This document shows positions 1 to 64,000 of a stretch of DNA of 64,000 nt, piece by piece (the stretch's first letter is position 1; each line of letters starts with the position of its first letter). This stretch comes from Halomonas sp. (GTDB lineage: Bacteria > Pseudomonadota > Gammaproteobacteria > Pseudomonadales > Halomonadaceae). The DNA is taken from the NCBI RefSeq assembly GCF_011050415.1, contig NZ_DRFS01000020.1, forward strand, positions 1 to 64,000. Direction: 5' to 3'. The translations under genes were made by a program, and so were the position numbers. Under the pieces are notes generated by a model that was not told the origin of the DNA, made no database searches, and saw only the letters and a list, made by a program, of their open reading frames with translations.

Positions 1-402
1 GAAGCAATGGGGGAAAGGGGGAAGTGTGTCTGAACGCCGGAAAGTGGTTAAAAAGTAGCCGATGTAAGTCGAGCCAGTAGGTGTTTAGCGGTGTTACAGC
101 CTGAGTGCGGTACTGGCTGAGGTACTATGAGAAATCCAGGCTAGGGGGAGTATCCAGCAAGCTGAGCTGGCGGAGAGCGAACAGACGATCCTGTTCTTGG
201 GCATTCATTAACGTATCCGTACTCAGTAACGAACATCAGTCCTTGGTTGCCCAATATATCAATCCTTCGCAACACGACATTGTAGGATAAAGCATATTTT
301 TTTAATGTTAATTTTGGTTTAAAGGGACGCTTTTAGCCAAGCCAAGAGCGATGATAGATCAACACTCTCAGCTCTGAATCAGTCTTCCAGCAAAAGGGGG
401 CG
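1..402. other. Non-coding left end, nothing recognised
   Basis: No convincing gene is seen here. A 61-codon frame (105-290, plus strand) is Arg/Ser-rich, lacks a ribosome binding site and resembles no family I know, so it is not called. The stretch at 290-330 is A/T rich. This could be the tail of an element that lies outside the window, but there is no terminal repeat or transposase to support that. Confidence 0.5.
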
Positions 403-1164
403 CTACATTCTTAAACCACCGTCACACTCAACAATCCTGCCGGTGAAGTAATCGTTTTCAATAATAAATGCGACACTCTGGGCAATATTATCGGGCTGAC
501 CTAGCCGCTTTAAGGGAACAGAGCCCGCGATTTTTTCATACATATCGGGACGCATGGCAGCCGTCATAGGGGTAGCCATAAACCCTGGCGACACGGTACC
601 GGTGCGGATACCGTATTGGGCCAACTCTTTTGCCCACGTTACGGTAAGCGCATGCACCCCGGCTTTTGCTGCCGCGTAGTTGGTTTGGCCCATATTACCG
701 GCGCGGGAAATACTCGAGATGTTAACGATGACACCTCCTTTCCCTGACACTACCATTTGGCTGGCGGCTTCTCGGCCGCATAGAAAAACGCCGGTCAGGT
801 TAACATCAACCACTCGCTTCCAAGCGTCCAACGACATACGCTTAGCAATCACACCATCTTTCACTTTGATGAAAAGCGCATCGTCAGTAATACCGGCGTT
901 ATTGACACACCCTTCCACGGGCCCTAATCGATCAGCAATATCGGCAAATGCGTCGATCACTGACTGTTCATCTGCCACATCTACCGCAAAACCATGCGCA
1001 TTGATTCCCTGCGCAGCAAGTGCGCAGACAGCTTCATCTAGCGTAGCGGCATTTCTATCCAGCAGCGCCAGCGTCGCGCCTTGCTTGCCTAAACGCTCGG
1101 CCATGGCGTAACCAAGGCCACTCGCACCGCCCGTGATCGCAATAACTTGATGAGTGATTTGCAT
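403..1164 (-). CDS. Short-chain dehydrogenase/reductase (FabG-like)
   Basis: Classical SDR of 253 residues, a usual length. Visible motifs are the NAD(P)-binding TGGASGLG at residues 11-18, NNAG at 88-91, the catalytic Ser at 150/151 and YxxxK at Tyr163/Lys167, and the C-terminal DGG. The start is supported by AAAGGAG seven bases upstream. It is the last gene of a minus-strand cluster behind a BKACE enzyme, a second SDR and a TRAP transporter, so it probably interconverts a hydroxy acid and a keto acid in the same catabolic route. The exact substrate cannot be read from the sequence. Confidence 0.88.
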
Positions 1165-1202
1165 CGTTGACTCCTTTGCAGTTGTTGTTAGGTTCCGCCT
1201 GC

Positions 1203-2135
1203 TTAGAAGCCGACGTTGCTGGCACCTTTCAGTTGCAGCATTTCACGCGCTTCGTCGGGGGTCGCGATCTCAAAAGAGAGACCTTCGAGAATTTTACGCA
1301 CCTTGGTCACTTGGCTAGCATTGCTTTCGGCGAGTTTGCCTGGCGATAGCCATAGCGAGTCTTCCAATCCAACCCGTACATGCCCACCCATGGCGGCGGA
1401 CTGCGCGGCAATGCGCATCTGGTGACTGCCTGCGCCAAGCACAGACCACTCGTAGCTGTTTCCAAATAGCCGGTCGGCGGTGCGGCGCATGTGGATAACA
1501 TCTTCGGGGTGCGGGCCGATGCCACCCAAAATACCGAACACGCTCTGCACGAAAATCCGCCCATCGATAAAGCCACGATCCATCATGTGGCGCAGGCTGT
1601 AGAGGTGGCCTATGTCATAGCACTCGCATTCAAAGCGGGTGCCGTTCGCCGCGCCCAGCGTCATGGCCTTTTCAATATCCGCGAAGGTGTTCTTAAACAC
1701 CAGGTCACGGCTATTTTCGAGGTGGGCTCGCTCCCATTCGTGCTGGAAGCTCTCGTAGCGGCTAAGCATGGGAAACAGGCCAAAGTTGATCGACCCCATA
1801 TTCATAGAAGCAAGTTCGGGCTTGAACTCCATGGCGGGGCGCATGCGCTCTTCCACGCTCATGTGCGGGCTGCCGCCGGTGGTGAGATTAATGACCGCGT
1901 TAGTGGCGCCCTTCATACGTGGCAGAATACGCTCGAAAACAGCCGGATCCTGAGTAGGTTTACCGGTAATGGGGTCACGTGCATGCAGATGAATGATGGC
2001 CGCGCCAGCCTCGGCGGCAGCGATACCCGACTCGGCAATCTCTTCCGGCGTTACCGGCAGATGCGGTGACATCGAAGGCGTATGAATGGCGCCAGTTAAG
2101 GCGCAGGTGATGATGACTTTACGTTGAGTAGCCAT
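1203..2135 (-). CDS. BKACE-family beta-keto acid cleavage enzyme
   Basis: Member of the 3-keto-5-aminohexanoate cleavage enzyme family (DUF849/BKACE), metal-dependent TIM barrels that condense a beta-keto acid with acetyl-CoA, giving acetoacetate and a new acyl-CoA. The protein is 310 residues from the chosen ATG (MATQRKV), the usual family length. The metal-binding HLHARD motif is at residues 49-54. A longer frame reaching 2207 adds 24 atypical residues and runs into the upstream SDR, so the internal ATG is preferred. Flanked by two SDR genes and a TRAP importer, it is the likely committed step of a beta-hydroxy or beta-keto acid catabolic pathway. Carnitine-type and other keto acids are possible; the substrate is not determined. 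Confidence 0.88.
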
Positions 2136-2182
2136 GAAGGTGTCTCTGATAAGGATGGTGACGCAAAAAAGCGTGAAGCCGG

Positions 2183-2956
2183 TTAAATCGTTTCGACGTT
2201 GGCGCAAACGCTCAGCGCCTGGCCCGAAATATTGGCGCCGCCAGGGGCTGACAAAAACAGCGCCATAGCAGCGATATCGGTAGGCTCAACCATCCGCCGC
2301 ATGGAAACTTTGGAGAGGTTCTCCTTCTCCATCTCGGCGTAGCTGATGCCACGCTTAGCAGCGCGGTCGGCGATGACTTTCTCAATGCGCGGCCCGCGCA
2401 CGATACCGGGCAGAATGGCGTTGACCCGTACACCCTCGGGGCCAAGTTCGCAGGCCAGGCTTTTGGTAAAGCCGACAATCGCCCATTTGCTCGCGGCATA
2501 AGGAGTGCGATAAGCAAACCCAAGGCGGCCAGCGACCGAGGCCATATTAATCAGTAGCCCCTGGCTTTCGCGGAGCAAAGGCGTGGCTCGATTAGCCACT
2601 CGGTACTGACCATTAAGATTGATATTGATCGTACGGTTCCAGCTCTCAGGATCGATATCTTCGATGCTGGCGGTGGGGCCAGCTATGCCAGCGTTGTTGA
2701 CCACCACATCTAGCCCACCTAAGTGAGCGGCATCCTCAAACAGTCGGTCGACATCCTCCTCTTGGCTGACATCGGCATTGGTATAGGTAATGCATTCGGG
2801 CAGTGCGGCCAGCGCCTGCTCATCAATATCGCAAACATGGACGCGTGCGCCCGCCTCTTGAAACGCCTGGGCGATAGCCAAACCGATGCCATTAGCACCG
2901 GCGGTAATCAGTACTCTGAGCCCTGAACGAGGGATCAAGCTATCGATCACTTTCAT
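2183..2956 (-). CDS. Short-chain dehydrogenase, second in the BKACE cluster
   Basis: SDR of 257 residues with TAGANGIG at 18-25, NNAG at 87-90, Ser140, and Tyr153/Lys157 of YxxxK, so all catalytic residues are present. It lies 47 bases upstream of the BKACE gene on the same strand, so co-transcription is likely. Its natural role would be oxidation of a beta-hydroxy acid to the beta-keto acid used by BKACE (inference from order). It is clearly distinct in sequence from the SDR at the end of the cluster, so the two probably act on different intermediates or stereoisomers. Confidence 0.88.
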   Translation of the reverse strand: MKVIDSLIPRSGLRVLITAGANGIGLAIAQAFQEAGARVHVCDIDEQALAALPECITYTNADVSQEEDVDRLFEDAAHLGGLDVVVNNAGIAGPTASIEDIDPESWNRTININLNGQYRVANRATPLLRESQGLLINMASVAGRLGFAYRTPYAASKWAIVGFTKSLACELGPEGVRVNAILPGIVRGPRIEKVIADRAAKRGISYAEMEKENLSKVSMRRMVEPTDIAAMALFLSAPGGANISGQALSVCANVETI

Positions 2957-3022
2957 TATCTGTTTACTCCATAAAAGCTCAGCGTGGCCCCCGCCAGGGC
3001 AGGCAGGGCCGCACGGTTAGGT

Positions 3023-4357
3023 TTATCTGCCCATTAACAATGCAGGCAGGCCTGTCACCAGCACAGGGAAGAGGGTCATCAGGACGCAGGCCAGTAAGAT
3101 CAGCGCCACGAAGGGAATTACCGCCCGATAAAGATCAAGCGTCTCGACCCCAGGCGGCGCGACGCCTTTGAGATAGAACAGCGCATAACCAAATGGCGGC
3201 GTCAGGAAAGAGGTCTGGAGAACCACCGCCACCATGACCACAAACCACAGCACATCGACCCCCATATCGGCGACAATCGGCAGCATGATCGGGAAGCTGA
3301 GCAGCACGATGCCAGTCCAATCGAGAAACATGCCAAGGATGAAGACCAAGAACAGCATCAGGATCAGCGCGCCAGCGGTGCCGCCGGGCATGGCCATTAC
3401 GACATTGTGAATGACCTGCATGCCGCCACCGCGTGAGAAAACACCTGTAAAGGCGGTTGCTCCCACCAGTACCAGCATCACCATAGTGGTGGTCTTGCTG
3501 GCCTCGATTAGCGTGCGGTAGCAGGTCGCGAGCTTGCGGTCGCCGAAGACCAGAAACAGCATAAACGCGATAAAGACACCAATCGCCGAAGCCTCAGTGG
3601 CCGTGGCGATACCGGCAAACAATGAACCCAGTACACCCAGAATCAGCGCCATCGGCGGCAGCACGTACTTAAGCAGCATCACCATGAGCTGTGCGGTTGA
3701 GACTTTGGCGCGCTCCTCAGCCGGTACCGGCGGGCCATAGCTCGGCTTTAAATAGCAGATCACCAGCACGTAGAGAGCATACATCGCCCCCAGCATCACC
3801 CCAGGCACCAGTGCGCCAGCGAACAACGCCCCCACCGAGACTGGCGAATAGCTGGCCATCAGAATCAGCATGATGCTAGGCGGAATCAGGATACCCAGGC
3901 AGCCGCTGGCCATGATGACGCCGGTACTGAGCTCTTTGTTATAGGAGTGCTTCAACATGGGGACGAGCGCAATCATACCCATTACGGCAATCGAGGCACC
4001 GACGATGCCGGTGGTGGCAGCCAACAGCACTGACACAATCACCACGGTCAACGCTAGGCCACCGCGCAGGTTAGCCAACAACAAGCGCATCGCCTCAAAC
4101 ATCTTCTCGGTAACGCCCGAGTCGTTGAGAAAGCGCGCCATCAGCACGAAAAGAGGAATGGCCACCAAGACGTAATTGTCCATGGAGTTGCCATAAATGT
4201 TGTTGATGATGGTGCCTAGCACCCGCTCGCCGGGGCCTAGAAAAGCACCGATCACAGCGATACCGCCCAGCACAAAGGCCAATGGGTGGCCCATAAACAG
4301 ACCTATCAGCAGCCCGCCAAACATTACCAGCGTGAGTAGTTCAGGGCTTAGGTTCAT
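3023..4357 (-). CDS. dctM: TRAP transporter large permease subunit (DctM)
   Basis: Hydrophobic protein of 444 residues with about 12 membrane segments, the size and composition of DctM/TRAP large subunits. The glycine/proline-rich stretches ASGCLGILIPPSIMLIL and LTPPFGYALFYLKG are typical of the family. Its ATG overlaps the stop of the small-subunit gene by four bases (ATGA), so the two are translationally coupled. With DctQ and DctP it forms a sodium-driven, binding-protein-dependent importer for an organic acid. Location next to BKACE suggests a keto or hydroxy acid. Confidence 0.93.
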   Translation of the reverse strand: MNLSPELLTLVMFGGLLIGLFMGHPLAFVLGGIAVIGAFLGPGERVLGTIINNIYGNSMDNYVLVAIPLFVLMARFLNDSGVTEKMFEAMRLLLANLRGGLALTVVIVSVLLAATTGIVGASIAVMGMIALVPMLKHSYNKELSTGVIMASGCLGILIPPSIMLILMASYSPVSVGALFAGALVPGVMLGAMYALYVLVICYLKPSYGPPVPAEERAKVSTAQLMVMLLKYVLPPMALILGVLGSLFAGIATATEASAIGVFIAFMLFLVFGDRKLATCYRTLIEASKTTTMVMLVLVGATAFTGVFSRGGGMQVIHNVVMAMPGGTAGALILMLFLVFILGMFLDWTGIVLLSFPIMLPIVADMGVDVLWFVVMVAVVLQTSFLTPPFGYALFYLKGVAPPGVETLDLYRAVIPFVALILLACVLMTLFPVLVTGLPALLMGR

Positions 4358-4854
4358 GCGGCCTCCTCCCGCAATTGCTGGGTGGCGCGAATGACGATGG
4401 CGACGGCCTGCAGCAAAATTAGTACGGCGGCCACCATGATCACCCCTTTAATGGGGTAGACGGGAAGCGAGACCATGCCGTAAGTGGTCTCGCCGCGGCT
4501 GAAGGAGCGCTCAAAAAATGCCCAGCCATAGGTGATCAACAGCCAAATAAATGGGACGAAGAAGACCAAGTAGCTAACAAGCTCAAGTGCGGCCTGCTTG
4601 CGACGCGACAACAATCGCTTAAGCACATCGACCTCGACATGAGCGTGATGGCGTAATGCGTAGGCTGCCATCAGCATGAAGTGAGCTCCAAACAACATTT
4701 TGGTGATATCAAAAGCCCAGTCGCTCGGGCGCCCGGCCAAGAAACGCATAGCGATGTCGTAAATAACGATCATGGTAATGACGGCAAGAAGCGGAGCAAT
4801 CAAGCGACCGAATCCTTCGTTAAGGGCGTCGATGGCCCTGGCAATGGCATTCAT
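4354..4854 (-). CDS. dctQ: TRAP transporter small permease subunit (DctQ)
   Basis: About 166 residues from the ATG at 4854 (MNAIARAIDAL), with four predicted membrane helices, matching DctQ-family proteins. The frame stays open to 4926 but those extra residues are polar and unlike DctQ N-termini, so the internal ATG is chosen; no strong ribosome binding site separates the options. It overlaps dctM by four bases and follows dctP across a short gap containing a hairpin. Confidence 0.85.
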   Translation of the reverse strand: MNAIARAIDALNEGFGRLIAPLLAVITMIVIYDIAMRFLAGRPSDWAFDITKMLFGAHFMLMAAYALRHHAHVEVDVLKRLLSRRKQAALELVSYLVFFVPFIWLLITYGWAFFERSFSRGETTYGMVSLPVYPIKGVIMVAAVLILLQAVAIVIRATQQLREEAA

Positions 4855-4917
4855 GAAGAGGATCTCGGAATAGGTCAGTTCAAGCAGTGCATTAAAGGTC
4901 GCAGTAAGCCGACGAGG

Positions 4918-4936
4918 TGGGCCCATTAAGGGCCCA
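4918..4936. terminator. Hairpin between dctP and dctQ
   Basis: Perfect 7-bp stem TGGGCCC / GGGCCCA with a five-base ATTAA loop, just after the dctP stop and before the dctQ start. There is no T-run, so it is more likely a transcript-stabilising or partial attenuation hairpin that lets binding protein be made in excess over permease. That role is inferred from position. Confidence 0.45.
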
Positions 4937-4949
4937 ACCCCAACTCCGT

Positions 4950-6059
4950 TTACTGGTTCATGCAGGCCTCAAGATCTTCAAGCGAGGGAAGATCATTGGT
5001 AACGCGGCTCATATTGAAAGGCACGGAGAGGTCACGCCATGTCGCGTAGTGCTCCATGTAACTGATCATGGAGTGGTAAACCTTGGCATGATCTGGGTGT
5101 TCACAGGCGCCGCGCACAATCACCTCATTGGTGATCTCTTGGATACGGGCCAAATCTTCTTCAGAGAACTGATTGATGGTAATGCCCGCATCAATAAATT
5201 TTTGCGTGGCATCCGTAGACTCGCGTTCCGACCAAGAAAGCGACCAGCCCATAGTGGCATCGGCAGCAATTTGAAGCATTTCCTGAGTCTCTTCAGAAAG
5301 CGCATCCCAGGCGTCTTTATTGATCATTACCCCAAACACCGTGGCAGACTGGTGCCAACCGGGTGTCGCCCAGTAGTCCGCTACTTCCGCCAAGCCAACG
5401 CTGTAGTCAATGCCCGGCGCAGAGAACTCCGCCGCGTCAACCACTCCGCGCTCGATCGCTTGGTAGACCTCACCACCGGCAAGCGTTACCTGGGAACCGC
5501 CCAGCTGTTCCATCACACGCCCCTGGTCACGACCGGCAATGCGGAGCCGCTTACCGTCCAGATCAGCAATGCTCTCAATCGGCGTGCGGCCCATAAAGCC
5601 AGATTCGTTATTCAATACGCCATAGGGGAGATAAACCAAACCAAACTGACCGTAGATCTCCTGGTAAAGCTCGCGACCACCCCACTGTTGAATCCAGTTA
5701 AAGTAATCCAAGGCGTTAAATAGACTGGTCGTCGTTGCTAATGGTGAAAACGCTGGGTTGAGGCCAGCCCAATAACCAGGCCAATCGCCCGAGGCTTCAA
5801 TACTGCCTGTCTCAGTGGCATCGAACACTTCCGTGCCAGGCATTAGTGTTCCACCCGGGTGGAACTCAATCTGTAGTTCATCACCGGCTATCTTATTAAC
5901 CAGTTCAGCCCAGTGCCGATCAATTTTGACCGCATCAATGTTCTCAGGCCAGGTAGAGGTCATCGTCCAACTCTGCGGGGCTTGAGCACTAGCATTAAGG
6001 GGAATCAGGGATGCACCCAGGGCGAATCCGGCGAGCATAAGGGCGTGCTGCGTTTGCAT
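4950..6059 (-). CDS. dctP: TRAP transporter substrate-binding protein (DctP, TakP-like)
   Basis: Periplasmic solute-binding protein of 369 residues. Residues 1-26 form a Sec signal peptide ending near SAQA. The mature start QSWTMTSTWP, the HPGGTLMPG segment and GQFGLVYLPYG resemble the TakP branch of TRAP binding proteins, whose characterised member binds alpha-keto acids; a conserved Arg in the RIAGRDQ region would contact a carboxylate. Ribosome binding site AAAGGA lies eight bases before the ATG. It is the first gene of the minus-strand cluster and diverges from an AraC-type regulator. Confidence 0.9.
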   Translation of the reverse strand: MQTQHALMLAGFALGASLIPLNASAQAPQSWTMTSTWPENIDAVKIDRHWAELVNKIAGDELQIEFHPGGTLMPGTEVFDATETGSIEASGDWPGYWAGLNPAFSPLATTTSLFNALDYFNWIQQWGGRELYQEIYGQFGLVYLPYGVLNNESGFMGRTPIESIADLDGKRLRIAGRDQGRVMEQLGGSQVTLAGGEVYQAIERGVVDAAEFSAPGIDYSVGLAEVADYWATPGWHQSATVFGVMINKDAWDALSEETQEMLQIAADATMGWSLSWSERESTDATQKFIDAGITINQFSEEDLARIQEITNEVIVRGACEHPDHAKVYHSMISYMEHYATWRDLSVPFNMSRVTNDLPSLEDLEACMNQ

Positions 6060-6208
6060 GTTTTTTTCCTTTCGAGAACCGTCAGCTTTAAGCTGCTTTT
6101 GTTGTAAAGTTTGTCCGCCATTCTTATTTAAGGAGTTGCACTCAGTTCTGCGGCCAAGTCCTTATTATTGCGTGAGGCTACTCTACAAAGTTACGCTAGG
6201 TTCAAGGA

Positions 6209-6244
6209 AGGTCTAAATCGGTCTTCGCGAGGTCTTTTTCGGAC
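6209..6244. promoter_or_regulatory. Direct repeats upstream of the AraC-type regulator
   Basis: Two related 15-base words, AGGTCTAAATCGGTC at 6209 and AGGTCTTTTTCGGAC at 6230, are 11/15 identical and spaced exactly 21 bp apart, two helical turns, in the same orientation. This is the geometry of AraC-family binding sites. They lie 20 bp before the regulator's ATG and in the shared dctP/regulator intergenic region, so they may serve autoregulation or control of the divergent operon. Confidence 0.45.
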
Positions 6245-6263
6245 ATTTCATTGAGAGCAACTT

Positions 6264-7304
6264 ATGGCCAGCTTTCAAGCTAACCTACTGAATCAAAAGA
6301 TATATGCTCCCTACAAAATAGCGGCCTTACTGGATACGGTAGCGGAACAGGGGATTTCGGCTGACCAGGTTTTACGGGGGCTCAACTTAAGTCAGGCAGC
6401 GCTGGCGGACCCAGCCACACTGGTTTCCATCAAACAGTATGTGGATGCTTGTACAAATGTGATTGATGCGGGTGCTAATCTCGCAACCCCTTTCGAGACG
6501 GCTACTCGGCTGCATTTAACTGCTTATGGCATGTACGGTTACGCCCTGCTTACCAGCCCTACCATGCGGGACTATTTCAGCTTCGGGGTGAAATACCATC
6601 CTTTAGCCACGCCAACGTTATATATGACATGGAGAGAAACTGACGCCTCTGCCGTTTTTGAATTCAAAGAGACTTACTCGTATATCACCAGTATCAAAAC
6701 CCGCAATTTTTTAATTCAGCAGCAGATGGCGCAAAACATTACTCATATTCGCGATGCCGCGGGTCCCAGTCTTTTTCCCATCAAAGCACTGTTATCTTAT
6801 TCAGGGAAAGATGTTGAACAGATACATGAAAAATATTTACTGTGTGACTGTTACTTTAATCAAGAAGTAAACGAAATCCACTATCCCAAATCGATACTTG
6901 ATCAATCTCCCATATTAGGCAACCAGCTATCTATAAAACTACTTCAGGAAACCTGTAACCAACTGCTGGGCCGCACCAAGATGTCAACCGGCGTAACGGG
7001 CGAGGTGTATCAAATACTGCTGATGTCCCCGAACAGTTTCCCCACCATGGAAGCCGTCGCCAACCTACTGTGCATCACTACTCGCACGTTAAGAAGAAAG
7101 CTCGATGCAGAGCTGACCAGCTACCGGGAAATACTCGATGACGCCCGCTGCACGTTGGCAACCGAGTACCTGCTAGTTACCAAAATGAGTACCGAAGATA
7201 TAGCAGCACGGTTGGGATTCAGCGACAGTGCCAACTTTCGCAGAGCCTTCAGGCGCTGGACAGGCAAAACACCCCACCAGGTTCGTGAAGAGACGCAAAA
7301 CTAA
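6264..7304 (+). CDS. AraC-family transcriptional regulator
   Basis: Protein of 346 residues. The N-terminal two thirds resemble the arabinose-binding-like domain found in OruR/ArgR-type AraC regulators. The C-terminal 100 residues carry the two helix-turn-helix motifs, with NLLCITTRTLRRKL and the signature DIAARLGFSDSANFRRAFRRWTGKTP. It is transcribed away from the TRAP/BKACE/SDR cluster, and is therefore the probable substrate-responsive activator of that operon. The effector is unknown. Confidence 0.9.
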   Translation: MASFQANLLNQKIYAPYKIAALLDTVAEQGISADQVLRGLNLSQAALADPATLVSIKQYVDACTNVIDAGANLATPFETATRLHLTAYGMYGYALLTSPTMRDYFSFGVKYHPLATPTLYMTWRETDASAVFEFKETYSYITSIKTRNFLIQQQMAQNITHIRDAAGPSLFPIKALLSYSGKDVEQIHEKYLLCDCYFNQEVNEIHYPKSILDQSPILGNQLSIKLLQETCNQLLGRTKMSTGVTGEVYQILLMSPNSFPTMEAVANLLCITTRTLRRKLDAELTSYREILDDARCTLATEYLLVTKMSTEDIAARLGFSDSANFRRAFRRWTGKTPHQVREETQN

Positions 7305-7371
7305 TAACAAAGTTACTAATATTGTCAGGATTTCTTCTCGCCTTCGTTCGCACTTGCTCTATAGTCCAGGA

Positions 7372-7985
7372 ATGCGAACCGGATTACTCCAGCCTATGGC
7401 CGTTGATCTACAAGCGTTTTACCCTAAGCTGATACACCCGATGCTGGACACCGTATTCATGGTCGATGAGGACAACCAGATCGTCTTTGTGAGTGATGCA
7501 TGTGAGCCTCTACTCGGTTACCACTCCTACGAGCTGATTGGCACATCAATAACCAACTATATGCATCCTAACGACCTAGCGGCCACGCGGGACTCCATTC
7601 GCCGGGTCATGAACGGCCAGCCCCATATCGATTTTCGCAATCGCTATCTTCGTAAGGATGGCGGTATCGTCCACATTCTTTAGTCTGCCCGCTGGTATGA
7701 GGAGGAGAAGGTTAGGATCGGTGTCGCGCGGGATGTGACGGCGCTTATGCAAGCTGAAGAGAAGTTACACCACCTCGCCCATCATGATCCCCTAATAAAG
7801 CTGACTAACCAGTCGCTATTCTATGTCCGATTGACCTCAGGCCTGAGCGCGGCGCAACGCCATCCGAATCATCTGGCGCTGCAATGTCTGAACATTAGTG
7901 ATTTCAAGGCTAGTAATGCTATCCATGAGTATGCGGGGGGCGACAGAAGGAACCGATCGCCTGTTGGCTAAAAGCCTGCATTTTT
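7372..7985 (+). pseudogene. Broken PAS-GGDEF sensor gene
   Basis: From the ATG at 7372 the frame encodes a PAS domain (LDTVFMVDEDNQIVFVSDACEPLLGY) ending in an in-frame TAG at 7681. Reading through gives a PAC-like end and the start of a GGDEF domain, LHHLAHHDPLIKLTNQSLFY. Near 7935-7950 the frame is lost: EYAGGD then shifts, with DRLLAKSLHF in another frame. No GGDEF active-site motif follows before A/T-rich DNA. A stop, a frameshift and loss of the 3' part make it a decayed diguanylate cyclase gene. Confidence 0.8.
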
Positions 7986-9670
<1,685 letters not shown>

Positions 9671-9713
9671 GCACCTTTTGTTTTGTAAATCGCTTATACT
9701 GTAAAAAGCACAC

Positions 9714-9744
9714 AGTCCTTCCTTTAGTGGGAAGGGCTTTTTTT
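9714..9744 (+). terminator. Rho-independent terminator of gdhA
   Basis: Stem AGTCCTTCC / GGAAGGGCT (nine pairs with one G-T wobble), six-to-seven-base loop, followed by a run of seven T. It lies 44 bases after the gdhA stop. Confidence 0.85.
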
Positions 9745-9778
9745 ATTGATTTAAATTTATTGCTTTCTAAGGAGAGTA

Positions 9779-10195
9779 ATGATGGAAAAACGTCCTGCTA
9801 TAATTATTAATCGCCTTGATGCCGAGCGTCTTCAGCGGCTGATCGATAATGCATCGGATAAAGATATGATGGTGGCTCAATTACTGGAGGAAGAATTAAC
9901 CCGTGGTGAGGTACGTGACCCACAAGATATTCCAGAAGACGTGGTTAGCATGAACAGCCAGATACGCTTCACTGATCTCACTCGTGGGCTCAAAATGATT
10001 CGAACCCTGGTCTATCCACACTCTTTGGCAAGCGTACCAGATGGTATTTCAGTCATGGCGCCAATCGGAGCTGCCTTAATCGGGCTCAAAATCGGTGATA
10101 TCATTGAATGGCCTTTACCTAACAATACCGAAGCCCGCTTACGTATCGATGCTATTTATTGGCAACCGGAACGCGAAAAACAGTTCCACAGATAG
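9779..10195 (+). CDS. rnk: Rnk-like regulator of nucleoside diphosphate kinase
   Basis: Protein of 138 residues with the two-part build of Rnk: a short N-terminal helical segment (residues about 1-50) and a C-terminal GreA/GreB-like FKBP-type domain (VSMNSQIRFTDL, VMAPIGAALIGLKIGDIIEWPLP). Rnk-type proteins lack the Gre coiled coil and bind RNA polymerase without cleavage activity; in E. coli the protein influences nucleoside diphosphate kinase levels. GGAGAG precedes a double ATG start, so the initiator could be at 9779 or 9782. Confidence 0.85.
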   Translation: MMEKRPAIIINRLDAERLQRLIDNASDKDMMVAQLLEEELTRGEVRDPQDIPEDVVSMNSQIRFTDLTRGLKMIRTLVYPHSLASVPDGISVMAPIGAALIGLKIGDIIEWPLPNNTEARLRIDAIYWQPEREKQFHR

Positions 10196-10270
10196 TACTG
10201 GCCACCGACAAAATCATTTCTGCGCAACAATAAATAGTTGAAAAATTAGTATTTAACAAGGTTATGTCTC

Positions 10271-10747
10271 ATGCTAAAAGTAGCAATATTTGTTGATGTG
10301 CAGAATGTATATTACACAGTGCGTGAAGCGTATCGAAAAAACTTTGATTATAATAAATTCTGGACGCAAGCTACTGACAATAGAGAAGTTGTCAGCGCTT
10401 TTTGTTATGCAATAGACAGAGGTGATCAAAAGCAACGTGAATTTCAAAATATACTCAGGGCGATTGGCTTTGATGTAAAACTGAAACCTTTTATTCAACG
10501 GTCAGATGGGTCAGCAAAAGGGGACTGGGATGTAGGCATTGCTCTCGATGCTATTGAGCTCGCCGAACAAGCAGATGTTATCGTACTCGTGTCAGGCGAT
10601 GGCGACTTTGACCTTTTAGCTAATAAAATTCGTGTTAAGCATGGGAAAAAAGTAGAAGTTTACGGCGTGCCACAGCTTACTGCTGCGTCATTAATTAATG
10701 AAGCCAGTGAGTTTATAGCGATAGATAAATCTCTCTTACTGAGTTAA
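10271..10747 (+). CDS. NYN-domain (LabA/DUF88-like) putative ribonuclease
   Basis: Protein of 158 residues made entirely of a NYN/PIN-like fold. The acidic metal-site positions typical of the family are visible: VAIFVDVQNVYY (Asp9, Asn12), KGDWDVGIALDAIELA and VSGDGDFDLLANKI. Such proteins are predicted metal-dependent RNases; LabA relatives act in circadian output in cyanobacteria, but the function here is unknown. It is A/T-richer than its neighbours and stands alone, with no strong ribosome binding site. Confidence 0.85.
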   Translation: MLKVAIFVDVQNVYYTVREAYRKNFDYNKFWTQATDNREVVSAFCYAIDRGDQKQREFQNILRAIGFDVKLKPFIQRSDGSAKGDWDVGIALDAIELAEQADVIVLVSGDGDFDLLANKIRVKHGKKVEVYGVPQLTAASLINEASEFIAIDKSLLLS

Positions 10748-11047
10748 TTTAATTATAAGTAACAAAATGATTTTATATGAAACTTATCTGATTTAGATAC
10801 ACGTCGATTAAGGCAAAAAAATCTATTCTGAAAAGCAAAAACTTCTACAGCCATTCAACAACTATTCTACAGTTGAATTGCCATATGTAACCGTATCGAC
10901 TAGTTTAGTTACGACGGGTGCGCTAAACACTTTTCTAATGCTGGCTTACTCAATACCCCCCTCATCATCACTGACTGCAGCTCAGCTCACTTGGTGCGCT
11001 CCAATCTCTGCGCAGTCGGTTTGGGTCAACCAGCAAGGAGGACATGA
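10748..11047. other. Intergenic region before the ATP-grasp gene
   Basis: No gene seen. An inverted repeat ATTCAAC / GTTGAAT sits near 10850-10880 without a T-run. The last ten bases before the next ATG provide a strong AAGGAGG ribosome binding site. Confidence 0.5.
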
Positions 11048-12355
11048 ATGTCGATCACATCAGAAAAGCAATTACCCGACGCAGTAGCGGCCTGGCTTGA
11101 TCCGGAAATGGACTCGGTAAAAGGCACCGAAACGCCAAAGGATCCGAGCAAAGGTTATATCGCCCTGCTGGGCTGGAGCGTTAATGCCATTAAGGCTGCA
11201 CAACAGTTTGACCGCCGATATATCGTCGTTGCGCCAGAATGGGCCGCGGATTTCTGTACCGCAAACAACATTCCTTTTATTCCATGGGACTTTATCCGCT
11301 TAAATGATCGGTCCATGGAAATCGCCGAAAGGTTGAAAGAGGAAGGCGTCGATATCGCTATTCCATTATTTGAAGAAACCGTTGAGTGGTCCGGCGCGAT
11401 CAACTCTGTTCTTCTCGATAGCCCGCGCATGTACGGGCAATCCATTCTGTTTCGTGACAAGGCCCTAATGAAGCGCCGCGCTCAGCTTGGCGGGATTCGT
11501 GTTGGGATCTTCGAAGAGGCCCACGAGAAAGAAGACATCGTTCGCTTTATGAAGCGCGTTAACCAAACACTGCTGAAACTGGATGGCGACCCAGACGACC
11601 CGATTCACGTTAAAGCATTCGACAAAGCTGGCTGCCTCGGCCACCGGATGATTCGTAAGATCGAAGAAATCGACAACATTCCAGACGAAGAATATCCTCT
11701 GCTGATGGAAAGTCATCTGGATGGCTGGGAGTTTGCTGTTGAAGCCTGGATTCATGATGGCAAAATCCAGTTCCTGAACATCTCCGAATACGTGACGCTG
11801 GGTTATTCGGTATTCGTACCGGCTACCGCAGAACTCGAGAGCTGGCGCCCCACGATTACCAAGCAGATCGAACTACTGATCAAAACGTTCGACATTCAGT
11901 TTGGCCTGATTCACCCCGAGTACTTCGTCACGGCAGATGGTGAGATGTACTTTGGCGAGGTGGCCTACCGCCCACCCGGCTTCAAAGCGTTTGAACTAAT
12001 CGAAAAAGCCTATGGCTTCAACGCTTATCAGGCGTCGATGCTGGTGTTCGATCCGAAAAGCACGCCAGAGGAAGTGGCGGCCTTCTTCCCCCGCGAAGTA
12101 GTCGACGCAAAAGGCTATGCCGGTTGCTTCGGTGTGTACCCACGCCGTCGTGTGGTTAGCAAGCTGGAAATGCCCAAAGAAACGACAGAGCATCCCTACT
12201 TCGAGTCCCACGAACTGGTCGCACCGGCCGAAGAAACAGTGCCAGATCGGTCAGCCTTCGGGACGCATTGGGGCTTGCTGTTCTTCTTCGGCGATGACCC
12301 CATCACCATGCGCGATCTATTGAAAGCGCAAGAGGATCTGGATTTCTACGTCTAG
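11048..12355 (+). CDS. ATP-grasp domain protein (putative carboxylate-amine ligase)
   Basis: Protein of 435 residues preceded by an excellent AAGGAGG site. An N-terminal Rossmann-like preATP-grasp segment (GYIALLGWSVNAIKAA) is followed by ATP-grasp features: a lysine pair in SILFRDKALMKRRAQLGGI, KAFDKAGCLGHRMI, the acidic MESHLDGWEFAVEAWIHDGK, and FGLIHPEYFVTADGEMYFGEVAYRPPG, where Glu and the following residues would bind Mg-ATP. Such enzymes form amide or peptide bonds through an acyl-phosphate. Substrates are unknown, and the gene is not in an obvious operon. Confidence 0.8.
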   Translation: MSITSEKQLPDAVAAWLDPEMDSVKGTETPKDPSKGYIALLGWSVNAIKAAQQFDRRYIVVAPEWAADFCTANNIPFIPWDFIRLNDRSMEIAERLKEEGVDIAIPLFEETVEWSGAINSVLLDSPRMYGQSILFRDKALMKRRAQLGGIRVGIFEEAHEKEDIVRFMKRVNQTLLKLDGDPDDPIHVKAFDKAGCLGHRMIRKIEEIDNIPDEEYPLLMESHLDGWEFAVEAWIHDGKIQFLNISEYVTLGYSVFVPATAELESWRPTITKQIELLIKTFDIQFGLIHPEYFVTADGEMYFGEVAYRPPGFKAFELIEKAYGFNAYQASMLVFDPKSTPEEVAAFFPREVVDAKGYAGCFGVYPRRRVVSKLEMPKETTEHPYFESHELVAPAEETVPDRSAFGTHWGLLFFFGDDPITMRDLLKAQEDLDFYV

Positions 12356-12593
12356 CACTCTGTCATCGCATAGGTAGCTCTATGGGTGCGGCTATCAGTA
12401 TCAGGATGTCTTAACCTCCAGAAACTGATGGTCGCGCCCTTTTATTGTGTGCATGTTATTTATTGCCTGCATGTTAGTAACTGCTTTCTCTTCACCGCAT
12501 CGGGCGCCAGGTTTATAACTGACATATGATGACCGGTGGATGATGGCTACTCATCACGCTAAAGCTGACTTTCAAATAACAAGGAATAAGATA

Positions 12594-13382
12594 ATGGATC
12601 TTGGAATTACTGGCCGTTGGGCCGTGGTATGCGCAGCGAGCAAAGGGTTAGGAAGAGGGTGCGCTGAAGCGCTCGCCAAAGAAGGCGTTAATCTGGCCAT
12701 TAACTCGCGCAGCGCAGAGACACTTGAGCGCACAGCCGAGGCACTACGGGCACTGAACCCAGCCATTGAAGTACTCACTGTACCCGGCGATATCGGCCGT
12801 GAAGACGTTCGCGCCGCGCTACTTGCTGCCTGCCCGCAGATCGATATTCTCATCAATAACAACGGCGGGCCACCGCCGGGAGATTTTCGCGACTGGGATC
12901 GTGAAGCGTGGATACAGGCGGTAGACGCCAACATGATCACCCCCATAGAGCTGATCAAGGCCACCGTGGATCGGATGGCCGCCAATGGCTTTGGCCGCGT
13001 GGTCAACATCACCTCGGGCGCGGTAAAAGCTCCCATCGACATTCTTGGGCTATCCAACGGCGCACGCACCGGGCTCACCGGCTTTGTTGCAGGCTTGGCA
13101 CGCCAGCCACAACTCGCCTCACGCAACGTCACCATCAACAATCTATTACCCGGCCCCTTTGATACCGACCGCCTGCGCAGCACCCTGAACAATATCGCGG
13201 AGAATACCCAGCAAGATATCGAACAAGTGCGCGAGCAGCGCGCCCAAGGCGTTCCTGCCCGGCGATTCGGTACTGCCGAGGAGTTTGGTGCCTTCTGTGC
13301 GTTTATGTGCAGCGAGCATGCAGGCTACTTGACCGGGCAGAACATTTTGCTCGACGGCGGTGCGTATCCTGGGACGTTTTAA
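12594..13382 (+). CDS. Atypical SDR lacking the catalytic tyrosine
   Basis: SDR-fold protein of 262 residues from the ATG at 12594 (MDLGITGRWAVV), which has AAGGAAT upstream; the frame is open from 12540 but those residues are unlike the family. The cofactor loop CAASKGLGRG and NNNGGPPPG are present. The usual YxxxK is replaced by a Leu-Ser-Asn-Gly-Ala-Arg segment (LGLSNGARTGLTGF), so the normal Tyr/Lys pair is missing. A recognised SDR branch shares this substitution. Either the chemistry uses other residues or the protein is not a classical reductase. Confidence 0.85.
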   Translation: MDLGITGRWAVVCAASKGLGRGCAEALAKEGVNLAINSRSAETLERTAEALRALNPAIEVLTVPGDIGREDVRAALLAACPQIDILINNNGGPPPGDFRDWDREAWIQAVDANMITPIELIKATVDRMAANGFGRVVNITSGAVKAPIDILGLSNGARTGLTGFVAGLARQPQLASRNVTINNLLPGPFDTDRLRSTLNNIAENTQQDIEQVREQRAQGVPARRFGTAEEFGAFCAFMCSEHAGYLTGQNILLDGGAYPGTF

Positions 13383-13450
13383 TTGATACAGCTGCCAGAC
13401 GAAGGCTTCGTTTAAGCAATATAAGTTACCGCTAACCTTTTATTGACCTC

Positions 13451-13476
13451 GGCTGATTCGTTTGCACGAATCAGCC
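13451..13476. terminator. Stem-loop downstream of the atypical SDR
   Basis: Perfect 10-bp inverted repeat GGCTGATTCG / CGAATCAGCC with a six-base loop. There is no clear T-run on either strand, so it is only a candidate terminator. Confidence 0.45.
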
Positions 13477-13551
13477 TTGGCTTCTATGATAGTGGTTAGC
13501 TATTACTGTTAACTCAGGATGAGCTAACTAAATAAACAAAGGAGACGTTGT

Positions 13552-13638
13552 ATGTTGAAATTTTTAGCTAGCACAGTCGGTATTATTTTCATGATCGGCC
13601 TATTAGTGGTCATCGGCCTTTTGATGTTGATTTTTTAA
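13552..13638 (+). CDS. 28-residue single-helix membrane peptide
   Basis: Short frame from an ATG preceded by AAAGGAG at ideal spacing. It encodes 28 residues: Met-Leu-Lys-Phe, then an almost unbroken hydrophobic run of Ile, Leu, Val, Gly and Phe, ending in Ile-Phe. This is a single transmembrane helix with one positive residue near the N-terminus. Good Shine-Dalgarno spacing and a purely hydrophobic composition argue for a real small membrane protein. Function is unknown; it stands alone between a stem-loop and a convergent gene. Confidence 0.6.
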   Translation: MLKFLASTVGIIFMIGLLVVIGLLMLIF

Positions 13639-13661
13639 GCACTTCCATTGATTAACGTCTT

Positions 13662-15659
13662 CTAATCGAGACTAAGCTCAATCCTCCCCGAACAAGCCGC
13701 TGGTCGTGCACTGCATAGTAGAATTTTCCTTTCTGGCGCGGTTACGCCTTCGGGGTAGGAAACGCTCCCCTGTACCAACGTGCAGGCGCACTCACCACAG
13801 CTGCCACTACGACACCCATAGGCAGGCTGCAACCCAGCTTTTTCGGCGGTTTTTAATAGGCTTTCGCCCGGTTGCCAGTGGGCCACTACGCTTGAGTCAA
13901 CAAAGCTTATTTCTACTGGTTGCTCGGCGACGGGTGCTGTAAATGATTGCGCCAGCGCTGAAGGGCCAAACGCTTCCGTGTGTATCTGCTTGGATGACAG
14001 CCCAAGCTCTAACGCCTCCTGATGGTAGCGCTCTACAAAGGCGGCAGGGCCGCAGAGGTAGAGCTGCACTTCAGCAAGCACCTGTTCGCTAAGAACATGT
14101 TCGTTAAGATCTTTTTCTCTAAGAACATCGGCCAACGATACCCGGCCAGCAATCCACCCTTTTGGAGCTGGTGCCGAACCCGTCACATGGCGCCGTACAC
14201 GCAGCCCTCGTCTCTCAAGGTCGAGCAGTTCCTCGCCAAAAGGGGCTTCGGCAACATCTCGCGCGCTTTGAATTAATGTTACTGGGCCACGGCCTGCGCC
14301 GGTCAGCTCAGAGGCGAGACTCAGTAGTGGGGTAATACCGATACCACCGCCCAGCAGCACCCAATGGGTTCGATCTGCGACCTTACCCACTGCCGTAAAA
14401 GAGCCTTTCGGCATACTGACGGCTAATTCAGTGCCCACCTGTAGGGCGCTGTGAAGATAACGCGAGCCCTCCCCGTCGGCCTTAATGCTGATGCGATAGC
14501 CGGTCTGCCGACTGTCACCCGATAACGTGTAGCTGCGCATCAATGGCGAGCCATCCAGACGCGGCACCCGCAGCGTGATAAACTGCCCCGCTTTAAAGGG
14601 AGCCAGCGCTTTATCCTGCTGGCTGCTCGTTAAATAAAAAGAGCGAATCTCAGGCGTCTCCTGCACCACATCAACGACCTGAACACGCTGTAGAGTGGAA
14701 GGTGCAAGCGCCTGCCAAGGCCCATGGGGCGCCGCTTCAACGGCCACTGCACTTGCATGGCTACGCCAGCGCATGGCCCGCGGCCGCCAGACGATATGCC
14801 GCGGCGTTAAGCACCAGTAGCGTTCTGCGCCGGGATAACGCGCTCCCATAGTCTCTTCGTCTACCAGCCGCGCTTCGCCGGAAAGATGCAGCACATCCCT
14901 GCTGACAAAATCGGGGATCACCAAGGCAGCGCGCCCGCTGGTCAGCACATTGCCCAGGGTATTGAAGAAGCGGTTGCCCGCAAAATCAGGCAGCATCAGA
15001 TCATTCCCCTGGCGGCGAATAAACCCTGCTTGGCCACCACGATGGGAGGCGTCCGCCTGCACGCCCTGGTCGGTATGCGCATAACTACCCACAAAAGCCG
15101 TTAGCGCTTGATCAATATGCGCCAGCACTGTCGCTGGCAGTTGGCTGAGGGTCGCATCGCGCATAGCAAGCGCGGGCCCCGGCTGGGGCTCCACCGACTT
15201 CATCTCCGACCAGTCGTGAATGTACTGCGGGCAGTTGCCGAAAGCGTAAGCGACGTCCAACTGCCATTGGCCATTTGAGCCCCGAAATACGCCATTGACC
15301 CGGTTACGGCGACGCGTGTGCAGCTCAATACCCAGCAGCCCAACATTGGCGCCGCTGTTAAGCAGTAGTGTAAGCGGGTCATCCTCAGGCGGTGTTAAGG
15401 CGAGCTCAAGCCGCCCCTCATCGGGCGCATGGACAAAGCCCGGCGTGCCCTCCAGCAAAGAGACCCAGGGCCAGCCGTCACTATCCACCGCCGCCGCGGC
15501 CACAAACGGCAGTTGAGGAAAGAAGTGCTGCAACTGTGGCGTTAAAAAGGGCCGCATCACCTTGCTGCCAATCTCCGCCATCTGTTGCTCTACCCCAACC
15601 ACCCGTTGCAGGGCAAGCTCGCCCGCGTGCCACGGGCCGGTGGTTACAGTGTTTTTCAC
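13662..15659 (-). CDS. PNPOx-like / ferredoxin reductase / 2Fe-2S fusion protein
   Basis: Three-domain protein of 665 residues. Residues about 1-310 form a pyridoxamine-phosphate-oxidase-like split barrel (FMN-binding family; FPQLPFVAAAAVDSDGWPWVSLL). Residues about 330-560 form an FAD/NAD(P) ferredoxin-reductase unit (FITLRVPRLDGSPLMRSYTLSG, WVLLGGGIGITPLLSLA). Residues 575-665 form a plant-type ferredoxin with cluster cysteines 616, 621, 624 and 649. It should pass electrons from NAD(P)H through FAD to the 2Fe-2S centre. It is 32 bases downstream of a GST gene on the same strand, which suggests a detoxification or xenobiotic role (inference). Confidence 0.88.
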   Translation of the reverse strand: MKNTVTTGPWHAGELALQRVVGVEQQMAEIGSKVMRPFLTPQLQHFFPQLPFVAAAAVDSDGWPWVSLLEGTPGFVHAPDEGRLELALTPPEDDPLTLLLNSGANVGLLGIELHTRRRNRVNGVFRGSNGQWQLDVAYAFGNCPQYIHDWSEMKSVEPQPGPALAMRDATLSQLPATVLAHIDQALTAFVGSYAHTDQGVQADASHRGGQAGFIRRQGNDLMLPDFAGNRFFNTLGNVLTSGRAALVIPDFVSRDVLHLSGEARLVDEETMGARYPGAERYWCLTPRHIVWRPRAMRWRSHASAVAVEAAPHGPWQALAPSTLQRVQVVDVVQETPEIRSFYLTSSQQDKALAPFKAGQFITLRVPRLDGSPLMRSYTLSGDSRQTGYRISIKADGEGSRYLHSALQVGTELAVSMPKGSFTAVGKVADRTHWVLLGGGIGITPLLSLASELTGAGRGPVTLIQSARDVAEAPFGEELLDLERRGLRVRRHVTGSAPAPKGWIAGRVSLADVLREKDLNEHVLSEQVLAEVQLYLCGPAAFVERYHQEALELGLSSKQIHTEAFGPSALAQSFTAPVAEQPVEISFVDSSVVAHWQPGESLLKTAEKAGLQPAYGCRSGSCGECACTLVQGSVSYPEGVTAPERKILLCSARPAACSGRIELSLD

Positions 15660-15691
15660 TCTCGACTCCTTGCGGGTAATTGCCCGCAGAC

Positions 15692-16339
15692 TCAGCTCAA
15701 CAGCCCAACGTTGGTAGCCGCCATGGGAACGAAGCCTTCCAGCGCTTCAATGCGCTGTAACCAAGCACGAAGATGCGGGTAGGGTTCAAGCGAAACATTG
15801 CCTTCGGGGGCGTGAGCGATATAGCTATACAGAGAAATCTCAGCCAGAGTGGCTTGCTCACCTGCCAGGAAGGATTGGTTCGCCAGATGAGCATCCATGA
15901 TGGCAAACAGCTCATGGGCTCCAGCGATCAGCGGTTCAGGATCGAATGGGGCATTAAACACCGTAACCAAGCGGGCCTTCATGGCGGAGTTCGCAAGCGG
16001 CCCTGCCGCCACAGACAACCAGCGTTGCACTTGAGCTTGAATCAGCGGATCTTCCGGCAACCAGCGGTTAGCACCCTGCCCAGCACCAGAACTAGAGCCA
16101 TAGCGGCGCTCAAGATAGACCAGAATAGCATTGGAATCCGCCAGGATAACCCCCTGGTCATCCAGCACCGGTACCTGGGCGAAGGCGTTCAGATTTAGGA
16201 AAGTCGGCCCCTTGTGTTCGCCCGCTGCGAGATCGACCTCAATAAAAGTGGCGGGCAGGCCAAGCAGTGACAACATCAACTCAATGCGGTGGCAGTGGCC
16301 GGAAAGAGCGTGGCGATAAACCCTAATAGCGTTAGACAT
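15692..16339 (-). CDS. Glutathione S-transferase family protein
   Basis: About 215 residues from the ATG at 16339, which has AAGGAGA upstream; the longer frame to 16432 is rejected. The N-terminal thioredoxin-like domain shows VYRHALSGHCHRIELMLSLL and the cis-Pro and glutathione-binding segment AQVPVLDDQGVILADSNAILVYL. The helical C-terminal domain follows. It likely conjugates or reduces a substrate using glutathione in the cytoplasm. It is the first gene of a probable two-gene unit with the oxidoreductase fusion. Confidence 0.9.
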   Translation of the reverse strand: MSNAIRVYRHALSGHCHRIELMLSLLGLPATFIEVDLAAGEHKGPTFLNLNAFAQVPVLDDQGVILADSNAILVYLERRYGSSSGAGQGANRWLPEDPLIQAQVQRWLSVAAGPLANSAMKARLVTVFNAPFDPEPLIAGAHELFAIMDAHLANQSFLAGEQATLAEISLYSYIAHAPEGNVSLEPYPHLRAWLQRIEALEGFVPMAATNVGLLS

Positions 16340-16476
16340 ACGAACGTCTCCTTGAATTAGCGTCTTAAGAGAGGCAACACAGCGGTTAAGCGATATCACC
16401 TCACCTATCCTGAGCCAAAACAGGAACGACAAGAATAGCGGTTTTAATCAATATAAAATTGCGCTTACTGAAATAA

Positions 16477-17391
16477 TCAGCCGACCAACTGCTCTCGCAG
16501 CCAGGGCGTCGCCAGTTCCAGAAACACCCTAACGCTGGCAGGTGCTTGTATGCCAAGGGCGTACGTTAATGCCAGGGTGTCAGCCGCAGGCCAAAGTGAT
16601 TCGGCCACGGGTTCCAGCAAACCCTGCTCGCATGCTTTACGCGCCTCTAGCTGGTAGCAGCGCACAATTCCCGCGCCTTCAATAGCCGCCCGCAGCGCGG
16701 CGGCACTGCTGCTAATGGTAAGCCTAGGCTGGAAGCGATGGGTTTGGCCTTCGGCCAACGACCAAACAGGCGCTTGCCCCTCCCGTGGGCTGTGAATAAG
16801 CGAATGACGGGCGAGGCTACCTAGACTATCAGGGCGCCCTATTTTGTTTAGATAGCCCGGGCTGGCAAACAGACCTATGGGTAAGTTACCAAGTGACCTG
16901 GCATACACGGACGCAGGCAGCGACCCTGTTATCAGCTGAAGATGCGCCGGTGCGGCTGCGTGTGTCCGGCTCAGGTGCTCATCGGCCAGCAGATAGACCT
17001 TCAAGCTAGGGTGCTCCGTTTGCAGCCGCAGCATCAACGGCAACAACAGCGGCTCCATCAACGCCTGGGGTGCCTGCAAACGTAGCGTGCCGTTAAGCTC
17101 GCGGTGCTCCTGCCGGGCATTGGTTTCGGCGTCAGCCACTGAATGGATAAGCGCCCTGGCATATTCAAGTAATCGCTCGCCCGCTGCCGTCAACCTGCTG
17201 CCTCTTGGCGAAGTTGTGACTAAGATGACGCCCAGGCGCTGCTCCTGGGTGCGAATAAGGCGATGGAGCTTGGGCGCCGACAGGCAACCCGCTTCAGCTG
17301 CGGCTTGCACGCTGCCATACTGGGCAACGGCAGTCAGCGCCATTAAGGCTTCAAAGCGCAGCGGCGATTCTGGCAAGAGCGCCATGGTCAC
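16477..17391 (-). CDS. LysR-family transcriptional regulator
   Basis: LysR-type protein of 304 residues: N-terminal winged helix-turn-helix (ALTAVAQYGSVQAAAEAGCLSAPKLHRLIRT) and a periplasmic-binding-protein-like effector domain. The coding sequence begins with GTG at 17391 overlapping the stop of the upstream LysR gene, or with ATG at 17385; neither has a clear Shine-Dalgarno, consistent with translational coupling. The recognition helix departs from the usual LysR signature. It may regulate the GST/oxidoreductase pair just downstream. Confidence 0.85.
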   Translation of the reverse strand: MTMALLPESPLRFEALMALTAVAQYGSVQAAAEAGCLSAPKLHRLIRTQEQRLGVILVTTSPRGSRLTAAGERLLEYARALIHSVADAETNARQEHRELNGTLRLQAPQALMEPLLLPLMLRLQTEHPSLKVYLLADEHLSRTHAAAPAHLQLITGSLPASVYARSLGNLPIGLFASPGYLNKIGRPDSLGSLARHSLIHSPREGQAPVWSLAEGQTHRFQPRLTISSSAAALRAAIEGAGIVRCYQLEARKACEQGLLEPVAESLWPAADTLALTYALGIQAPASVRVFLELATPWLREQLVG

Positions 17392-18299
17392 GCACGATAG
17401 CCGAGCGCCGGATCAGCACGCAGCCGCTCGGCGAGAAAATCAACGAAGGTGCGCACGCTGGCAGCGCGCCCACGGCCCGCCGTGATCCAGATATTAATCG
17501 GAATGGCGGCAGGCTCGAAACGCGTTAATACTCGCCGCACTCTGCCTTCGGCTTCGCTAGCCGCCACTTGATAAGAGAGTAGCCGAGTCAATCCAGCGCC
17601 CGTCTCAACCGCCGTTAACGCGGCATGAATGGCGCTAATGCGTAGCCGTGGTGTGGGCGTCACCTCTATGTGCTTGCCCGCCTCCTCGAACCACCACTGG
17701 CTACCAAAACTACTCCCCTCGGCGACTACGGTGGGTAACGTTTCCAGTTCAAGCGGGTGCGTTGGCTCACCGTGTTGGGCTAACCACTCGGGGCTGGCAC
17801 AAACCACATGGCGTACTTCGCCAACCGGCACAGTCAAATGCTGGCAATCTTCTGGCACGTGGCCAATCCGCACCGCCACATCAATGCCCTCCTCCTGCAG
17901 ATTAACCGGCCGATCGATCAATTCCGCACGAATCTGAACATCAGGGTAGTGCGCCAGGTAATCAACAATCTGGGGCGTCACAAAGTACTCACCAAACAGT
18001 ACTGGCGCGGTTAGGTGTAACAAGCCACGCGGGATGAGGTAGCTACCCGTCGCAGCAGCCTCAGCCTCAGAAAGCTGCGCAAGTACCTGCTGGATATCCT
18101 CTAGATAACGACGCCCCGCCTCGGTGACGCGCACCTGCCGCGTAGTGCGCTGTAACAAAGCCACGCCCAAACGCGCCTCAAGCGCCGCCACCGCCCTCGT
18201 CACCCGAGATGGCGACAGCGCAAGCTGCCGCGCAGCAACCGAAAAGCTCTCCAGTTGTGCTACCGCTGCAAATACCCGCATCTCTTCGAATCTATCCAA
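17388..18299 (-). CDS. LysR-family transcriptional regulator
   Basis: LysR protein of 303 residues with a canonical N-terminus (LDRFEEMRVFAAVAQLESFSVAARQLALSPSRVTRAVAALE) and effector domain. The first codon appears to be TTG, judged by the family N-terminus; an ATG six codons later is the alternative. Its 3' end overlaps the next LysR gene by four bases, so the two regulators form a pair. Many relatives respond to aromatic or redox-active compounds and are encoded by the genes they control; that role here is inference. Confidence 0.88.
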   Translation of the reverse strand: MDRFEEMRVFAAVAQLESFSVAARQLALSPSRVTRAVAALEARLGVALLQRTTRQVRVTEAGRRYLEDIQQVLAQLSEAEAAATGSYLIPRGLLHLTAPVLFGEYFVTPQIVDYLAHYPDVQIRAELIDRPVNLQEEGIDVAVRIGHVPEDCQHLTVPVGEVRHVVCASPEWLAQHGEPTHPLELETLPTVVAEGSSFGSQWWFEEAGKHIEVTPTPRLRISAIHAALTAVETGAGLTRLLSYQVAASEAEGRVRRVLTRFEPAAIPINIWITAGRGRAASVRTFVDFLAERLRADPALGYRA

Positions 18300-18379
18300 G
18301 GCAGTACCACAAACGTTGTTAGGAAACAGTTAAAGATATTCTATATAGTCGGCCAGCATCGGAAATAGTGGTATTTAAA

Positions 18380-19150
18380 TTATGGCGACACCAACCACTC
18401 TTTAAGACTCTCGCCATCTCGGGCGATACGCACGTTGGGGGGCAGACGCGAAGGATTCGTCAAACGCTCGGCGTCTAAGTCGTGACCAATGTGAGTGAGA
18501 TACGCCTGCGGTGGATCGAGTCGGGTGATAATCTCCAGCGCCTGGGTGATAGTGTTGTGATTTTGGGGTGCTTGATAGGTGGCGGGGTAACAGGCATCTA
18601 ACACCACCACGTCGGGCTTCCAACCGCGTAGAAAGCGTTCCGTTTCAGTTGGCAGACCGCAGGTGTCAGTGAGATACGCAAGCCTTGTTCCGCCGTCGTC
18701 AAGACAGTAGCCCAATGTGGGTTTCGAATGCTTAAGCGGTACGGGTGTCACAGTTAAGTTCTCGAACTTAATGACTTTAAAAGGCTTGAGTCCAGGCTGA
18801 AAATTCAGCACCCCAGAATTTTTGTACAAATCGGCGCAACCATGGGCATCCTTAGGGCCATAAACGGGGATCGCTTCTCCACTGCCCCAGCGCAAATGGA
18901 AAAGCCCCTGAACATGGTCGGCATGGTAATGCGTGATCAGAAAAGCCGACGGCCGTTCGATCTCGCAACTGTGCGCCAAATCCATGCGCCCAGCATCGAG
19001 TAAGTAGAGCTTGCCATCGACCCGCACCTCGGCCGAGCAAGGGCCACGCTGCAAGCTAGTAAATACTCTCGCCCGACTGCAGGCCTCACAGTCACATCCA
19101 AAGCGTGGCACCTGTGCACTATCGCCGGTACCGCCAAAACGAAACTCCAT
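18380..19150 (-). CDS. phnP: PhnP, cyclic ribose phosphate phosphodiesterase
   Basis: Metallo-beta-lactamase-fold protein of 256 residues. The start MEFRFGGTG is chosen over the longer frame to 19201 because GGGAGAG precedes it and PhnP proteins begin this way. An N-terminal zinc site (CDCEACSRA), the metal motif THYHADHVQGL, TDTCGL and the final THIGHDLD are visible. PhnP opens 5-phosphoribosyl 1,2-cyclic phosphate, the product of C-P lyase, to ribose 1,5-bisphosphate. It is the last gene of the phn operon. Confidence 0.92.
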   Translation of the reverse strand: MEFRFGGTGDSAQVPRFGCDCEACSRARVFTSLQRGPCSAEVRVDGKLYLLDAGRMDLAHSCEIERPSAFLITHYHADHVQGLFHLRWGSGEAIPVYGPKDAHGCADLYKNSGVLNFQPGLKPFKVIKFENLTVTPVPLKHSKPTLGYCLDDGGTRLAYLTDTCGLPTETERFLRGWKPDVVVLDACYPATYQAPQNHNTITQALEIITRLDPPQAYLTHIGHDLDAERLTNPSRLPPNVRIARDGESLKEWLVSP

Positions 19151-19182
19151 CAATAGCTCTCCCGCCATGAAGTCCCAGGCCA

Positions 19183-19740
19183 TCAAGCCTGAGCAGAACA
19201 TCCCTTGATCACCGCTGTCAGTTCCGTAAGGCTATCCGCAAGTCGCCCCCCATTATTGACTCGGGCAACGCCAGGAAAGGCGTCCATCAATTCACGCTCC
19301 ATTTCCTGATGGCGCTTGAGTCGATGCTCAATCTCATCGATCGACTCTCTCCCACGCCCCATCAGCCGACGGCGCAAGACGTCCGGGGGCGCAGTGATCA
19401 CGACGGGCACCAGTGCCTCACCAAAGCGTTCAAGCGCCATCGGCAACGCCCGGCGACTACCGTTGAGCAGCACCGTCGTGCCCCTGCCGAGCCACGCTTC
19501 GACCTCTACGCCTACGCCGTACTTGAGCCCATGGGCCTGCCATGCCAGGCATAGCATGCCCAGCTCACTACGCACCGAGAACTCAGCATCGCTAAGCGCG
19601 ACGCAATCCTCGGTGGCACTACTTTCCCGGGTCAGATAGCGGTGGGCGACCAGCCATTCCGGGTGCGCACGGCGGGCCGCTTGCAGAAGGCAATCTTTAC
19701 CGACGCCACTAGCTCCCATCAGGTAGATCAAGCGGCCCAT
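19183..19740 (-). CDS. phnN: PhnN, ribose 1,5-bisphosphokinase
   Basis: Kinase of 185 residues with a P-loop (GASGVGKD) at residues 9-16 and a guanylate-kinase-like fold, matching PhnN length. It phosphorylates ribose 1,5-bisphosphate to PRPP, recovering the sugar after phosphonate cleavage. Its start overlaps the stop of phnM by one base, showing tight coupling. Confidence 0.93.
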   Translation of the reverse strand: MGRLIYLMGASGVGKDCLLQAARRAHPEWLVAHRYLTRESSATEDCVALSDAEFSVRSELGMLCLAWQAHGLKYGVGVEVEAWLGRGTTVLLNGSRRALPMALERFGEALVPVVITAPPDVLRRRLMGRGRESIDEIEHRLKRHQEMERELMDAFPGVARVNNGGRLADSLTELTAVIKGCSAQA

Positions 19741-20888
19741 TAGTACACCTGCTTACCGGCACACCACACTCTCTGAACCAGAGGATGGCTATCGATTTCA
19801 CGCACACGAATCAGGTCGGCACGTAACCCTTCGGCAATACGCCCTCGGTCATTCAAGCCCACCGCTTCGGCAGGTTTTCGTGAGGCAGAGGCAACGGCAC
19901 GAGGTAAATCATAGCCATCCTCCATCTTGCTGATCAGGAAGACCGCATCGAGTAGTGCAGCGGGGTAGTAATCCGAGGAAAGAATGTCGAGCACACCGAG
20001 CCGCACCAGTTCGCTGGCAGCAATGTTGCCCGAATGAGAACCTCCACGTACCACATTAGGCGCGCCCATCATCACGGCCATGCCGTGGTGGTGAGAAGCA
20101 TGAGCGGCCTCTAACGTTGTGGGGAATTCCGCCACTTGCGTGCCGTACTCAAGACTCTCTGCCACGTGCTCTATCGTGGCGTCGTCATGACTGGCGAGCG
20201 CCAGACCACGCTCATGGCAGGCCTGAGCAATGGCTTTGCGGTAGGCACTTGAGTATTGAGCACTAAAGCCCTGCTGGCGCTCGATGAACGCATCAAGGCT
20301 GGCATCATCGAAGCCGTGTTTGCCCTTGTAGTACACCCGATAGGCGTCGAGGCTGGCGAACTGGCGCTGCCCCGGCGAGTGGTCCATCAACGATACCAAC
20401 CCAAGCTCAGGTGTATCCGCAAGGGATTGAAAGCGTGCCAGCGTATCCGGGTGGCAAACTTCACAGCGTAGATGCAAACGGTGGTCTACCCGCGCCATGC
20501 CGCTGCGGTTGATGTCAGCTAGCGCTTCCACCATTTGATATAGCGCCTCTTGGCGCATGCTCTGGTCATCCACATCGCCGATGGAGACAGCATCAAACAC
20601 CGTGGTGATACCACTTGCTGCCATCTGGGCATCGTGAGCCAAGGCAGCCGAGCGCGATGGCCAAGACACCTTGGGCCGCGGCTGAAAATACTTCTCCATG
20701 TTATCGGTATGCAGTTCTATCAGTCCTGGGATAAGCAAGTCGCCTTCGCAGTCGATAGCATTGGGTAGCGCGGTAGCCCCTTGGTCGATCGCCGTGATGC
20801 GCCCTGCCTGAATCACCAAACTGCCACGCACGATATCGTCATCAAGCACTAAGCGGGCGTTGGTCAGAACCTGTTCATTAGCTCTCAT
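19740..20888 (-). CDS. phnM: PhnM, ribosyl triphosphate diphosphatase
   Basis: Amidohydrolase-superfamily protein of 382 residues. The metal-site motif LIELHTDNMEKYFQPRP, the SHDDAT motif and LSSDYYPAALL are diagnostic of PhnM. It removes pyrophosphate from the 1-phosphonyl ribose triphosphate formed by PhnGHIL. It overlaps phnL by four bases (ATGA). Confidence 0.95.
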   Translation of the reverse strand: MRANEQVLTNARLVLDDDIVRGSLVIQAGRITAIDQGATALPNAIDCEGDLLIPGLIELHTDNMEKYFQPRPKVSWPSRSAALAHDAQMAASGITTVFDAVSIGDVDDQSMRQEALYQMVEALADINRSGMARVDHRLHLRCEVCHPDTLARFQSLADTPELGLVSLMDHSPGQRQFASLDAYRVYYKGKHGFDDASLDAFIERQQGFSAQYSSAYRKAIAQACHERGLALASHDDATIEHVAESLEYGTQVAEFPTTLEAAHASHHHGMAVMMGAPNVVRGGSHSGNIAASELVRLGVLDILSSDYYPAALLDAVFLISKMEDGYDLPRAVASASRKPAEAVGLNDRGRIAEGLRADLIRVREIDSHPLVQRVWCAGKQVY

Positions 20889-21643
20889 CGTGGCGACTCC
20901 TGGGTATCATTGTTCACAGCGGTTGAGGCATCACCCGCGCTCAACATATGCGCTTCCAGCGGCAGTTGGCGGTCAGCGACACGTTCGCGCACATCCTCAT
21001 CATGAAAAATTCCCAGCATCGCCGTACCGCGTGCTTTGGCCTCCTGAATGAGTTCAACCACCACATCGCGGTTGGCGCTGTCCAGCGAGGCGGTAGGCTC
21101 ATCCAACAACAGCAACGGATGCTCGGCGATAAAGCCCCGAGCGATATTCACACGCTGCTGTTCACCGCCGGAGAAGGTTCCTGGCGCGAGATCCCATAGC
21201 CGCTTAGGAAGGTTGAGCCTTGCCAGTAGTGCCTCGGCTCGGCGACACGCTTCGTCCTGCGCAACGCCTTGCGATAGCAGTGGTTCCATCACCACCTGCC
21301 GCGCAGAGACCCTGGGCACCACGCGTAGAAACTGACTGACGTAGCCGATCACATCGCGCCGAAGCACGTGCCAGGCCTGAGCAGGCAGGTTGGAGAGTTC
21401 CAGCTCTCCGTCTTCAAAGTGCAGCGTCAACCGACCCGCGGAAACACGATAGTTGCCATTCACCATTTTGAGCAGCGTGCTTTTGCCGATACCACTGCGC
21501 CCGGCCAGCACAAGACATTCACCGGGCATCAAACGCAGCTCGAGACCGCGCATCACATCTAACTGCTGGCCACTCTGTGCGTGTAGCACGAAGGACTTGT
21601 CGAGCGCCGACGCGCTCAGAAAAGGTTGCCTTATCGCCGTCAT
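20885..21643 (-). CDS. phnL: PhnL, C-P lyase ABC-type ATPase
   Basis: ABC ATPase of 252 residues with Walker A GRSGIGKST, signature FSGGEQQRVNIARG and Walker B LLLLDEPTASLD. With PhnGHI it takes part in coupling phosphonate to the ribose of ATP. The C-terminal tail after residue 230 is a little longer than in E. coli. It lies between phnK (40-base gap) and phnM (overlap). Confidence 0.94.
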   Translation of the reverse strand: MTAIRQPFLSASALDKSFVLHAQSGQQLDVMRGLELRLMPGECLVLAGRSGIGKSTLLKMVNGNYRVSAGRLTLHFEDGELELSNLPAQAWHVLRRDVIGYVSQFLRVVPRVSARQVVMEPLLSQGVAQDEACRRAEALLARLNLPKRLWDLAPGTFSGGEQQRVNIARGFIAEHPLLLLDEPTASLDSANRDVVVELIQEAKARGTAMLGIFHDEDVRERVADRQLPLEAHMLSAGDASTAVNNDTQESPR

Positions 21644-21683
21644 AGCAGGCTCCTGAAGATGAGATCCTGAACATCAGTGCGGC

Positions 21684-22562
21684 TCATGGTGTTAACACCG
21701 ATGAGACGAGTAGTTGGGTATAGTCGTGCTGCGGGTCATCGAGAATCTGGTCGGTCAGACCGGCCTCCACGACTCGACCTTGCCGCATGACCATCAGTCG
21801 GTGGGCCAGCAGGCGGGCAACGGCTAAATCATGTGTCACCAGGATCACCGATAACCCAAGCTGCCGGGTCAAGGTGCGGAGCATGTCGAGCAGACGCGCT
21901 TGCACCGACACGTCGAGCCCGCCGGTGGGCTCATCCATGAACACCAGGCGTGGCTCGGTCACCAAGGTGCGGGCGATCTGCAAGCGCTGCTGCATGCCGC
22001 CAGAGAAGGTACGTGGCGCATCATCGATACGTCGTGGGTCCAGTTCCACGCGCCCCATCCAGTCCTGGCTTGCCGCGCGTAAATTGCCATAGTGACGCTG
22101 CCCCAACGCCATCAGACGTTCGCTGACATTGGCCCCGGCGGAGACACCAAGACGCAAACCATCGCGTGGATTTTGATGCACTAGCCCCCACTCCATACGC
22201 AGTAGGGCGCGGCGGCGCGCCTCGCTAATGGCGTAGAGATCAAGTGCGCCTTCGGCCCCGCCTAGCCCGGTGTGAGCTGGCTCTGGGCTAGTAAGCTCTG
22301 GGCTAGTAAGATCTGTGCCAGTCAGCTCAGAAAAAGAGGGTTCAGAACGGTGATAAATCACCTGACCGTTGTCCGGTTTTTCAAGCCCTGAAAGCACTCG
22401 TAGCAAAGTCGACTTACCCGAGCCGGACTCACCGACAATACCGAGCACTTCACCCTGGTGCAGTGTGAAGTCAATCTCTTCGCACCCCTGTTTGGGGCCG
22501 TATAGACGAGTGATATTGCGTGCTTCAAGCAGTGCCGGGCGTATTAGCTGTGGGCGTTTCAT
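21684..22562 (-). CDS. phnK: PhnK, C-P lyase ABC-type ATPase
   Basis: ABC ATPase, 292 residues from the ATG at 22562, which overlaps the phnJ stop as ATGA. Walker A GESGSGKST, signature FSGGMQQRLQIART and Walker B LVFMDEPTGGLD are intact. It docks on the PhnGHIJ core in the characterised complex. An insertion of about 30 residues rich in Ser, Thr, Pro and Glu, encoded partly by a short tandem duplication (GGCTCTGGGCTAGTAAG region near 22270-22310), lies between Walker A and the Q-loop region; the protein is longer than the usual 250 or so residues. Confidence 0.93.
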   Translation of the reverse strand: MKRPQLIRPALLEARNITRLYGPKQGCEEIDFTLHQGEVLGIVGESGSGKSTLLRVLSGLEKPDNGQVIYHRSEPSFSELTGTDLTSPELTSPEPAHTGLGGAEGALDLYAISEARRRALLRMEWGLVHQNPRDGLRLGVSAGANVSERLMALGQRHYGNLRAASQDWMGRVELDPRRIDDAPRTFSGGMQQRLQIARTLVTEPRLVFMDEPTGGLDVSVQARLLDMLRTLTRQLGLSVILVTHDLAVARLLAHRLMVMRQGRVVEAGLTDQILDDPQHDYTQLLVSSVLTP

Positions 22563-23428
22563 GCCACCTCCCCGCGACATTGCTGGCAGTAATCCGTGTC
22601 TGAGCAGACAAACATCCGCCCGCCTTGGTCATCGGTAATGACCTCATCTAGGTAGCTGTCCGACGCTCCACACAGGGCGCATGCCTCATCCCACGACTGG
22701 ATCTCGAACGGGTGATCCTCAAAGTCGAGACTCTTGACCTGGGTATAGGGAGGAATCGCGTAAAGGCGCTTCTCACGCCCAGCGCCAAACAGCATAAGCG
22801 CCTCATTCATATCGAGTTTAGGGTTGTCGAACTTGGGAATGGGCGAGGGATCCATCACATAGCGTTCATCCACCTTGATCGGATAGGCATAGGTAGTGGC
22901 GATATGACCATGGCGAGCAATATCTTCGTAGAGCTTCACATGCATCACGCCGTACTCTTCAAGAGCGTGCATCACCCGAGTTTCCTCTTCGCTCGGTTCG
23001 ATAAATCTCAATGGCTCAGGAATGGGCACCTGGAACACCAGGATCTGGTGTTGAGAAAGGGGACGTTCCGGAATTCTATGACGCGTCTGGATAACGCTAG
23101 CCGCCTCTGTACGGGTGGTGGTTTCAACCCCCGCCACACGCTCGAAAAATGTGCGAATGCTGACGGCATTAGTCGTGTCATCCGCGCCTTGATCGATCAC
23201 TTTAAGCACATCGTCAGCGCCGAGGATGCTGGCGGTAAGCTGCATCCCACCGGTGCCCCAACCATAGGGCATCGGCATTTCGCGACCACCGAACGGCACC
23301 TGATAGCCGGGAATCGCCACAGCCTTTAGCAGTGCGCGGCGAATCATACGTTTGGTCTGTTCGTCCAAGTAGGCAAAGTTATAGCCGCTGTAAGCTAGAC
23401 CACCTTGGTCATCAACGCGGGGAGTCAT
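22559..23428 (-). CDS. phnJ: PhnJ, radical SAM C-P lyase
   Basis: Protein of 289 residues, the C-P bond-cleaving subunit. Cys250, Cys253 and Cys275 would bind the 4Fe-4S cluster and Cys281 would be the thiyl-radical residue: the +3, +22, +6 spacing exactly matches E. coli PhnJ Cys241, 244, 266 and 272. The N-terminal SGYNFAYLDEQTKRMIRRALLKA and MPYGWGTGG segments are also typical. Starts and stops overlap with phnI and phnK. Confidence 0.96.
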   Translation of the reverse strand: MTPRVDDQGGLAYSGYNFAYLDEQTKRMIRRALLKAVAIPGYQVPFGGREMPMPYGWGTGGMQLTASILGADDVLKVIDQGADDTTNAVSIRTFFERVAGVETTTRTEAASVIQTRHRIPERPLSQHQILVFQVPIPEPLRFIEPSEEETRVMHALEEYGVMHVKLYEDIARHGHIATTYAYPIKVDERYVMDPSPIPKFDNPKLDMNEALMLFGAGREKRLYAIPPYTQVKSLDFEDHPFEIQSWDEACALCGASDSYLDEVITDDQGGRMFVCSDTDYCQQCRGEVA

Positions 23429-24516
23429 ACGGGGCGCTCCTGCTCTGAGGGTTCGCGGAGGTCGTGCTCCCGGCGTAGACGGCGCAACAGCTCTAGCTCC
23501 GACTGAAAATCGACGTAGTGCGGTAACTTCAAGTGAGACACAAAGCCCGAGGCCTCGACGTTATCGGCATGGGCAAGCACGAACTCGGCTTGCTGGGCGG
23601 GCCCTTGTACCGGTTCGCCAAGCTCTTCAGCGCGCAAGGAGCGGTCAATCAACGCCATTGCCATGGTTTTGCGTTCATTGCGACCAAAGGCCAAACCGTA
23701 GCCGCGGGTAAACTGCGGCGACTTTTCGCGGCTGCCGCCGAACTGGTTGATCATCTGGCATTCACTGATCATGACCTCACCGATACAGAGAGGAGCATCA
23801 AAGCCTTCCACTTCGATTTCCACTTCGACAGTGCCCTGACGAATCTCGCCAGCGAAGGGGTGATTGCGGCCATAGCCACGCTGAGTCGAGTAGCCCAGCG
23901 CCAGCAAGTAACCCTCATCGCCTCGCGCTAGCATTTGTAAACGCGTGGCTCGGTCGACGGGGAAATCCGGGGGATCCCTGGTGATGTCATATGGCTCGGT
24001 GCCATCATCCCGCTCTTTTTCAATCAATCCTTCGGCATCGAGCGAATCCAGGATCTGGGGGCATGCCTCAAGCCCTGCCTGGGCTTTTTCCGGATCAGGA
24101 ATCTTCCCTTCGGCCAGCAGCATGAAATCCAGCAGTCGATGGGTGTAGTCATAGGTTGGCCCCAGCACCTGACCGCCGGGCACATCCTTGAAGGCGGCAC
24201 TGATACGCCGCTCGACATGCATGGCCTCTGTTTTGAGCGGCACGCTGTCGGCCAGCCGGGGTAACGTGGTTCGATAGGCACGCAGCAGAAACACCGCTTC
24301 GGTTAGGTCACCGCTGGCTTGCTTCAATGCCAACGCGGCAAGCTCAACGTCCATCAGTGAGGCCTCTGCCATGACGCGATCCACCGCGAGCCCCAACTGG
24401 TCACGAATCTGTTCGGTCTGCAGTTCAGGCTGGTGTCGGTCGCCTCGACGGCGATCCGCCATCCAGCGGTGGGCGTTAGCAATGGCCTGCTCGCCTCCTT
24501 TAACGGCAACGTACAT
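23425..24516 (-). CDS. phnI: PhnI, C-P lyase core subunit
   Basis: Protein of 363 residues beginning MYVAVKGGEQAIANAH, the recognisable PhnI N-terminus, with GYGRNHPFAGEIRQG and LPHYVDFQSELELLRRLR later. PhnI is the nucleosidase-like subunit that, with PhnG, PhnH and PhnL, joins phosphonate to the ribose of ATP with loss of adenine. It overlaps phnH by one base and phnJ by four. Confidence 0.95.
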   Translation of the reverse strand: MYVAVKGGEQAIANAHRWMADRRRGDRHQPELQTEQIRDQLGLAVDRVMAEASLMDVELAALALKQASGDLTEAVFLLRAYRTTLPRLADSVPLKTEAMHVERRISAAFKDVPGGQVLGPTYDYTHRLLDFMLLAEGKIPDPEKAQAGLEACPQILDSLDAEGLIEKERDDGTEPYDITRDPPDFPVDRATRLQMLARGDEGYLLALGYSTQRGYGRNHPFAGEIRQGTVEVEIEVEGFDAPLCIGEVMISECQMINQFGGSREKSPQFTRGYGLAFGRNERKTMAMALIDRSLRAEELGEPVQGPAQQAEFVLAHADNVEASGFVSHLKLPHYVDFQSELELLRRLRREHDLREPSEQERPV

Positions 24517-25238
24517 CAGACGCGCTCCTTGGCTGGATGAGTAAAGGGAGTGGGTGATGCATCCTCCAACGGCTTCTGGATACGAGTGCTACGGGGAATG
24601 GCGGTCAGGGAAGATCCCGAGGTGAGAATCGTGTCGAGACCCAGTGGAAAGCTTGCGCGGTTGAGCGCTAGGCGGTGCATTAGCGCCTCGGCCGTGTCAT
24701 CGAGTTCAAGCACTCGCTGGTTTAAAATGCCGGGTCCGCTTAATTGCCAACATGTCTTGCCGCGGCGGCTGGCATCACTACGCCCTTCCGCCAAGGACTC
24801 CAGCACCACGATGAGCGTGGTACTCCGGTCAGGGTAAATATCGCTGCCTTCAGAAAAGCGCGGCATTGCCTGACAGGTCGATGGCACCACAAGCGCAAAA
24901 TCAGCCTCTTCCGCGTTACTCATAATGCGTGCCCCGGTATGGAAGGCGATCGCCTCGGCTAAACCATCACGGTTTAGTTCGTCAGCAATCCACACCCGTG
25001 TATCCAGGTCACACAGCACCAGTAGCACTGCCCAGGCAGCGGGCGACATCGCAACGTCTTTCGGTAGCGGTGCCAGGTCCACCTCAGCAAAGGTGCCGGG
25101 TTCGGCCATACTGCTTAATACTTGTCGGAACAGCTGTTGGCTGTGGTGAACCGCTTCCTTCAATGCTGGCCATTGATGCGGCTTGGGCACATGAGGTGGT
25201 TGTTCCGACGACGAGAGCTCCATCGTGATGTCGTGCAT
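24516..25238 (-). CDS. phnH: PhnH, C-P lyase core subunit
   Basis: Protein of 240 residues, somewhat longer than E. coli PhnH (194), mainly from an N-terminal extension of about 25 residues before HSQQLFRQVLSSMAEPG, where homology starts. Characteristic segments are WAVLLVLCDLDTRVW, FALV and the WQLSGPGI motif. It is part of the PhnGHIJ complex. The gene begins two bases after the phnG stop. Confidence 0.92.
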   Translation of the reverse strand: MHDITMELSSSEQPPHVPKPHQWPALKEAVHHSQQLFRQVLSSMAEPGTFAEVDLAPLPKDVAMSPAAWAVLLVLCDLDTRVWIADELNRDGLAEAIAFHTGARIMSNAEEADFALVVPSTCQAMPRFSEGSDIYPDRSTTLIVVLESLAEGRSDASRRGKTCWQLSGPGILNQRVLELDDTAEALMHRLALNRASFPLGLDTILTSGSSLTAIPRSTRIQKPLEDASPTPFTHPAKERV

Positions 25239-25240
25239 AT

Positions 25241-25690
25241 CTACTCCCCTCGCACCATTGTGAAAAAATCGACCCGCGTTGCCGCAGCAAGCTGAGAGCG
25301 CTCAGCGCGTTCGTCCGCTAGCGCCTGAGTCAGTGGTTCAATCAGCTCCGCATCGATGCGTCGCGCCCAATGCGCTTTGTGTGCGCAAGCATCGATCAAG
25401 GCGATTAATTCCGCGTGTTCACGGCTCCGCCCCGCGACCCATCCGTGGCCGATATCGCCGCCATCGGGCGCGTTTTCATCGAGCACCACGCTGACACGGG
25501 TCAGGGTCATCTCGCCCAGGTTAAAAGCATTGCCCGTCCCGCCTATACGGCCACGCACCATGACCATCCCGGTTTCAGGCCCGCGTACGCAGCGATGAGT
25601 CGCCTTGATACCAAGCTTCAGCCAGCCCTCATTGAGGCGCTCTAAAGGTGTCAGCGCGAGAATGCGGTGACGCTGTTCAGGAGTCATCAT
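25241..25690 (-). CDS. phnG: PhnG, C-P lyase core subunit
   Basis: Protein of 149 residues matching PhnG length. Typical segments are GETGMVMVRGRIGGTGNAFNLGEMTLTR and GHGWVAGRSREHAELIALIDA. It starts with a double ATG preceded by GAGGAAC. It is the first gene of the catalytic block, 41 bases after phnF. Confidence 0.92.
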   Translation of the reverse strand: MMTPEQRHRILALTPLERLNEGWLKLGIKATHRCVRGPETGMVMVRGRIGGTGNAFNLGEMTLTRVSVVLDENAPDGGDIGHGWVAGRSREHAELIALIDACAHKAHWARRIDAELIEPLTQALADERAERSQLAAATRVDFFTMVRGE

Positions 25691-25731
25691 TGTTCCTCGT
25701 CGTTGTCAGATCGGTGAAGGCCGACCCTGCG

Positions 25732-26478
25732 TTAGCGCTCATTCGGAAAATCGAAGTGGTAGGCAACACGGTCGGCCCGGGCGCGACTGACGGAAATTTC
25801 CACCAGGCGCCGTGATTCATCGACGTTGTCGCTGGTCAGAATCAGTAGCGGCGCAAGCTGAGGGCACTGCAGTAAGCGGCTATCGTCACGATCCGCCTGA
25901 ACTGCCTCCAGGCGCACTTCGGCGCGGGAGAGTCGCAGACCATAGTGCTGGTCAAGCACCGAGCGGGTAGAGCCACCGCGATAACGCTCACACCAGCCGG
26001 GTACGCGCGTGCCATCGAACCAATGCCGCAGATGAAGCAGCGGAGCATCATCCACAAGCCGCAGCGTATCCACGCATAACAGACACTCACCCTCCGCCAG
26101 TTCAAAGCGCTGAGCGATCGCTTCTGGCGGTCGCAAAAGCCCTTGATCTAAACAGCGTGTTTCGGTGTTAAGCCCCAATTCCGCTAAGTTGTGGGTGACC
26201 TTGCTACCGGCGCTCACCATGTAGTCCAATCGCCGGTCTACCACTTGCGTGCCCCACCCTTGATGGCGTGTCACCATGCCGGCAGCGACCAGTTCATCCA
26301 GCGCACGGCGAACCGTATGGCGATTTACCTCAAAGCGTTTGGCCAATGCCTGTTCGCTGGGTAGCTGGTCACCGGCGCTATGGTCGCTACGGATTTCCTG
26401 GGCCAGAATCGTGGCCAACTGGCGATAGCGCGGCTCGCTCGCTTCCTGACGGTGGTGCTGTATCAGTTGTCTAGACAT
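25732..26478 (-). CDS. phnF: PhnF, GntR/HutC-family repressor
   Basis: Protein of 248 residues: N-terminal GntR winged helix (PSEQALAKRFEVNRHTVRRALDELVAAGMV) and a C-terminal UbiC/HutC-type ligand domain. AGGAG precedes the ATG. The first codons overlap the palindrome TGTCTAGACA, which recurs upstream of phnC, so the protein probably binds both. It is embedded between transport and catalytic genes, as in E. coli. Confidence 0.93.
   Translation of the reverse strand: MSRQLIQHHRQEASEPRYRQLATILAQEIRSDHSAGDQLPSEQALAKRFEVNRHTVRRALDELVAAGMVTRHQGWGTQVVDRRLDYMVSAGSKVTHNLAELGLNTETRCLDQGLLRPPEAIAQRFELAEGECLLCVDTLRLVDDAPLLHLRHWFDGTRVPGWCERYRGGSTRSVLDQHYGLRLSRAEVRLEAVQADRDDSRLLQCPQLAPLLILTSDNVDESRRLVEISVSRARADRVAYHFDFPNER
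26468..26477. promoter_or_regulatory. Palindrome TGTCTAGACA at the phnF start (operator candidate)
   Basis: Perfect 10-bp palindrome covering the first codons of phnF. Its core GTCTAGAC fits the HutC-subfamily operator pattern GT-N-TA-N-AC. A longer copy is present upstream of phnC, the only other occurrence noticed in the window. It is likely an autoregulatory site. Confidence 0.55.
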
Positions 26479-26513
26479 TTATACTCCTGCCAAATAGACG
26501 CTGGGTTGCCAAG

Positions 26514-27308
26514 CTAAATGAAGCGCTTGCGTAAACGCTGGGAGGCCACATCAAGCAACGTGACGGCGACGATGATGACCAGCATAATGGTGGCGGTTTC
26601 AGCGAACTGAAATCCGCGCATGGTTTCCCACAGCGCCACCCCAATGCCGCCGCCACCCACCATGCCGAGTACGGTGGCAGAACGAATATTCGACTCGAAG
26701 CGGTAAAGGCTGACCGATATCCATAGCGGTAGTACCTGAGGGATCAGTCCAAACGTGATCTCCTCGATACGCCCTGCTCCTGTCACGCGAATCCCTTCCA
26801 TTGGGCCCGCATCGCTGGCTTCCACTGCCTCTGAAAACAGCTTCGCCAGCACACCCGTTGTGTGAACAAACAGAGCCATCGTGCCGGCAAAAGGCCCCAG
26901 CCCTACGGCCACCACGAATAGCATGGCAAAGACCAGTTCATTGATGGCACGGCACGCGTCCATGAGGCGACGCATCGGTTGGTAAACCCACCAGGGCACC
27001 AAGTTTTCGGAAGAGAGCAGGCTGCAGGGCACCGCAACAATGATGGCCAGCAATGTGCCCCAAATAGCGATTTGGATCGTTATCAACATTTGATTGATGT
27101 AATGACCCAGATTGCCGAACGCGGGGGGAAAGAAATCCCCAGCCAATGTGGCCATGTTGTCAGCATTCGTCACCAGCAAGCTGGGGCGCATTTCGGCACC
27201 CTGCCAGGACCAGGCCAGCACACCCAGCAACACACCCCAGGCGATTAGCGAAAACCAGCTGCGTCGGCGCTGCAACGATGCGGTCATTTGAGAAGCGTGA
27301 GTATTCAT
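26514..27308 (-). CDS. phnE: PhnE, phosphonate ABC transporter permease
   Basis: Inner-membrane protein of 264 residues with about six helices and the binding-protein-dependent permease loop [20 protein letters not shown]. It forms the channel of the phosphonate importer with PhnC (ATPase) and PhnD (binding protein). Minus strand, between phnD and phnF. Confidence 0.94.
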
Positions 27309-27375
27309 GGTCTCTCCGGGCTGGGGGATCGGCCAGCGATCCCCCGCCGTGGATAATCAATTAGGTGCTTGAGCG

Positions 27376-28395
27376 TTATTCGGCGTTGGCCACAGAGGGA
27401 GCGTCCGATTCAGCCTCTTCCATTTCCTTGAGGCGTTGATTGAGCGCATCCAGCTGTTCATCTAACGCCGCTAGCTGCGCTTCACGATCAGTGTCAGAGA
27501 GACTCTGGTCATTGGCGATATCAGCACGCTGACTAAACAACGCAAGTTGACGAACCGGTAAGAGGCTATCGTTGCTGGAAGGAGCAAAATGACTCCACTG
27601 CAGTGGGGCTAAAATCTCCTTCTGTTCTTCGCTTTCGCCATAATTGAAGAAGAAGTCGCGCAAGTTCTCTTTGGTCTCCTCGGGCAGGTTGCTGCGCCAT
27701 ACGAGGGGATCAGAAGGGATCAGAGGAGATGTCCACACCACGCGAAGTTGTTCCGCTTTATCAGGTGCGGTGATCTCCAGGCGCGCCATACTCTCGGTAT
27801 TGAAGGTCGCCACATCGACCTGTCGGTTGGCGACCGAAAGCGCGTTCGTTTCATGGTTAGAGTTCAAGGTGCGCTTAAAGGCAGAAGAAGCATCCACGTC
27901 ATTCTGGGCAAACACGTAGTAACCGGGCACCAAGTAACCAGACGTTGAATTGGGATCGCCGTTACCAAAGACGAGATCAGATGCGTTAGCCAATACGTCT
28001 TCGATGCTGTGCAGGTCGCTATCCTCATGCACAATCATCAAGCTCCAATACCCTGGCTCACCACTCTCAGGGATCGTCTGGGCAAACACCTCGCCACCCG
28101 CACGATCGACGGCTTCCATCGCCGATTTGTTGCCGTACCAGGCGAGATCGATCTGATCGAAGCGCATTGCCTGAATCACCGCGGCGTAATCGGTCGCAAA
28201 GAAGGGCTCAACTTCTACCCCAAGGCTCTGTGACATATCATCCAGAAACGGCTGCCACATAGGTTGCTGGTTCTGGCTCGATTCGGTAGAAATAATGCCA
28301 AACTTGAGCGTTTCGGCGGCGAACAGCTGAGCGCTAGCCACCAGGCTAATTCCCGCCATCAGCGGCAGAACCAAACGGCGATATTTAAACGTCAT
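27376..28395 (-). CDS. phnD: PhnD, phosphonate-binding protein
   Basis: Periplasmic binding protein of 339 residues with a signal peptide of about 27 residues (cleavage near QLFAAE). TLKFGIISTESSQNQQPMWQPF, FFATDYAAVIQAMRFDQIDLAWYGNKSA and the GNGDPNSTSGYLVP loop are typical PhnD ligand-site segments. The C-terminal 50 residues are an acidic, probably coiled extension (LAALDEQLDALNQRLKEME). It feeds phosphonates to PhnCE. Confidence 0.94.
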   Translation of the reverse strand: MTFKYRRLVLPLMAGISLVASAQLFAAETLKFGIISTESSQNQQPMWQPFLDDMSQSLGVEVEPFFATDYAAVIQAMRFDQIDLAWYGNKSAMEAVDRAGGEVFAQTIPESGEPGYWSLMIVHEDSDLHSIEDVLANASDLVFGNGDPNSTSGYLVPGYYVFAQNDVDASSAFKRTLNSNHETNALSVANRQVDVATFNTESMARLEITAPDKAEQLRVVWTSPLIPSDPLVWRSNLPEETKENLRDFFFNYGESEEQKEILAPLQWSHFAPSSNDSLLPVRQLALFSQRADIANDQSLSDTDREAQLAALDEQLDALNQRLKEMEEAESDAPSVANAE

Positions 28396-28457
28396 GGGTG
28401 TCTCTCCAGAGTAATAGGGTTATCAATGGCAAGTTTCATACGTGATCGGCACAGGTA

Positions 28458-29321
28458 TCAGCCCAGCACCGGCGTTACGACGGTATGTGGCCTTCTATCT
28501 CTGCGATCACTGGACAGCGCTTCGCCGTTTGAGGCTTCGCTTGCGCGGAGCTCATCAAGATCGGCATTTTCGTAAAGCGCTTGTAGGCGTTCATCGGTGA
28601 GTTCGTTAATGGGGCCATCGAAGTACAAGCGGCCATCCTTGAGCGCAACGGCACGGTGGCAATAGCGACGCGCTACATCGACCTGGTGCAGGGTGACGAC
28701 GACAGTGCGGCCATCTTCAGCGTGGATGCGGCTGAGAATTTCCATGACCTCGCGGGCACTACGCGGGTCGAGAGAAGCAATGGGTTCATCCGCTAAAATC
28801 AGTTCGGCGTCCTGCATGAGTACCCGGGCAATGGCGACCCGCTGCATTTGTCCGCCCGAAAGCGTATTGGCGCGCTGATGCATGAGCTCTTCCAGCCCTA
28901 CTCGCGCTAAGCAAGCGCGCGCACGCTGGCGCTCCTGATCGGTAAAGCGGCCACAGAGAGCTCTTAGCCGCGACATGCTGCCTAACTGCCCAACCAGCAC
29001 ATTGGTCAGTACGCTGAGACGCCCTACCAAGTTGAACTGCTGAAAGATATAACCGGTGCGGCAGCGCTCGATGCGAGCGGCTCTGCGCAAATGCCCGCTC
29101 GCCTGCACTTCACGACCCATCAGCGACACACGGCCACCCTGATGACGGTTTCCGCAGGTCAGACCGACCAAATGGCGTAGTAACGTGGACTTGCCTGAGC
29201 CGGATGGCCCAATCAGCGCAACCATCTCGCCTTTTGCAACGCGAAAGCTGACGTCGTTTAGCACCTGACGGTGTCCAAAAGACTTGTTTAAGCCTTCAGC
29301 GTTAATAGTAGGAATAGACAT
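28458..29321 (-). CDS. phnC: PhnC, phosphonate ABC transporter ATPase
   Basis: ABC ATPase of 287 residues with Walker [10 protein letters not shown], signature [14 protein letters not shown] and Walker [13 protein letters not shown]. It energises phosphonate import with PhnDE. It is the first gene of the operon; a 12-bp palindrome lies 54 bp upstream of its ATG. Confidence 0.94.
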
Positions 29322-29374
29322 GACGCTTCTCCTTTAGGGATAGCGCCATTCTGGTAGAAGGAGATGAACACCAG

Positions 29375-29386
29375 TTGTCTAGACAA
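29375..29386. promoter_or_regulatory. Palindrome TTGTCTAGACAA upstream of phnC (PhnF operator candidate)
   Basis: Perfect 12-bp palindrome about 54 bp before the phnC start, sharing its 10-bp core with the site at the phnF start. It fits the GntR/HutC operator form. Position in the leader of the phn operon suggests repression by PhnF. Confidence 0.6.
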
Positions 29387-29659
29387 TGTCATTTTGATGA
29401 TAATTTCAGCCGCTAATCAGCCTCCTCTCAGCAACGCCAACAGCGTCGCTAACCCAATATCAATGACTTATCTCTTAATGACACACGACTGAAACGTGTA
29501 TGTCACCCGGTCGTCACAGTGTGATCCGACCACTCTCCGGCAACCCCGCGTGGCGTTATTCGCCTATAGCTCCTACGTTGTTTAAAGGGTGCTTATAAAA
29601 AAACGAGTGAAGGTCTGGCTTTAAAAGACGGGGTTACAACAATTCAGGGAGACGTAACG
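29387..29659. other. Divergent intergenic region between phnC and the BCCT gene
   Basis: Together with the palindrome, this region of about 340 bp separates divergent genes. I looked for a PhoB box (two CTGTCAT-like words 11 bp apart) and did not find a convincing one. A GTGTCATTAAG / AAGTCATTG pair has the wrong spacing. A possible promoter for the BCCT gene lies in the TTTAAA/TATAAA-rich stretch at 29580-29600. Confidence 0.4.
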
Positions 29660-31285
29660 ATGGATGCACTTGCTCGAAAGCTAGGCCTTAAGACAGATCC
29701 CACGATCTTTTTTACATCCGCAGGGATCATGGTTGTTTTCCTAGTGGCGCTACTGATTGCGCCAGACCCCATCGGCGATGCTTTCGGTGCAGGTAGGGAA
29801 TGGATCGTTACTAACCTTGGCTGGTTCTTTATTTTAGGGGTAACGAGCTGGGTGGCCTTCCTGCTGTGGCTGGCGATCAGCCGTTACGGTGCAATTCGCC
29901 TGGGTGGCAATGATGCCAAGCCGGCCTATACCAATGTTTCCTGGTTCACCATGCTGTTCGCTGGCGGTATTGGTACGGTGTTGATGTTCTGGGGTGTAGC
30001 TGAACCTATTTCCCACTTTTCAACGCCCCCTCGGCCGGGTGTCGAGCCCTTCTCGGTGGCAGCCGCAGATGACGCCATGAGCTTTTCGATTTATCACCTA
30101 GGGCTGCATACCTGGGCGATTTTCGCTATGCCGGGCCTGGCGTTTGCGTACTTTATTTATCGCTACAACCTGCCGATGCGCTTTAGCTCAGTCTTCTATC
30201 CCCTTTTAGGCGAACGCATTTACGGCCCCGTTGGTAAAACCCTCGATATCTTTGCCATTCTCGGCACCCTGTTTGGGGTGTCAGTTTCTATAGGCCTGGG
30301 CACCCAGCAGATCAATGCGGGGCTAACGGAATTGTTTGGCGTTCCAGACGCCGTATTTACCAAAGTGCTGATCATCGCCGTGCTGACCACTGTCGCCGTG
30401 GGGTCGATTGTGGCGGGGCTGGATTCAGGTATAAAACGGCTTTCCAATATGAATATCGGGATGGCGGTTGGCCTGTTGGTTTTTGTGCTGTTTACCGGCT
30501 CGACCGTTTTTCTATTACGTGCCGTTGTGGAAACCTTTGGCCTCTATATTACCAACCTGCTGCCCATGGCGTTCTGGAATGACACCCTGGCGAGATACAC
30601 CAGTAATGACGGCAGCGGTTGGGGGTGGCAAGGTAGCTGGACAGTCTTCTACTGGGCCTGGACAGTTACCTGGTCGCCTTTCATTGGCATATTCGTAGCG
30701 CGGATCTCCCGTGGCCGCACCATCCGGGAGTTCGTACTTGGCGTATTGTTCGCTCCTTCCATCTTTACGCTGGTCTGGTTTGCCATCTTTGGCTGGTCTG
30801 CGATGGAGATTGATGGCATTGGCACCAGTGCCCGCGAAGCCATGGGGGATCAGGCTGGCGTCTTGTCGGCAGCGGTCGCGGAAAGCATCCCCCTCGCCAT
30901 GTTCGCATTTTTTGACAACTTCCCCGCCGCTACCTTAATTCAGGGGCTCGCGGTGGTGATCGTCGCCATCTTCTTCGCCACCTCATCGGACTCCGCCTCG
31001 CTAGTCGTCGATATGCTGTGTACCGGCAGCTCAGACCCCGGCCCCTGGCATCAGCGGGTTTTCTGGGGCGTTTCCGAAGGGATGCTGGCCGCCATGCTGA
31101 TTGTGCTGGCGGGCGATGCCGGGCTTACTGCCCTGCAGGAGGTCATCACCGTTGTTGGTCTGCCGATGTTTATTCTGGTGTTTGTTATGATGTTTGCGTT
31201 GTATCAGGGCTTATCCCAGGAGGATTTGAGTGAAGTGAGGGTGGGCAGCCCACCTAGGCAGGAAGAGTTGAAGCCGGAAGATTAG
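29660..31285 (+). CDS. BCCT-family transporter (betaine/choline/carnitine type)
   Basis: Membrane protein of 541 residues with about 12 helices. Family signatures are GIGTVLMFWGVAEPISHF, the aromatic box region WTVFYWAWTVTWSPFIGIFVARISRGRTIREF and the sodium-site glycine stretch GVSVSIGLGTQQINAGL. GGGAGAC lies before the ATG. BCCT carriers import quaternary ammonium compounds such as glycine betaine or choline, often as osmoprotectants. The C-terminal tail is short and charged, so osmosensing through a long tail is not evident. The exact substrate is undetermined. Confidence 0.92.
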   Translation: MDALARKLGLKTDPTIFFTSAGIMVVFLVALLIAPDPIGDAFGAGREWIVTNLGWFFILGVTSWVAFLLWLAISRYGAIRLGGNDAKPAYTNVSWFTMLFAGGIGTVLMFWGVAEPISHFSTPPRPGVEPFSVAAADDAMSFSIYHLGLHTWAIFAMPGLAFAYFIYRYNLPMRFSSVFYPLLGERIYGPVGKTLDIFAILGTLFGVSVSIGLGTQQINAGLTELFGVPDAVFTKVLIIAVLTTVAVGSIVAGLDSGIKRLSNMNIGMAVGLLVFVLFTGSTVFLLRAVVETFGLYITNLLPMAFWNDTLARYTSNDGSGWGWQGSWTVFYWAWTVTWSPFIGIFVARISRGRTIREFVLGVLFAPSIFTLVWFAIFGWSAMEIDGIGTSAREAMGDQAGVLSAAVAESIPLAMFAFFDNFPAATLIQGLAVVIVAIFFATSSDSASLVVDMLCTGSSDPGPWHQRVFWGVSEGMLAAMLIVLAGDAGLTALQEVITVVGLPMFILVFVMMFALYQGLSQEDLSEVRVGSPPRQEELKPED

Positions 31286-31296
31286 GCTCCGCCGAG

Positions 31297-31331
31297 CAGG
31301 GGCCTGCGAGGAATCGCAGGCCCCTGTTTTT
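31297..31331 (+). terminator. Rho-independent terminator of the BCCT gene, left island edge
   Basis: Perfect 13-bp stem CAGGGGCCTGCGA / TCGCAGGCCCCTG with a GGAA loop and a run of five T. The hairpin is 25/28 identical, in the same orientation, to the tRNA-Arg terminator at 40984-41011, on the other side of the island. Confidence 0.9.
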
Positions 31332-31676
31332 AATTGGTGAGGCTCTGGAGGTTGCATTCGAGACTATCAGCGACCTGATATATGCTCAGTCGTGAACGCG
31401 CATCTCTGCGAAACTATCCAAGACTGCAACTCAATCCCCCAAGCGCTGCGACTATTGCTGTATGTTGCTAATGACTAGCTCTTATGTCGAGACTAATTAA
31501 GAGATGGAGCATTGAAATATAACACTTAAGACCAATAACAGTCGGTAACTACTAGCTGTTATACAGCTAACACCGGCTAATTAAATGTCTCAACCTCTAC
31601 TGAGTGCCCCTAGTCGGCGACGACTTTAATAATATTTTTTAAACTTAACTAACAAAAAATCTTAATTATAAAAAAA
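31332..31676. other. Non-coding left flank of the accessory island
   Basis: A/T content rises here. No gene, tRNA remnant or integrase was seen. An inverted repeat AGCTGTTATACAGCT-like at about 31550-31567 is the only local structure. Confidence 0.4.
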
Positions 31677-33044
31677 TCATATTCCAGTTTTGCTAGATAG
31701 CTTAGCTTCCACATAGGCTTGCCAACGCAAACTCAGTCTTCTCTGTCTAAATTTATAAATCCAAGGCAAGGGGGTTGGTGCTCTTTCAATAGCTGCATTG
31801 TAATCTGACATAAGAAGTAGAACATCGGACTCTGAGTAACCTCTAGAAGCTACGTTCTCTACCCGCTTGAATATTTCATCAATGGTAACAGCGGAGCTTC
31901 GATAGGCAAGCAATAGACCAAGCGAATCAGATGAGATTACAAAGATCATTATCGCTATCATTGCGCGAGAGAGAGACATCAAACTATTTGATTCCAATGA
32001 AGCAATTGCAGCTCCACCAATGACGGATACAATTGCTGCTAAAAAAAGTAAAGTTATGATCATTACTTTTGCGCTAGCTTGTTGCAGATCTCGCGTCCAA
32101 TACGAAGATTCCTCAATCATCTCGGATAACCGCTTATAGCTTGGAGCTTCTCTACTGGAAAAATGATCTTCTTCACGCCGAAGCGTTTTCTTCGAAATAG
32201 TTGCATTGAAGCCATCGCTTATACGAAGTTTTTGGCCCGCTGGCGGCTCCAAACCTAGCCCGCTCATAATTAAAACGGCACGACGTGCTTGGTCTCCTGA
32301 AGACCGATAACGTTGTTGAGCCTTACTAAAAAACAGCCAAAAAAGCATAATAATGAAGCCAAAAATCGCTGCTAAAAAGAGATATTTATTATCCCTAGAA
32401 TACACCGAGACAGCAGCCGTTAAAGCGATTAATAATTGAGCCAGCATCATAAAAATTTGAAGGCGCTCAGCCTTATCAGATTCAGCCCGCTGATGAGCAA
32501 GCAACTTGTTTACACTAAACTCACTTGCAGTCTCTCGCAATCGGCTTTCAATAAAATCTTTCTTGCCTAGCATGTAAGATGTAACATCTTCATAATAATT
32601 CTTAGCAAGTTGCTTTTTTAAGGACACATAATTCAGAGCCAATTCACTATCTGACTCAAGCTCATTTCGAAAGATAAGCATGTCACGTCCCCAGCGACAA
32701 TGTGGCTGACATATATGTACATGAAAACACCCAGAATCATTTGAAGAATACTTAGTTAAAAAATACCGAGGAACATCATCACATTTTTCGCTTATACAAT
32801 AGCCTAAGCCCTCCAGCTTAGTAACAATTTCTGCAGCGGACTTCCAATCAGTTAATGAGATTAATATATCGATTATAGGCTTACTAGATAAACCTTTAAC
32901 AGACGTTGAGCCAACATGATCAATATAGATATATTTGTCTGACATAGCTGACCGAATAGCGTTAGATTCTCTTAAAAACTGTTTTCGCCAAGAAGGACTA
33001 TGCTCAGCAATATTTATACTTCCTATTCCCACACCTAATTTCAT
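31677..33044 (-). CDS. GrpB-like nucleotidyltransferase fused to a four-helix membrane module
   Basis: Protein of 455 residues. Residues about 15-165 match the GrpB/UPF0157 nucleotidyltransferase-fold family, with HVGSTSVKGLSSKPIID at 43-59. Two pairs of membrane helices follow (about 197-215 with 221-240, and 330-355 with 362-385), separated by a soluble segment, resembling SLATT or S-4TM pore-type effector modules. This architecture couples a putative nucleotide-signal or sensor domain to a membrane effector, as in many anti-phage systems. It has no close operon partner on its strand. Function is inferred only from architecture. Confidence 0.7.
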   Translation of the reverse strand: MKLGVGIGSINIAEHSPSWRKQFLRESNAIRSAMSDKYIYIDHVGSTSVKGLSSKPIIDILISLTDWKSAAEIVTKLEGLGYCISEKCDDVPRYFLTKYSSNDSGCFHVHICQPHCRWGRDMLIFRNELESDSELALNYVSLKKQLAKNYYEDVTSYMLGKKDFIESRLRETASEFSVNKLLAHQRAESDKAERLQIFMMLAQLLIALTAAVSVYSRDNKYLFLAAIFGFIIMLFWLFFSKAQQRYRSSGDQARRAVLIMSGLGLEPPAGQKLRISDGFNATISKKTLRREEDHFSSREAPSYKRLSEMIEESSYWTRDLQQASAKVMIITLLFLAAIVSVIGGAAIASLESNSLMSLSRAMIAIMIFVISSDSLGLLLAYRSSAVTIDEIFKRVENVASRGYSESDVLLLMSDYNAAIERAPTPLPWIYKFRQRRLSLRWQAYVEAKLSSKTGI

Positions 33045-33901
33045 ATTTAAACCTGTTCCATTAAAATTATTACTCTACACTATGATTGTTAATCACATTT
33101 TCAACTTTCAGAAAAATTAATTAAATGAAGAACCTGCGGAACAAAGTTCCATGCTGAAAGCAAAAAATCGAGCGATGTGGCGCCGAATTGACGGCCACAG
33201 ATAGAGTATGCTTTTTCTAGTAATATCTGCAAGATTGAGGCGCTGCAGCTTTGAGCGGTCGGATGTCAAATATGCTAACAACATAAAATTTCTTGACGAT
33301 GCATGATGGCCAACCAGTTGAGTGCTAATAAGCGCGAATTAATGCCATGGAATGGTACTAATTATCCAAGCATCTCCCTTCCACATCTAATGAGCACCAC
33401 ATTTTGACCGTCTTCAAAAATAATACCTTCGAACATTGCGGAAGATGTCGTCTTAATTTACCACAGAGATAACTAGTCTGTTTTATATGACGACAATCCA
33501 TCTAGAGCAACCCCAAATGGCCGCTTCAGAAAAAAATCGGCCAATGACCATCCTGCCCATGTACCTCAGCTTTTTAATAGCAATGTATCGATGATAGATG
33601 TAATGATTACCCGAAAATGCTCAATGACCTGCTGACAACCCCATTACCGAGTCAGCGAAATTGCATCCCTTTCTCAGTTGCAGAATAGTAACCTCAAATG
33701 ACAATAAAAATACTGCCCAAGTTGTTCTTAGCGCTTTTATAGATTTAAATGGTACCTACGGAACTGAAATCCGGCTCAACCTGAACAAATTAGCGCGCAT
33801 GGAGAAATTCTTAGCCCATAAATTATGGAAGGAAAGCTCTAATTTGTCGCTAGGTTCATCAGGGTTACTCGATTAGACCATTGGATAACTGAGGGCAAGA
33901 C
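33045..33901. other. 857-bp gap upstream of the TIR/QueC operon, with possible gene remnants
   Basis: A/T-rich and without a convincing full gene. A short frame at 33303-33407 (MMANQLSANKREL then MPWNGTNYPSISLPHLMST) looks like the N-terminus of a protein cut by a stop. A second frame from a TTG at 33661 to 33876 (71 codons, no good ribosome binding site) ends 25 bases before the PfkB-like gene and could be a small leader gene or a remnant. The operon promoter must lie here, but no clear -35/-10 pair is visible. Confidence 0.4.
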
Positions 33902-35101
33902 ATGCACATTGTGGGCGGTCTTTACCGAGAATTATGCGATATACCGCACTGGGACGCCACAATGGGTTCAGGAGGCCGCGCTGCGATGGCCACGACCGAA
34001 TTGTCACCGAAATCTGAATTTTATACCTACGCCTCCCCTGCCGACGATGCTGCTATTCAGACGCTGCGAAGCAAGGGAGTGATTGCCACCACCGTTGCCC
34101 GATCCTCGTCCATCGTCTTTGCCTATTTTCATCCTTTATCTTCCCCTCATGTCGAGCCACCGCGGGACGCTCTCGTTCGGCTGCCTGCACTAGAGGTCAC
34201 AGGGGAAGCAGTATTGCGCTTCGGATTCCTAGAAGGCGATGCAATCGTCACAGCTGAACGCGCTGTTTATGATCCTCAGACTTGGCGTAATCCAGAGCCT
34301 TTTTCGGCAAATGGTTCAACTGCTGGAGAATTAGCGTTGGTACTCAATGAGCTTGAGATCCGTAAAGCTACAGGCATAGATAATCTTGATAAAGCTGCAC
34401 TTCATTTAATAAAGGAAGTTGGCGCTCAAGTCATTGTTATCAAAAAAGGCGCTTGCGGAGCATCGGTCTACGATGCAGCAGGAAGCATTTCCCACGTACC
34501 CGCTTACTACTCAAGAAAAGTTTTTAAAATCGGAACTGGAGACATTTTCAGCGCAGTATTTGCTGTGTACTGGGCAGAAAGAAAATTACCCGCCGCTAAA
34601 GCTGCCGATTTGGCGTCGCGGTCAGTATCACTTTATTGCGAGACGCGTGCGTTTGTGTTTGATCCCCTTTCTCTTTCTCAGCGTCAACCCGTTGTTGCGA
34701 AAGTGGGTGCACGAATTTCAATTGAGGGAGGTACCGAGTCCATCGGCCAACGCTATACCCTGGAAGAAGCCCGCTTTGCCTTACAAGAATTGGGAATGGA
34801 GGTGATGCACCCTGAGATGGAACAATCAGTCGAGTCTTGGAGAGCGGATGCCACGCTCGTCATTGATGATGGCCTAACCCCGCAAGCTTTGATTCGAGTT
34901 CAAAAGGAGCAGGCACTAGGAAGGCCTATAGTTGTGCTCCACGAGAGATCAAATACGACAACCTCACTGGCCACAGTTTTTGAGGCAACCGATGACTTCG
35001 CATCAGCCATCTATCTTGCAGCTTGGGCCGCAGGTGAACGCATTGCTCACAACAATAAATGGAACCGCCCTGGGGATGTGCAATGGAATGTAACCAGTTG
35101 A
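33902..35101 (+). CDS. PfkB-like kinase fold fused to a deoxyribosyltransferase-like domain
   Basis: Protein of 399 residues preceded by GAGGGC at good spacing. Residues 1-260 resemble a PfkB/ribokinase: HIVGGLYREL at 2-10, a GSGGRAA turn at 22-28, VIVIKKGACGASVYD at 177-191 and GTGD at 211-214 with the catalytic-type Asp214. Residues about 265-350 resemble the nucleoside 2-deoxyribosyltransferase/SLOG Rossmann fold (VESWRADATLVIDDG...ALGRPIVVLHE). The catalytic Glu expected in the GTxxExG motif appears to be replaced (Arg332). It may therefore bind rather than hydrolyse a nucleoside ligand. First gene of a five-gene operon; candidate sensor or modified partner. Confidence 0.75.
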   Translation: MHIVGGLYRELCDIPHWDATMGSGGRAAMATTELSPKSEFYTYASPADDAAIQTLRSKGVIATTVARSSSIVFAYFHPLSSPHVEPPRDALVRLPALEVTGEAVLRFGFLEGDAIVTAERAVYDPQTWRNPEPFSANGSTAGELALVLNELEIRKATGIDNLDKAALHLIKEVGAQVIVIKKGACGASVYDAAGSISHVPAYYSRKVFKIGTGDIFSAVFAVYWAERKLPAAKAADLASRSVSLYCETRAFVFDPLSLSQRQPVVAKVGARISIEGGTESIGQRYTLEEARFALQELGMEVMHPEMEQSVESWRADATLVIDDGLTPQALIRVQKEQALGRPIVVLHERSNTTTSLATVFEATDDFASAIYLAAWAAGERIAHNNKWNRPGDVQWNVTS

Positions 35102-35115
35102 GGCACGACCAACCC

Positions 35116-36507
35116 ATGCCGGACGTTTACCTTATTTATGCTAAGGAAAACCGTGACACCGCAGTGAAGGTTCGAGACCTTCTATCCTCATCATGGAATG
35201 TCTGGTTAGATGATCGTGTCGTTGGCGATTTTGGCACAATTATAAAAGAGAAAATTCAGAGCTCGAAATGCGTTGTCGCACTGTACTCTTCCTTCGCTAG
35301 CAAACCAGCGGTGACTGGGGAGCTCAGTCTCGCGGTTAAATACGACAAAAAGGTCATCCCATTGATTTTGGATGACAGCGACCCACCTTATCCTTATGGG
35401 CACTTCAGCTACATTGATTTTCGGGCATGGAAAGGTGATGTAGCTGCAGAAGAAGTGAAAATACTGCAGATTAAAGTCGGAGAAATCATCGAACCTCAGA
35501 GCCCGCCCAGTCGGCTTGAAGCAATTCATGAAGGACAATTGCCGATTCCGAATGTCTTCATGTCCGTTTCATCTCATGAGACCCAGTTCACACCCGCTGA
35601 GGCACTGAGCGTGCTAAACGCACATAAAACTGGATCAATCCTAGTCTCTGCTTATGATCTAGTAAAATCTGAAGATGAAGAAAGGAAAAAGATAGTCAAG
35701 GAGATTCAGGACTATCGTAGTCAAGGCGGATTCGTTCTTATCGATTCAGGGAACTATGAAGCTGATCGCATGGAAGATAAGGACTGGACGCCCTCTCATT
35801 TCAAAGAGGCTTTGCTGGGAACACCTCATGACTGGGCGTTTTGCTTTGATGAAATGAAGCCGAGTAAAAATATAGAAAAAGCTATTGAAGAAGTTGTCCA
35901 AGCAGTAAAACGCGACTCCGAATACACTCAGGCCCCTGTGCTACCTATCGTCCATGTATCACAAGATGAGGCTGGTTTGAAGCGTCTACCTCAAATCGTG
36001 CGTGGTGTATCAGAACGACTCCGTCCTCAAATCATAGCGATCGCGGAACGAGAGCTGGGAGCGGGTATGGTGCTTCGGGCTAGAACTATGAAAAAAGTAA
36101 GGACGGAACTCGACAAACTGTCCTACTACCAGCCCATCCATTTGCTGGGCACCGGAAATCCTTGGAGCATCGCAGTGCTTGTCGCTGCCGGAGCTGACAC
36201 CTTTGACGGACTGGAATGGTGCCGCTTTTCAATTGATAGAGAAGAGAATCGCCTGCATCACTTCCAGCATTTTGACTTTTTTAGAAAGTCCGGTGATCGA
36301 ACGCCGTTCCTCAATATGGTGGATGCCGCCCCTGATATTAAATATGCCGGCCGAGTAGCCTTGTACAATCTGGAGTACTATAAAGAATTTGGGGTCATGA
36401 TGCGCTCTATGATTGCGACCAAGGAAGCCGAGCTTTTCGCGATTGGCATTACGCGAATGTCTACTGCCCGTGAGCTTAGAAAGCTCTTTCCGGAGATATT
36501 TTCATGA
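35116..36507 (+). CDS. TIR domain fused to a tRNA-guanine-transglycosylase-like domain (Cap10/DpdA-like)
   Basis: Protein of 463 residues from the ATG at 35116 (MPDVYLIYAKENRDT), where the TIR domain begins; the frame is open from 35059 but would overlap the previous gene by 43 bases. Residues 1-125 form a TIR domain, with Glu69 in TGELSLAVKY as the candidate catalytic Glu. Residues about 145-460 resemble the TGT barrel: VLIDSGNYE (Asp210) and HLLGTGNP...GADTFDGLEWCR (342-370; Asp364 at the nucleophile position). The CxCxxC zinc cluster of tRNA-modifying TGTs is not visible. Overlaps the next gene by ATGA. Type IV CBASS Cap10 is also a TGT-fold protein; fusion to TIR is notable. Confidence 0.85.
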   Translation: MPDVYLIYAKENRDTAVKVRDLLSSSWNVWLDDRVVGDFGTIIKEKIQSSKCVVALYSSFASKPAVTGELSLAVKYDKKVIPLILDDSDPPYPYGHFSYIDFRAWKGDVAAEEVKILQIKVGEIIEPQSPPSRLEAIHEGQLPIPNVFMSVSSHETQFTPAEALSVLNAHKTGSILVSAYDLVKSEDEERKKIVKEIQDYRSQGGFVLIDSGNYEADRMEDKDWTPSHFKEALLGTPHDWAFCFDEMKPSKNIEKAIEEVVQAVKRDSEYTQAPVLPIVHVSQDEAGLKRLPQIVRGVSERLRPQIIAIAERELGAGMVLRARTMKKVRTELDKLSYYQPIHLLGTGNPWSIAVLVAAGADTFDGLEWCRFSIDREENRLHHFQHFDFFRKSGDRTPFLNMVDAAPDIKYAGRVALYNLEYYKEFGVMMRSMIATKEAELFAIGITRMSTARELRKLFPEIFS

Positions 36508-37202
36508 CCAGCTATAGTGCCGAAGCGCTGTCTAGAGCGGTAGCAGCGGTCTGCCCTGACATACGCCTACGCATAGAGGAGGGAGTAGTGTCAGACGAAC
36601 GCCACCTCTGGTGGGAGTTGTCGTGCTGCATTCTAAGCAGCCAAGTACCCTACTCACTTGCCATAGCGGCGGCAGATGCGATAGATGCGCAAGGATTTCT
36701 TTATCAAAATAAAAAAGATCAACTAGATCTCCCTGAGCGTTTGTTAGCGGTACTGAGCCTCCCTTTAGACGTAGAGGGCAAAAAGCGCAGCTACAGGTTC
36801 CCTAAAGCTAAAGCTGGTCAACTCGCGTCCACTTGGGCTGCGGTAGTGGACACCGGTGGCTCATTGAGTGCCTTGATCAGCAGGGACGTCAACGACGCAC
36901 GGGCATGGCTTGTTGCCAATGCTTGCGGCATTGGGCCTAAGCAGGCAAGCATGTTCTTGCGTAACTGTGGTGTAACTTATGACCTGGCTATTTTAGATCG
37001 ACATGTCCTTAATTATATGTCTGCTCAAGGCATTTACTCGGGCACTCAAGCATCCATATCTGGGCTGAGCCAGTACGGTCGTCATGAACAACGGTTACGC
37101 GATCATGCGTGGGAAATGAGTTGCCCGGTCGGGCTGCTAGACTGGGCAATATGGATTGTCATGCGCGTTGCGAACCGTAAGCAGGAGGCTATTATATTAT
37201 GA
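36504..37202 (+). CDS. OGG-type HhH-GPD DNA glycosylase (Cap11-like)
   Basis: Protein of 232 residues resembling archaeal-type Ogg2 8-oxoguanine DNA glycosylase/lyases. The helix-hairpin-helix GIGPKQASMFLRNCG holds the catalytic-type Lys146, and LAILDRHVLNYM the conserved Asp165. It lacks an iron-sulfur cluster motif. OGG-like genes accompany QueC- and TGT-like genes in type IV CBASS. Four-base overlaps on both sides show strong translational coupling, so it acts in the same system. It may recognise a deazaguanine-like base in protein or nucleic acid rather than repair DNA (inference). Confidence 0.88.
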   Translation: MTSYSAEALSRAVAAVCPDIRLRIEEGVVSDERHLWWELSCCILSSQVPYSLAIAAADAIDAQGFLYQNKKDQLDLPERLLAVLSLPLDVEGKKRSYRFPKAKAGQLASTWAAVVDTGGSLSALISRDVNDARAWLVANACGIGPKQASMFLRNCGVTYDLAILDRHVLNYMSAQGIYSGTQASISGLSQYGRHEQRLRDHAWEMSCPVGLLDWAIWIVMRVANRKQEAIIL

Positions 37203-37792
37203 GCATTGTGACACTCGTTTCTGGAGGTCTAGACTCCACACTGGTTGCGAAATTGGCGATAGAAGAAGGGCTGCGGATTTTTCCGCTTTTCATAGATTAC
37301 GGTCAGCGCGCACGTGAGAAAGAGCTAGCTGCCTGCAAATTAGCCATGAAGAAGTTCGGCCTCCCTGAGCCTGAGATCGCTGATTTGTCAGGATTTGGAA
37401 AATTGATAAACTCAGGGCTTACGGATTCCAATCTGCATATTATTGACGACGCGTTTACGCCTGGACGAAATATGCTTTTCTTGCTTACAGCGGCTGCTTA
37501 TGCGTATAAAAAAAATGCAGACGCAATCTCGATAGGTCTACTTCATGAAAGCACCAGCTTGTTCCCCGATCAAACCTCTAGATTCCTGACGGAAGCTGAG
37601 AGCATGATAAGCCTATGCATGGGAAGACAAATCAAGGTACTAGCTCCGCTGGCTTTATTTACCAAATCAGATGTAGTGGCACTAGCAGCCAAAAAAGGGA
37701 TTACACAGACTTATTCCTGCCATCTAGGGGAAGAAGAGGCATGCGGTAACTGCATTGCCTGCAACGAATTCAAATTCGAGGGAAACCAGTAA
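37199..37792 (+). CDS. QueC-like 7-deazaguanine ligase (Cap9-like)
   Basis: Protein of 197 residues, shorter than housekeeping QueC (about 220-230). PP-loop SGGLDST at 8-14, DYGQRAREKELAA, the substrate-site FTPGRN at 86-91 and zinc cysteines 174, 182, 185 and 188 are all present, so it should be active. QueC converts 7-carboxy-7-deazaguanine to preQ0 using ATP and ammonia. In type IV CBASS a QueC-like protein is reported to join the deazaguanine acid to a protein N-terminus instead. No other queuosine genes are in the window, and operon context favours that defence role. Confidence 0.9.
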   Translation: MSIVTLVSGGLDSTLVAKLAIEEGLRIFPLFIDYGQRAREKELAACKLAMKKFGLPEPEIADLSGFGKLINSGLTDSNLHIIDDAFTPGRNMLFLLTAAAYAYKKNADAISIGLLHESTSLFPDQTSRFLTEAESMISLCMGRQIKVLAPLALFTKSDVVALAAKKGITQTYSCHLGEEEACGNCIACNEFKFEGNQ

Positions 37793-38259
37793 TGGGCGGG
37801 AGCAGCATAGGAGGATGGAGCCGACTTGGCGATGTGAAATCGCTAGAGCAGAAAGCCAAAGCTGCGCTTAACGAGGGCAAGCGAAACGTGTTTATAAGTT
37901 TTGCGACTGAAGACATGAATGAGGTCAACCTGCTGCGAGCTCAAGCAAAAAATGACAATAACGATATAGAGTTTAATGACCACTCTGTTCGTGAACCCTA
38001 TGATAGCGTTCAGGCCGAGTATATTAGGCGCAAAATTGCAGAACGTATCAACCGGGCCTCGGTTACTGTTGTATTCATTTCCCCTAATGCAGTTCAGAGC
38101 AAGTGGGTTAAGTGGGAGGTTGAGAAAAGCCTGGAACTTGGGAAAAAAGTGGTGGCTGTGTACTCGGGTACTCGATACGACGGCGTCCCCCCTGAGTGGC
38201 TAAAAGACCATGGAATTAAGAGCGTTGCTTGGTCGAAACTTGGTGACGAGCTAAAGTAA
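37792..38259 (+). CDS. Small TIR-domain protein with a Met-Gly-Gly N-terminus
   Basis: Protein of 155 residues whose ATG overlaps the QueC stop (TAATG). A flexible Gly/Ser-rich N-terminus (MGGSSIGGWSRLGD) precedes a ThsB/DUF1863-like TIR domain from residue 31 (RNVFISFATED), with Glu109 in SKWVKWEVEKSLELGKKV at the catalytic position. Met removal would expose an N-terminal glycine. Related TIR proteins share the MGG...RxGD tail as I recall it. It could be an NAD-consuming or cyclic-ADP-ribose-producing effector and a candidate substrate for the neighbouring QueC-like enzyme. Last gene of the operon. Confidence 0.85.
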   Translation: MGGSSIGGWSRLGDVKSLEQKAKAALNEGKRNVFISFATEDMNEVNLLRAQAKNDNNDIEFNDHSVREPYDSVQAEYIRRKIAERINRASVTVVFISPNAVQSKWVKWEVEKSLELGKKVVAVYSGTRYDGVPPEWLKDHGIKSVAWSKLGDELK

Positions 38260-38324
38260 GCGTAAGAACGCGCAAGAACATTAAGCTTTTTTAGATAGCT
38301 TGAAAACGCGCTGAAGACACTCGT

Positions 38325-39188
38325 TCAATTATCTTTACGTGCTTCCCACTGGGTGTGTTCTCGCGAAAAGGCATTCTCAGCATCGCCCACAAATTTTGAC
38401 AACTGATCATCTGTAGCTAGTTCTTGTGCTTGCTCTCTTATCAAAGTGATTTCGTGCGCCGTTAAAGCATACGAAGCAGAGAGCTCTGTAAAACGCTTAG
38501 CCTGCATCCAGGTTAGTAGACTAGCTGCAATAACTATCAGCACATCCGTGGGAAAATATTGGTACTGAACGTTGGCTATTTTGATCAAAGCGCAAATAAA
38601 GGCAATAGAGTTAACGAATATCAAGGCAGTGAAAAAGCATTTTGCTGCAGTGGCGTTGAATTTGGCCTTTCGCGCGTACCAGTCCAACTGATCGTTAATA
38701 CGAAATTTCACATAAGTGTCACGTCGCATAGCGCATTCCTCGTCCCTAAGTTGTTTCATTACTGCCGTAATTTGGTAAGCAGATAGATGACTAATTAGTT
38801 TATCTGATACCCCCGAATTTTGCCGCACCACTTGGATAAGTTTTTGTAATAAGTGTTGCTTGGCTGCCTCATCGTTTTCATGAAAAGGCTCTGCCCTGGA
38901 AACGTAACGCCAGGTTATAGTCTTGATTGACTCAGCGACAGCCCGCCCGGAGTACCAAAGCCGCTCAGGCCTCTTCGCCGCGAGGTACACGGAGCTAGCC
39001 AGTGTTCCAGCAAGCAGTGCGGCTTGGATAACAGCCGATATCCAATGAGGATAATTAATGACAGAAATGATCGCCACCGCCACCAAGAACACTAGGTTAA
39101 TAACCAGGGCGATGAAAAAATTCGATTGTGCATCCCCAGAGAGCTTGTCGGCTGCTTGATAGAGACCTGGAAAATCAGAGTTTTGCAT
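38325..39188 (-). CDS. SLATT-domain membrane protein (DUF4231-like)
   Basis: Protein of 287 residues with two pairs of membrane helices (about 24-44 and 49-70; 184-204 and 213-229). Signature segments of the SLATT_1/SLATT_3 type are RLWYSGRAVAESIKTITWRYVSRAEPF, FRINDQLDWYARKA and the C-terminal FSREHTQWEARK. SLATT proteins are predicted pore-forming effectors in nucleotide-activated conflict systems. It faces the TIR/QueC operon tail-to-tail and is followed by the TPR gene's strand-mate; whether it belongs to the operon's system or acts alone is unclear. Confidence 0.85.
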   Translation of the reverse strand: MQNSDFPGLYQAADKLSGDAQSNFFIALVINLVFLVAVAIISVINYPHWISAVIQAALLAGTLASSVYLAAKRPERLWYSGRAVAESIKTITWRYVSRAEPFHENDEAAKQHLLQKLIQVVRQNSGVSDKLISHLSAYQITAVMKQLRDEECAMRRDTYVKFRINDQLDWYARKAKFNATAAKCFFTALIFVNSIAFICALIKIANVQYQYFPTDVLIVIAASLLTWMQAKRFTELSASYALTAHEITLIREQAQELATDDQLSKFVGDAENAFSREHTQWEARKDN

Positions 39189-39443
39189 TTACTACCTCAT
39201 AACTAATATTTTGGTAAACGCTGTTTGGAATGGGTAGTTCCCGCGCTCGCTGTTTGTCTAGTGTCCAGCACATGAGCAATAGCAGTCACCCAATAGCCCA
39301 TATAAACGCAGACAGAGGTTTTAGTTACGCTGATGGTAGCCATTAAAATTTGCACCAATTAAACTGAACCGCTCCTCTATCGAAACTAATATCTCAGCGT
39401 ACGATATTAGTTTGGAGCAATGATACGCCCCGAATACCAGTTC

Positions 39444-40697
39444 TTAATTTTGGACAGATGATAGCATTGCTAGCCGCTCTGGCCTGATGGTAAACAGTTC
39501 TTCCTTGCCAGCCATATAAGTGTCTATTTCCCATTGCGCTTCAGCTGCACCCAAAAACCTATGTTCGAAAGCTTCAGCCTCATTTAATCGCTCAATGGCG
39601 AAATAGCAGTTGGCCAACGTTGCGTAAATCCAGCGTTTGTCGAGTCGATCAAAAAAGTCAGCAGAGTCCAATAGCGGCAACAGTAAATTTATAATCGACT
39701 GCCGAATTTTGCGGGCACTCATAAAGTCAAATACCTTTTCAGGCTTCTCTGATTGAACCTGAGCACGAAACTCGAAGCATATCGCAAGGTTTTCGCCATT
39801 ATAATAGTCGCGCTTGACCTCAAATCCCCGTTGATAAAACTGGATGGAAGCCTCGAGCGACTCGAGGTCTCCTTCCTTCAGCCACAAGCGTTTGGTGATC
39901 GCGCCAGCTACTCCAACAGTCTCGGGATCGTTAGAAGCTTCAGGTTCGAGAACTCGAATAATTTCAAGGGCCGCGCGCAATGCCGAGATTTCGTCTGGGA
40001 GCTTTGCTTTATATGTAGTCAATGCCAATTTCTGTAGAATGTCAGGCTCGCTTGGCTTCATGTCCCTAGCCACCGCAAACTCTTGACTTGCCAAGTCGTG
40101 TCTGCTTTGACGCATGAATTTTTCGCCTTCACGCATATGGCGAGAAAACCGCTGCTGCGCCTCCTCGGCCTCTTCCAGCAACTCTTCATATTCTTCATCG
40201 GACATTCTTGGCGAAATGAGCTTGGGGAGAAATGTGTAAACGGGGCTGTCAACAGCTTGGGCAGCCATTACAGCGCCAATAAGTTCTCCTAGTTCCTTCA
40301 CTGCTCTTTTGGCTTCACGCGCCAGAATGTCATCGCCGAAATGCTGGTAACTAAATGTGTTGATATGGTTCAGATCAAAGTACAGCTTGCCCCGATCTTC
40401 ATTCATGATAATAGTTGAATTAGGTCTAAGTGCATGCCGCACTCCCAACTCGTAAACGGCATTTACGTTACCAGTAGAAATGTCAGCTATGACCAGATCG
40501 GCCCTAAGAAGCATCTCGTACATTTTTACATCGATGAAACCTGACTGTGTAATTTCATCAGCCCTTATACACCTCAAGCCTTGTGCAGTGACGGCAGGCT
40601 CGATAATGGTCTCGTATGTAGCATTCAGATCAAGCGTACGACCAGTTTCATATTCGGTTTTTTTGCCGAAACCCATTACCACAAAGCATACCTTCAT
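39444..40697 (-). CDS. DUF4071-like TPR protein with an N-terminal deoxyribosyltransferase-type domain
   Basis: Protein of 417 residues. The N-terminus (CFVVMGFGKKTEYETGRTLDL...ADEITQSGFIDVKMYEMLLRADLVIADIS) is a Rossmann-like domain of the nucleoside deoxyribosyltransferase or TIR-like kind, with Glu83 in YELGVRHAL. Residues about 160-400 are helical repeats (TPR-like). The whole resembles the bacterial relatives of the ASK1/MAP3K TRAF-binding region (DUF4071), which occur in predicted immune signalling loci. On the minus strand, 255 bp upstream of the SLATT gene, so the two may form a pair. Role is inferred. Confidence 0.72.
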   Translation of the reverse strand: MKVCFVVMGFGKKTEYETGRTLDLNATYETIIEPAVTAQGLRCIRADEITQSGFIDVKMYEMLLRADLVIADISTGNVNAVYELGVRHALRPNSTIIMNEDRGKLYFDLNHINTFSYQHFGDDILAREAKRAVKELGELIGAVMAAQAVDSPVYTFLPKLISPRMSDEEYEELLEEAEEAQQRFSRHMREGEKFMRQSRHDLASQEFAVARDMKPSEPDILQKLALTTYKAKLPDEISALRAALEIIRVLEPEASNDPETVGVAGAITKRLWLKEGDLESLEASIQFYQRGFEVKRDYYNGENLAICFEFRAQVQSEKPEKVFDFMSARKIRQSIINLLLPLLDSADFFDRLDKRWIYATLANCYFAIERLNEAEAFEHRFLGAAEAQWEIDTYMAGKEELFTIRPERLAMLSSVQN

Positions 40698-40983
40698 TAC
40701 ATTCGTCCCTTCCCAGCGAAACGTTCCAGGTAAGCTTGCAGGCTATTTACAACAACTGGTTGAAAACCTGAAAATATCTAAGAGCAGTTTTAAACGTTAG
40801 CAGTCAGAATGTCCTCTGCATGAGACATTAGTATCCTGCCTTCTAGACTTAGATGAAAAACTCAGAGTACCAAAATGCCACTTAGCGATCCATTCCCACC
40901 TCGGTGCTTCGTAGAAACTAAGCAGGGTAGTTTAAATTTATTTAATTATACCGATTGACCGTTTCTGATCAATTAAAGACAAA
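40698..40983. other. Non-coding right flank of the accessory island
   Basis: No gene, integrase or transposase remnant seen between the DUF4071-like gene and the tRNA-Arg terminator. Confidence 0.45.
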
Positions 40984-41016
40984 AAAGGGGCATGCGATAA
41001 ATCGCAGGCCCCTTTT
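40981..41016 (-). terminator. Terminator of tRNA-Arg, right island edge
   Basis: Sixteen-base stem with one mismatch (arms AAAAGGGGCATGCGAT and ATCGCAGGCCCCTTTT on the plus strand), two-base loop, and T-run on the minus strand. The central 28 bases (40984... to 41012 region) repeat the BCCT terminator hairpin at 31298-31325 with three differences, in the same orientation. Confidence 0.85.
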
Positions 41017-41023
41017 CACAATT

Positions 41024-41100
41024 TGGCGCGCCCGGCAGGAATTGAACCTGCGACCCTCGGCTTCGGAGGCCGATACTCTATCCAACTGAGCTACGGGCGC
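41024..41100 (-). tRNA. tRNA-Arg (anticodon CCG)
   Basis: The minus strand folds as a standard 77-nt cloverleaf: acceptor GCGCCCG/CGGGCGC, D-arm with AGTTGGAT, anticodon stem TCGGC/GCCGA with loop CTCCGAA (anticodon CCG, reading CGG), T-arm GCAGG-TTCGAAT-CCTGC, discriminator G, and an encoded CCA tail. Confidence 0.97.
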
Positions 41101-41112
41101 TTGTGGGTGCGT

Positions 41113-41141
41113 ATCGTAACTGTGCGGAGCGGCTGTGTCCA
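41113..41141 (-). promoter_or_regulatory. Sigma-70 promoter of tRNA-Arg
   Basis: Minus-strand -35 box TGGACA (41136-41141) and -10 box TACGAT (41113-41118) are separated by exactly 17 bp. The mature tRNA begins 12 bp downstream. Confidence 0.75.
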
Positions 41142-41244
41142 GCCGGGAAGCGGTTTTGCGGGCTTGTTCGATTGACCGTTTTCCCTGCTGTAGTGCATGC
41201 TTTGGGAGCACTTCTGCACCTTAGTCCATTGGGAACACAATAAT

Positions 41245-42240
41245 ATGAAAACATTTGCACGTAGCACGCTGGCACTGGGCATCTCACTGGCGCTGGTTAG
41301 CGCCGCGAACGCCAACGATTTTGCTGATATGGACCCCGTTACTCTGCGCCTGGCCCATGTGGTCAATGAGCAGGACGGCTTCCATATTGCCGCCACCAAG
41401 TTTGAAGAGCTGGTAGAAGAGCGCACCGACGGCAAGGTGAGCATTGATATCTACCCCAATGCCTCACTGGGTGACGAACGCACGCTGCTGGAAGGCATGC
41501 AGATCGGCACGGTGGATATGGGCGTGATCACCAACGGGCCGGTGGCCAACTTTGTTGAAGAGATGGCGGTGTTTGAGCTGCCATTCCTGTTCCCCTCCCC
41601 GGAAGCCGCTTACGAAGTGCTTGATGGCCCGATTGGCCAGGAGCTGCTTGATAAGCTTTCTGAAGTGAACCTGAAAGGCATGGCCTACGCCGAACGCGGG
41701 TTCCGCAACCTGACCAACAGCGAGCGCGCCGTAAACTCGCCGGAAGATCTGGGCGGCCTGCGCATTCGCGTCATGGAAAATCCGGTTTACACCGATACCT
41801 TCCGCGAGCTGGGCGCCAACGCCATTCCCATGGCGTGGACAGAAGCGCTCACCGCCATGCAACAGGGCACCATCGACGGCCAGGAGAACCCGGTGAACGT
41901 GATTCACTCGTTTAACCTGGATGAAACCCAAAGCTACATGACGCTTTCGCGCCACACCTACGCCCCGGCGATTTTTGTCATGGGTATGCCCGCCTGGAAT
42001 CAACTGCCTGAACAGGCTCAAGAGGTACTGCTTGAAGCCGCCCAGGAAGCCGCCGAGCATGAGCGCCAAGTGAATGCGGAGATGGAAGCTGAGCAGCTAC
42101 AAGCTCTGCGCGATGCAGGTATGGAGATCAACGAAACCCCGGACATGGAAGCCTTCCAGGCGGCCGTGGCGCCGGTGTATGAGAAGTACGGCGAGCAGTT
42201 CGGTGATTACCTGCCGCGCATTCAGGAGGCGCTGCAATAA
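41245..42240 (+). CDS. dctP: TRAP transporter substrate-binding protein (DctP)
   Basis: Periplasmic binding protein, 331 residues from the ATG at 41245; the frame is open upstream, but the signal peptide starts here (MKTFARSTLALGISLALVSAANA, cleaved near ANA-ND). LRLAHVVNEQDGFHIAATKFEELV, YPNASLGDERTLLEGMQIGTVDM, and GLRIRVMENPVYTDTFRELGANAIPMAW (the conserved ligand-binding Arg) are typical DctP. It is followed without a gap by dctQ and dctM. Ligand is probably a carboxylate, not determined. Confidence 0.93.
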   Translation: MKTFARSTLALGISLALVSAANANDFADMDPVTLRLAHVVNEQDGFHIAATKFEELVEERTDGKVSIDIYPNASLGDERTLLEGMQIGTVDMGVITNGPVANFVEEMAVFELPFLFPSPEAAYEVLDGPIGQELLDKLSEVNLKGMAYAERGFRNLTNSERAVNSPEDLGGLRIRVMENPVYTDTFRELGANAIPMAWTEALTAMQQGTIDGQENPVNVIHSFNLDETQSYMTLSRHTYAPAIFVMGMPAWNQLPEQAQEVLLEAAQEAAEHERQVNAEMEAEQLQALRDAGMEINETPDMEAFQAAVAPVYEKYGEQFGDYLPRIQEALQ

Positions 42241-42765
42241 GTGACCACATCGACTCAACCGCTGTTAACGCTACTGCGGCGAATTGAGCGCGGGCTGGAT
42301 GCGATCATCCAGCCCGTGGTCTTTGCGGGCATGGCGGCGCTGATTGGAGTAATTACCCTGCAGATTGTCTCACGGGTGCTGTTTACCGCCGTGGGCTGGA
42401 CCGAAGAAGTCGCTCGCTTTTTGTTGGTGTGGATCACCTTTTTAGCGGGCACTCTCGCCTTTCAGCGCGGCCGGCACATTGCCGTGACCTTTGCGGTGGA
42501 TGCGCTGCCCGTCCGCCTGCGCCAAATCGCGCGGCTTGCCGCTCTGCTGATCGTGCTGGCGTTTTTGATCACGCTGATTGTGATTGGCTACCGCTATATG
42601 CAGGTGCAAAGTTTTCAGAAATCCGCTTCGCTGCGGCTTTCCATGACCTACGTTTACGCGGTGATGCCCATCTGTGCGGCGATCATGGCATGGTACGCGC
42701 TGGTCGATATCATTGAGCTACTGCTGGGCGACGAGACGACCCACGCTCAGGAGGAGCCGCTATGA
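42241..42765 (+). CDS. dctQ: TRAP transporter small permease subunit (DctQ), GTG start
   Basis: Protein of 174 residues with four membrane helices and the family features WTEEVARFLLVWITFLAGTLAFQRGRHI. The GTG initiator directly follows the dctP stop codon, and the 3' end overlaps dctM by four bases, so the three genes are translationally coupled. Confidence 0.92.
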   Translation: MTTSTQPLLTLLRRIERGLDAIIQPVVFAGMAALIGVITLQIVSRVLFTAVGWTEEVARFLLVWITFLAGTLAFQRGRHIAVTFAVDALPVRLRQIARLAALLIVLAFLITLIVIGYRYMQVQSFQKSASLRLSMTYVYAVMPICAAIMAWYALVDIIELLLGDETTHAQEEPL

Positions 42766-44024
42766 CGCTGCTGCTGTTTGGGCTGTTCTTCCTATTTATG
42801 CTGCTCGGCGTGCCGATTGCTTTTGCGATTGGTGCCAGCACACTCTATGCACTGCATCAGTCCGGTGTGCCGCTGATGGTGGTGACCCAGCAGATGTTCC
42901 AAGGGATTAACTCCTTTGCGCTGGTGGCTATTCCAATGTTTATCCTCGCCGGGGATTTAATGGCCCAGGGCAAGGTAAGCGAGAAGCTGGTCAGCTTTGC
43001 CGATTCGCTGGTCGGCTTTATGCGCGGCGGGCTTTCGGTGGTCTCGGTGATGGCGGGTATGTTCTTTGCGGCCATTTCTGGTTCTGGTGCAGCCACCACG
43101 GCGGCGGTAGGCTCAAGCCTGGTGCCAGAGCTTAAACGCAAAGGCTATGACCCGGCCTCGGCGGCTAGCTTAATCGCCGCCAGCGGTACCATCGGGGTGG
43201 TGATCCCGCCCTCGGTGCCGATGATTATCTATGCGGTGATTGCCCAGCAGTCGGTCTCCAAGCTATTTCTAAACGGCTTTTTGCCAGGATTGGCGATGGG
43301 GTTAGGGTTAATGGCTATCGCCATTGCTCAGGCCTATAAGCGGCAATACCCCAAGGGCACGCCACTCTCGCTAACCACTATCTGGAACACCTTTAAAGAT
43401 GCCAGCTGGGGGCTGATGACACCGGTGATTATCCTTGGCGGTATCTTCTCGGGGATCTTCACGCCTTCAGAGGCGGCGGTAGTGGCAGTGAATTACGCCA
43501 TGCTGGTGTCGCTGTTTGTCTATCGTGACCTGAACCTGCCGCAGATTTACAAACTGCTGATCCGTTCGGCGATGACTACCGCGGTGATTATGCTGGTGAT
43601 TGCGATGTCGGCGGTGTTGAGCTGGACGCTGTCTAGCTGGCAGGTGCCGGGAGCGATTGCCCAGGCGGTGCTGTCACTCTCCACTAACCCTTATGTGATT
43701 ATGCTGCTGATCGTGGGGATTATTCTGCTCACTGGGGTGTTTATAGAAACCGCAAGTGCGCTGATTATTCTCACGCCCGTGCTGCTGCCGCTGGTATTGC
43801 AATTGGGGATTGACCCAATTCACTTTGGTTTGATTATTGTGGTGGGGCTTTCGATTGGCATGATAACGCCGCCGGTGGCGATTAACCTTTACGTAGCGTC
43901 ATCCATCACCCAGCTACCACTTGAGCGCATTACCCGAGCAATTGTGCCGTATATGCTAGGTTTAATTGGTGTACTGTTGCTGGTGGTCTATGTGCCGATT
44001 TTATTGGGCTGGTCTGGGCATTAA
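42762..44024 (+). CDS. dctM: TRAP transporter large permease subunit (DctM)
   Basis: Protein of 420 residues with about 12 membrane helices. FAAISGSGAATTAAVGSSLVPELKRKGYDP, AASGTIGVVIPPSVPMIIYAV and SIGMITPPVAINLYVASSI are the hallmark repeats of the family. Completes the dctPQM importer next to tRNA-Arg. Confidence 0.95.
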   Translation: MTLLLFGLFFLFMLLGVPIAFAIGASTLYALHQSGVPLMVVTQQMFQGINSFALVAIPMFILAGDLMAQGKVSEKLVSFADSLVGFMRGGLSVVSVMAGMFFAAISGSGAATTAAVGSSLVPELKRKGYDPASAASLIAASGTIGVVIPPSVPMIIYAVIAQQSVSKLFLNGFLPGLAMGLGLMAIAIAQAYKRQYPKGTPLSLTTIWNTFKDASWGLMTPVIILGGIFSGIFTPSEAAVVAVNYAMLVSLFVYRDLNLPQIYKLLIRSAMTTAVIMLVIAMSAVLSWTLSSWQVPGAIAQAVLSLSTNPYVIMLLIVGIILLTGVFIETASALIILTPVLLPLVLQLGIDPIHFGLIIVVGLSIGMITPPVAINLYVASSITQLPLERITRAIVPYMLGLIGVLLLVVYVPILLGWSGH

Positions 44025-44177
44025 CTTTCGCCATGACATGCAGTATTAGGTGATGGCTTAGCGGTGGCTTGTTGCAACAGCACTATCATCGCATCGTCTA
44101 AAAAATAACTTATGCGGTGTCGTTTTAGCCACTATTGATGATTTTTTTGCTTTATATGCAACTATTTAGCTAAAAAG

Positions 44178-44330
44178 CACCACTCCATAACCTAGGTTAA
44201 GGTGAGTGCAGGCGAATGCGTTCATGGTAGTGGAGTGGTGGCCAGGGATGGCCCGTTTTAAGCAAGCCGCTTAGCCACCTATCTTTGGTTGCCCTGACCC
44301 ATTTTACCGCCTGGTCAGGGCGACCTTTTT
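44178..44330 (+). ncRNA. Candidate structured small RNA
   Basis: Three consecutive helices are visible. CACCACTCCA (44178-44187) pairs perfectly with TGGAGTGGTG (44231-44240). GGCCA-GGGA-TGGCC forms a tetraloop hairpin at 44240-44253. A strong terminator, GGTTGCCCTGACC / GGTCAGGGCGACC plus five T, ends at 44330. A TAACCTAGGTTA palindrome sits inside the first helix. An A/T-rich possible promoter lies just before (44140-44175). No open frame covers it. It could instead be the 3' untranslated region of dctPQM; the terminator would then serve that operon. Confidence 0.45.
44287..44330 (+). terminator. Rho-independent terminator downstream of dctPQM / the RNA candidate
   Basis: Thirteen-base stem with one wobble pair (GGTTGCCCTGACC / GGTCAGGGCGACC), 13-base loop, followed by five T. 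It ends transcription about 300 bp after the dctM stop. Confidence 0.88.
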
Positions 44331-44466
44331 ATTTTAGGGTCATCTTGCAGCCCATCTCTACGTACTGATCTCACCTAAATCCTAATTAAGCAATTACCGA
44401 GCTCCTTGTTATTTGTTAGTGCCATCAGCGTATCATGGCCCTAGTGTTCAAGGAGAATGGCAAGCC

Positions 44467-45393
44467 ATGGTTCGAAACCACTCATTTTTTAGCGCTGTCT
44501 TGCTCCTGCTTCCGCGGCTGGCTCACTTTGCCTGGCGCGTATTACACCACTTTCTGAAAAATCGCGGCATCCTGATTGCCGGTGGCGTGGGCTATAACAT
44601 TCTGCTCTCCATCGTGCCGCTTTTTGCCCTGCTCTTTGTGCTTTTGACCCAAGTGGTAGATGAGCAGCATCTGCTTAATGTCATGGCCATTCAGGCCCGC
44701 CACATGGCGCCTGCACACGCTGAGCTGTTGCTGGAAGCTGTACGTAGCCTGCTCGACTCCCGGGATATAATCGGCATTTTTAGTTTTCCTATTTTGCTTC
44801 TTTTCAGCTCTTTTGCCTTTCGTATGCTGGAAGACGCTATGGCGATCATTTTCCATGCGCCCGATAGCCCGCACAGCAAGCGCAGCGCCTGGGTATCCGT
44901 ATTGCTGCCTTATGCCTTTATGGTTGTGTTGGGAGCCGGCCTGCTGGTACTTACCCTGGTGGTCACCCTCGCCAGTTCGCTCAATGAGCTGATGCTGGCT
45001 ATTTTTGATCGCGAACTGCCGCTGGCGGGTTTATCCGGGCCAGTACTTAACCTAACCAGCTTTGCTGGGGTGTTCCTGCTCTTCAGCGCCATCTATAAAG
45101 TGTTGCCTGTCGTCCGCATCGCCTTACGTCGCGCATTAGTAGGCGGTTTTGTGGCGGCACTGCTGTGGGAGGGCATAAGGCTGTTATTGGTCTACTATTT
45201 CGCCAATCTGTCGTTCGTTAACGCTGTCTACGGCTCGCTGGCAGCGCTGGTGGTATTACTGATCAGCCTTGAAGTCGGCGCTGTTATTTTACTGCTGGGC
45301 GCTCAGGTCATTGCTGAGCTGGAGCGCAATTCGCGCCTTAACTTGCCATGGCATATCGACCCAAGCCGCCAGCCGATTACACAGGTTGAGTGA
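44467..45393 (+). CDS. YihY/BrkB-family inner-membrane protein
   Basis: About 308 residues from the ATG at 44467, which has AAGGAGA upstream; the longer frame from 44413 is rejected. Six or so membrane helices with the YihY signatures LIAGGVGYNILLSIVPLFALL, SSFAFRMLEDAMAIIFH and YFANLSFVNAVYGSLAALVVLL. The family was once annotated as ribonuclease BN in error; its function is unresolved (lipid export has been suggested for some members). Monocistronic. Confidence 0.9.
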   Translation: MVRNHSFFSAVLLLLPRLAHFAWRVLHHFLKNRGILIAGGVGYNILLSIVPLFALLFVLLTQVVDEQHLLNVMAIQARHMAPAHAELLLEAVRSLLDSRDIIGIFSFPILLLFSSFAFRMLEDAMAIIFHAPDSPHSKRSAWVSVLLPYAFMVVLGAGLLVLTLVVTLASSLNELMLAIFDRELPLAGLSGPVLNLTSFAGVFLLFSAIYKVLPVVRIALRRALVGGFVAALLWEGIRLLLVYYFANLSFVNAVYGSLAALVVLLISLEVGAVILLLGAQVIAELERNSRLNLPWHIDPSRQPITQVE

Positions 45394-45511
45394 AACGCCA
45401 GGGGGTGGCTAAGCTGTCCATTCAGTTTGTTGTTTAAGTTATTGCTTCCGTTATCTGGTAAACCAGCGCTTAACGTAGCTATCAAAAACAATCATAACCG
45501 AGGTGAGAAAG

Positions 45512-46276
45512 ATGGCATTATTCGATTTAACCGGCCGCACGGCACTTATTACCGGCTCTTCCAGCGGGCTTGGGCTCGCTATGGCGCGGGGGCTGGCCCA
45601 GGCAGGTGCTGACATTATCATTCACGGGCGTCATCGCGATAAACTCGAAGCCGCACGGCAGGCACTGGCCGAGGAAGGTCACCTTGTACGCAGCACCGCG
45701 TTTGATGTGACTAATGAAGACGCAATCGAACAGGCGCTTGAGGGGCTTAGCGCCGATGGCATCAATATCGACATATTGGTCAATAATGCTGGTATGCAGC
45801 TTCGTCGCCCGCTGCTTGAGGTAGAACACGACCAGTGGGATACCGTCATTAACACTAACCTGACAAGTGCTTTCCTGTTGGGGCGCAACATTGCTCGCCA
45901 AATGATCAAACGCGGCAAGGGTGGCAAAATCATCAATATTGGGTCACTAATGAGTTCAGTCGCCCGCTCTACGGTGGGCGCTTATACGGCTTCCAAAGGC
46001 GGTGTACGTTTGTTGACCCAATCCATGGCCGCGGAGTGGGCTGAACATGGCATTCAAATCAATGCCATCGGCCCCGGTTATATGCTCACGGAGATGACCC
46101 AGCCGTTGGCCGACGACCCGAAATTTAATGACTGGCTAATTAATCGCACCCCTTCCAAACGCTGGGGAGTGCCGGAGGACCTCGTGGGTACCGTGGTTTA
46201 TCTGGCATCCCCCGCGTCGAACTACGTTAATGGCCAAATCATTTACGTCGATGGCGGTCTACTGGCGGTTATTTAA
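45512..46276 (+). CDS. SDR, gluconate 5-dehydrogenase-like
   Basis: SDR of 254 residues from the ATG at 45512 (MALFDLTGRTALITG), which has GAGGTGAGA ahead; a GTG at 45503 is less likely. TGSSSGLG, NNAG, Ser in IGSLMSS, and Tyr/Lys in AYTASKGG are present. The sequence FDLTGRTALITGSSSGLG...GIQINAIGPGYMLTEMTQPL resembles gluconate 5-dehydrogenases (IdnO/Gno), which reduce 5-keto-gluconate. No other gluconate genes flank it, so the substrate remains uncertain. Confidence 0.88.
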   Translation: MALFDLTGRTALITGSSSGLGLAMARGLAQAGADIIIHGRHRDKLEAARQALAEEGHLVRSTAFDVTNEDAIEQALEGLSADGINIDILVNNAGMQLRRPLLEVEHDQWDTVINTNLTSAFLLGRNIARQMIKRGKGGKIINIGSLMSSVARSTVGAYTASKGGVRLLTQSMAAEWAEHGIQINAIGPGYMLTEMTQPLADDPKFNDWLINRTPSKRWGVPEDLVGTVVYLASPASNYVNGQIIYVDGGLLAVI

Positions 46277-46284
46277 GTCGGGCA

Positions 46285-46322
46285 GGGATCAAGATCGATA
46301 CGCTTCTGTCGATCTTGATCCC
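46285..46322. terminator. Bidirectional terminator-like stem between convergent genes
   Basis: Perfect 14-bp inverted repeat GGGATCAAGATCGA / TCGATCTTGATCCC with a ten-base loop, between the stop codons of the SDR and ureG. No long T-run, so it may work as a shared, weak terminator. Confidence 0.6.
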
Positions 46323-46332
46323 ATAGCGCATG

Positions 46333-46974
46333 CTAGGCAGAAACCGTTGCTGCTGCCTGCGGGCGCCGCTCATCAAGCATCCCTTTATCAAGAATAAAGC
46401 GGATGATCTCTTCAAGCCCTACGCCATCATAAAGATTGGTAAATACAAAGGGTCGCTCGCCGCGCATTTTTTTCGAATCGCGCTCCATCACGTCTAGTGA
46501 CGCGTGAACATACTCGGCGATATCGATTTTATTAATAATCAGCAGGTCTGACTTGGTGATACCTGGCCCGCCTTTGCGGGGAATTTTGTCACCTGCGGAA
46601 ACATCAATGACGTAGAGCGTCAGGTCGGAAAGCTCTGGGCTGAAGGTGGCAGAGAGGTTGTCACCACCCGACTCCACCATTACCAGCTCAAGCTTAGGAT
46701 GCCGTGTTTGCAGCTCATCGATGGCCGCCAGGTTCATGGAGGCGTCTTCACGTATAGCGGTGTGCGGGCAGCCGCCGGTTTCTACGCCGAGAATGCGGTC
46801 TGCGGGCAGTGCATCGTGCTTGAGCAGAAAGTCGGCGTCTTCACGGGTGTAGATATCATTGGTGACCACGGCAATATCGTAGTAGTCCCGCAGTGCTATA
46901 CAGAGCTGCTTGAGCAGTGCAGTTTTGCCAGACCCTACCGGGCCACCCACGCCAACGCGTAAACAGTGAGACAT
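46333..46974 (-). CDS. ureG: UreG, urease accessory GTPase
   Basis: GTPase of 213 residues with P-loop GPVGSGKT at 11-18, the nickel-binding Cys-Pro-His motif in [16 protein letters not shown], and the NKID guanine motif. It powers nickel delivery to urease together with UreE, UreF and UreD. GGAGAG precedes the ATG. Last gene of the ure operon; the gap to ureF carries a 15-bp tandem repeat. Confidence 0.96.
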
Positions 46975-46985
46975 TGTTCTCTCCT

Positions 46986-47075
46986 CAATAAATAAACTTA
47001 TTAACGTCTAAGCGATTAACTTATAAACCGTCAATATCTAAACGAATAATTTCTAAATCATTAACTTCTGAACAG
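46986..47075. repeat. 15-bp A/T-rich tandem repeat between ureF and ureG
   Basis: Five or six degenerate copies with an exact 15-bp period: TTAACGTCTAAGCGA (47001), TTAACTTATAAACCG (47016), TCAATATCTAAACGA (47031), ATAATTTCTAAATCA (47046), TTAACTTCTGAACAG (47061). The last copy covers the final codons and stop of ureF, so the array looks like repeated duplication of the 3' end of that gene. Confidence 0.7.
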
Positions 47076-47763
47076 TCGCGAATATTGAGTTTCGTGTAAT
47101 GCACTGGCTAGGGCTAGACCGGGCAACACGGGACCTAGCTCTTCATCCTCCAGCGTCAGCGCTTGATCAACCGCGGACACTAATGCAGGCCGCATGTTCT
47201 CAATGACACGCTGCGCAGAGGTGTGGCCCAGCGGTAAGGCTTTACAGGCCACCGCCAGTTGGTTTTCCAACCACGCCCAGGCAAAGCCCAGTAGCGTTTG
47301 GCGCACGGATACACCACGTGAGTGAGCCGTGAATCCAAAGAGCGTCACATAGCCCGCATGAGTCGGCAATAAGGCGGGTAGTAAGTCCTCACTTGGCATT
47401 AAATCCAGGCTGGTTAATAAGCGCTTAAGCGAGGCACCCAGGCGGCTGTCTTCAGCGGCTAACTCAGCGGTTTCGCGGGTGGCGGCCAGCCACTCATCCC
47501 AGGCAGCTATAGACTCACCATCTGCGTGGTCAAACGCTTGATGCAATCGCGCCAACACCGGCAGCTCGCAGCGGGTTAGGCCATCTTCCAATACGCCATT
47601 TAGCCACTCAATAAGGCTGGCTTCGTCACGCACCCAATCAAGCTCAAAGGCGCTTTCCAACCCTTGTGAGAAGGCGAAAGCACCGATAGGCAGCGCGGGA
47701 CTCACCAGTTGCATAAGCCCTAACAGTGCTAAATCATCGCGCTGGCTTTGCGGCGCGGCCGTT

Positions 47764-47774
<11 letters not shown>
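47061..47774 (-). CDS. ureF: UreF, urease accessory protein
   Basis: About 237 residues from the ATG at 47774 (MPTETAAPQSQRDDLALL). An ATG at 47786 is an alternative; starts further upstream would read the His-codon repeat of ureE in another frame as poly-Thr and are rejected. LLGLMQLVSPALPIGAFAFSQGLESAFE and the C-terminal SALHETQYSRLFRS are UreF features. It overlaps ureE by 11 bases. It bridges UreG and the urease-UreD complex during nickel activation. Confidence 0.9.
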
Positions 47775-48324
<550 letters not shown>

Positions 48325-48359
48325 TGGTATCGTCCTTTCGCTATCTATGCGGCAGTGCC

Positions 48360-48450
48360 GGGGGTAGGCCTACGAGAGGGCGCTGTGAATACCTCCCTGT
48401 ACGCTACTTTTGCCATCCATGGCAAAAGACCCTCTCTACGGCCTACCCCC
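48360..48450. repeat. Palindromic intergenic repeat, copy A (ureC-ureE gap)
   Basis: A 91-bp imperfect palindrome: outer arms GGGGGTAGGCC...GAGAGGG and CCCTCTC...GGCCTACCCCC (18/21 paired), an inner palindrome CTTTTGCCAT/ATGGCAAAAG, and the core word CGCTGTGAATACCTCCCTG at 48381. A second copy with different arms but the same core lies in the ureB-ureC gap. This is the form of a REP/MITE-like element. Confidence 0.8.
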
Positions 48451-48480
48451 GTCACCTCGACCTAAGTGAAATAGCCTCAA

Positions 48481-50196
48481 TTAAAATAAATGATAGCGCT
48501 GGGCCAGCGGCAGTTCGGTGGCAGGCTCGCAGGTCAAAATTTCGCCATCGCAACGCACTTCGTAGGTTTGTGGGTCGACGGTCAGCTCCGGGCAAGCGTC
48601 GTTGAGCTTCATATCTTTCTTGCGCACGCCGCGCACGTTTTTACACGCCGCCAGCGTACTCTGCAGGCCCAAACGCTCTTTAATACCAGCATCCAACGCG
48701 GCTTGGCTGACAAAATTCAGCCGGGTCTGGCTGGCGGCGCGACCAAAGGCACCAAACATGTGCCGGTAGTGAACCGGCTGAGGCGTGGGGATCGATGCGT
48801 TAGGATCGCCCATAGGAGCCGCTGCAATCATGCCGCCCTTAATAATCATCGCTGGTTTCACGCCGAAGAAGGCAGGTTTCCACAGCACCAAATCGGCCAG
48901 CTTGCCCACCTCGATAGAGCCTACTTCGTGGCTGATACCGTGAGTAATGGCAGGGTTAATGGTGTACTTGGCGATATAGCGCTTGGCACGAAAGTTATCC
49001 GCACCCAGCGTTTCGTCTTCCGACAACAGGCCGCGCTGCACTTTCATTTTGTGCGCGGTTTGCCAGGTACGGCAGACCACTTCGCCCACTCGCCCCATGG
49101 CTTGGGAATCTGAGGCGATCATCGAGATCACGCCCAGGTCGTGGAGGATATCTTCAGCCGCAATGGTTTCTCGGCGAATGCGCGAGTCGGCGAAGGCCAC
49201 GTCTTCGGGAATATTGGGATCGAGGTGGTGGCACACCATCAGCATATCGAGGTGTTCGTCGATGGTGTTGATAGTGTAAGGCCGCGTTGGATTGGTCGAT
49301 GACGGCAACACGTACTCTTTCGAGCAGGCAGTGAGGATATCCGGGGCGTGGCCACCGCCTGCACCTTCCGTGTGGTAGGTGTGAATACCGCGCTCTTTGA
49401 AGGCCGCCAGGGTGTCTTCGACAAAGCCTGATTCGTTTAGGGTGTCGGTGTGGATGGCGATCTGCACATCGTACTTTTCCGCCACGCTTAGGCAGTTATC
49501 AATCGATGCGGGGGTGGTGCCCCAGTCTTCGTGAAGCTTAAGGCCCATGGCACCCGCTTCCAACTGCGCCTCTAACCCTTCCGGCAGGCTAGCGTTGCCT
49601 TTGCCCAGCAGGCCAATATTCATCGGCAGGTCGTCCACCGCCTGAAGCATTTTGCCGATATGCCATGCACCCGGCGTACAGGTGGTGGCGTTAGAGCCGG
49701 TAGCCGGGCCAGTGCCACCACCCAGCATGGTGGTAACGCCACTCATCAGCGCCTCTTCCACCTGCTGAGGGCAAATAAAGTGGATATGGGCATCGATGCC
49801 GCCAGCGGTGAGGATTTTGCCTTCACCGGAGATAATTTCGGTACCGGGTCCAATCACGATCTCAACATCGGGCTGTACGTCAGGGTTGCCCGCTTTACCA
49901 ATCGCGGCGATGCGGCCTTTTTGAATACCCACATCGGCTTTGACGATGCCCCACCAGTCTAAAATCAGCGCGTTAGTGATGACTGTGTCCATCACCGTGT
50001 CATCATTGCGCTGACTTTGGCCCATGCCGTCACGGATCACTTTGCCGCCGCCGAACTTCACTTCATCACCGTAGTGGGTGGCGTCTTTTTCGACTTCAAT
50101 CCATAGTTCAGTATCGCCCAGGCGCACGCGGTCGCCTACCGTGGGCCCATACATATCGGCGTAGGCTTGCCGACTGATCTTGTTTACCGGTTTCAT
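48481..50196 (-). CDS. ureC: UreC, urease alpha subunit
   Basis: Protein of 571 residues, the standard length. Nickel ligands His137 and His139 (DAHIH), carbamylated Lys220 in GLKLHEDWG, and the mobile-flap MVCHHLD with its Cys/His pair are present, so the active site is complete. Urease hydrolyses urea to ammonia and carbamate. Separated from ureB and ureE by gaps that each hold a palindromic repeat element. Confidence 0.97.
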
Positions 50197-50231
50197 GTGT
50201 TGCCTCTCCTAAAAGATGAAGCTTGGCAGTC

Positions 50232-50327
50232 GGGAGGTCATCACTCATGGGACACGCTGTGAATTCGTCCCTGTACGCTTGACTGCGGCATCCATGCCGC
50301 AGACAGTCCCATGAGCAATGACCTCCC
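50232..50327. repeat. Palindromic intergenic repeat, copy B (ureB-ureC gap)
   Basis: A 96-bp imperfect palindrome: arms GGGAGGTCATCACTCATGGGA-like (19/21 paired, 50232-50252 with 50307-50327), inner TGCGGCAT/ATGCCGCA, and the core word CGCTGTGAATTCGTCCCTG at 50255. Shares the core with copy A, 1.9 kb away in the same operon. Confidence 0.8.
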
Positions 50328-50348
50328 TAGCCTAATCGCCTTACGCCA

Positions 50349-50672
50349 TTAGCTATTTAGAGGGCGATCCAGCGGCCCCATGACATCACCACGGAAGCCA
50401 TAGATTTCCCGTTTGCCCACAAAGGGAATCAGCGTAACTTCGCGGGTTTGGCCGGGCTCAAAGCGAATCGCCGTGCCTGCGGCCACATCCAAGCGATAAC
50501 CTCGGGTTTTGGTGCGATCAAACACCAGCGCGGGGTTGGCTTCAGCAAAGTGGTAGTGGGAGCCCAACTGTATAGGGCGGTCGCCGGTATTAGCCACTTC
50601 CACCGTAATCCGCTCGCGGCCCACACACAGTTCGATATCGCCGTCTTTTAACTGATATTCACCAGGAATCAT
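50349..50672 (-). CDS. ureB: UreB, urease beta subunit
   Basis: Protein of 107 residues starting [16 protein letters not shown], with [17 protein letters not shown] and [20 protein letters not shown], all classical UreB segments. Structural subunit of the urease trimer unit. Sits 27 bases after ureA. Confidence 0.96.
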
Positions 50673-50699
50673 CTGCTTGCTCCGTTGTTCAATCGCCCC

Positions 50700-51002
50700 T
50701 CACACAATAGGCGTATGGACAGTGACCAGCTTGGTGCCGTCGGGGAAAGTGGCTTCGACCTGTACTTCGTCGACCATTTCAGCCACACCTTCCATCACAT
50801 CATCACGGCTAAGAATCTCACGACCATAGCTCATTAAATCAGCCACGCTGCGGCCATCCCGGGCGCCTTCCATGATCTCGAAGCTGATCAGGGCTACCGC
50901 TTCGGGGTAGTTGAGCTTTAAACCACGTGCTTTGCGACGCTCGGCCAGTTGGGCGGCAGAGAACAGCAGCAGCTTGTCTTTGTCTCTCGGGGTTAATTCC
51001 AT
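50700..51002 (-). CDS. ureA: UreA, urease gamma subunit
   Basis: 100 residues from the ATG at 51002 ([14 protein letters not shown]), the canonical UreA N-terminus, with GGAG upstream; the longer frame to 51020 is rejected. [21 protein letters not shown] and [25 protein letters not shown] are typical. Confidence 0.96.
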
Positions 51003-51029
51003 GGGGCGTTTCTCCAGCAATCTATTCGA

Positions 51030-51914
51030 TTAGGTTAACCAAATACGCGGTGTGTGGGCGTCTCGCTCGATCCACAGAGGGCGCAAAAGTTGCCAAGCCT
51101 GCTCGCATAATGCCCAGGCTTCATTACGCGAGTTACCCAAGTAGCGTAGTAGCAGCACGCCATGGCGGCCGGTCACCGCCCAACGTGTACTATTCAGCAG
51201 CGCTTCACGCAACGCTTCAATCGCCGCAGGCACGTCGCTAATGCCTACCGCCCAGAGCGTGGCCTGTACCGTGGCACCACCCTGCCCCCAGCGCCCAGCA
51301 AAGCGTGGGTGAAGTGGGTCTAACGGTTGGCGCTCCAACCACAGCGGCTTGCCATCCAAGGTTAAGCGGAAGTGCTGCTCAATGCGGCCTGAAACGTAGG
51401 GTAAGTCGCTTGCTGGGCGTCCCAATGCCATCACTTCCCAGCCCAGGCAGCGGCCGCTGCCGTGTAAATCAATCGTTGTGCGCTGCTCTCCCTTGGAACC
51501 ATCAAAGGCGATGGTCTCCTGGGGCAACCACTCTAAAGTGGCGCCATCTTCAACACTTAGCCGAGTGTGCTGCGCCCAGGCTACGCCCTGGCTGTCGGCT
51601 TTATAGAGTTTATTGGCGGCAGGCGTTGTAAGTAGCGCATGGGCACTGCGCTCGACATGAGCGCTAATAGTCAGCGCATCACCACTCACCAGCCCGCCCG
51701 GTGGATGCAGTACATACACATGGCACGCTTCATCGCGGCCTTCTGGGTAAAATGGGCGCTGCACCCGTAGCGGCCCCTGGTGGCGCGCCTGCACCATGCG
51801 CGTGGCGCTATCGCGTCGAGCAAAGCGCAACGCCAAAGAGGCTGCCCAGTGGCGGCCTTGATCAAAGCGGTGACCAGAGGCAACGTGCGGTTTTGCGATA
51901 TCGCAGAAAATCAT
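51030..51914 (-). CDS. ureD: UreD, urease accessory protein
   Basis: About 294 residues from the ATG at 51914. WAASLALRF, GPLRVQRPFYPEGRD and CHVYVLHPPGGLVSGD are UreD signatures. A longer frame from a TTG at 51962 is rejected because it would start inside the -24/-12 promoter. UreD binds the urease apoprotein and is the scaffold for UreF and UreG. First gene of ureDABCEFG. Confidence 0.93.
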   Translation of the reverse strand: MIFCDIAKPHVASGHRFDQGRHWAASLALRFARRDSATRMVQARHQGPLRVQRPFYPEGRDEACHVYVLHPPGGLVSGDALTISAHVERSAHALLTTPAANKLYKADSQGVAWAQHTRLSVEDGATLEWLPQETIAFDGSKGEQRTTIDLHGSGRCLGWEVMALGRPASDLPYVSGRIEQHFRLTLDGKPLWLERQPLDPLHPRFAGRWGQGGATVQATLWAVGISDVPAAIEALREALLNSTRWAVTGRHGVLLLRYLGNSRNEAWALCEQAWQLLRPLWIERDAHTPRIWLT

Positions 51915-51957
51915 GGGTAGCTGTCGCGTCCTTTTCACTAAGCCGTTAGCTAACCAG

Positions 51958-51973
51958 TGCAATTAATGCGCCA
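51958..51973 (-). promoter_or_regulatory. Sigma-54 (-24/-12) promoter of the ure operon
   Basis: Minus-strand TGGCGCA-TTAA-TTGCA has the GG and GC dinucleotides ten bases apart and matches the consensus TGGCACG-N4-TTGCA at 10 of 12 positions. The expected transcript start is about 30 bases before the ureD ATG. An NtrC-like word overlaps it, and weaker ones lie upstream at 52048 and 52079. Confidence 0.65.
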
Positions 51974-52047
51974 AAATGGTGAAAAGCTATTTCCTATCTC
52001 TATAACAATGACTTAAAAGCAGCCAATCAACACGACACAATCCAGGG

Positions 52048-52095
52048 CGCACCAAAAAAGCTCACAAACCAAGCGGCTTGCACCAAAGCAGTACG
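52048..52095. promoter_or_regulatory. Candidate NtrC sites upstream of ureD
   Basis: CGCACCAAAAAAGCTCA (52048-52064) and TGCACCAAAGCAGTACG (52079-52095) each match 12 of 17 positions of the NtrC word TGCACCAAAATGGTGCA and are 31 bp apart, about three helical turns. They lie 75-140 bp upstream of the sigma-54 promoter, the usual enhancer distance. Individually weak. Confidence 0.4.
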
Positions 52096-52210
52096 CTCAC
52101 CGTCGCTTACTTAGCCAATGCAGCAGATAAATTAATCGATATAGAGGATAACGCCGCTAGACAACCGCTTTGCATGGCGCTTATATAAGCATTTATTCAG
52201 GAGCCTAATC

Positions 52211-52453
52211 ATGCTTCAACTTCGACCAAACTGTGAATGCTGCGATAAGGATTTACCCCCTGAGGCGGCGGCTGTCATTTGTACCTTTGAGTGTACGTTT
52301 TGTCGCGAGTGTGCCAGTGGAGTTTTAGGGGATACATGCCCTAACTGTGGTGGTAATTTTTCACCGCGCCCCGTTCGGCCTAACAACATGCTGGAAAAGT
52401 ACCCCGCTTCAAAAGAGCGCATCTTAAAGGCCGGTGGCTGTACAGCGGTTTAA
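52211..52453 (+). CDS. DUF1272 zinc-ribbon-like protein
   Basis: Protein of 80 residues with cysteine pairs PNCECC, CTFECTFCREC and CPNCGGNF, the pattern of the DUF1272 family, presumed zinc-binding. Ribosome binding site CAGGAG. Function unknown. Lies between the ure operon (divergent) and the PepSY gene. Confidence 0.88.
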   Translation: MLQLRPNCECCDKDLPPEAAAVICTFECTFCRECASGVLGDTCPNCGGNFSPRPVRPNNMLEKYPASKERILKAGGCTAV

Positions 52454-52562
52454 TTCAGGCGTTATTAACCCTAAAAGAGCACGACGAATGAAAAGCGCCC
52501 TAAACCAAGGTGTGCGCTAACGTCTTCGGCCATGGCCGGTTTGCGGCCTGGAGCTCCACCCT

Positions 52563-53933
52563 ATGTCTACTGCTTCTTACCCGGAAGAGGGACGTAAAAA
52601 GTCCTTCGATGTATACCGTGCCGTGTGGCGCTGGCATTTCTATGCTGGCCTGCTGGTACTGCCTTTTATGATTACCCTTTCAATTACTGGGGCGCTGTAT
52701 CTTTTCAAAGATGAATTGGACGCCATCATCCATGCGGATTTGAAACGCGTCGCGGTTCAGGAAGCCGTGCAACCGCCTTCCAGCCTGGTCAGTGCTGCAC
52801 TTGAGGCCCAACCCGGCACCGCCGTTAAGTACACCGACCCAGCCACACCTGAAAGCTCTGCCGAAATTACCGTTAACACCCTGGCGGGTGAGCGTCTCGC
52901 GGTGTATGTAGACCCTTACACATCGAATGTACTGGGGTCGCTGGATGACCGGGGCACCATCATGTGGACGGTGCGCTATCTACACAGCTTTAAATACTTT
53001 GGGCCTACCGCCCGAAAAGTGATTGAGATTGCCGGAGGCTGGTCGATCCTGCTGGTAGGCACCGGCATGTACTTATGGTGGCCCCGGGGTAAAGGGTCAG
53101 GCGGCGTGGTGAGTGTGCGCGGCAAACCCAAAAGCCGGGTGTTTTGGCGCGACTTGCATGCGGTATTGGGCATTTTTGTGGGTGGCTTTCTGGTTTTCCT
53201 GGCCATTACCGGGATGCCCTGGTCTAGCGTGTGGGGCGGTCAGGTTAACCAGTGGGCCAATGGCAATAACTTCGGCTACCCATCGGGGGTTCGCGTTGAG
53301 ATGCCGGTTTCCAATGCGTATTTAAGCGACCAGGGCTTAACCAGTTGGTCGTTGGAGCAGGCGCGCATACCCGAATCCACGCCACCCGCCAGCCCAATGC
53401 CCCGCATAGGCCTTAACAATGCAGTGGCGGCCTTTGAACAGCTAGGCTTACAGCAGGGCTTCGCGGTTAACCTGCCCAGTTCAGCCGCGGGGGTATATAC
53501 CGGTTCCATTTACCCGGACAACCTGAGCCAGCAACGTGTGATACACCTTGACCAATACAGCGGCGAACCATTGATCGACATGAGCTACGCCGACTACGGC
53601 CCGCTCGGCAGATGGCTGGAATTTGGTATCAATGTCCATATGGGCCAGGAGTTTGGCTTGTTCAATCAGCTGTTCCTGCTCGCAGTCTGCTTCGCCATTA
53701 TCTTATTGGCTGTATCGGCCGCCGTGATGTGGTGGAAACGACGCCCCAAAGGCGCCATGGGCGTACCGCCACTGCCAGCGGATAAGCGCGTTTTCCGCGG
53801 TCTCATCGCTATTCTGGTGATCGGTGGGGTAATTTTCCCGCTGGTGGGCGCTTCGTTGATTGTCATGCTGCTGATTGATTGGCTGATCGTGCAACGCCTT
53901 CAGGAAAAGCGATTAGCTAGGCAAACAGCGTAG
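52563..53933 (+). CDS. PepSY-associated membrane protein (PiuB-like)
   Basis: Protein of 456 residues with four or five membrane helices and two PepSY-type periplasmic segments. WRWHFYAGLLVLPFMITLSITGALYLF, DLHAVLGIFVGGFLVFLAITGMPWS and the late NVHMGQEFGLFNQL are typical of the PiuB family, linked to iron uptake or siderophore reduction. TGGAG lies nine bases before the ATG. Confidence 0.9.
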   Translation: MSTASYPEEGRKKSFDVYRAVWRWHFYAGLLVLPFMITLSITGALYLFKDELDAIIHADLKRVAVQEAVQPPSSLVSAALEAQPGTAVKYTDPATPESSAEITVNTLAGERLAVYVDPYTSNVLGSLDDRGTIMWTVRYLHSFKYFGPTARKVIEIAGGWSILLVGTGMYLWWPRGKGSGGVVSVRGKPKSRVFWRDLHAVLGIFVGGFLVFLAITGMPWSSVWGGQVNQWANGNNFGYPSGVRVEMPVSNAYLSDQGLTSWSLEQARIPESTPPASPMPRIGLNNAVAAFEQLGLQQGFAVNLPSSAAGVYTGSIYPDNLSQQRVIHLDQYSGEPLIDMSYADYGPLGRWLEFGINVHMGQEFGLFNQLFLLAVCFAIILLAVSAAVMWWKRRPKGAMGVPPLPADKRVFRGLIAILVIGGVIFPLVGASLIVMLLIDWLIVQRLQEKRLARQTA

Positions 53934-53947
53934 CTAAAGCCATCACG

Positions 53948-53962
53948 CTGGCCTAGGGCCAG
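53948..53962. terminator. Short stem between convergent PepSY and SCO genes
   Basis: CTGGCC-TAG-GGCCAG hairpin, extended by ACG/CGT with a bulge, in the 45-bp gap between converging genes. Weak candidate terminator without T-runs. Confidence 0.35.
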
Positions 53963-53978
53963 AGCGTTGATATAGCAC

Positions 53979-54587
53979 TTATGAGGAAGCCAGTAGCTGC
54001 TCCAGTGATGCTTGAGCCTCATCCAGGTCGAAGTCGTAGGCTAACGTGCCAACGAAATTACCCTCGGGATCCAATAGGTAGGTAGAAGCGGTATGGCTGA
54101 TGGTGTAGTCACCATTGTCAGTCTCTACTCGCTCGTAGTGCACGCGATAGGTTTCGGCTATGGCATCAATTTGCGCTTCATTTCCTGATAAGCCGTGAAT
54201 GCGGCTATCGAAGACAGATAGGTAGCGAGAGAGCTGATCAGGGCCATCCCGCTGCCAATCCAGGGAAACAAAGAAGTAGTTGAACTGGTCTGCTTGATTG
54301 CCCAATTGTTTAATCAGCCGCGACAGGTTGAAAAGTGTCGAAGGGCAGATATCCGAGCAATAAGTGAAACCAAAAAACATAATGGTGGGTTTGCCTAAAA
54401 AGTCATCCTGGCTAACCAGCGAACCATCTGAATCAACTAATTGAAACTGGCCACCTATGTCGGTACTTCCTGGGACAGCGCTTTCCGACGTCGTGGCTTG
54501 TTTACCGAAAACAACCAGGAACAGCACTAACGTAAGTACGAGCACTAACGTACCGATGGAAAGCAGGGCAATATCGCGACGCTGCAT
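53979..54587 (-). CDS. SCO1/SenC-family copper protein
   Basis: Membrane-anchored thioredoxin-fold protein of 202 residues: an N-terminal helix (7-27), the copper motif CSDICPSTLF, and the distal His in ISHTASTYLLDPEGNF. Such proteins deliver copper to cytochrome oxidase CuA or maintain its thiols. Follows the PCuAC gene by 18 bases, so they are probably co-expressed. Confidence 0.92.
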   Translation of the reverse strand: MQRRDIALLSIGTLVLVLTLVLFLVVFGKQATTSESAVPGSTDIGGQFQLVDSDGSLVSQDDFLGKPTIMFFGFTYCSDICPSTLFNLSRLIKQLGNQADQFNYFFVSLDWQRDGPDQLSRYLSVFDSRIHGLSGNEAQIDAIAETYRVHYERVETDNGDYTISHTASTYLLDPEGNFVGTLAYDFDLDEAQASLEQLLASS

Positions 54588-54605
54588 GTCTCGTACACCG
54601 TGTTG

Positions 54606-55154
54606 TTAGTGTGCCATTTGTCCATGCTCTTCATGGTGATCACCGTGATGATCGGCGTGAGCGTCTTGGCCTTCAGGCGAGGCGCCGACCGGCACCACCT
54701 GGAGTTCAGTCTCAATACTCGCCGCGTGTTGGAACTCAAGCGTTATGGGAATCGGCTGGCCCTCTTCAATCGGAGAGGATAGCGCCATAAACATCAAGTG
54801 CAGACCACCGGGAGCCAGGGTGACCGTTTCACCTGCGGGAATCTCAATTCCACTTGGAAGATGCTGCATACGCATTACATCACCAACCATCTCCATGGTG
54901 TGGATCTCGACCTGGTCGGTAATCGCTGCGGAGGCACCCACTAAACGATCATCAACAGAGCCGTGGTTGGTAATAGTTAAAAAACCGCCCCCGGCAGCGG
55001 CGCCCGGCGGTGTTGCACGCGCCCAGGGTTGAGTAACATCAAGATGAGAACTCTCTGCAGAAGTCGGCTCATCGTGGGAGCCGCCGTGATGAGCAAAAAG
55101 AGAGGTACTGACTAATAGCAGCGAGGATAACAATACAGTGCGAATCATAAACAT
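54606..55154 (-). CDS. PCuAC-type copper chaperone
   Basis: About 182 residues from the ATG at 55154, which has TGGAG seven bases upstream; an ATG at 55166 is the alternative. Signal peptide to about residue 20 (SLFAHHGG). The domain shows AAGGGFLTITNHG, HTMEMVGDVMRMQHLPSGIEIPAGETVTLAPGGLHLMFM, the H(M)x10MxxHxM-like copper site. A C-terminal His-rich tail (DAHADHHGDHHEEHGQMAH) adds metal binding. It would supply copper(I) to cytochrome oxidase with the SCO protein. Confidence 0.92.
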   Translation of the reverse strand: MFMIRTVLLSSLLLVSTSLFAHHGGSHDEPTSAESSHLDVTQPWARATPPGAAAGGGFLTITNHGSVDDRLVGASAAITDQVEIHTMEMVGDVMRMQHLPSGIEIPAGETVTLAPGGLHLMFMALSSPIEEGQPIPITLEFQHAASIETELQVVPVGASPEGQDAHADHHGDHHEEHGQMAH

Positions 55155-55218
55155 AGGGAACTCCATAAATAACGTGTAGACACTTAGCTCAACCCATTAA
55201 ACGTAATGAGTAGAATGA

Positions 55219-55260
55219 TGGCTAAATCGTCGTGGCTAAATCATTAAATCGTTAAAGCGT
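55219..55260. repeat. 14-bp tandem repeat in the copper operon gap
   Basis: TGGCTAAATCGTCG at 55219 and TGGCTAAATCATTA at 55233 are adjacent 14-bp units (11/14 identical), followed by a more diverged AATCGTTAAAGCGT. It is the third A/T-rich short-period array in an intercistronic gap of this window. Confidence 0.5.
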
Positions 55261-55273
55261 TTTAATCACGTAT

Positions 55274-55663
55274 TTACAGGAGAGGTGGGGCACGCGCATA
55301 AGAGAGCACAAACAAGCCGGTGGCTTGTTGTAAAGGTTCGGCATAACGCGGTAGAGCGGGCTCACCTGCCGCTGCCATTGCCCCAAGAGGGGCACTCAAA
55401 AGTGCTGTACCAAGCGCACAGGCTGATTTGCACAACAGATTGCTGAGTTCGCTGGAACTCTTAGCGTCTGATTCGCCCTGCTGATTGGCAACAACACCAT
55501 GGGGATCACACAGTACAAATAGCGGTGACGCAGTGCCATCGCCAAGTACCGCCGCCTGTGCATAAGACCCTAGGAGGACATGCAGCATAAGGACGTACGA
55601 GACAAGGATAGCCACAATACCACCCTTGTATCGGTCACTTAAAAAGTGCTGCATGTTGGTCAT
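55274..55663 (-). CDS. DUF2946-like small exported protein
   Basis: Protein of 129 residues with an N-terminal membrane/signal helix (GGIVAILVSYVLMLHVLLGSYAQA), Cys residues at VLCDPHG and LLCKSACALG, and a C-terminal YARAPPLL typical of the DUF2946 family, often found beside copper genes. First gene of the group before PCuAC and SCO. Function unknown, probably copper related. Confidence 0.72.
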   Translation of the reverse strand: MTNMQHFLSDRYKGGIVAILVSYVLMLHVLLGSYAQAAVLGDGTASPLFVLCDPHGVVANQQGESDAKSSSELSNLLCKSACALGTALLSAPLGAMAAAGEPALPRYAEPLQQATGLFVLSYARAPPLL

Positions 55664-55759
55664 ATTTAATAGTTACCTCTGCCTTTGTTTTATTCTTAAA
55701 GTAATGGCTGGATAACAATATAACTGAACTATCACTTAAATACAGGCTTACTTAAAGCA

Positions 55760-57121
55760 TTAACACACTATGACTTGATCACGCCCATTGCGCTTCGCCT
55801 GATAAAGCGCTTGGTCTGCTCGCTGTAACGAATGATGGTAGTCAGGGTGCCCATCGTGGAGTGTGACGCCTACGCTGACGGTCACATTTAGCAGTATATC
55901 GGCGGCAGCCAACATAGGCTCTTTGGCAACTGCCTGGCGCAAACGCTCAGCAAATAACCGACTGCCGTCATGATCGGTATCCACCAGCACGATCAAGAAT
56001 TCTTCACCGCCCATACGGAACACGTAATCACCGCCACGGGTGGAACGATCAAGAATACTGGCCACCTGCTGCAGTACGTTATCGCCAGCATCATGGCCGT
56101 GGGTATCGTTAATCGATTTGAAGTGATCGATATCGACCATAAGCAGCGCAAAACACTTCTCTGAACGCCGCGCGAGCTCTATTTCACGGTTCAGCACCAC
56201 CGATAGAAATTTACGGTTCAGCAGGCGTGTCAGACTATCCCGGCCCGCCTCAAGTCCTGAGGCACGATCTAGAATGTCATCCAGCAGCATCAAAATCGTG
56301 CGAGCCGCATCGCGAATGTTACTCAGTGCGGTCAAGCGAAGCTGGCTGTCTGGGTCGCCTAGCTGAGCGAGCCACTGCTCATCAATAAGGCGAATATGCC
56401 GGGAAATGGTGGTGATTTCCGGCGCGCCCTCAAATGCGTGACACGCTTTATGGTGATACCAGAGCCCAAACTCAGAGCTGGCTAACCGGGTCAATGCGCT
56501 GGTCGCCTGCTGAGCGGCAACGGCAAACATCAGCGCGTTCTCCCAATTCAGCAGTGCGGAGCGCTGCCGCTCGCGCTCATCACCAATACTCTGGGTTAAC
56601 GAAAATAGCTTATATGCTTCTTCAGTACGGGCATTACGGTTATTTGCGACTGAATAGGCATGGCTCATAATTTCCATTGCCATATCAATATGATCAGAGA
56701 CATAAACCGCTGCATCACCGGATGAGAGTTCAGCGCTAAAAGTGGCGTTAATCTGCTCGTAAAGTGCCTGCTTTAATTGCCGTGCACCGTTAAGTACCAA
56801 GTTAACCGGAATATCGATACGCGCATGCACCTGACCGACTTTTTCCTGCTGCTCTACCAAGGATTCAAAATCGGCGTGCTCGACGGCAAACATTGCGCTC
56901 AACCAACGCTGCATAGAGGGTTGAAGACGTTTATGCACTTGGTCGTTGGAGAGAAATAGCGTAGCGTGGGGGTCTTCCAGCATGATCCGATAGAAGTGAT
57001 CAGCAAAATAGGCGCGCCGGGACTCCACCAGCATCTCCACCGCTTGGCGAAGCGCCACTGGCGCACGCTCTAGGAGTGCTTGCCATTCAGCAGCGAGCTG
57101 ATGTTTATCTTTATAACGCAT
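55760..57121 (-). CDS. Globin-coupled diguanylate cyclase (DosC-like)
   Basis: About 453 residues from the ATG at 57121, with GGGTGGGAT just upstream; starts to 57217 add residues outside the globin domain. Residues 1-150 form a globin-coupled sensor with the proximal heme His at position 99 (VGQVHARIDIP), essentially the E. coli DosC position. A helical middle domain follows, then GGDEF with an intact GGEEF active site and an RxxD inhibitory site (RGGD) five residues before it. It should make cyclic di-GMP in response to oxygen. Confidence 0.92.
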   Translation of the reverse strand: MRYKDKHQLAAEWQALLERAPVALRQAVEMLVESRRAYFADHFYRIMLEDPHATLFLSNDQVHKRLQPSMQRWLSAMFAVEHADFESLVEQQEKVGQVHARIDIPVNLVLNGARQLKQALYEQINATFSAELSSGDAAVYVSDHIDMAMEIMSHAYSVANNRNARTEEAYKLFSLTQSIGDERERQRSALLNWENALMFAVAAQQATSALTRLASSEFGLWYHHKACHAFEGAPEITTISRHIRLIDEQWLAQLGDPDSQLRLTALSNIRDAARTILMLLDDILDRASGLEAGRDSLTRLLNRKFLSVVLNREIELARRSEKCFALLMVDIDHFKSINDTHGHDAGDNVLQQVASILDRSTRGGDYVFRMGGEEFLIVLVDTDHDGSRLFAERLRQAVAKEPMLAAADILLNVTVSVGVTLHDGHPDYHHSLQRADQALYQAKRNGRDQVIVC

Positions 57122-57278
57122 ATCCCACCCGACCATTATTGTTGAAACTCGCCATGTTACACATAAAACAGCGTGCCTATAAGAACTTGGCGCAGGGTTG
57201 TATGCAATAAGTCTCATCTTTTTTAGCTATAAAAGGATGGCCTGCGTGAGTGCGAATAGTTTCAGCAGCGTCATAAAG

Positions 57279-57611
57279 ATGCCCTTATGGCGCTTGACGA
57301 ACCAGCAAGCACTCTGCATATCAATTGGCATACCGCTTAGGTATCAAAAGAGGGAAATCATGGTGCATTTGGCAAGCTATCGATTGCTTAACGCCGATGC
57401 GCCTGACGTTCCCCGCCGAGAGCATTCTCAGCGTTGGAGTAGAAGATTTACCCGAAAAATGGCAGGAAGCGCCAGCATAAACCACCGCACTGGGTGACGG
57501 CTGGCTGACTTCCGGCCAAAGCTTGAACCTGCACTGCCAAACGTGGTGGTGCCGAGAGAGCTTAACTACATGCTCAACCCGGCCCAAGGCTTTGAACCGG
57601 GTGTGGATAAC
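57279..57611 (+). pseudogene. Decayed RES-domain toxin gene
   Basis: Fragments of a RES-domain (NAD-degrading toxin) protein are visible in changing frames: MPLWRLTNQQAL, then YRLLNADAPDVP, then VEDLPEKWQEAPA followed by a stop, TTALGDGWLTSGQS, and VPRELNYMLNPAQGFEPG. Internal deletions, a stop and at least one frameshift separate them. No intact antitoxin is seen just upstream. It ends against the urtE stop codon. Confidence 0.7.
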
Positions 57612-58322
57612 TTAAACCGTCAAATGCTGCTTGATCAGCTCATTGGAGAGCTCGCTGATCTCGCCTTTGGCCACCGGGCGGCCGCGATCCATAATCACAA
57701 AGCGATCGGCGTATTTACGGGCGAAGGGCAGTTTTTGCTCTACCAGTAGCACCGTGAGGCCATCCTCTTTGATCAGTTGGCGAATCACCTGGCCAATTTG
57801 CGCCACGATATTGGGCTGAATGCCCTCCCCCGGCTCGTCGAGAATCAGTAGCTTCGGCTCGATCACTAGCGCACGACCAATCGCCAGCTGCTGCTGTTGC
57901 CCGCCGGAGAGGTCGCCGCCGCGGCGGTGCTTCATCTCTTTAAGTACCGGGAACAGCTCATAGACCCGCTCGGGGATTTTTTTCAGCCCGTCGCTACGCG
58001 CAGCTAGGCCGGTGCGTAGGTTCTCTTCTACCGTCAGCAGTGGAAATATCTGCCGCCCTTGGGGCACATAGCCAATACCCAGCCGCGAGCGAGCCTCGAC
58101 GGATTTTTTAGTGAGTTCTACTGCGCTTTGGTCGCCACCGGTATAGCGCAGTTGGCCGCTGGCGACGTTAACTTCACCCATTACGGCTTTTAATAGCGTG
58201 GTTTTACCCACGCCATTACGGCCCATTACACAGGTACATTGGCCTGCAGGCACTTCAAGATCTAAATCCCACAGGGTGTGGCTTTCGCCGTAAAACTGGT
58301 TAAGTTGTTCAATGGCTAGCAT
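57612..58322 (-). CDS. urtE: UrtE, urea ABC transporter ATPase
   Basis: ABC ATPase of 236 residues (LivF class) with Walker A GRNGVGKTT, signature LSGGQQQQLAIGRA and Walker B LLILDEPGEGIQPN; the EGIQP sequence is characteristic of UrtE. Last gene of urtABCDE, overlapping urtD by one base. Confidence 0.95.
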   Translation of the reverse strand: MLAIEQLNQFYGESHTLWDLDLEVPAGQCTCVMGRNGVGKTTLLKAVMGEVNVASGQLRYTGGDQSAVELTKKSVEARSRLGIGYVPQGRQIFPLLTVEENLRTGLAARSDGLKKIPERVYELFPVLKEMKHRRGGDLSGGQQQQLAIGRALVIEPKLLILDEPGEGIQPNIVAQIGQVIRQLIKEDGLTVLLVEQKLPFARKYADRFVIMDRGRPVAKGEISELSNELIKQHLTV

Positions 58323-59158
58323 TAGGCAGCCTCCTCGTCATCCGCACCCAGGTAGACTTCGACCACTTTCGGGTCGCTGGATACCTGATCCATGGTGCCC
58401 TCTGCCAACACGCTGCCCTGGTGTAACACCGTCACTTGGCGAGCGATTGAGCGTACAAAGCCCATATCATGCTCTACCACCACCACAGACTGCTTACCGG
58501 CAAGCCCCGTCAGCAGCTCGGCGGTACGCTCCATCTCCTGCTCGGTCATACCTGCTACCGGCTCATCCACCAGCAGCAAGCGTGGGCGCTGCATCAACAG
58601 CATGCCGATCTCTAACCACTGCTTTTGGCCGTGGGAAAGTATCCCTGCTGGCTGGTGGCGCAGTGCCACTAAGCCGGTGGTTTCCAGTACTTCATCAATA
58701 CGGTCTTTGATTTCACCGGTCATACGGGCGGTGAGCGTGGGGAAAATCCGCTTGTCCGCCGCCATGGCCAGCTCCAGGTTTTCAAATACCGTCAGCGCTT
58801 CAAACACCGTGGGCTTTTGAAACTTGCGGCCAATGCCTAAGCTCGCGATCTCTGGCTCGTTCATATTGAGCAGGTTATGGCGGCTACCAAACCAGACGCT
58901 GCCGCTGTTGGGGCGGGTTTTACCGGTGATGATATCCATCATGGTGGTTTTACCGGCCCCGTTAGGGCCGATAATGCAGCGCAGCTCACCGTCGTCAATG
59001 GTCAAATTGAGGTTGTTAATGGCCTTAAAGCCATCAAAACTTACGGTGACATCCTCAAGGTACAGAATGGGGCCATGGCGAACATCGACCGGCGAATCCT
59101 GCGGCGCCATAAAGTCAAACACCCGGTCACGCTGGGTCAGCGATTGCAGCAAGCTCAT
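58322..59158 (-). CDS. urtD: UrtD, urea ABC transporter ATPase
   Basis: ABC ATPase of 278 residues (LivG class): Walker A GPNGAGKTT, signature LSHGQKQWLEIGML and Walker B LLLVDEPVAGMT, the last two in the UrtD form. An N-terminal 25-residue extension precedes the domain. Overlaps urtC by four bases. Confidence 0.95.
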   Translation of the reverse strand: MSLLQSLTQRDRVFDFMAPQDSPVDVRHGPILYLEDVTVSFDGFKAINNLNLTIDDGELRCIIGPNGAGKTTMMDIITGKTRPNSGSVWFGSRHNLLNMNEPEIASLGIGRKFQKPTVFEALTVFENLELAMAADKRIFPTLTARMTGEIKDRIDEVLETTGLVALRHQPAGILSHGQKQWLEIGMLLMQRPRLLLVDEPVAGMTEQEMERTAELLTGLAGKQSVVVVEHDMGFVRSIARQVTVLHQGSVLAEGTMDQVSSDPKVVEVYLGADDEEAA

Positions 59159-60318
59159 GCTGAGGCCTCCTTGGGCGTGGTGGGTGTAGCTGTATGTTCT
59201 TCGCGCTTACGCCGCTTGATATGCAGAAACAGCCCCGCCACTCCTTTGGGTAGAAATACCGTCACCAGTACAAACATCGCGCCCAGAGCAAATAGCCAAG
59301 CGTCCGGCATTACGCCGGTAAATACCGTTTTGGCGTAGTTAACCAAAATCGCCCCAATCACCGCGCCATACAGCGTGGCACGGCCACCCAGCGCGACCCA
59401 CAGCACAATCTCGATAGAGAAAATCGGCGAGAATTCGCTGGGGTTAATAATGCCTACCTGGGGAACATAGAGCGCCCCCGCCAGGCCCGCCAGCATGGCC
59501 GACACTACAAATACAAACAGCTGAAAGCGCTCAACCCGGTAACCGAGAAAACGCGTGCGCGCTTCGGCGTCACGGGTGGCAATGCTTACCCGGCCTAGCT
59601 TGCTGGTCACGATGGCGCGGCAAAGAATGTAGCCCAGCCCCAACGCCACACCGGTGGCCAAAAACAGCCCGAGTCGGGTGTCGTTGCTGCGCAGGTTATA
59701 GCCAAGCAGCTCACGGAAGTCGGTTAAGCCGTTATTACCACCAAAGCCCATCTCGTTACGGAAAAACGCCAGCATCAATGCAAACGTCAGTGCCTGGGTA
59801 ATAATCGAGAGATAAACCCCGGTTACCCGAGAACGAAAGGCGAGAAAACCAAATATCAATGCCAGCAAACCTGGAGCGAGCAGCACCATGGCGAAGGCGA
59901 ACCAGGCCATATCAAAGCCGAGCCAGTACCAGGGCAGGCTGTCCCAGTTTAAAAACACCATAAAGTCCGGCAGTACGGGGTGGCCGTAGGTACCGCGCTC
60001 ACCAATTTGGCGCATTAAGTACATGCCCATGGCGTAACCGCCAATGGCGAAAAAAGCCCCGTGCCCCAAACTCAAAATACCCAGATAGCCCCAGACTAAG
60101 TCCACCGCCACGGCTAGCAGCGCGTAGCTTAGGTACTTACCGAACAGGTTAACGGTGTAGGCACCCACGTGCAGTGGATTATCCGGCGGTACTGCTACGT
60201 GCAGGATCGTGACTAGCGCCAGCGCAGCCAGCAGTACGCCAAGAAATATTTGCGTAGAGCGTTCGCTGAATGGGCGTGTTAGCCAAAAATTGGTCGATGA
60301 TTCGGTCGTTAATGACAT
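59155..60318 (-). CDS. urtC: UrtC, urea ABC transporter permease
   Basis: Membrane protein of 387 residues (LivM class) with about ten helices; YLSYALLAVAVDLVWGYLGILSLGHGAFFAIGGYAMGMYLM is the characteristic opening and LGYRVERFQLFVFVVSAMLAGLAGALYVPQVGIINPSEF the later core. Three bases separate it from urtB. Confidence 0.95.
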   Translation of the reverse strand: MSLTTESSTNFWLTRPFSERSTQIFLGVLLAALALVTILHVAVPPDNPLHVGAYTVNLFGKYLSYALLAVAVDLVWGYLGILSLGHGAFFAIGGYAMGMYLMRQIGERGTYGHPVLPDFMVFLNWDSLPWYWLGFDMAWFAFAMVLLAPGLLALIFGFLAFRSRVTGVYLSIITQALTFALMLAFFRNEMGFGGNNGLTDFRELLGYNLRSNDTRLGLFLATGVALGLGYILCRAIVTSKLGRVSIATRDAEARTRFLGYRVERFQLFVFVVSAMLAGLAGALYVPQVGIINPSEFSPIFSIEIVLWVALGGRATLYGAVIGAILVNYAKTVFTGVMPDAWLFALGAMFVLVTVFLPKGVAGLFLHIKRRKREEHTATPTTPKEASA

Positions 60319-60321
60319 CGC

Positions 60322-61938
60322 TTAGCCCTCCGCAGCCCGGCCCTTCTGCGGGAAGAGTCCACGCGGGCGTTTTTGAATGAATAGGATGATAAATACCAGC
60401 ACGATAATCTTGGCCAGTACTGCACCTGCCCAAGGTTCCAGCACTTGGTTGATTACACCTAATGACAGACCAGCGACCAACGTACCCCACAGGTTGCCTA
60501 CGCCGCCGAACACCACCACCATGAAAGAGTCGATGATGTAGTGCTGGCCCAGGTTGGGGCCGACGTTGGTGAGCTGCGAAAGCGCGACACCGGCAAGTCC
60601 TGCCACACCAGAACCCAGCGCAAAGGTCATGATATCGACGCGTGTGGCGCGAATACCCATGGAGCGCGCCATGGCGCGGTTCTGGGTTACGGCACGCACC
60701 TCAAGCCCTACCCGGGTGCGGCGCATAATCAGCATCAGACTGGCAAACACCACCAGCGCGAAGCCAAGCACATACATACGGTTAAGGGTTAGCGACAGTG
60801 CGTCGTTAATCACTAGCGAGCCGCTCATCCACTCAGGGGTAATAACGGTGCGGTTAAGCGGCGAAATGCCGGTGCGCACCAGTTGCTGCAGAATCAGGCT
60901 GATACCAAAGGTGGCCAGCAGGGTTTCCAGCGGGCGGCCTTTCAGAAACTGAATCACGCTGCGCTCAATGGCAATGCCCGCCAGCGCGGCCACCATAAAG
61001 CCTGCAGGTATCGATAGAATCAATGCCAAACCGGGCTGTCCCGGCAGCAGTTGTTGCATCGCCCAAGTGGTGTAAGCCCCTAGCATAATCAATTCGCCGT
61101 GGGCCATATTGATAACGCCCATTACCCCAAACGTGATCGCCAAGCCAATCGCCGCGAGTACCAATACCGACCCTAGGCTCAAGCCGAAATAGAGGGTTTC
61201 CAGGCCGCGGTTTATTTTTAGATTCTGCTCAACGCTAATCAGCGCGGCGGTGGCGGCATCAGCCACAATCGGGTCATCGCCGTTAGCCGCTCTGCTCAGC
61301 GCCACCCTTACGCGTGGGTGCAAGCTGCCGCGGAGCGCTTCAACACCCTCAAGCTGGCCGCTCTCAACTTGATAAATGGCCAGTGCCTGGGCAAGCCGAC
61401 GCTGAACCTGAGCATCCTCTTCTTCGGCGATAAGCTCGCTGAGCGGTTCGGCCAGCTCTTCGTCCACTTCACCTAATAGCCGAGTGGCCGAGGTACGGCG
61501 ACGCTCAACGTCCGGGGAGTACAGATCCACCACGGCAATCGCGCTACGCAGCTGATTACGCAGGGCATTATTGATACCGATACGGTCTAAATCACGGCGA
61601 GACATCTCACCCAGCGGTTCGCCGGTTAAGGCATCGGCGACCGGCCAGTCGCGGCCGCTGTTATCGAGTACCACCACGAAGCGGCCATCGTCAGCGCGCT
61701 GCAAGCGGCCATCCAGTAACTCCTGCAACCATTCACGGGCGCGCTCATCGTCGCTTTGCAAAATAGCGATAATGGCTTCGCTCTTAGCAGGATAGGAACT
61801 CACATCCAGCGCTTCTAGCAGCTCAAGCGCGGCGCTGTCATCGCTAGCGTCAGGGCTGGAGTTGGTTTGTGCCTGGGTTGTTACTGTGATGCCCAACAGC
61901 AGCAGGCACAGCAACCCTAAGGAAAGGAAACGCCTCAT
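60322..61938 (-). CDS. urtB: UrtB, urea ABC transporter permease with N-terminal extension
   Basis: Protein of 538 residues. Residues 1-23 form a signal peptide, residues about 30-235 a periplasmic helical, HEAT-like domain typical of UrtB, and residues 245-535 the LivH-class permease (GLAITFGVMGVINMAHGELIMLGAYTTWA). AAGGAAG lies before the ATG. A 14-bp tandem repeat array sits directly upstream. Confidence 0.94.
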   Translation of the reverse strand: MRRFLSLGLLCLLLLGITVTTQAQTNSSPDASDDSAALELLEALDVSSYPAKSEAIIAILQSDDERAREWLQELLDGRLQRADDGRFVVVLDNSGRDWPVADALTGEPLGEMSRRDLDRIGINNALRNQLRSAIAVVDLYSPDVERRRTSATRLLGEVDEELAEPLSELIAEEEDAQVQRRLAQALAIYQVESGQLEGVEALRGSLHPRVRVALSRAANGDDPIVADAATAALISVEQNLKINRGLETLYFGLSLGSVLVLAAIGLAITFGVMGVINMAHGELIMLGAYTTWAMQQLLPGQPGLALILSIPAGFMVAALAGIAIERSVIQFLKGRPLETLLATFGISLILQQLVRTGISPLNRTVITPEWMSGSLVINDALSLTLNRMYVLGFALVVFASLMLIMRRTRVGLEVRAVTQNRAMARSMGIRATRVDIMTFALGSGVAGLAGVALSQLTNVGPNLGQHYIIDSFMVVVFGGVGNLWGTLVAGLSLGVINQVLEPWAGAVLAKIIVLVFIILFIQKRPRGLFPQKGRAAEG

Positions 61939-61953
61939 GGGGTTCTTCCTTCA

Positions 61954-62009
61954 GTTATTTAGAAACGGTTATTTAAAAACAGCTATTTAAAAACAGTCAT
62001 CTAAAGAGG
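61954..62009. repeat. 14-bp A/T-rich tandem repeat between urtA and urtB
   Basis: Four head-to-tail units with an exact 14-bp period: GTTATTTAGAAACG (61954), GTTATTTAAAAACA (61968), GCTATTTAAAAACA (61982) and a diverged GTCATCTAAAGAGG (61996). It resembles the 15-bp array at ureF-ureG in composition and position. Confidence 0.75.
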
Positions 62010-62023
62010 GAGAGGTAGCGTGC

Positions 62024-62060
62024 TCCCTCGCCGCTTGGCCTGCAGCCCGGCGGCGAGGGA
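62024..62060 (-). terminator. Stem-loop after urtA
   Basis: Eleven-base stem TCCCTCGCCGC / GCGGCGAGGGA with a 15-base loop, eight bases after the urtA stop. No T-run. Likely a partial terminator or RNA-stabilising hairpin that raises UrtA over the membrane components. Confidence 0.6.
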
Positions 62061-62067
62061 TCATTAT

Positions 62068-63420
62068 TTACTCGGCGAGTGCCGCTTCGGCTTCTTCTGC
62101 TGCGGTGCTGCCACCACATGAGCCGTTAACGACGTTGAAGTTGCCGCACTCCATCGGCTTGCGCCAATCGGCAATCAAATCACGTGAACCCGGCAGATAA
62201 TCAGACCATGCATCGCCTGCCACGGTGGACGGCGTCTGCCAAACGATATCGAACTGACCATTGTCCTGGACTTCACCAATCAGCACCGGCTTGGTGATGT
62301 GGTGGTTCGGCATCATGGCCGCGTAGCCGCCGGTCAGGTTGGGCACAGTCACACCGATAATGGCGTCTTTGACTGCGTCTACGTCCGTGGTACCCGCTTT
62401 GCGAACCGCTTCGGCCCACATATTGAAGCCAATGTAGTGCGCTTCCATTGGGTCGTTGGTCACGGCATCTTCGTCGCCGGTGTAATCAATCCAGGCGTCG
62501 ATGAAGTCGTAGTTTTCGTCTGTATCAACGCTCATGAAGTAGTTCCAGGCGGCCAAGTGGCCGACCAGCGGGCCAGTATCAATACCCGTCAGTTCCTGCT
62601 CGCCTACGGAGAAAGCAATAACCGGGATATCAGCGGCATCCACACCTTGGTTAGAAAGCTCGGTGTAAAACGGCACGTTGGCGTCGCCATTGACCGTTGA
62701 GATCACGGCGGTCGGCTTACCTTCCTCACCAAAACGACGGATCTCAGACACAATGTTCTGCCAATCCGAGTGACCGAACGGCGTGTAGTTGACCATGATG
62801 TCTTCTTCCGCGATGCCGTGCTCATCTTTGAGGAAAGCTTCGAGGATGCGGTTGGTCGTGCGCGGATACACGTAGTCAGTACCCACTAGCGCAAAGCGTT
62901 CGATACCCACTTCATTGATCAAGTACTCAACCGCAGGAATCGCCTGCTGGTTAGGTGCCGCACCGGTATAGAAAACGTTTTCAGATGACTCTTCGCCTTC
63001 GTACTGAACCGGGTAGAACAGTAAGCCGTTAAGCTCTTCAAACACCGGCAGTACGGCCTTACGCGAAACGGAGGTCCAGTTACCGAACACGACATCAACT
63101 TCGTGCTGAGCTAACAGCTCACGAGCGCGCTCTGCAAATAGCGGCCAGTTAGACGCGGGGTCAACAACAACAGCTTCAAGCTGGCGACCCAGCAAGCCGC
63201 CCGCTTCATTCTGCTGTTCAATCAACATCTCGACGGTGTCTTTAAGCACAGTCTCACTGATGGCCATAGTGCCGGAGAGTGAATGCAAGATACCAACTTT
63301 AATCGGGTCATCGTCTTGGGCGATTGCCTGAGCGCTGGCTCCCATGACAGCGGCGGCAATTAAAGCGGTAGCAAAACGGCTGCTTAAACGAGAGTGTGTC
63401 TTGCGTTGCAATGTGGTCAC
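62068..63420 (-). CDS. urtA: UrtA, urea-binding protein
   Basis: Periplasmic binding protein, 450 residues from a GTG at 63420, chosen because AAGGAGGTTCAA precedes it; the frame upstream to 63510 does not look like protein. Signal peptide to about residue 36 (ASAQAIAQ-DD). IKVGILHSLSGTMAISETVLKD, NWTSVSRKAVLPVFEE and GYAAMMPNHHITKPVLIGEV are diagnostic of UrtA. First gene of the urea importer operon. Confidence 0.95.
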   Translation of the reverse strand: MTTLQRKTHSRLSSRFATALIAAAVMGASAQAIAQDDDPIKVGILHSLSGTMAISETVLKDTVEMLIEQQNEAGGLLGRQLEAVVVDPASNWPLFAERARELLAQHEVDVVFGNWTSVSRKAVLPVFEELNGLLFYPVQYEGEESSENVFYTGAAPNQQAIPAVEYLINEVGIERFALVGTDYVYPRTTNRILEAFLKDEHGIAEEDIMVNYTPFGHSDWQNIVSEIRRFGEEGKPTAVISTVNGDANVPFYTELSNQGVDAADIPVIAFSVGEQELTGIDTGPLVGHLAAWNYFMSVDTDENYDFIDAWIDYTGDEDAVTNDPMEAHYIGFNMWAEAVRKAGTTDVDAVKDAIIGVTVPNLTGGYAAMMPNHHITKPVLIGEVQDNGQFDIVWQTPSTVAGDAWSDYLPGSRDLIADWRKPMECGNFNVVNGSCGGSTAAEEAEAALAE

Positions 63421-63524
63421 TTGAACCTCCTTGCACCCCTTATCGTTGGGGCTTGTTGATGGGCTTCGTATAACGGGATGTTGTGTTGTTACACCCTTTA
63501 ATACGTCCACTAGCCCTTAGTAAC

Positions 63525-63540
63525 TGCAAGGGGCGCGCCA
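63525..63540 (-). promoter_or_regulatory. Sigma-54 (-24/-12) promoter of the urt operon
   Basis: Minus-strand TGGCGCG-CCCC-TTGCA matches the consensus TGGCACG-N4-TTGCA with one difference and the exact GG-N10-GC spacing. Transcription would begin near 63513, about 93 bases before the GTG. NtrC-like sites lie upstream. Confidence 0.72.
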
Positions 63541-63615
63541 AACTGACACAAAGCCAATTTATACAAGCACAAACAGCAAGTTAACAACTTCAACAAAGAA
63601 TCAATTATTATTAAA

Positions 63616-63695
63616 CGCACCAAAATAGCGCATCACCAGCCAGCGAGCGCACACTATCAATGCACCAATAAAATACATTGCACCAATTAGGTGTC
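63616..63695. promoter_or_regulatory. Candidate NtrC enhancer sites upstream of urtA
   Basis: CGCACCAAAATAGCGCA (63616-63632) matches 14 of 17 positions of the NtrC word TGCACCAAAATGGTGCA. TGCACCAATTAGGTGTC (63679-63695) is an inverted repeat GCACC-N5-GGTGT with a similar match, and TGCACCAATAAAATACA (63661) is weaker. They lie 75-155 bp upstream of the sigma-54 promoter; 63616 and 63679 are 63 bp apart, six turns. Confidence 0.55.
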
Positions 63696-63745
63696 TTAAG
63701 CTTATAGACACATAAGGGTTACCAAACCGCTACACAGAAAATACA

Positions 63746-63778
63746 AAAACGCCCTGAGGAAAATCCCCAAGGCGTTTG
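63746..63778 (-). terminator. Terminator of the TctA-like gene
   Basis: On the minus strand AAACGCCTTGGGGA pairs imperfectly with TCCTCAGGGCGTTT across a short loop and runs into TTTTTGT. It lies 30 bases after the stop of the partial gene. Confidence 0.75.
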
Positions 63779-63809
63779 GTCAGAGATGGAACGTAGCACT
63801 AACGTCGCT

Positions 63810-64000
63810 TTATTTAGCCGTGCTCGCGTCAACCTTCTTACTGCGCTTTTTAAACAACGGTAGCGTCAACGAGAGTAGCGCAACCACCAGCAGTGCTAAT
63901 GAGATAGGCTTATCGATAAAGATAGACCAGTCACCACCAGAGATTTGCAGCGCGCGGCGCATGGACTCTTCCATGATATTACCTAGGATCAACGCCAGGA
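63810..64000 (-). CDS. tctA: C-terminus of a TctA-like tripartite tricarboxylate permease (partial)
   Basis: The last 63 codons or so of a gene that continues beyond the window. LILGNIMEESMRRALQISGGDWSIFIDKPIS and a final membrane helix match the C-terminus of TctA large subunits, which import citrate-type or other carboxylates with TctB and TctC. The 5' end is missing, so any ATG inside the window is not the true start. Confidence 0.75.
   Translation of the reverse strand, partial: LALILGNIMEESMRRALQISGGDWSIFIDKPISLALLVVALLSLTLPLFKKRSKKVDASTAK

Follow-up and report, generated by a model that had tools for sequence, protein, structure and literature searches.

A cluster of genes in a Halomonas sp. 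contig (NZ_DRFS01000020.1, of which positions 1–64,000 were analysed and are referred to as the window) raises the question of what QueC-, TGT- and OGG-type enzymes do beside TIR domains in an operon that has no CD-NTase gene. The module looks like an undescribed antiviral system, and we favour, at a probability of roughly 0.6, its reading as a defence module built on TIR proteins and working through nucleobase tagging of a protein N-terminus. Its five plus-strand genes (Table 1) are as tightly packed as the preliminary description had stated. ATGA overlaps join the TIR-TGT gene to the OGG gene (36504–36507) and the OGG gene to the QueC-like gene (37199–37202), a TAATG overlap joins the QueC-like and small TIR genes (37790–37794), and a 14-base gap separates the PfkB gene from the TIR-TGT gene. 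Alignment of relatives placed the start of the TIR-TGT gene at the ATG at 35116, in place of 35059 in the mechanical ORF list. The five genes stand, but the end of the module, formerly set at 38259, does not, since minus-strand SLATT and TPR-S genes lie beyond it.

Table 1. Features of the module in the window
Feature	Coordinates	Strand	Evidence
PfkB-family protein gene	33902..35101	+	ORF, Pfam
TIR domain fused to Cap10-like TGT domain	35116..36507	+	ORF, Pfam
OGG/HhH N-glycosylase-like protein gene	36504..37202	+	ORF, Pfam
QueC/Cap9-like ATP-dependent ligase gene	37199..37792	+	ORF, Pfam, PADLOC
Small ThsB-like TIR protein gene	37792..38259	+	ORF, Pfam
SLATT (DUF4231) two-transmembrane effector-type protein, accessory	38325..39188	-	Pfam
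TPR-S protein	39444..40697	-	Pfam, PADLOC

The module is not a chance assembly because its gene order recurs in diverged loci, where the TIR-TGT and QueC-like proteins are 31–82% and 54–90% identical to those of the window, respectively, and because dN/dS is low. All five genes are under purifying selection, with dN/dS values of 0.04–0.15 relative to the nearest relative (L015), and the gene order is stable across distant hosts. TIR-TGT was the search query and is present in all 32 loci by construction. The OGG, QueC-like and small TIR genes are each found in 32 of the 32 loci, PfkB in 26, SLATT in 23 and TPR-S in 30, with only a short TPR-S match in L024, and the proposed co-conservation of the gene order is borne out. 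The conserved core consists of TIR-TGT (or TGT alone), OGG, the QueC-like protein and the small TIR, nearly always accompanied by TPR-S. The suggested defence-island setting is likewise upheld: 109 ORFs in the flanks gave matches to 112 PADLOC families (including GajA, pAgo, PycTIR and AbiEi), whereas 46 control ORFs from the window gave matches to 5. Near-full-length TIR-TGT occurs in 5 of 398 sampled Pseudomonadota genomes, the window's own counted; whole-genome profile matches over one part only were dropped (3 of 5 genomes and, in another search, 18 of 23). Viral contigs yielded one locus of the module and no match to the PfkB query; the module was found neither in the phage collection searched nor, at the DNA level, in E. 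coli genomes. The GrpB-4TM gene (31677–33044) was rejected as a module part, as tblastn found it at none of the other loci searched. Papers by Burroughs and Aravind on conflict systems reportedly may mention TIR-TGT or TPR-S operons.

The module shares with type IV CBASS (CdnD, Cap9, Cap10 and Cap11) a QueC-type ligase, a Cap10-type TGT, an OGG-type protein and an MGG N-terminus on a partner protein, which is CdnD there and the ThsB-like TIR here. It differs from type IV CBASS in having no CD-NTase in the operon, in the usual fusion of its TGT to a second TIR and in the addition of TPR-S, SLATT and PfkB. The shared enzyme types, and an SMODS (PF18144) match somewhere in 7 of the 27 genomes with the system, would fit a type IV CBASS that has decayed or been split, with its CD-NTase encoded elsewhere. 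Such an origin is very improbable, as the host genome and 19 others have no SMODS match, the six SMODS stretches fetched (of ten places) contain no gene of the system, and purifying selection and stable gene order argue against decay. No CD-NTase was detected here, as had been proposed, nor in most relatives. By tblastn with a single CdnD query of limited reach, only L005 gave a match among the loci searched, and a type IV CdnD query at 1e-10 matched 0 of 398 Pseudomonadota genomes in a search without a positive control. When more type IV CdnD proteins were sought, plasmids gave, besides L005, only matches below 28% identity, and the viral contigs and the 398 genomes gave none.

The QueC-like protein (PF06508, 4e-41; PADLOC QueC model, 1e-28) is a minimal 197-residue protein with a canonical-like pocket. 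Canonical QueC structures are its first PDB matches (2pg3 and 3bl5; 1e-18 and 6e-14), followed in third place by Cap9 (9nto, 1.5e-12). The SGGxDS and YGQ motifs, Glu42, Arg90-Asn91, Asp124 and four Cys residues are invariant in 31 aligned sequences; the minimal length, SGGxDS motif, Arg-Asn pair and Cys ligands are those of a Cap9-like QueC of type IV CBASS. Phe122 and Gln125 replace the Tyr and Cys residues of the canonical YPDC motif, and E. coli QueC Y131F retains partial activity (PMC13329287), so the chemistry of the QueC-like protein may differ. In a tree from which 5 of the 32 loci were left out as near-copies (L018, L020, L026, L031 and L036), the QueC-like proteins form their own clade apart from canonical QueC, and their union with Cap9 is weak (88/76, long branches). 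The QueC-like protein is a candidate N-terminal deazaguanylation enzyme. The host genome also contains a canonical queC that adjoins a queE-like ORF.

The likely acceptor of the tag, judged by its N-terminus, is the small TIR. This protein matches ThsB models (ThsB_TIR PF08937, 2e-23; PADLOC ThsB, 9e-17), and its domain begins at residue 33–34 behind an MGG[S/G] tail. The MGG start is present in 31 of 31 unbroken copies; the L023 copy starts with MGGG and its frame is broken further on. M1, G2, G3 and Glu109 are invariant in 22 aligned sequences. With the neighbouring genes of the loci as the control, a start codon followed by Gly-Gly was observed in 31 of 32 small TIR genes, 3 of 26 PfkB genes and none of the TIR-TGT (0/32), OGG (0/32), QueC (0/32), SLATT (0/23) and TPR-S (0/30) genes. 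The type IV CBASS CdnD of L005 begins with MGGSGGG, and the solved CdnD (9ntn) has GGS near the construct start. Beyond MGG, the likeness of the tail to CdnD is weak, with shuffled sequences doing equally well 8 times in 1000 for L005 and 78 times in 1000 for 9ntn, and whole-tail homology of the two proteins was set aside on this test. Glycine-rich N-termini can also be simple linkers. In CBASS, a G2D mutation prevents both tagging and defence, and in Qat it prevents defence (PMC13279940). Relative to Thoeris, the module shares a ThsB-like TIR but contains nucleobase enzymes, and a ThsA model gave no match to eight island-region proteins.

The TIR-TGT protein (TIR_2, 3e-14; TGT, 2e-6) is the likely reader of the tag through its TGT domain. 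The best PDB match of this domain is Cap10 by profile (8.8e-10) and by fold, and by both measures it lies closer to Cap10 than to tRNA TGT. Only residues 110–449 of the model were well tested in the fold comparison, so the identity of the TIR half rests on Pfam; Glu69 of this protein is invariant in 24 sequences. TIR and TGT are fused in all loci compared but L035, whose TGT has no TIR, and pairing of TIR domains through the fusion thus cannot be universal. tRNA TGTs bind zinc at a CxC pair; no conserved CxC pair was found in the aligned TGT domains. The Asp positions of active TGTs are kept, and glycosyl transfer may therefore be possible. The OGG-like protein (Ogg-HhH PF22175, 7e-25), a possible counterpart of Cap11, keeps Lys146 and Asp165 in 32 of 32 sequences; its PDB matches are N-glycosylase/DNA lyases, and it matches no PADLOC model. 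QueC, TGT and OGG are nucleobase enzymes, and the retained TGT and OGG residues would suit modification of nucleic acid, with QueC making a 7-deazaguanine, TGT inserting it into DNA or RNA, OGG removing it from improper sites and the TIRs killing on the wrong nucleic acid. We consider this unlikely, given the proximity of the TGT to Cap10 and the lack of a conserved CxC pair, and it leaves the MGG tail unexplained.

The PfkB-like protein matches PF00294 (ribokinase-fold, 5e-8) and keeps the GTGD catalytic motif (G211, T212, G213 and D214 invariant in 16 sequences). The best 50 PDB matches of its structure model (pLDDT 87) are all ribokinase-kind kinases, so the fold search leaves the C-terminal part without identity. 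Of the PfkB/deoxyribosyltransferase fusion described earlier, the PfkB half stands, but the deoxyribosyltransferase-like half is degenerate: it gives no Pfam match, whereas the L037 and L044 proteins match PF05014, and the motif present in intact relatives is missing from it. This degeneracy and the lack of PfkB in 6 of the 32 loci leave its suggested role as sensor unsupported; a core sensor role was rejected, and by gene content PfkB is dispensable across loci. TPR-S, a commoner partner than PfkB, was missing from the earlier gene list. TPR-S (PF20308, 3e-20) is a probable sensor or effector partner by sequence; a PADLOC model of a TIR effector (PDLC00733, 3e-8) gives a weak match to its N-terminal domain, which keeps an NxNxxYExG stretch, which we take to resemble nucleotide-binding domains. 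SLATT matches PF18184 (1e-40) and PF18181 (5e-37). The intact kinase motif and the NxNxxYExG stretch could be accommodated by small-molecule signalling, in which a modified nucleobase or nucleoside, either prepared or salvaged with the help of QueC, PfkB and OGG, is joined to ADP-ribose by the TIRs, giving a messenger read by TPR-S; a conjugated ADP-ribose (His-ADPR) is made by other TIRs (PMC12948488). The loci without PfkB speak against this route, which also leaves both the MGG tail and the Cap10-type TGT unexplained, and we regard it as quite improbable.

Under N-terminal tagging, Met1 of the small TIR would be removed first, and the QueC-like protein would use ATP to join 7-carboxy-7-deazaguanine from the queuosine pathway of the host to Gly2, the same reaction as that of Cap9 on the type IV CBASS cyclase. 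The tagged tail would be bound by the Cap10-like TGT domain, and because this domain usually bears its own TIR, binding would pair two TIR domains. Their NAD-consuming or signal-making activity may be set or held by tag binding, and the product or complex would act via TPR-S, in many loci together with the membrane protein SLATT, so that the infected cell is stopped. OGG and PfkB may adjust the tag state or base supply. The preliminary idea that the modification enzymes serve TIR effectors without a cyclase thus survives in its setting, with Cap9-like, Cap10-like and OGG-type proteins beside TIR domains and no CD-NTase detected, and is narrowed to the small TIR as the likely target and TGT as the likely reader.

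Comparable pairs are found in other systems. In qatABCD, a QueC-family protein accompanies a partner whose disordered tail carries a glycine motif (MGTS) at the N-terminus (PMC13279940), but QatC is extended, unlike the minimal QueC-like protein, and QatA, QatB and QatD models gave no match to the same eight island-region proteins. QueC cluster 4, a PfkB-PF05014 fusion adjoining QueC, is read as purine salvage in PMC13329287. The module and cluster 4 both have a PfkB-type protein beside a QueC-type protein, but the module QueC falls in a separate clade (100/100), and this tree and the missing PF05014 led to rejection of the module as a cluster 4 member. TIR-TGT was absent from the operons of annotated cluster 4-type PfkB-QueC pairs. 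QueC-like N-terminal tagging may tentatively be viewed, at somewhat less than even odds, as a general principle of immunity in which the acceptor can be exchanged (the CBASS cyclase, QatB, a TIR or a small protein near PfkB-deoxyribosyltransferase-QueC), and in the TIR version of which TGT-TIR reads the tag and pairs TIRs. Tagging of a TIR in this locus would extend protein deazaguanylation from cyclic-nucleotide to TIR immunity, and the purine-salvage reading of PfkB-QueC pairs would deserve re-examination; the locus offers a specific testable proposal, with a TIR protein as the acceptor and a TGT-TIR fusion as the reader. Directly upstream of PfkB-deoxyribosyltransferase-QueC pairs, a small protein with an MSG/MSSG Gly/Ser-rich tail is encoded in 11 of 12 bacterial plasmid loci, and the upstream small protein of the haloarchaeal pairs has an MGGG Gly/Ser-rich tail in both cases (2/2).

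The five plus-strand genes of the system are there with the overlaps that the preliminary description had set out, and Pfam upholds the domain name given to each. The low-G+C stretch around them (40–51% in the 2-kb blocks from 32 to 42 kb, against 50–59% in the other blocks of the window, save 45–48% at 6–12 kb) has a tRNA-Arg gene at its end. This tRNA and the gene that follows are kept in 11/11 fetched same-genus relatives, in which no island or upstream-flank sequence was found in the 1.5 kb covered across the tRNA. The low-G+C region is therefore probably an acquired island. Its two ends carry terminator-like hairpins that resemble each other (82% over 38 bases). A further gene of the window encodes a fusion of a GrpB domain with a 4TM effector-type domain (4e-66 to the PADLOC model 'Effector, 4TM'); no counterpart of it was found in the other searched loci.

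Coordinates of the system genes and of accompanying features
Sequence	Position	Strand	Feature
Window	31298-31335		terminator-like hairpin
Window	31677-33044	-	GrpB-4TM gene
Window	33902-35101	+	PfkB
Window	35116-36507	+	TIR-TGT
Window	36504-37202	+	OGG
Window	37199-37792	+	QueC
Window	37792-38259	+	small TIR
Window	38325-39188	-	SLATT
Window	39189-39443		SLATT/TPR-S gap
Window	39444-40697	-	TPR-S
Window	40986-41023		terminator-like hairpin
L031	6892-10858		interrupted TIR-TGT gene
L035	9917-10933		TGT gene
L042	10495-11034		VUT-family gene
L044	4678-6756		two TIR genes and membrane-type ORF

Alignment scans with TIR-TGT yielded 21 loci from genomes and one from viral sequences, and genome searches added further loci. 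A plasmid search returned 14 matching records, from which four loci of this system and one true type IV CBASS (L005) were fetched. The comparison set comprises 32 loci, window included, with several near-duplicates; its 31 readable small TIRs carry 20 distinct 30-residue tails. TIR-TGT, as the search query, is present in all 32 loci by construction. OGG, QueC and the small TIR accompany it in 32/32 loci with order and strand unchanged; the gene order is co-conserved. TPR-S is observed in 30/32 loci (short match only in L024), PfkB in 26/32 (not found in L033, L034, L035, L081, L082 and L083) and SLATT in 23/32, its absence from L034 (6.6 kb) and L082 (7.8 kb) telling little because these contigs are short. 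L034 carries the label of a Micrarchaeota MAG, but its TIR-TGT shares 67% identity with the L033 protein (Clostridiales), so the label may reflect mis-binning. The TGT of L035 (Pelotomaculum) lacks the TIR fusion; the system there is otherwise similar and keeps the MGG-TIR. Compared with rhizobial plasmids, the window's small TIR shows 67–68% identity and its TIR-TGT 41–44%. In L031, ~2.4 kb interrupts the TIR-TGT gene. In most Pseudomonas relatives, SLATT and TPR-S are separated by a second small TIR gene; the corresponding gap in the window is short and has only a 62-base weak match to that gene.

The small TIR is a candidate acceptor for QueC-type tagging. According to PMC13279940, CdnD (MGGS) receives carboxydeazaguanine on its N-terminal glycine through Cap9, and the QatB N-terminus MGTS is essential. 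The small TIR starts MGG in 31/32 loci (from a TTG start in L034); in the 32nd, L023, it begins MGGG and has a later frame break. Among six neighbouring families, a start followed by Gly-Gly occurs in PfkB alone (3/26). The Pfam TIR domain begins only near residue 33, which makes the tail an addition to the domain. The L005 CBASS cyclase (1.7e-76 to solved CdnD) begins MGGSGGG, and the small TIR and CdnD tails are only weakly similar beyond MGG.

The QueC residues (SGGxDS, YGQ, Glu42, Arg-Asn, Asp124 and the Cys ligands) are retained in 31/31 rows counted, with FPDQ (FSDQ in L083) in place of the canonical YPDC. A PDB comparison places the system QueC nearer canonical QueC than Cap9. A 47-row tree groups the TIR-system QueCs in a single clade (99/97), separate from canonical and PfkB-paired QueCs (100/100); their join with Cap9 is weak (88/76), with long branches. 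Cap10 is the best match of the TGT domain in three comparisons, and the two share FDGLxW and DSGxYE in the printed alignment. OGG Lys146 and Asp165 are kept in 32/32 loci, and the glutamates of both TIR proteins are invariant. In the host genome, canonical queC adjoins a queE-like ORF, which we take from its sequence to be QueE; because both are present, the host should make the tagging substrate.

The locus was described as lacking a CD-NTase, and none was found: of the loci searched, a single CdnD query, of limited reach, hit L005 alone, and the host genome has no PF18144 match. PF18144 matches occur in 7/27 genomes (6 over cut-off) at ten places in total; the six places fetched contain no system genes, and one of these six, in genome G682, lies ~33 kb from the system, apparently on the same contig as judged by length. 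No account of TIR, QueC and TGT in one system was found among the open-literature papers listed. The combination may be new; this coverage, open literature plus the abstract of the deazaguanylation preprint, does not prove priority.

At a cut-off of 1e-10, the flanking set (109 of 161 ORFs listed, from 13 of 18 loci) gave matches to 112 PADLOC families, among them models for Gabija, Argonaute, Pycsar TIR and AbiE; 46 control ORFs, taken from parts of the window beyond the island, gave 5 (best 4e-33). Because the figures count families, not matching ORFs, and the smaller control represents a single genome, the contrast indicates, without giving a rate, that the flanks are rich in defence-gene matches. 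TIR_2 is found in 8/109 flanking ORFs.

PfkB, suggested earlier as a possible sensor, is more likely a helper. Its kinase motif is intact. Its C-terminal part can be aligned to the PF05014 domain found in plasmid relatives but lacks the SGT-E-GYA motif of that domain. The best 50 PDB matches listed for the PfkB model are all kinases, and so bear on the kinase fold rather than on the C-terminal part.

With PfkB as query, plasmids yielded 37 records. The TIR-TGT system accounts for 13; from the remaining 24, 14 were retrieved (L037–L050), and PfkB adjoins QueC in 14/14. Both PfkB proteins scanned from these pairs have the PF00294-PF05014 make-up. Such a PfkB beside QueC matches QueC cluster 4 of PMC13329287, for which that paper proposes purine salvage. 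Directly upstream of PfkB, a small gene encodes a Gly/Ser-rich tail. Its product begins MSG or MSSG in 11/12 bacterial loci (L047 excepted), at the annotated start in 9/11, and MGGG in 2/2 haloarchaeal loci. Searches with two of these proteins recover 12/14 loci, which places most of them in a single family. We propose this small protein as a possible acceptor of QueC-type tagging. A VUT-family gene (annotated queuosine salvage) lies near the pair in L042, and two TIR genes and a membrane-type ORF lie upstream of the haloarchaeal MGGG/PfkB/QueC set in L044.
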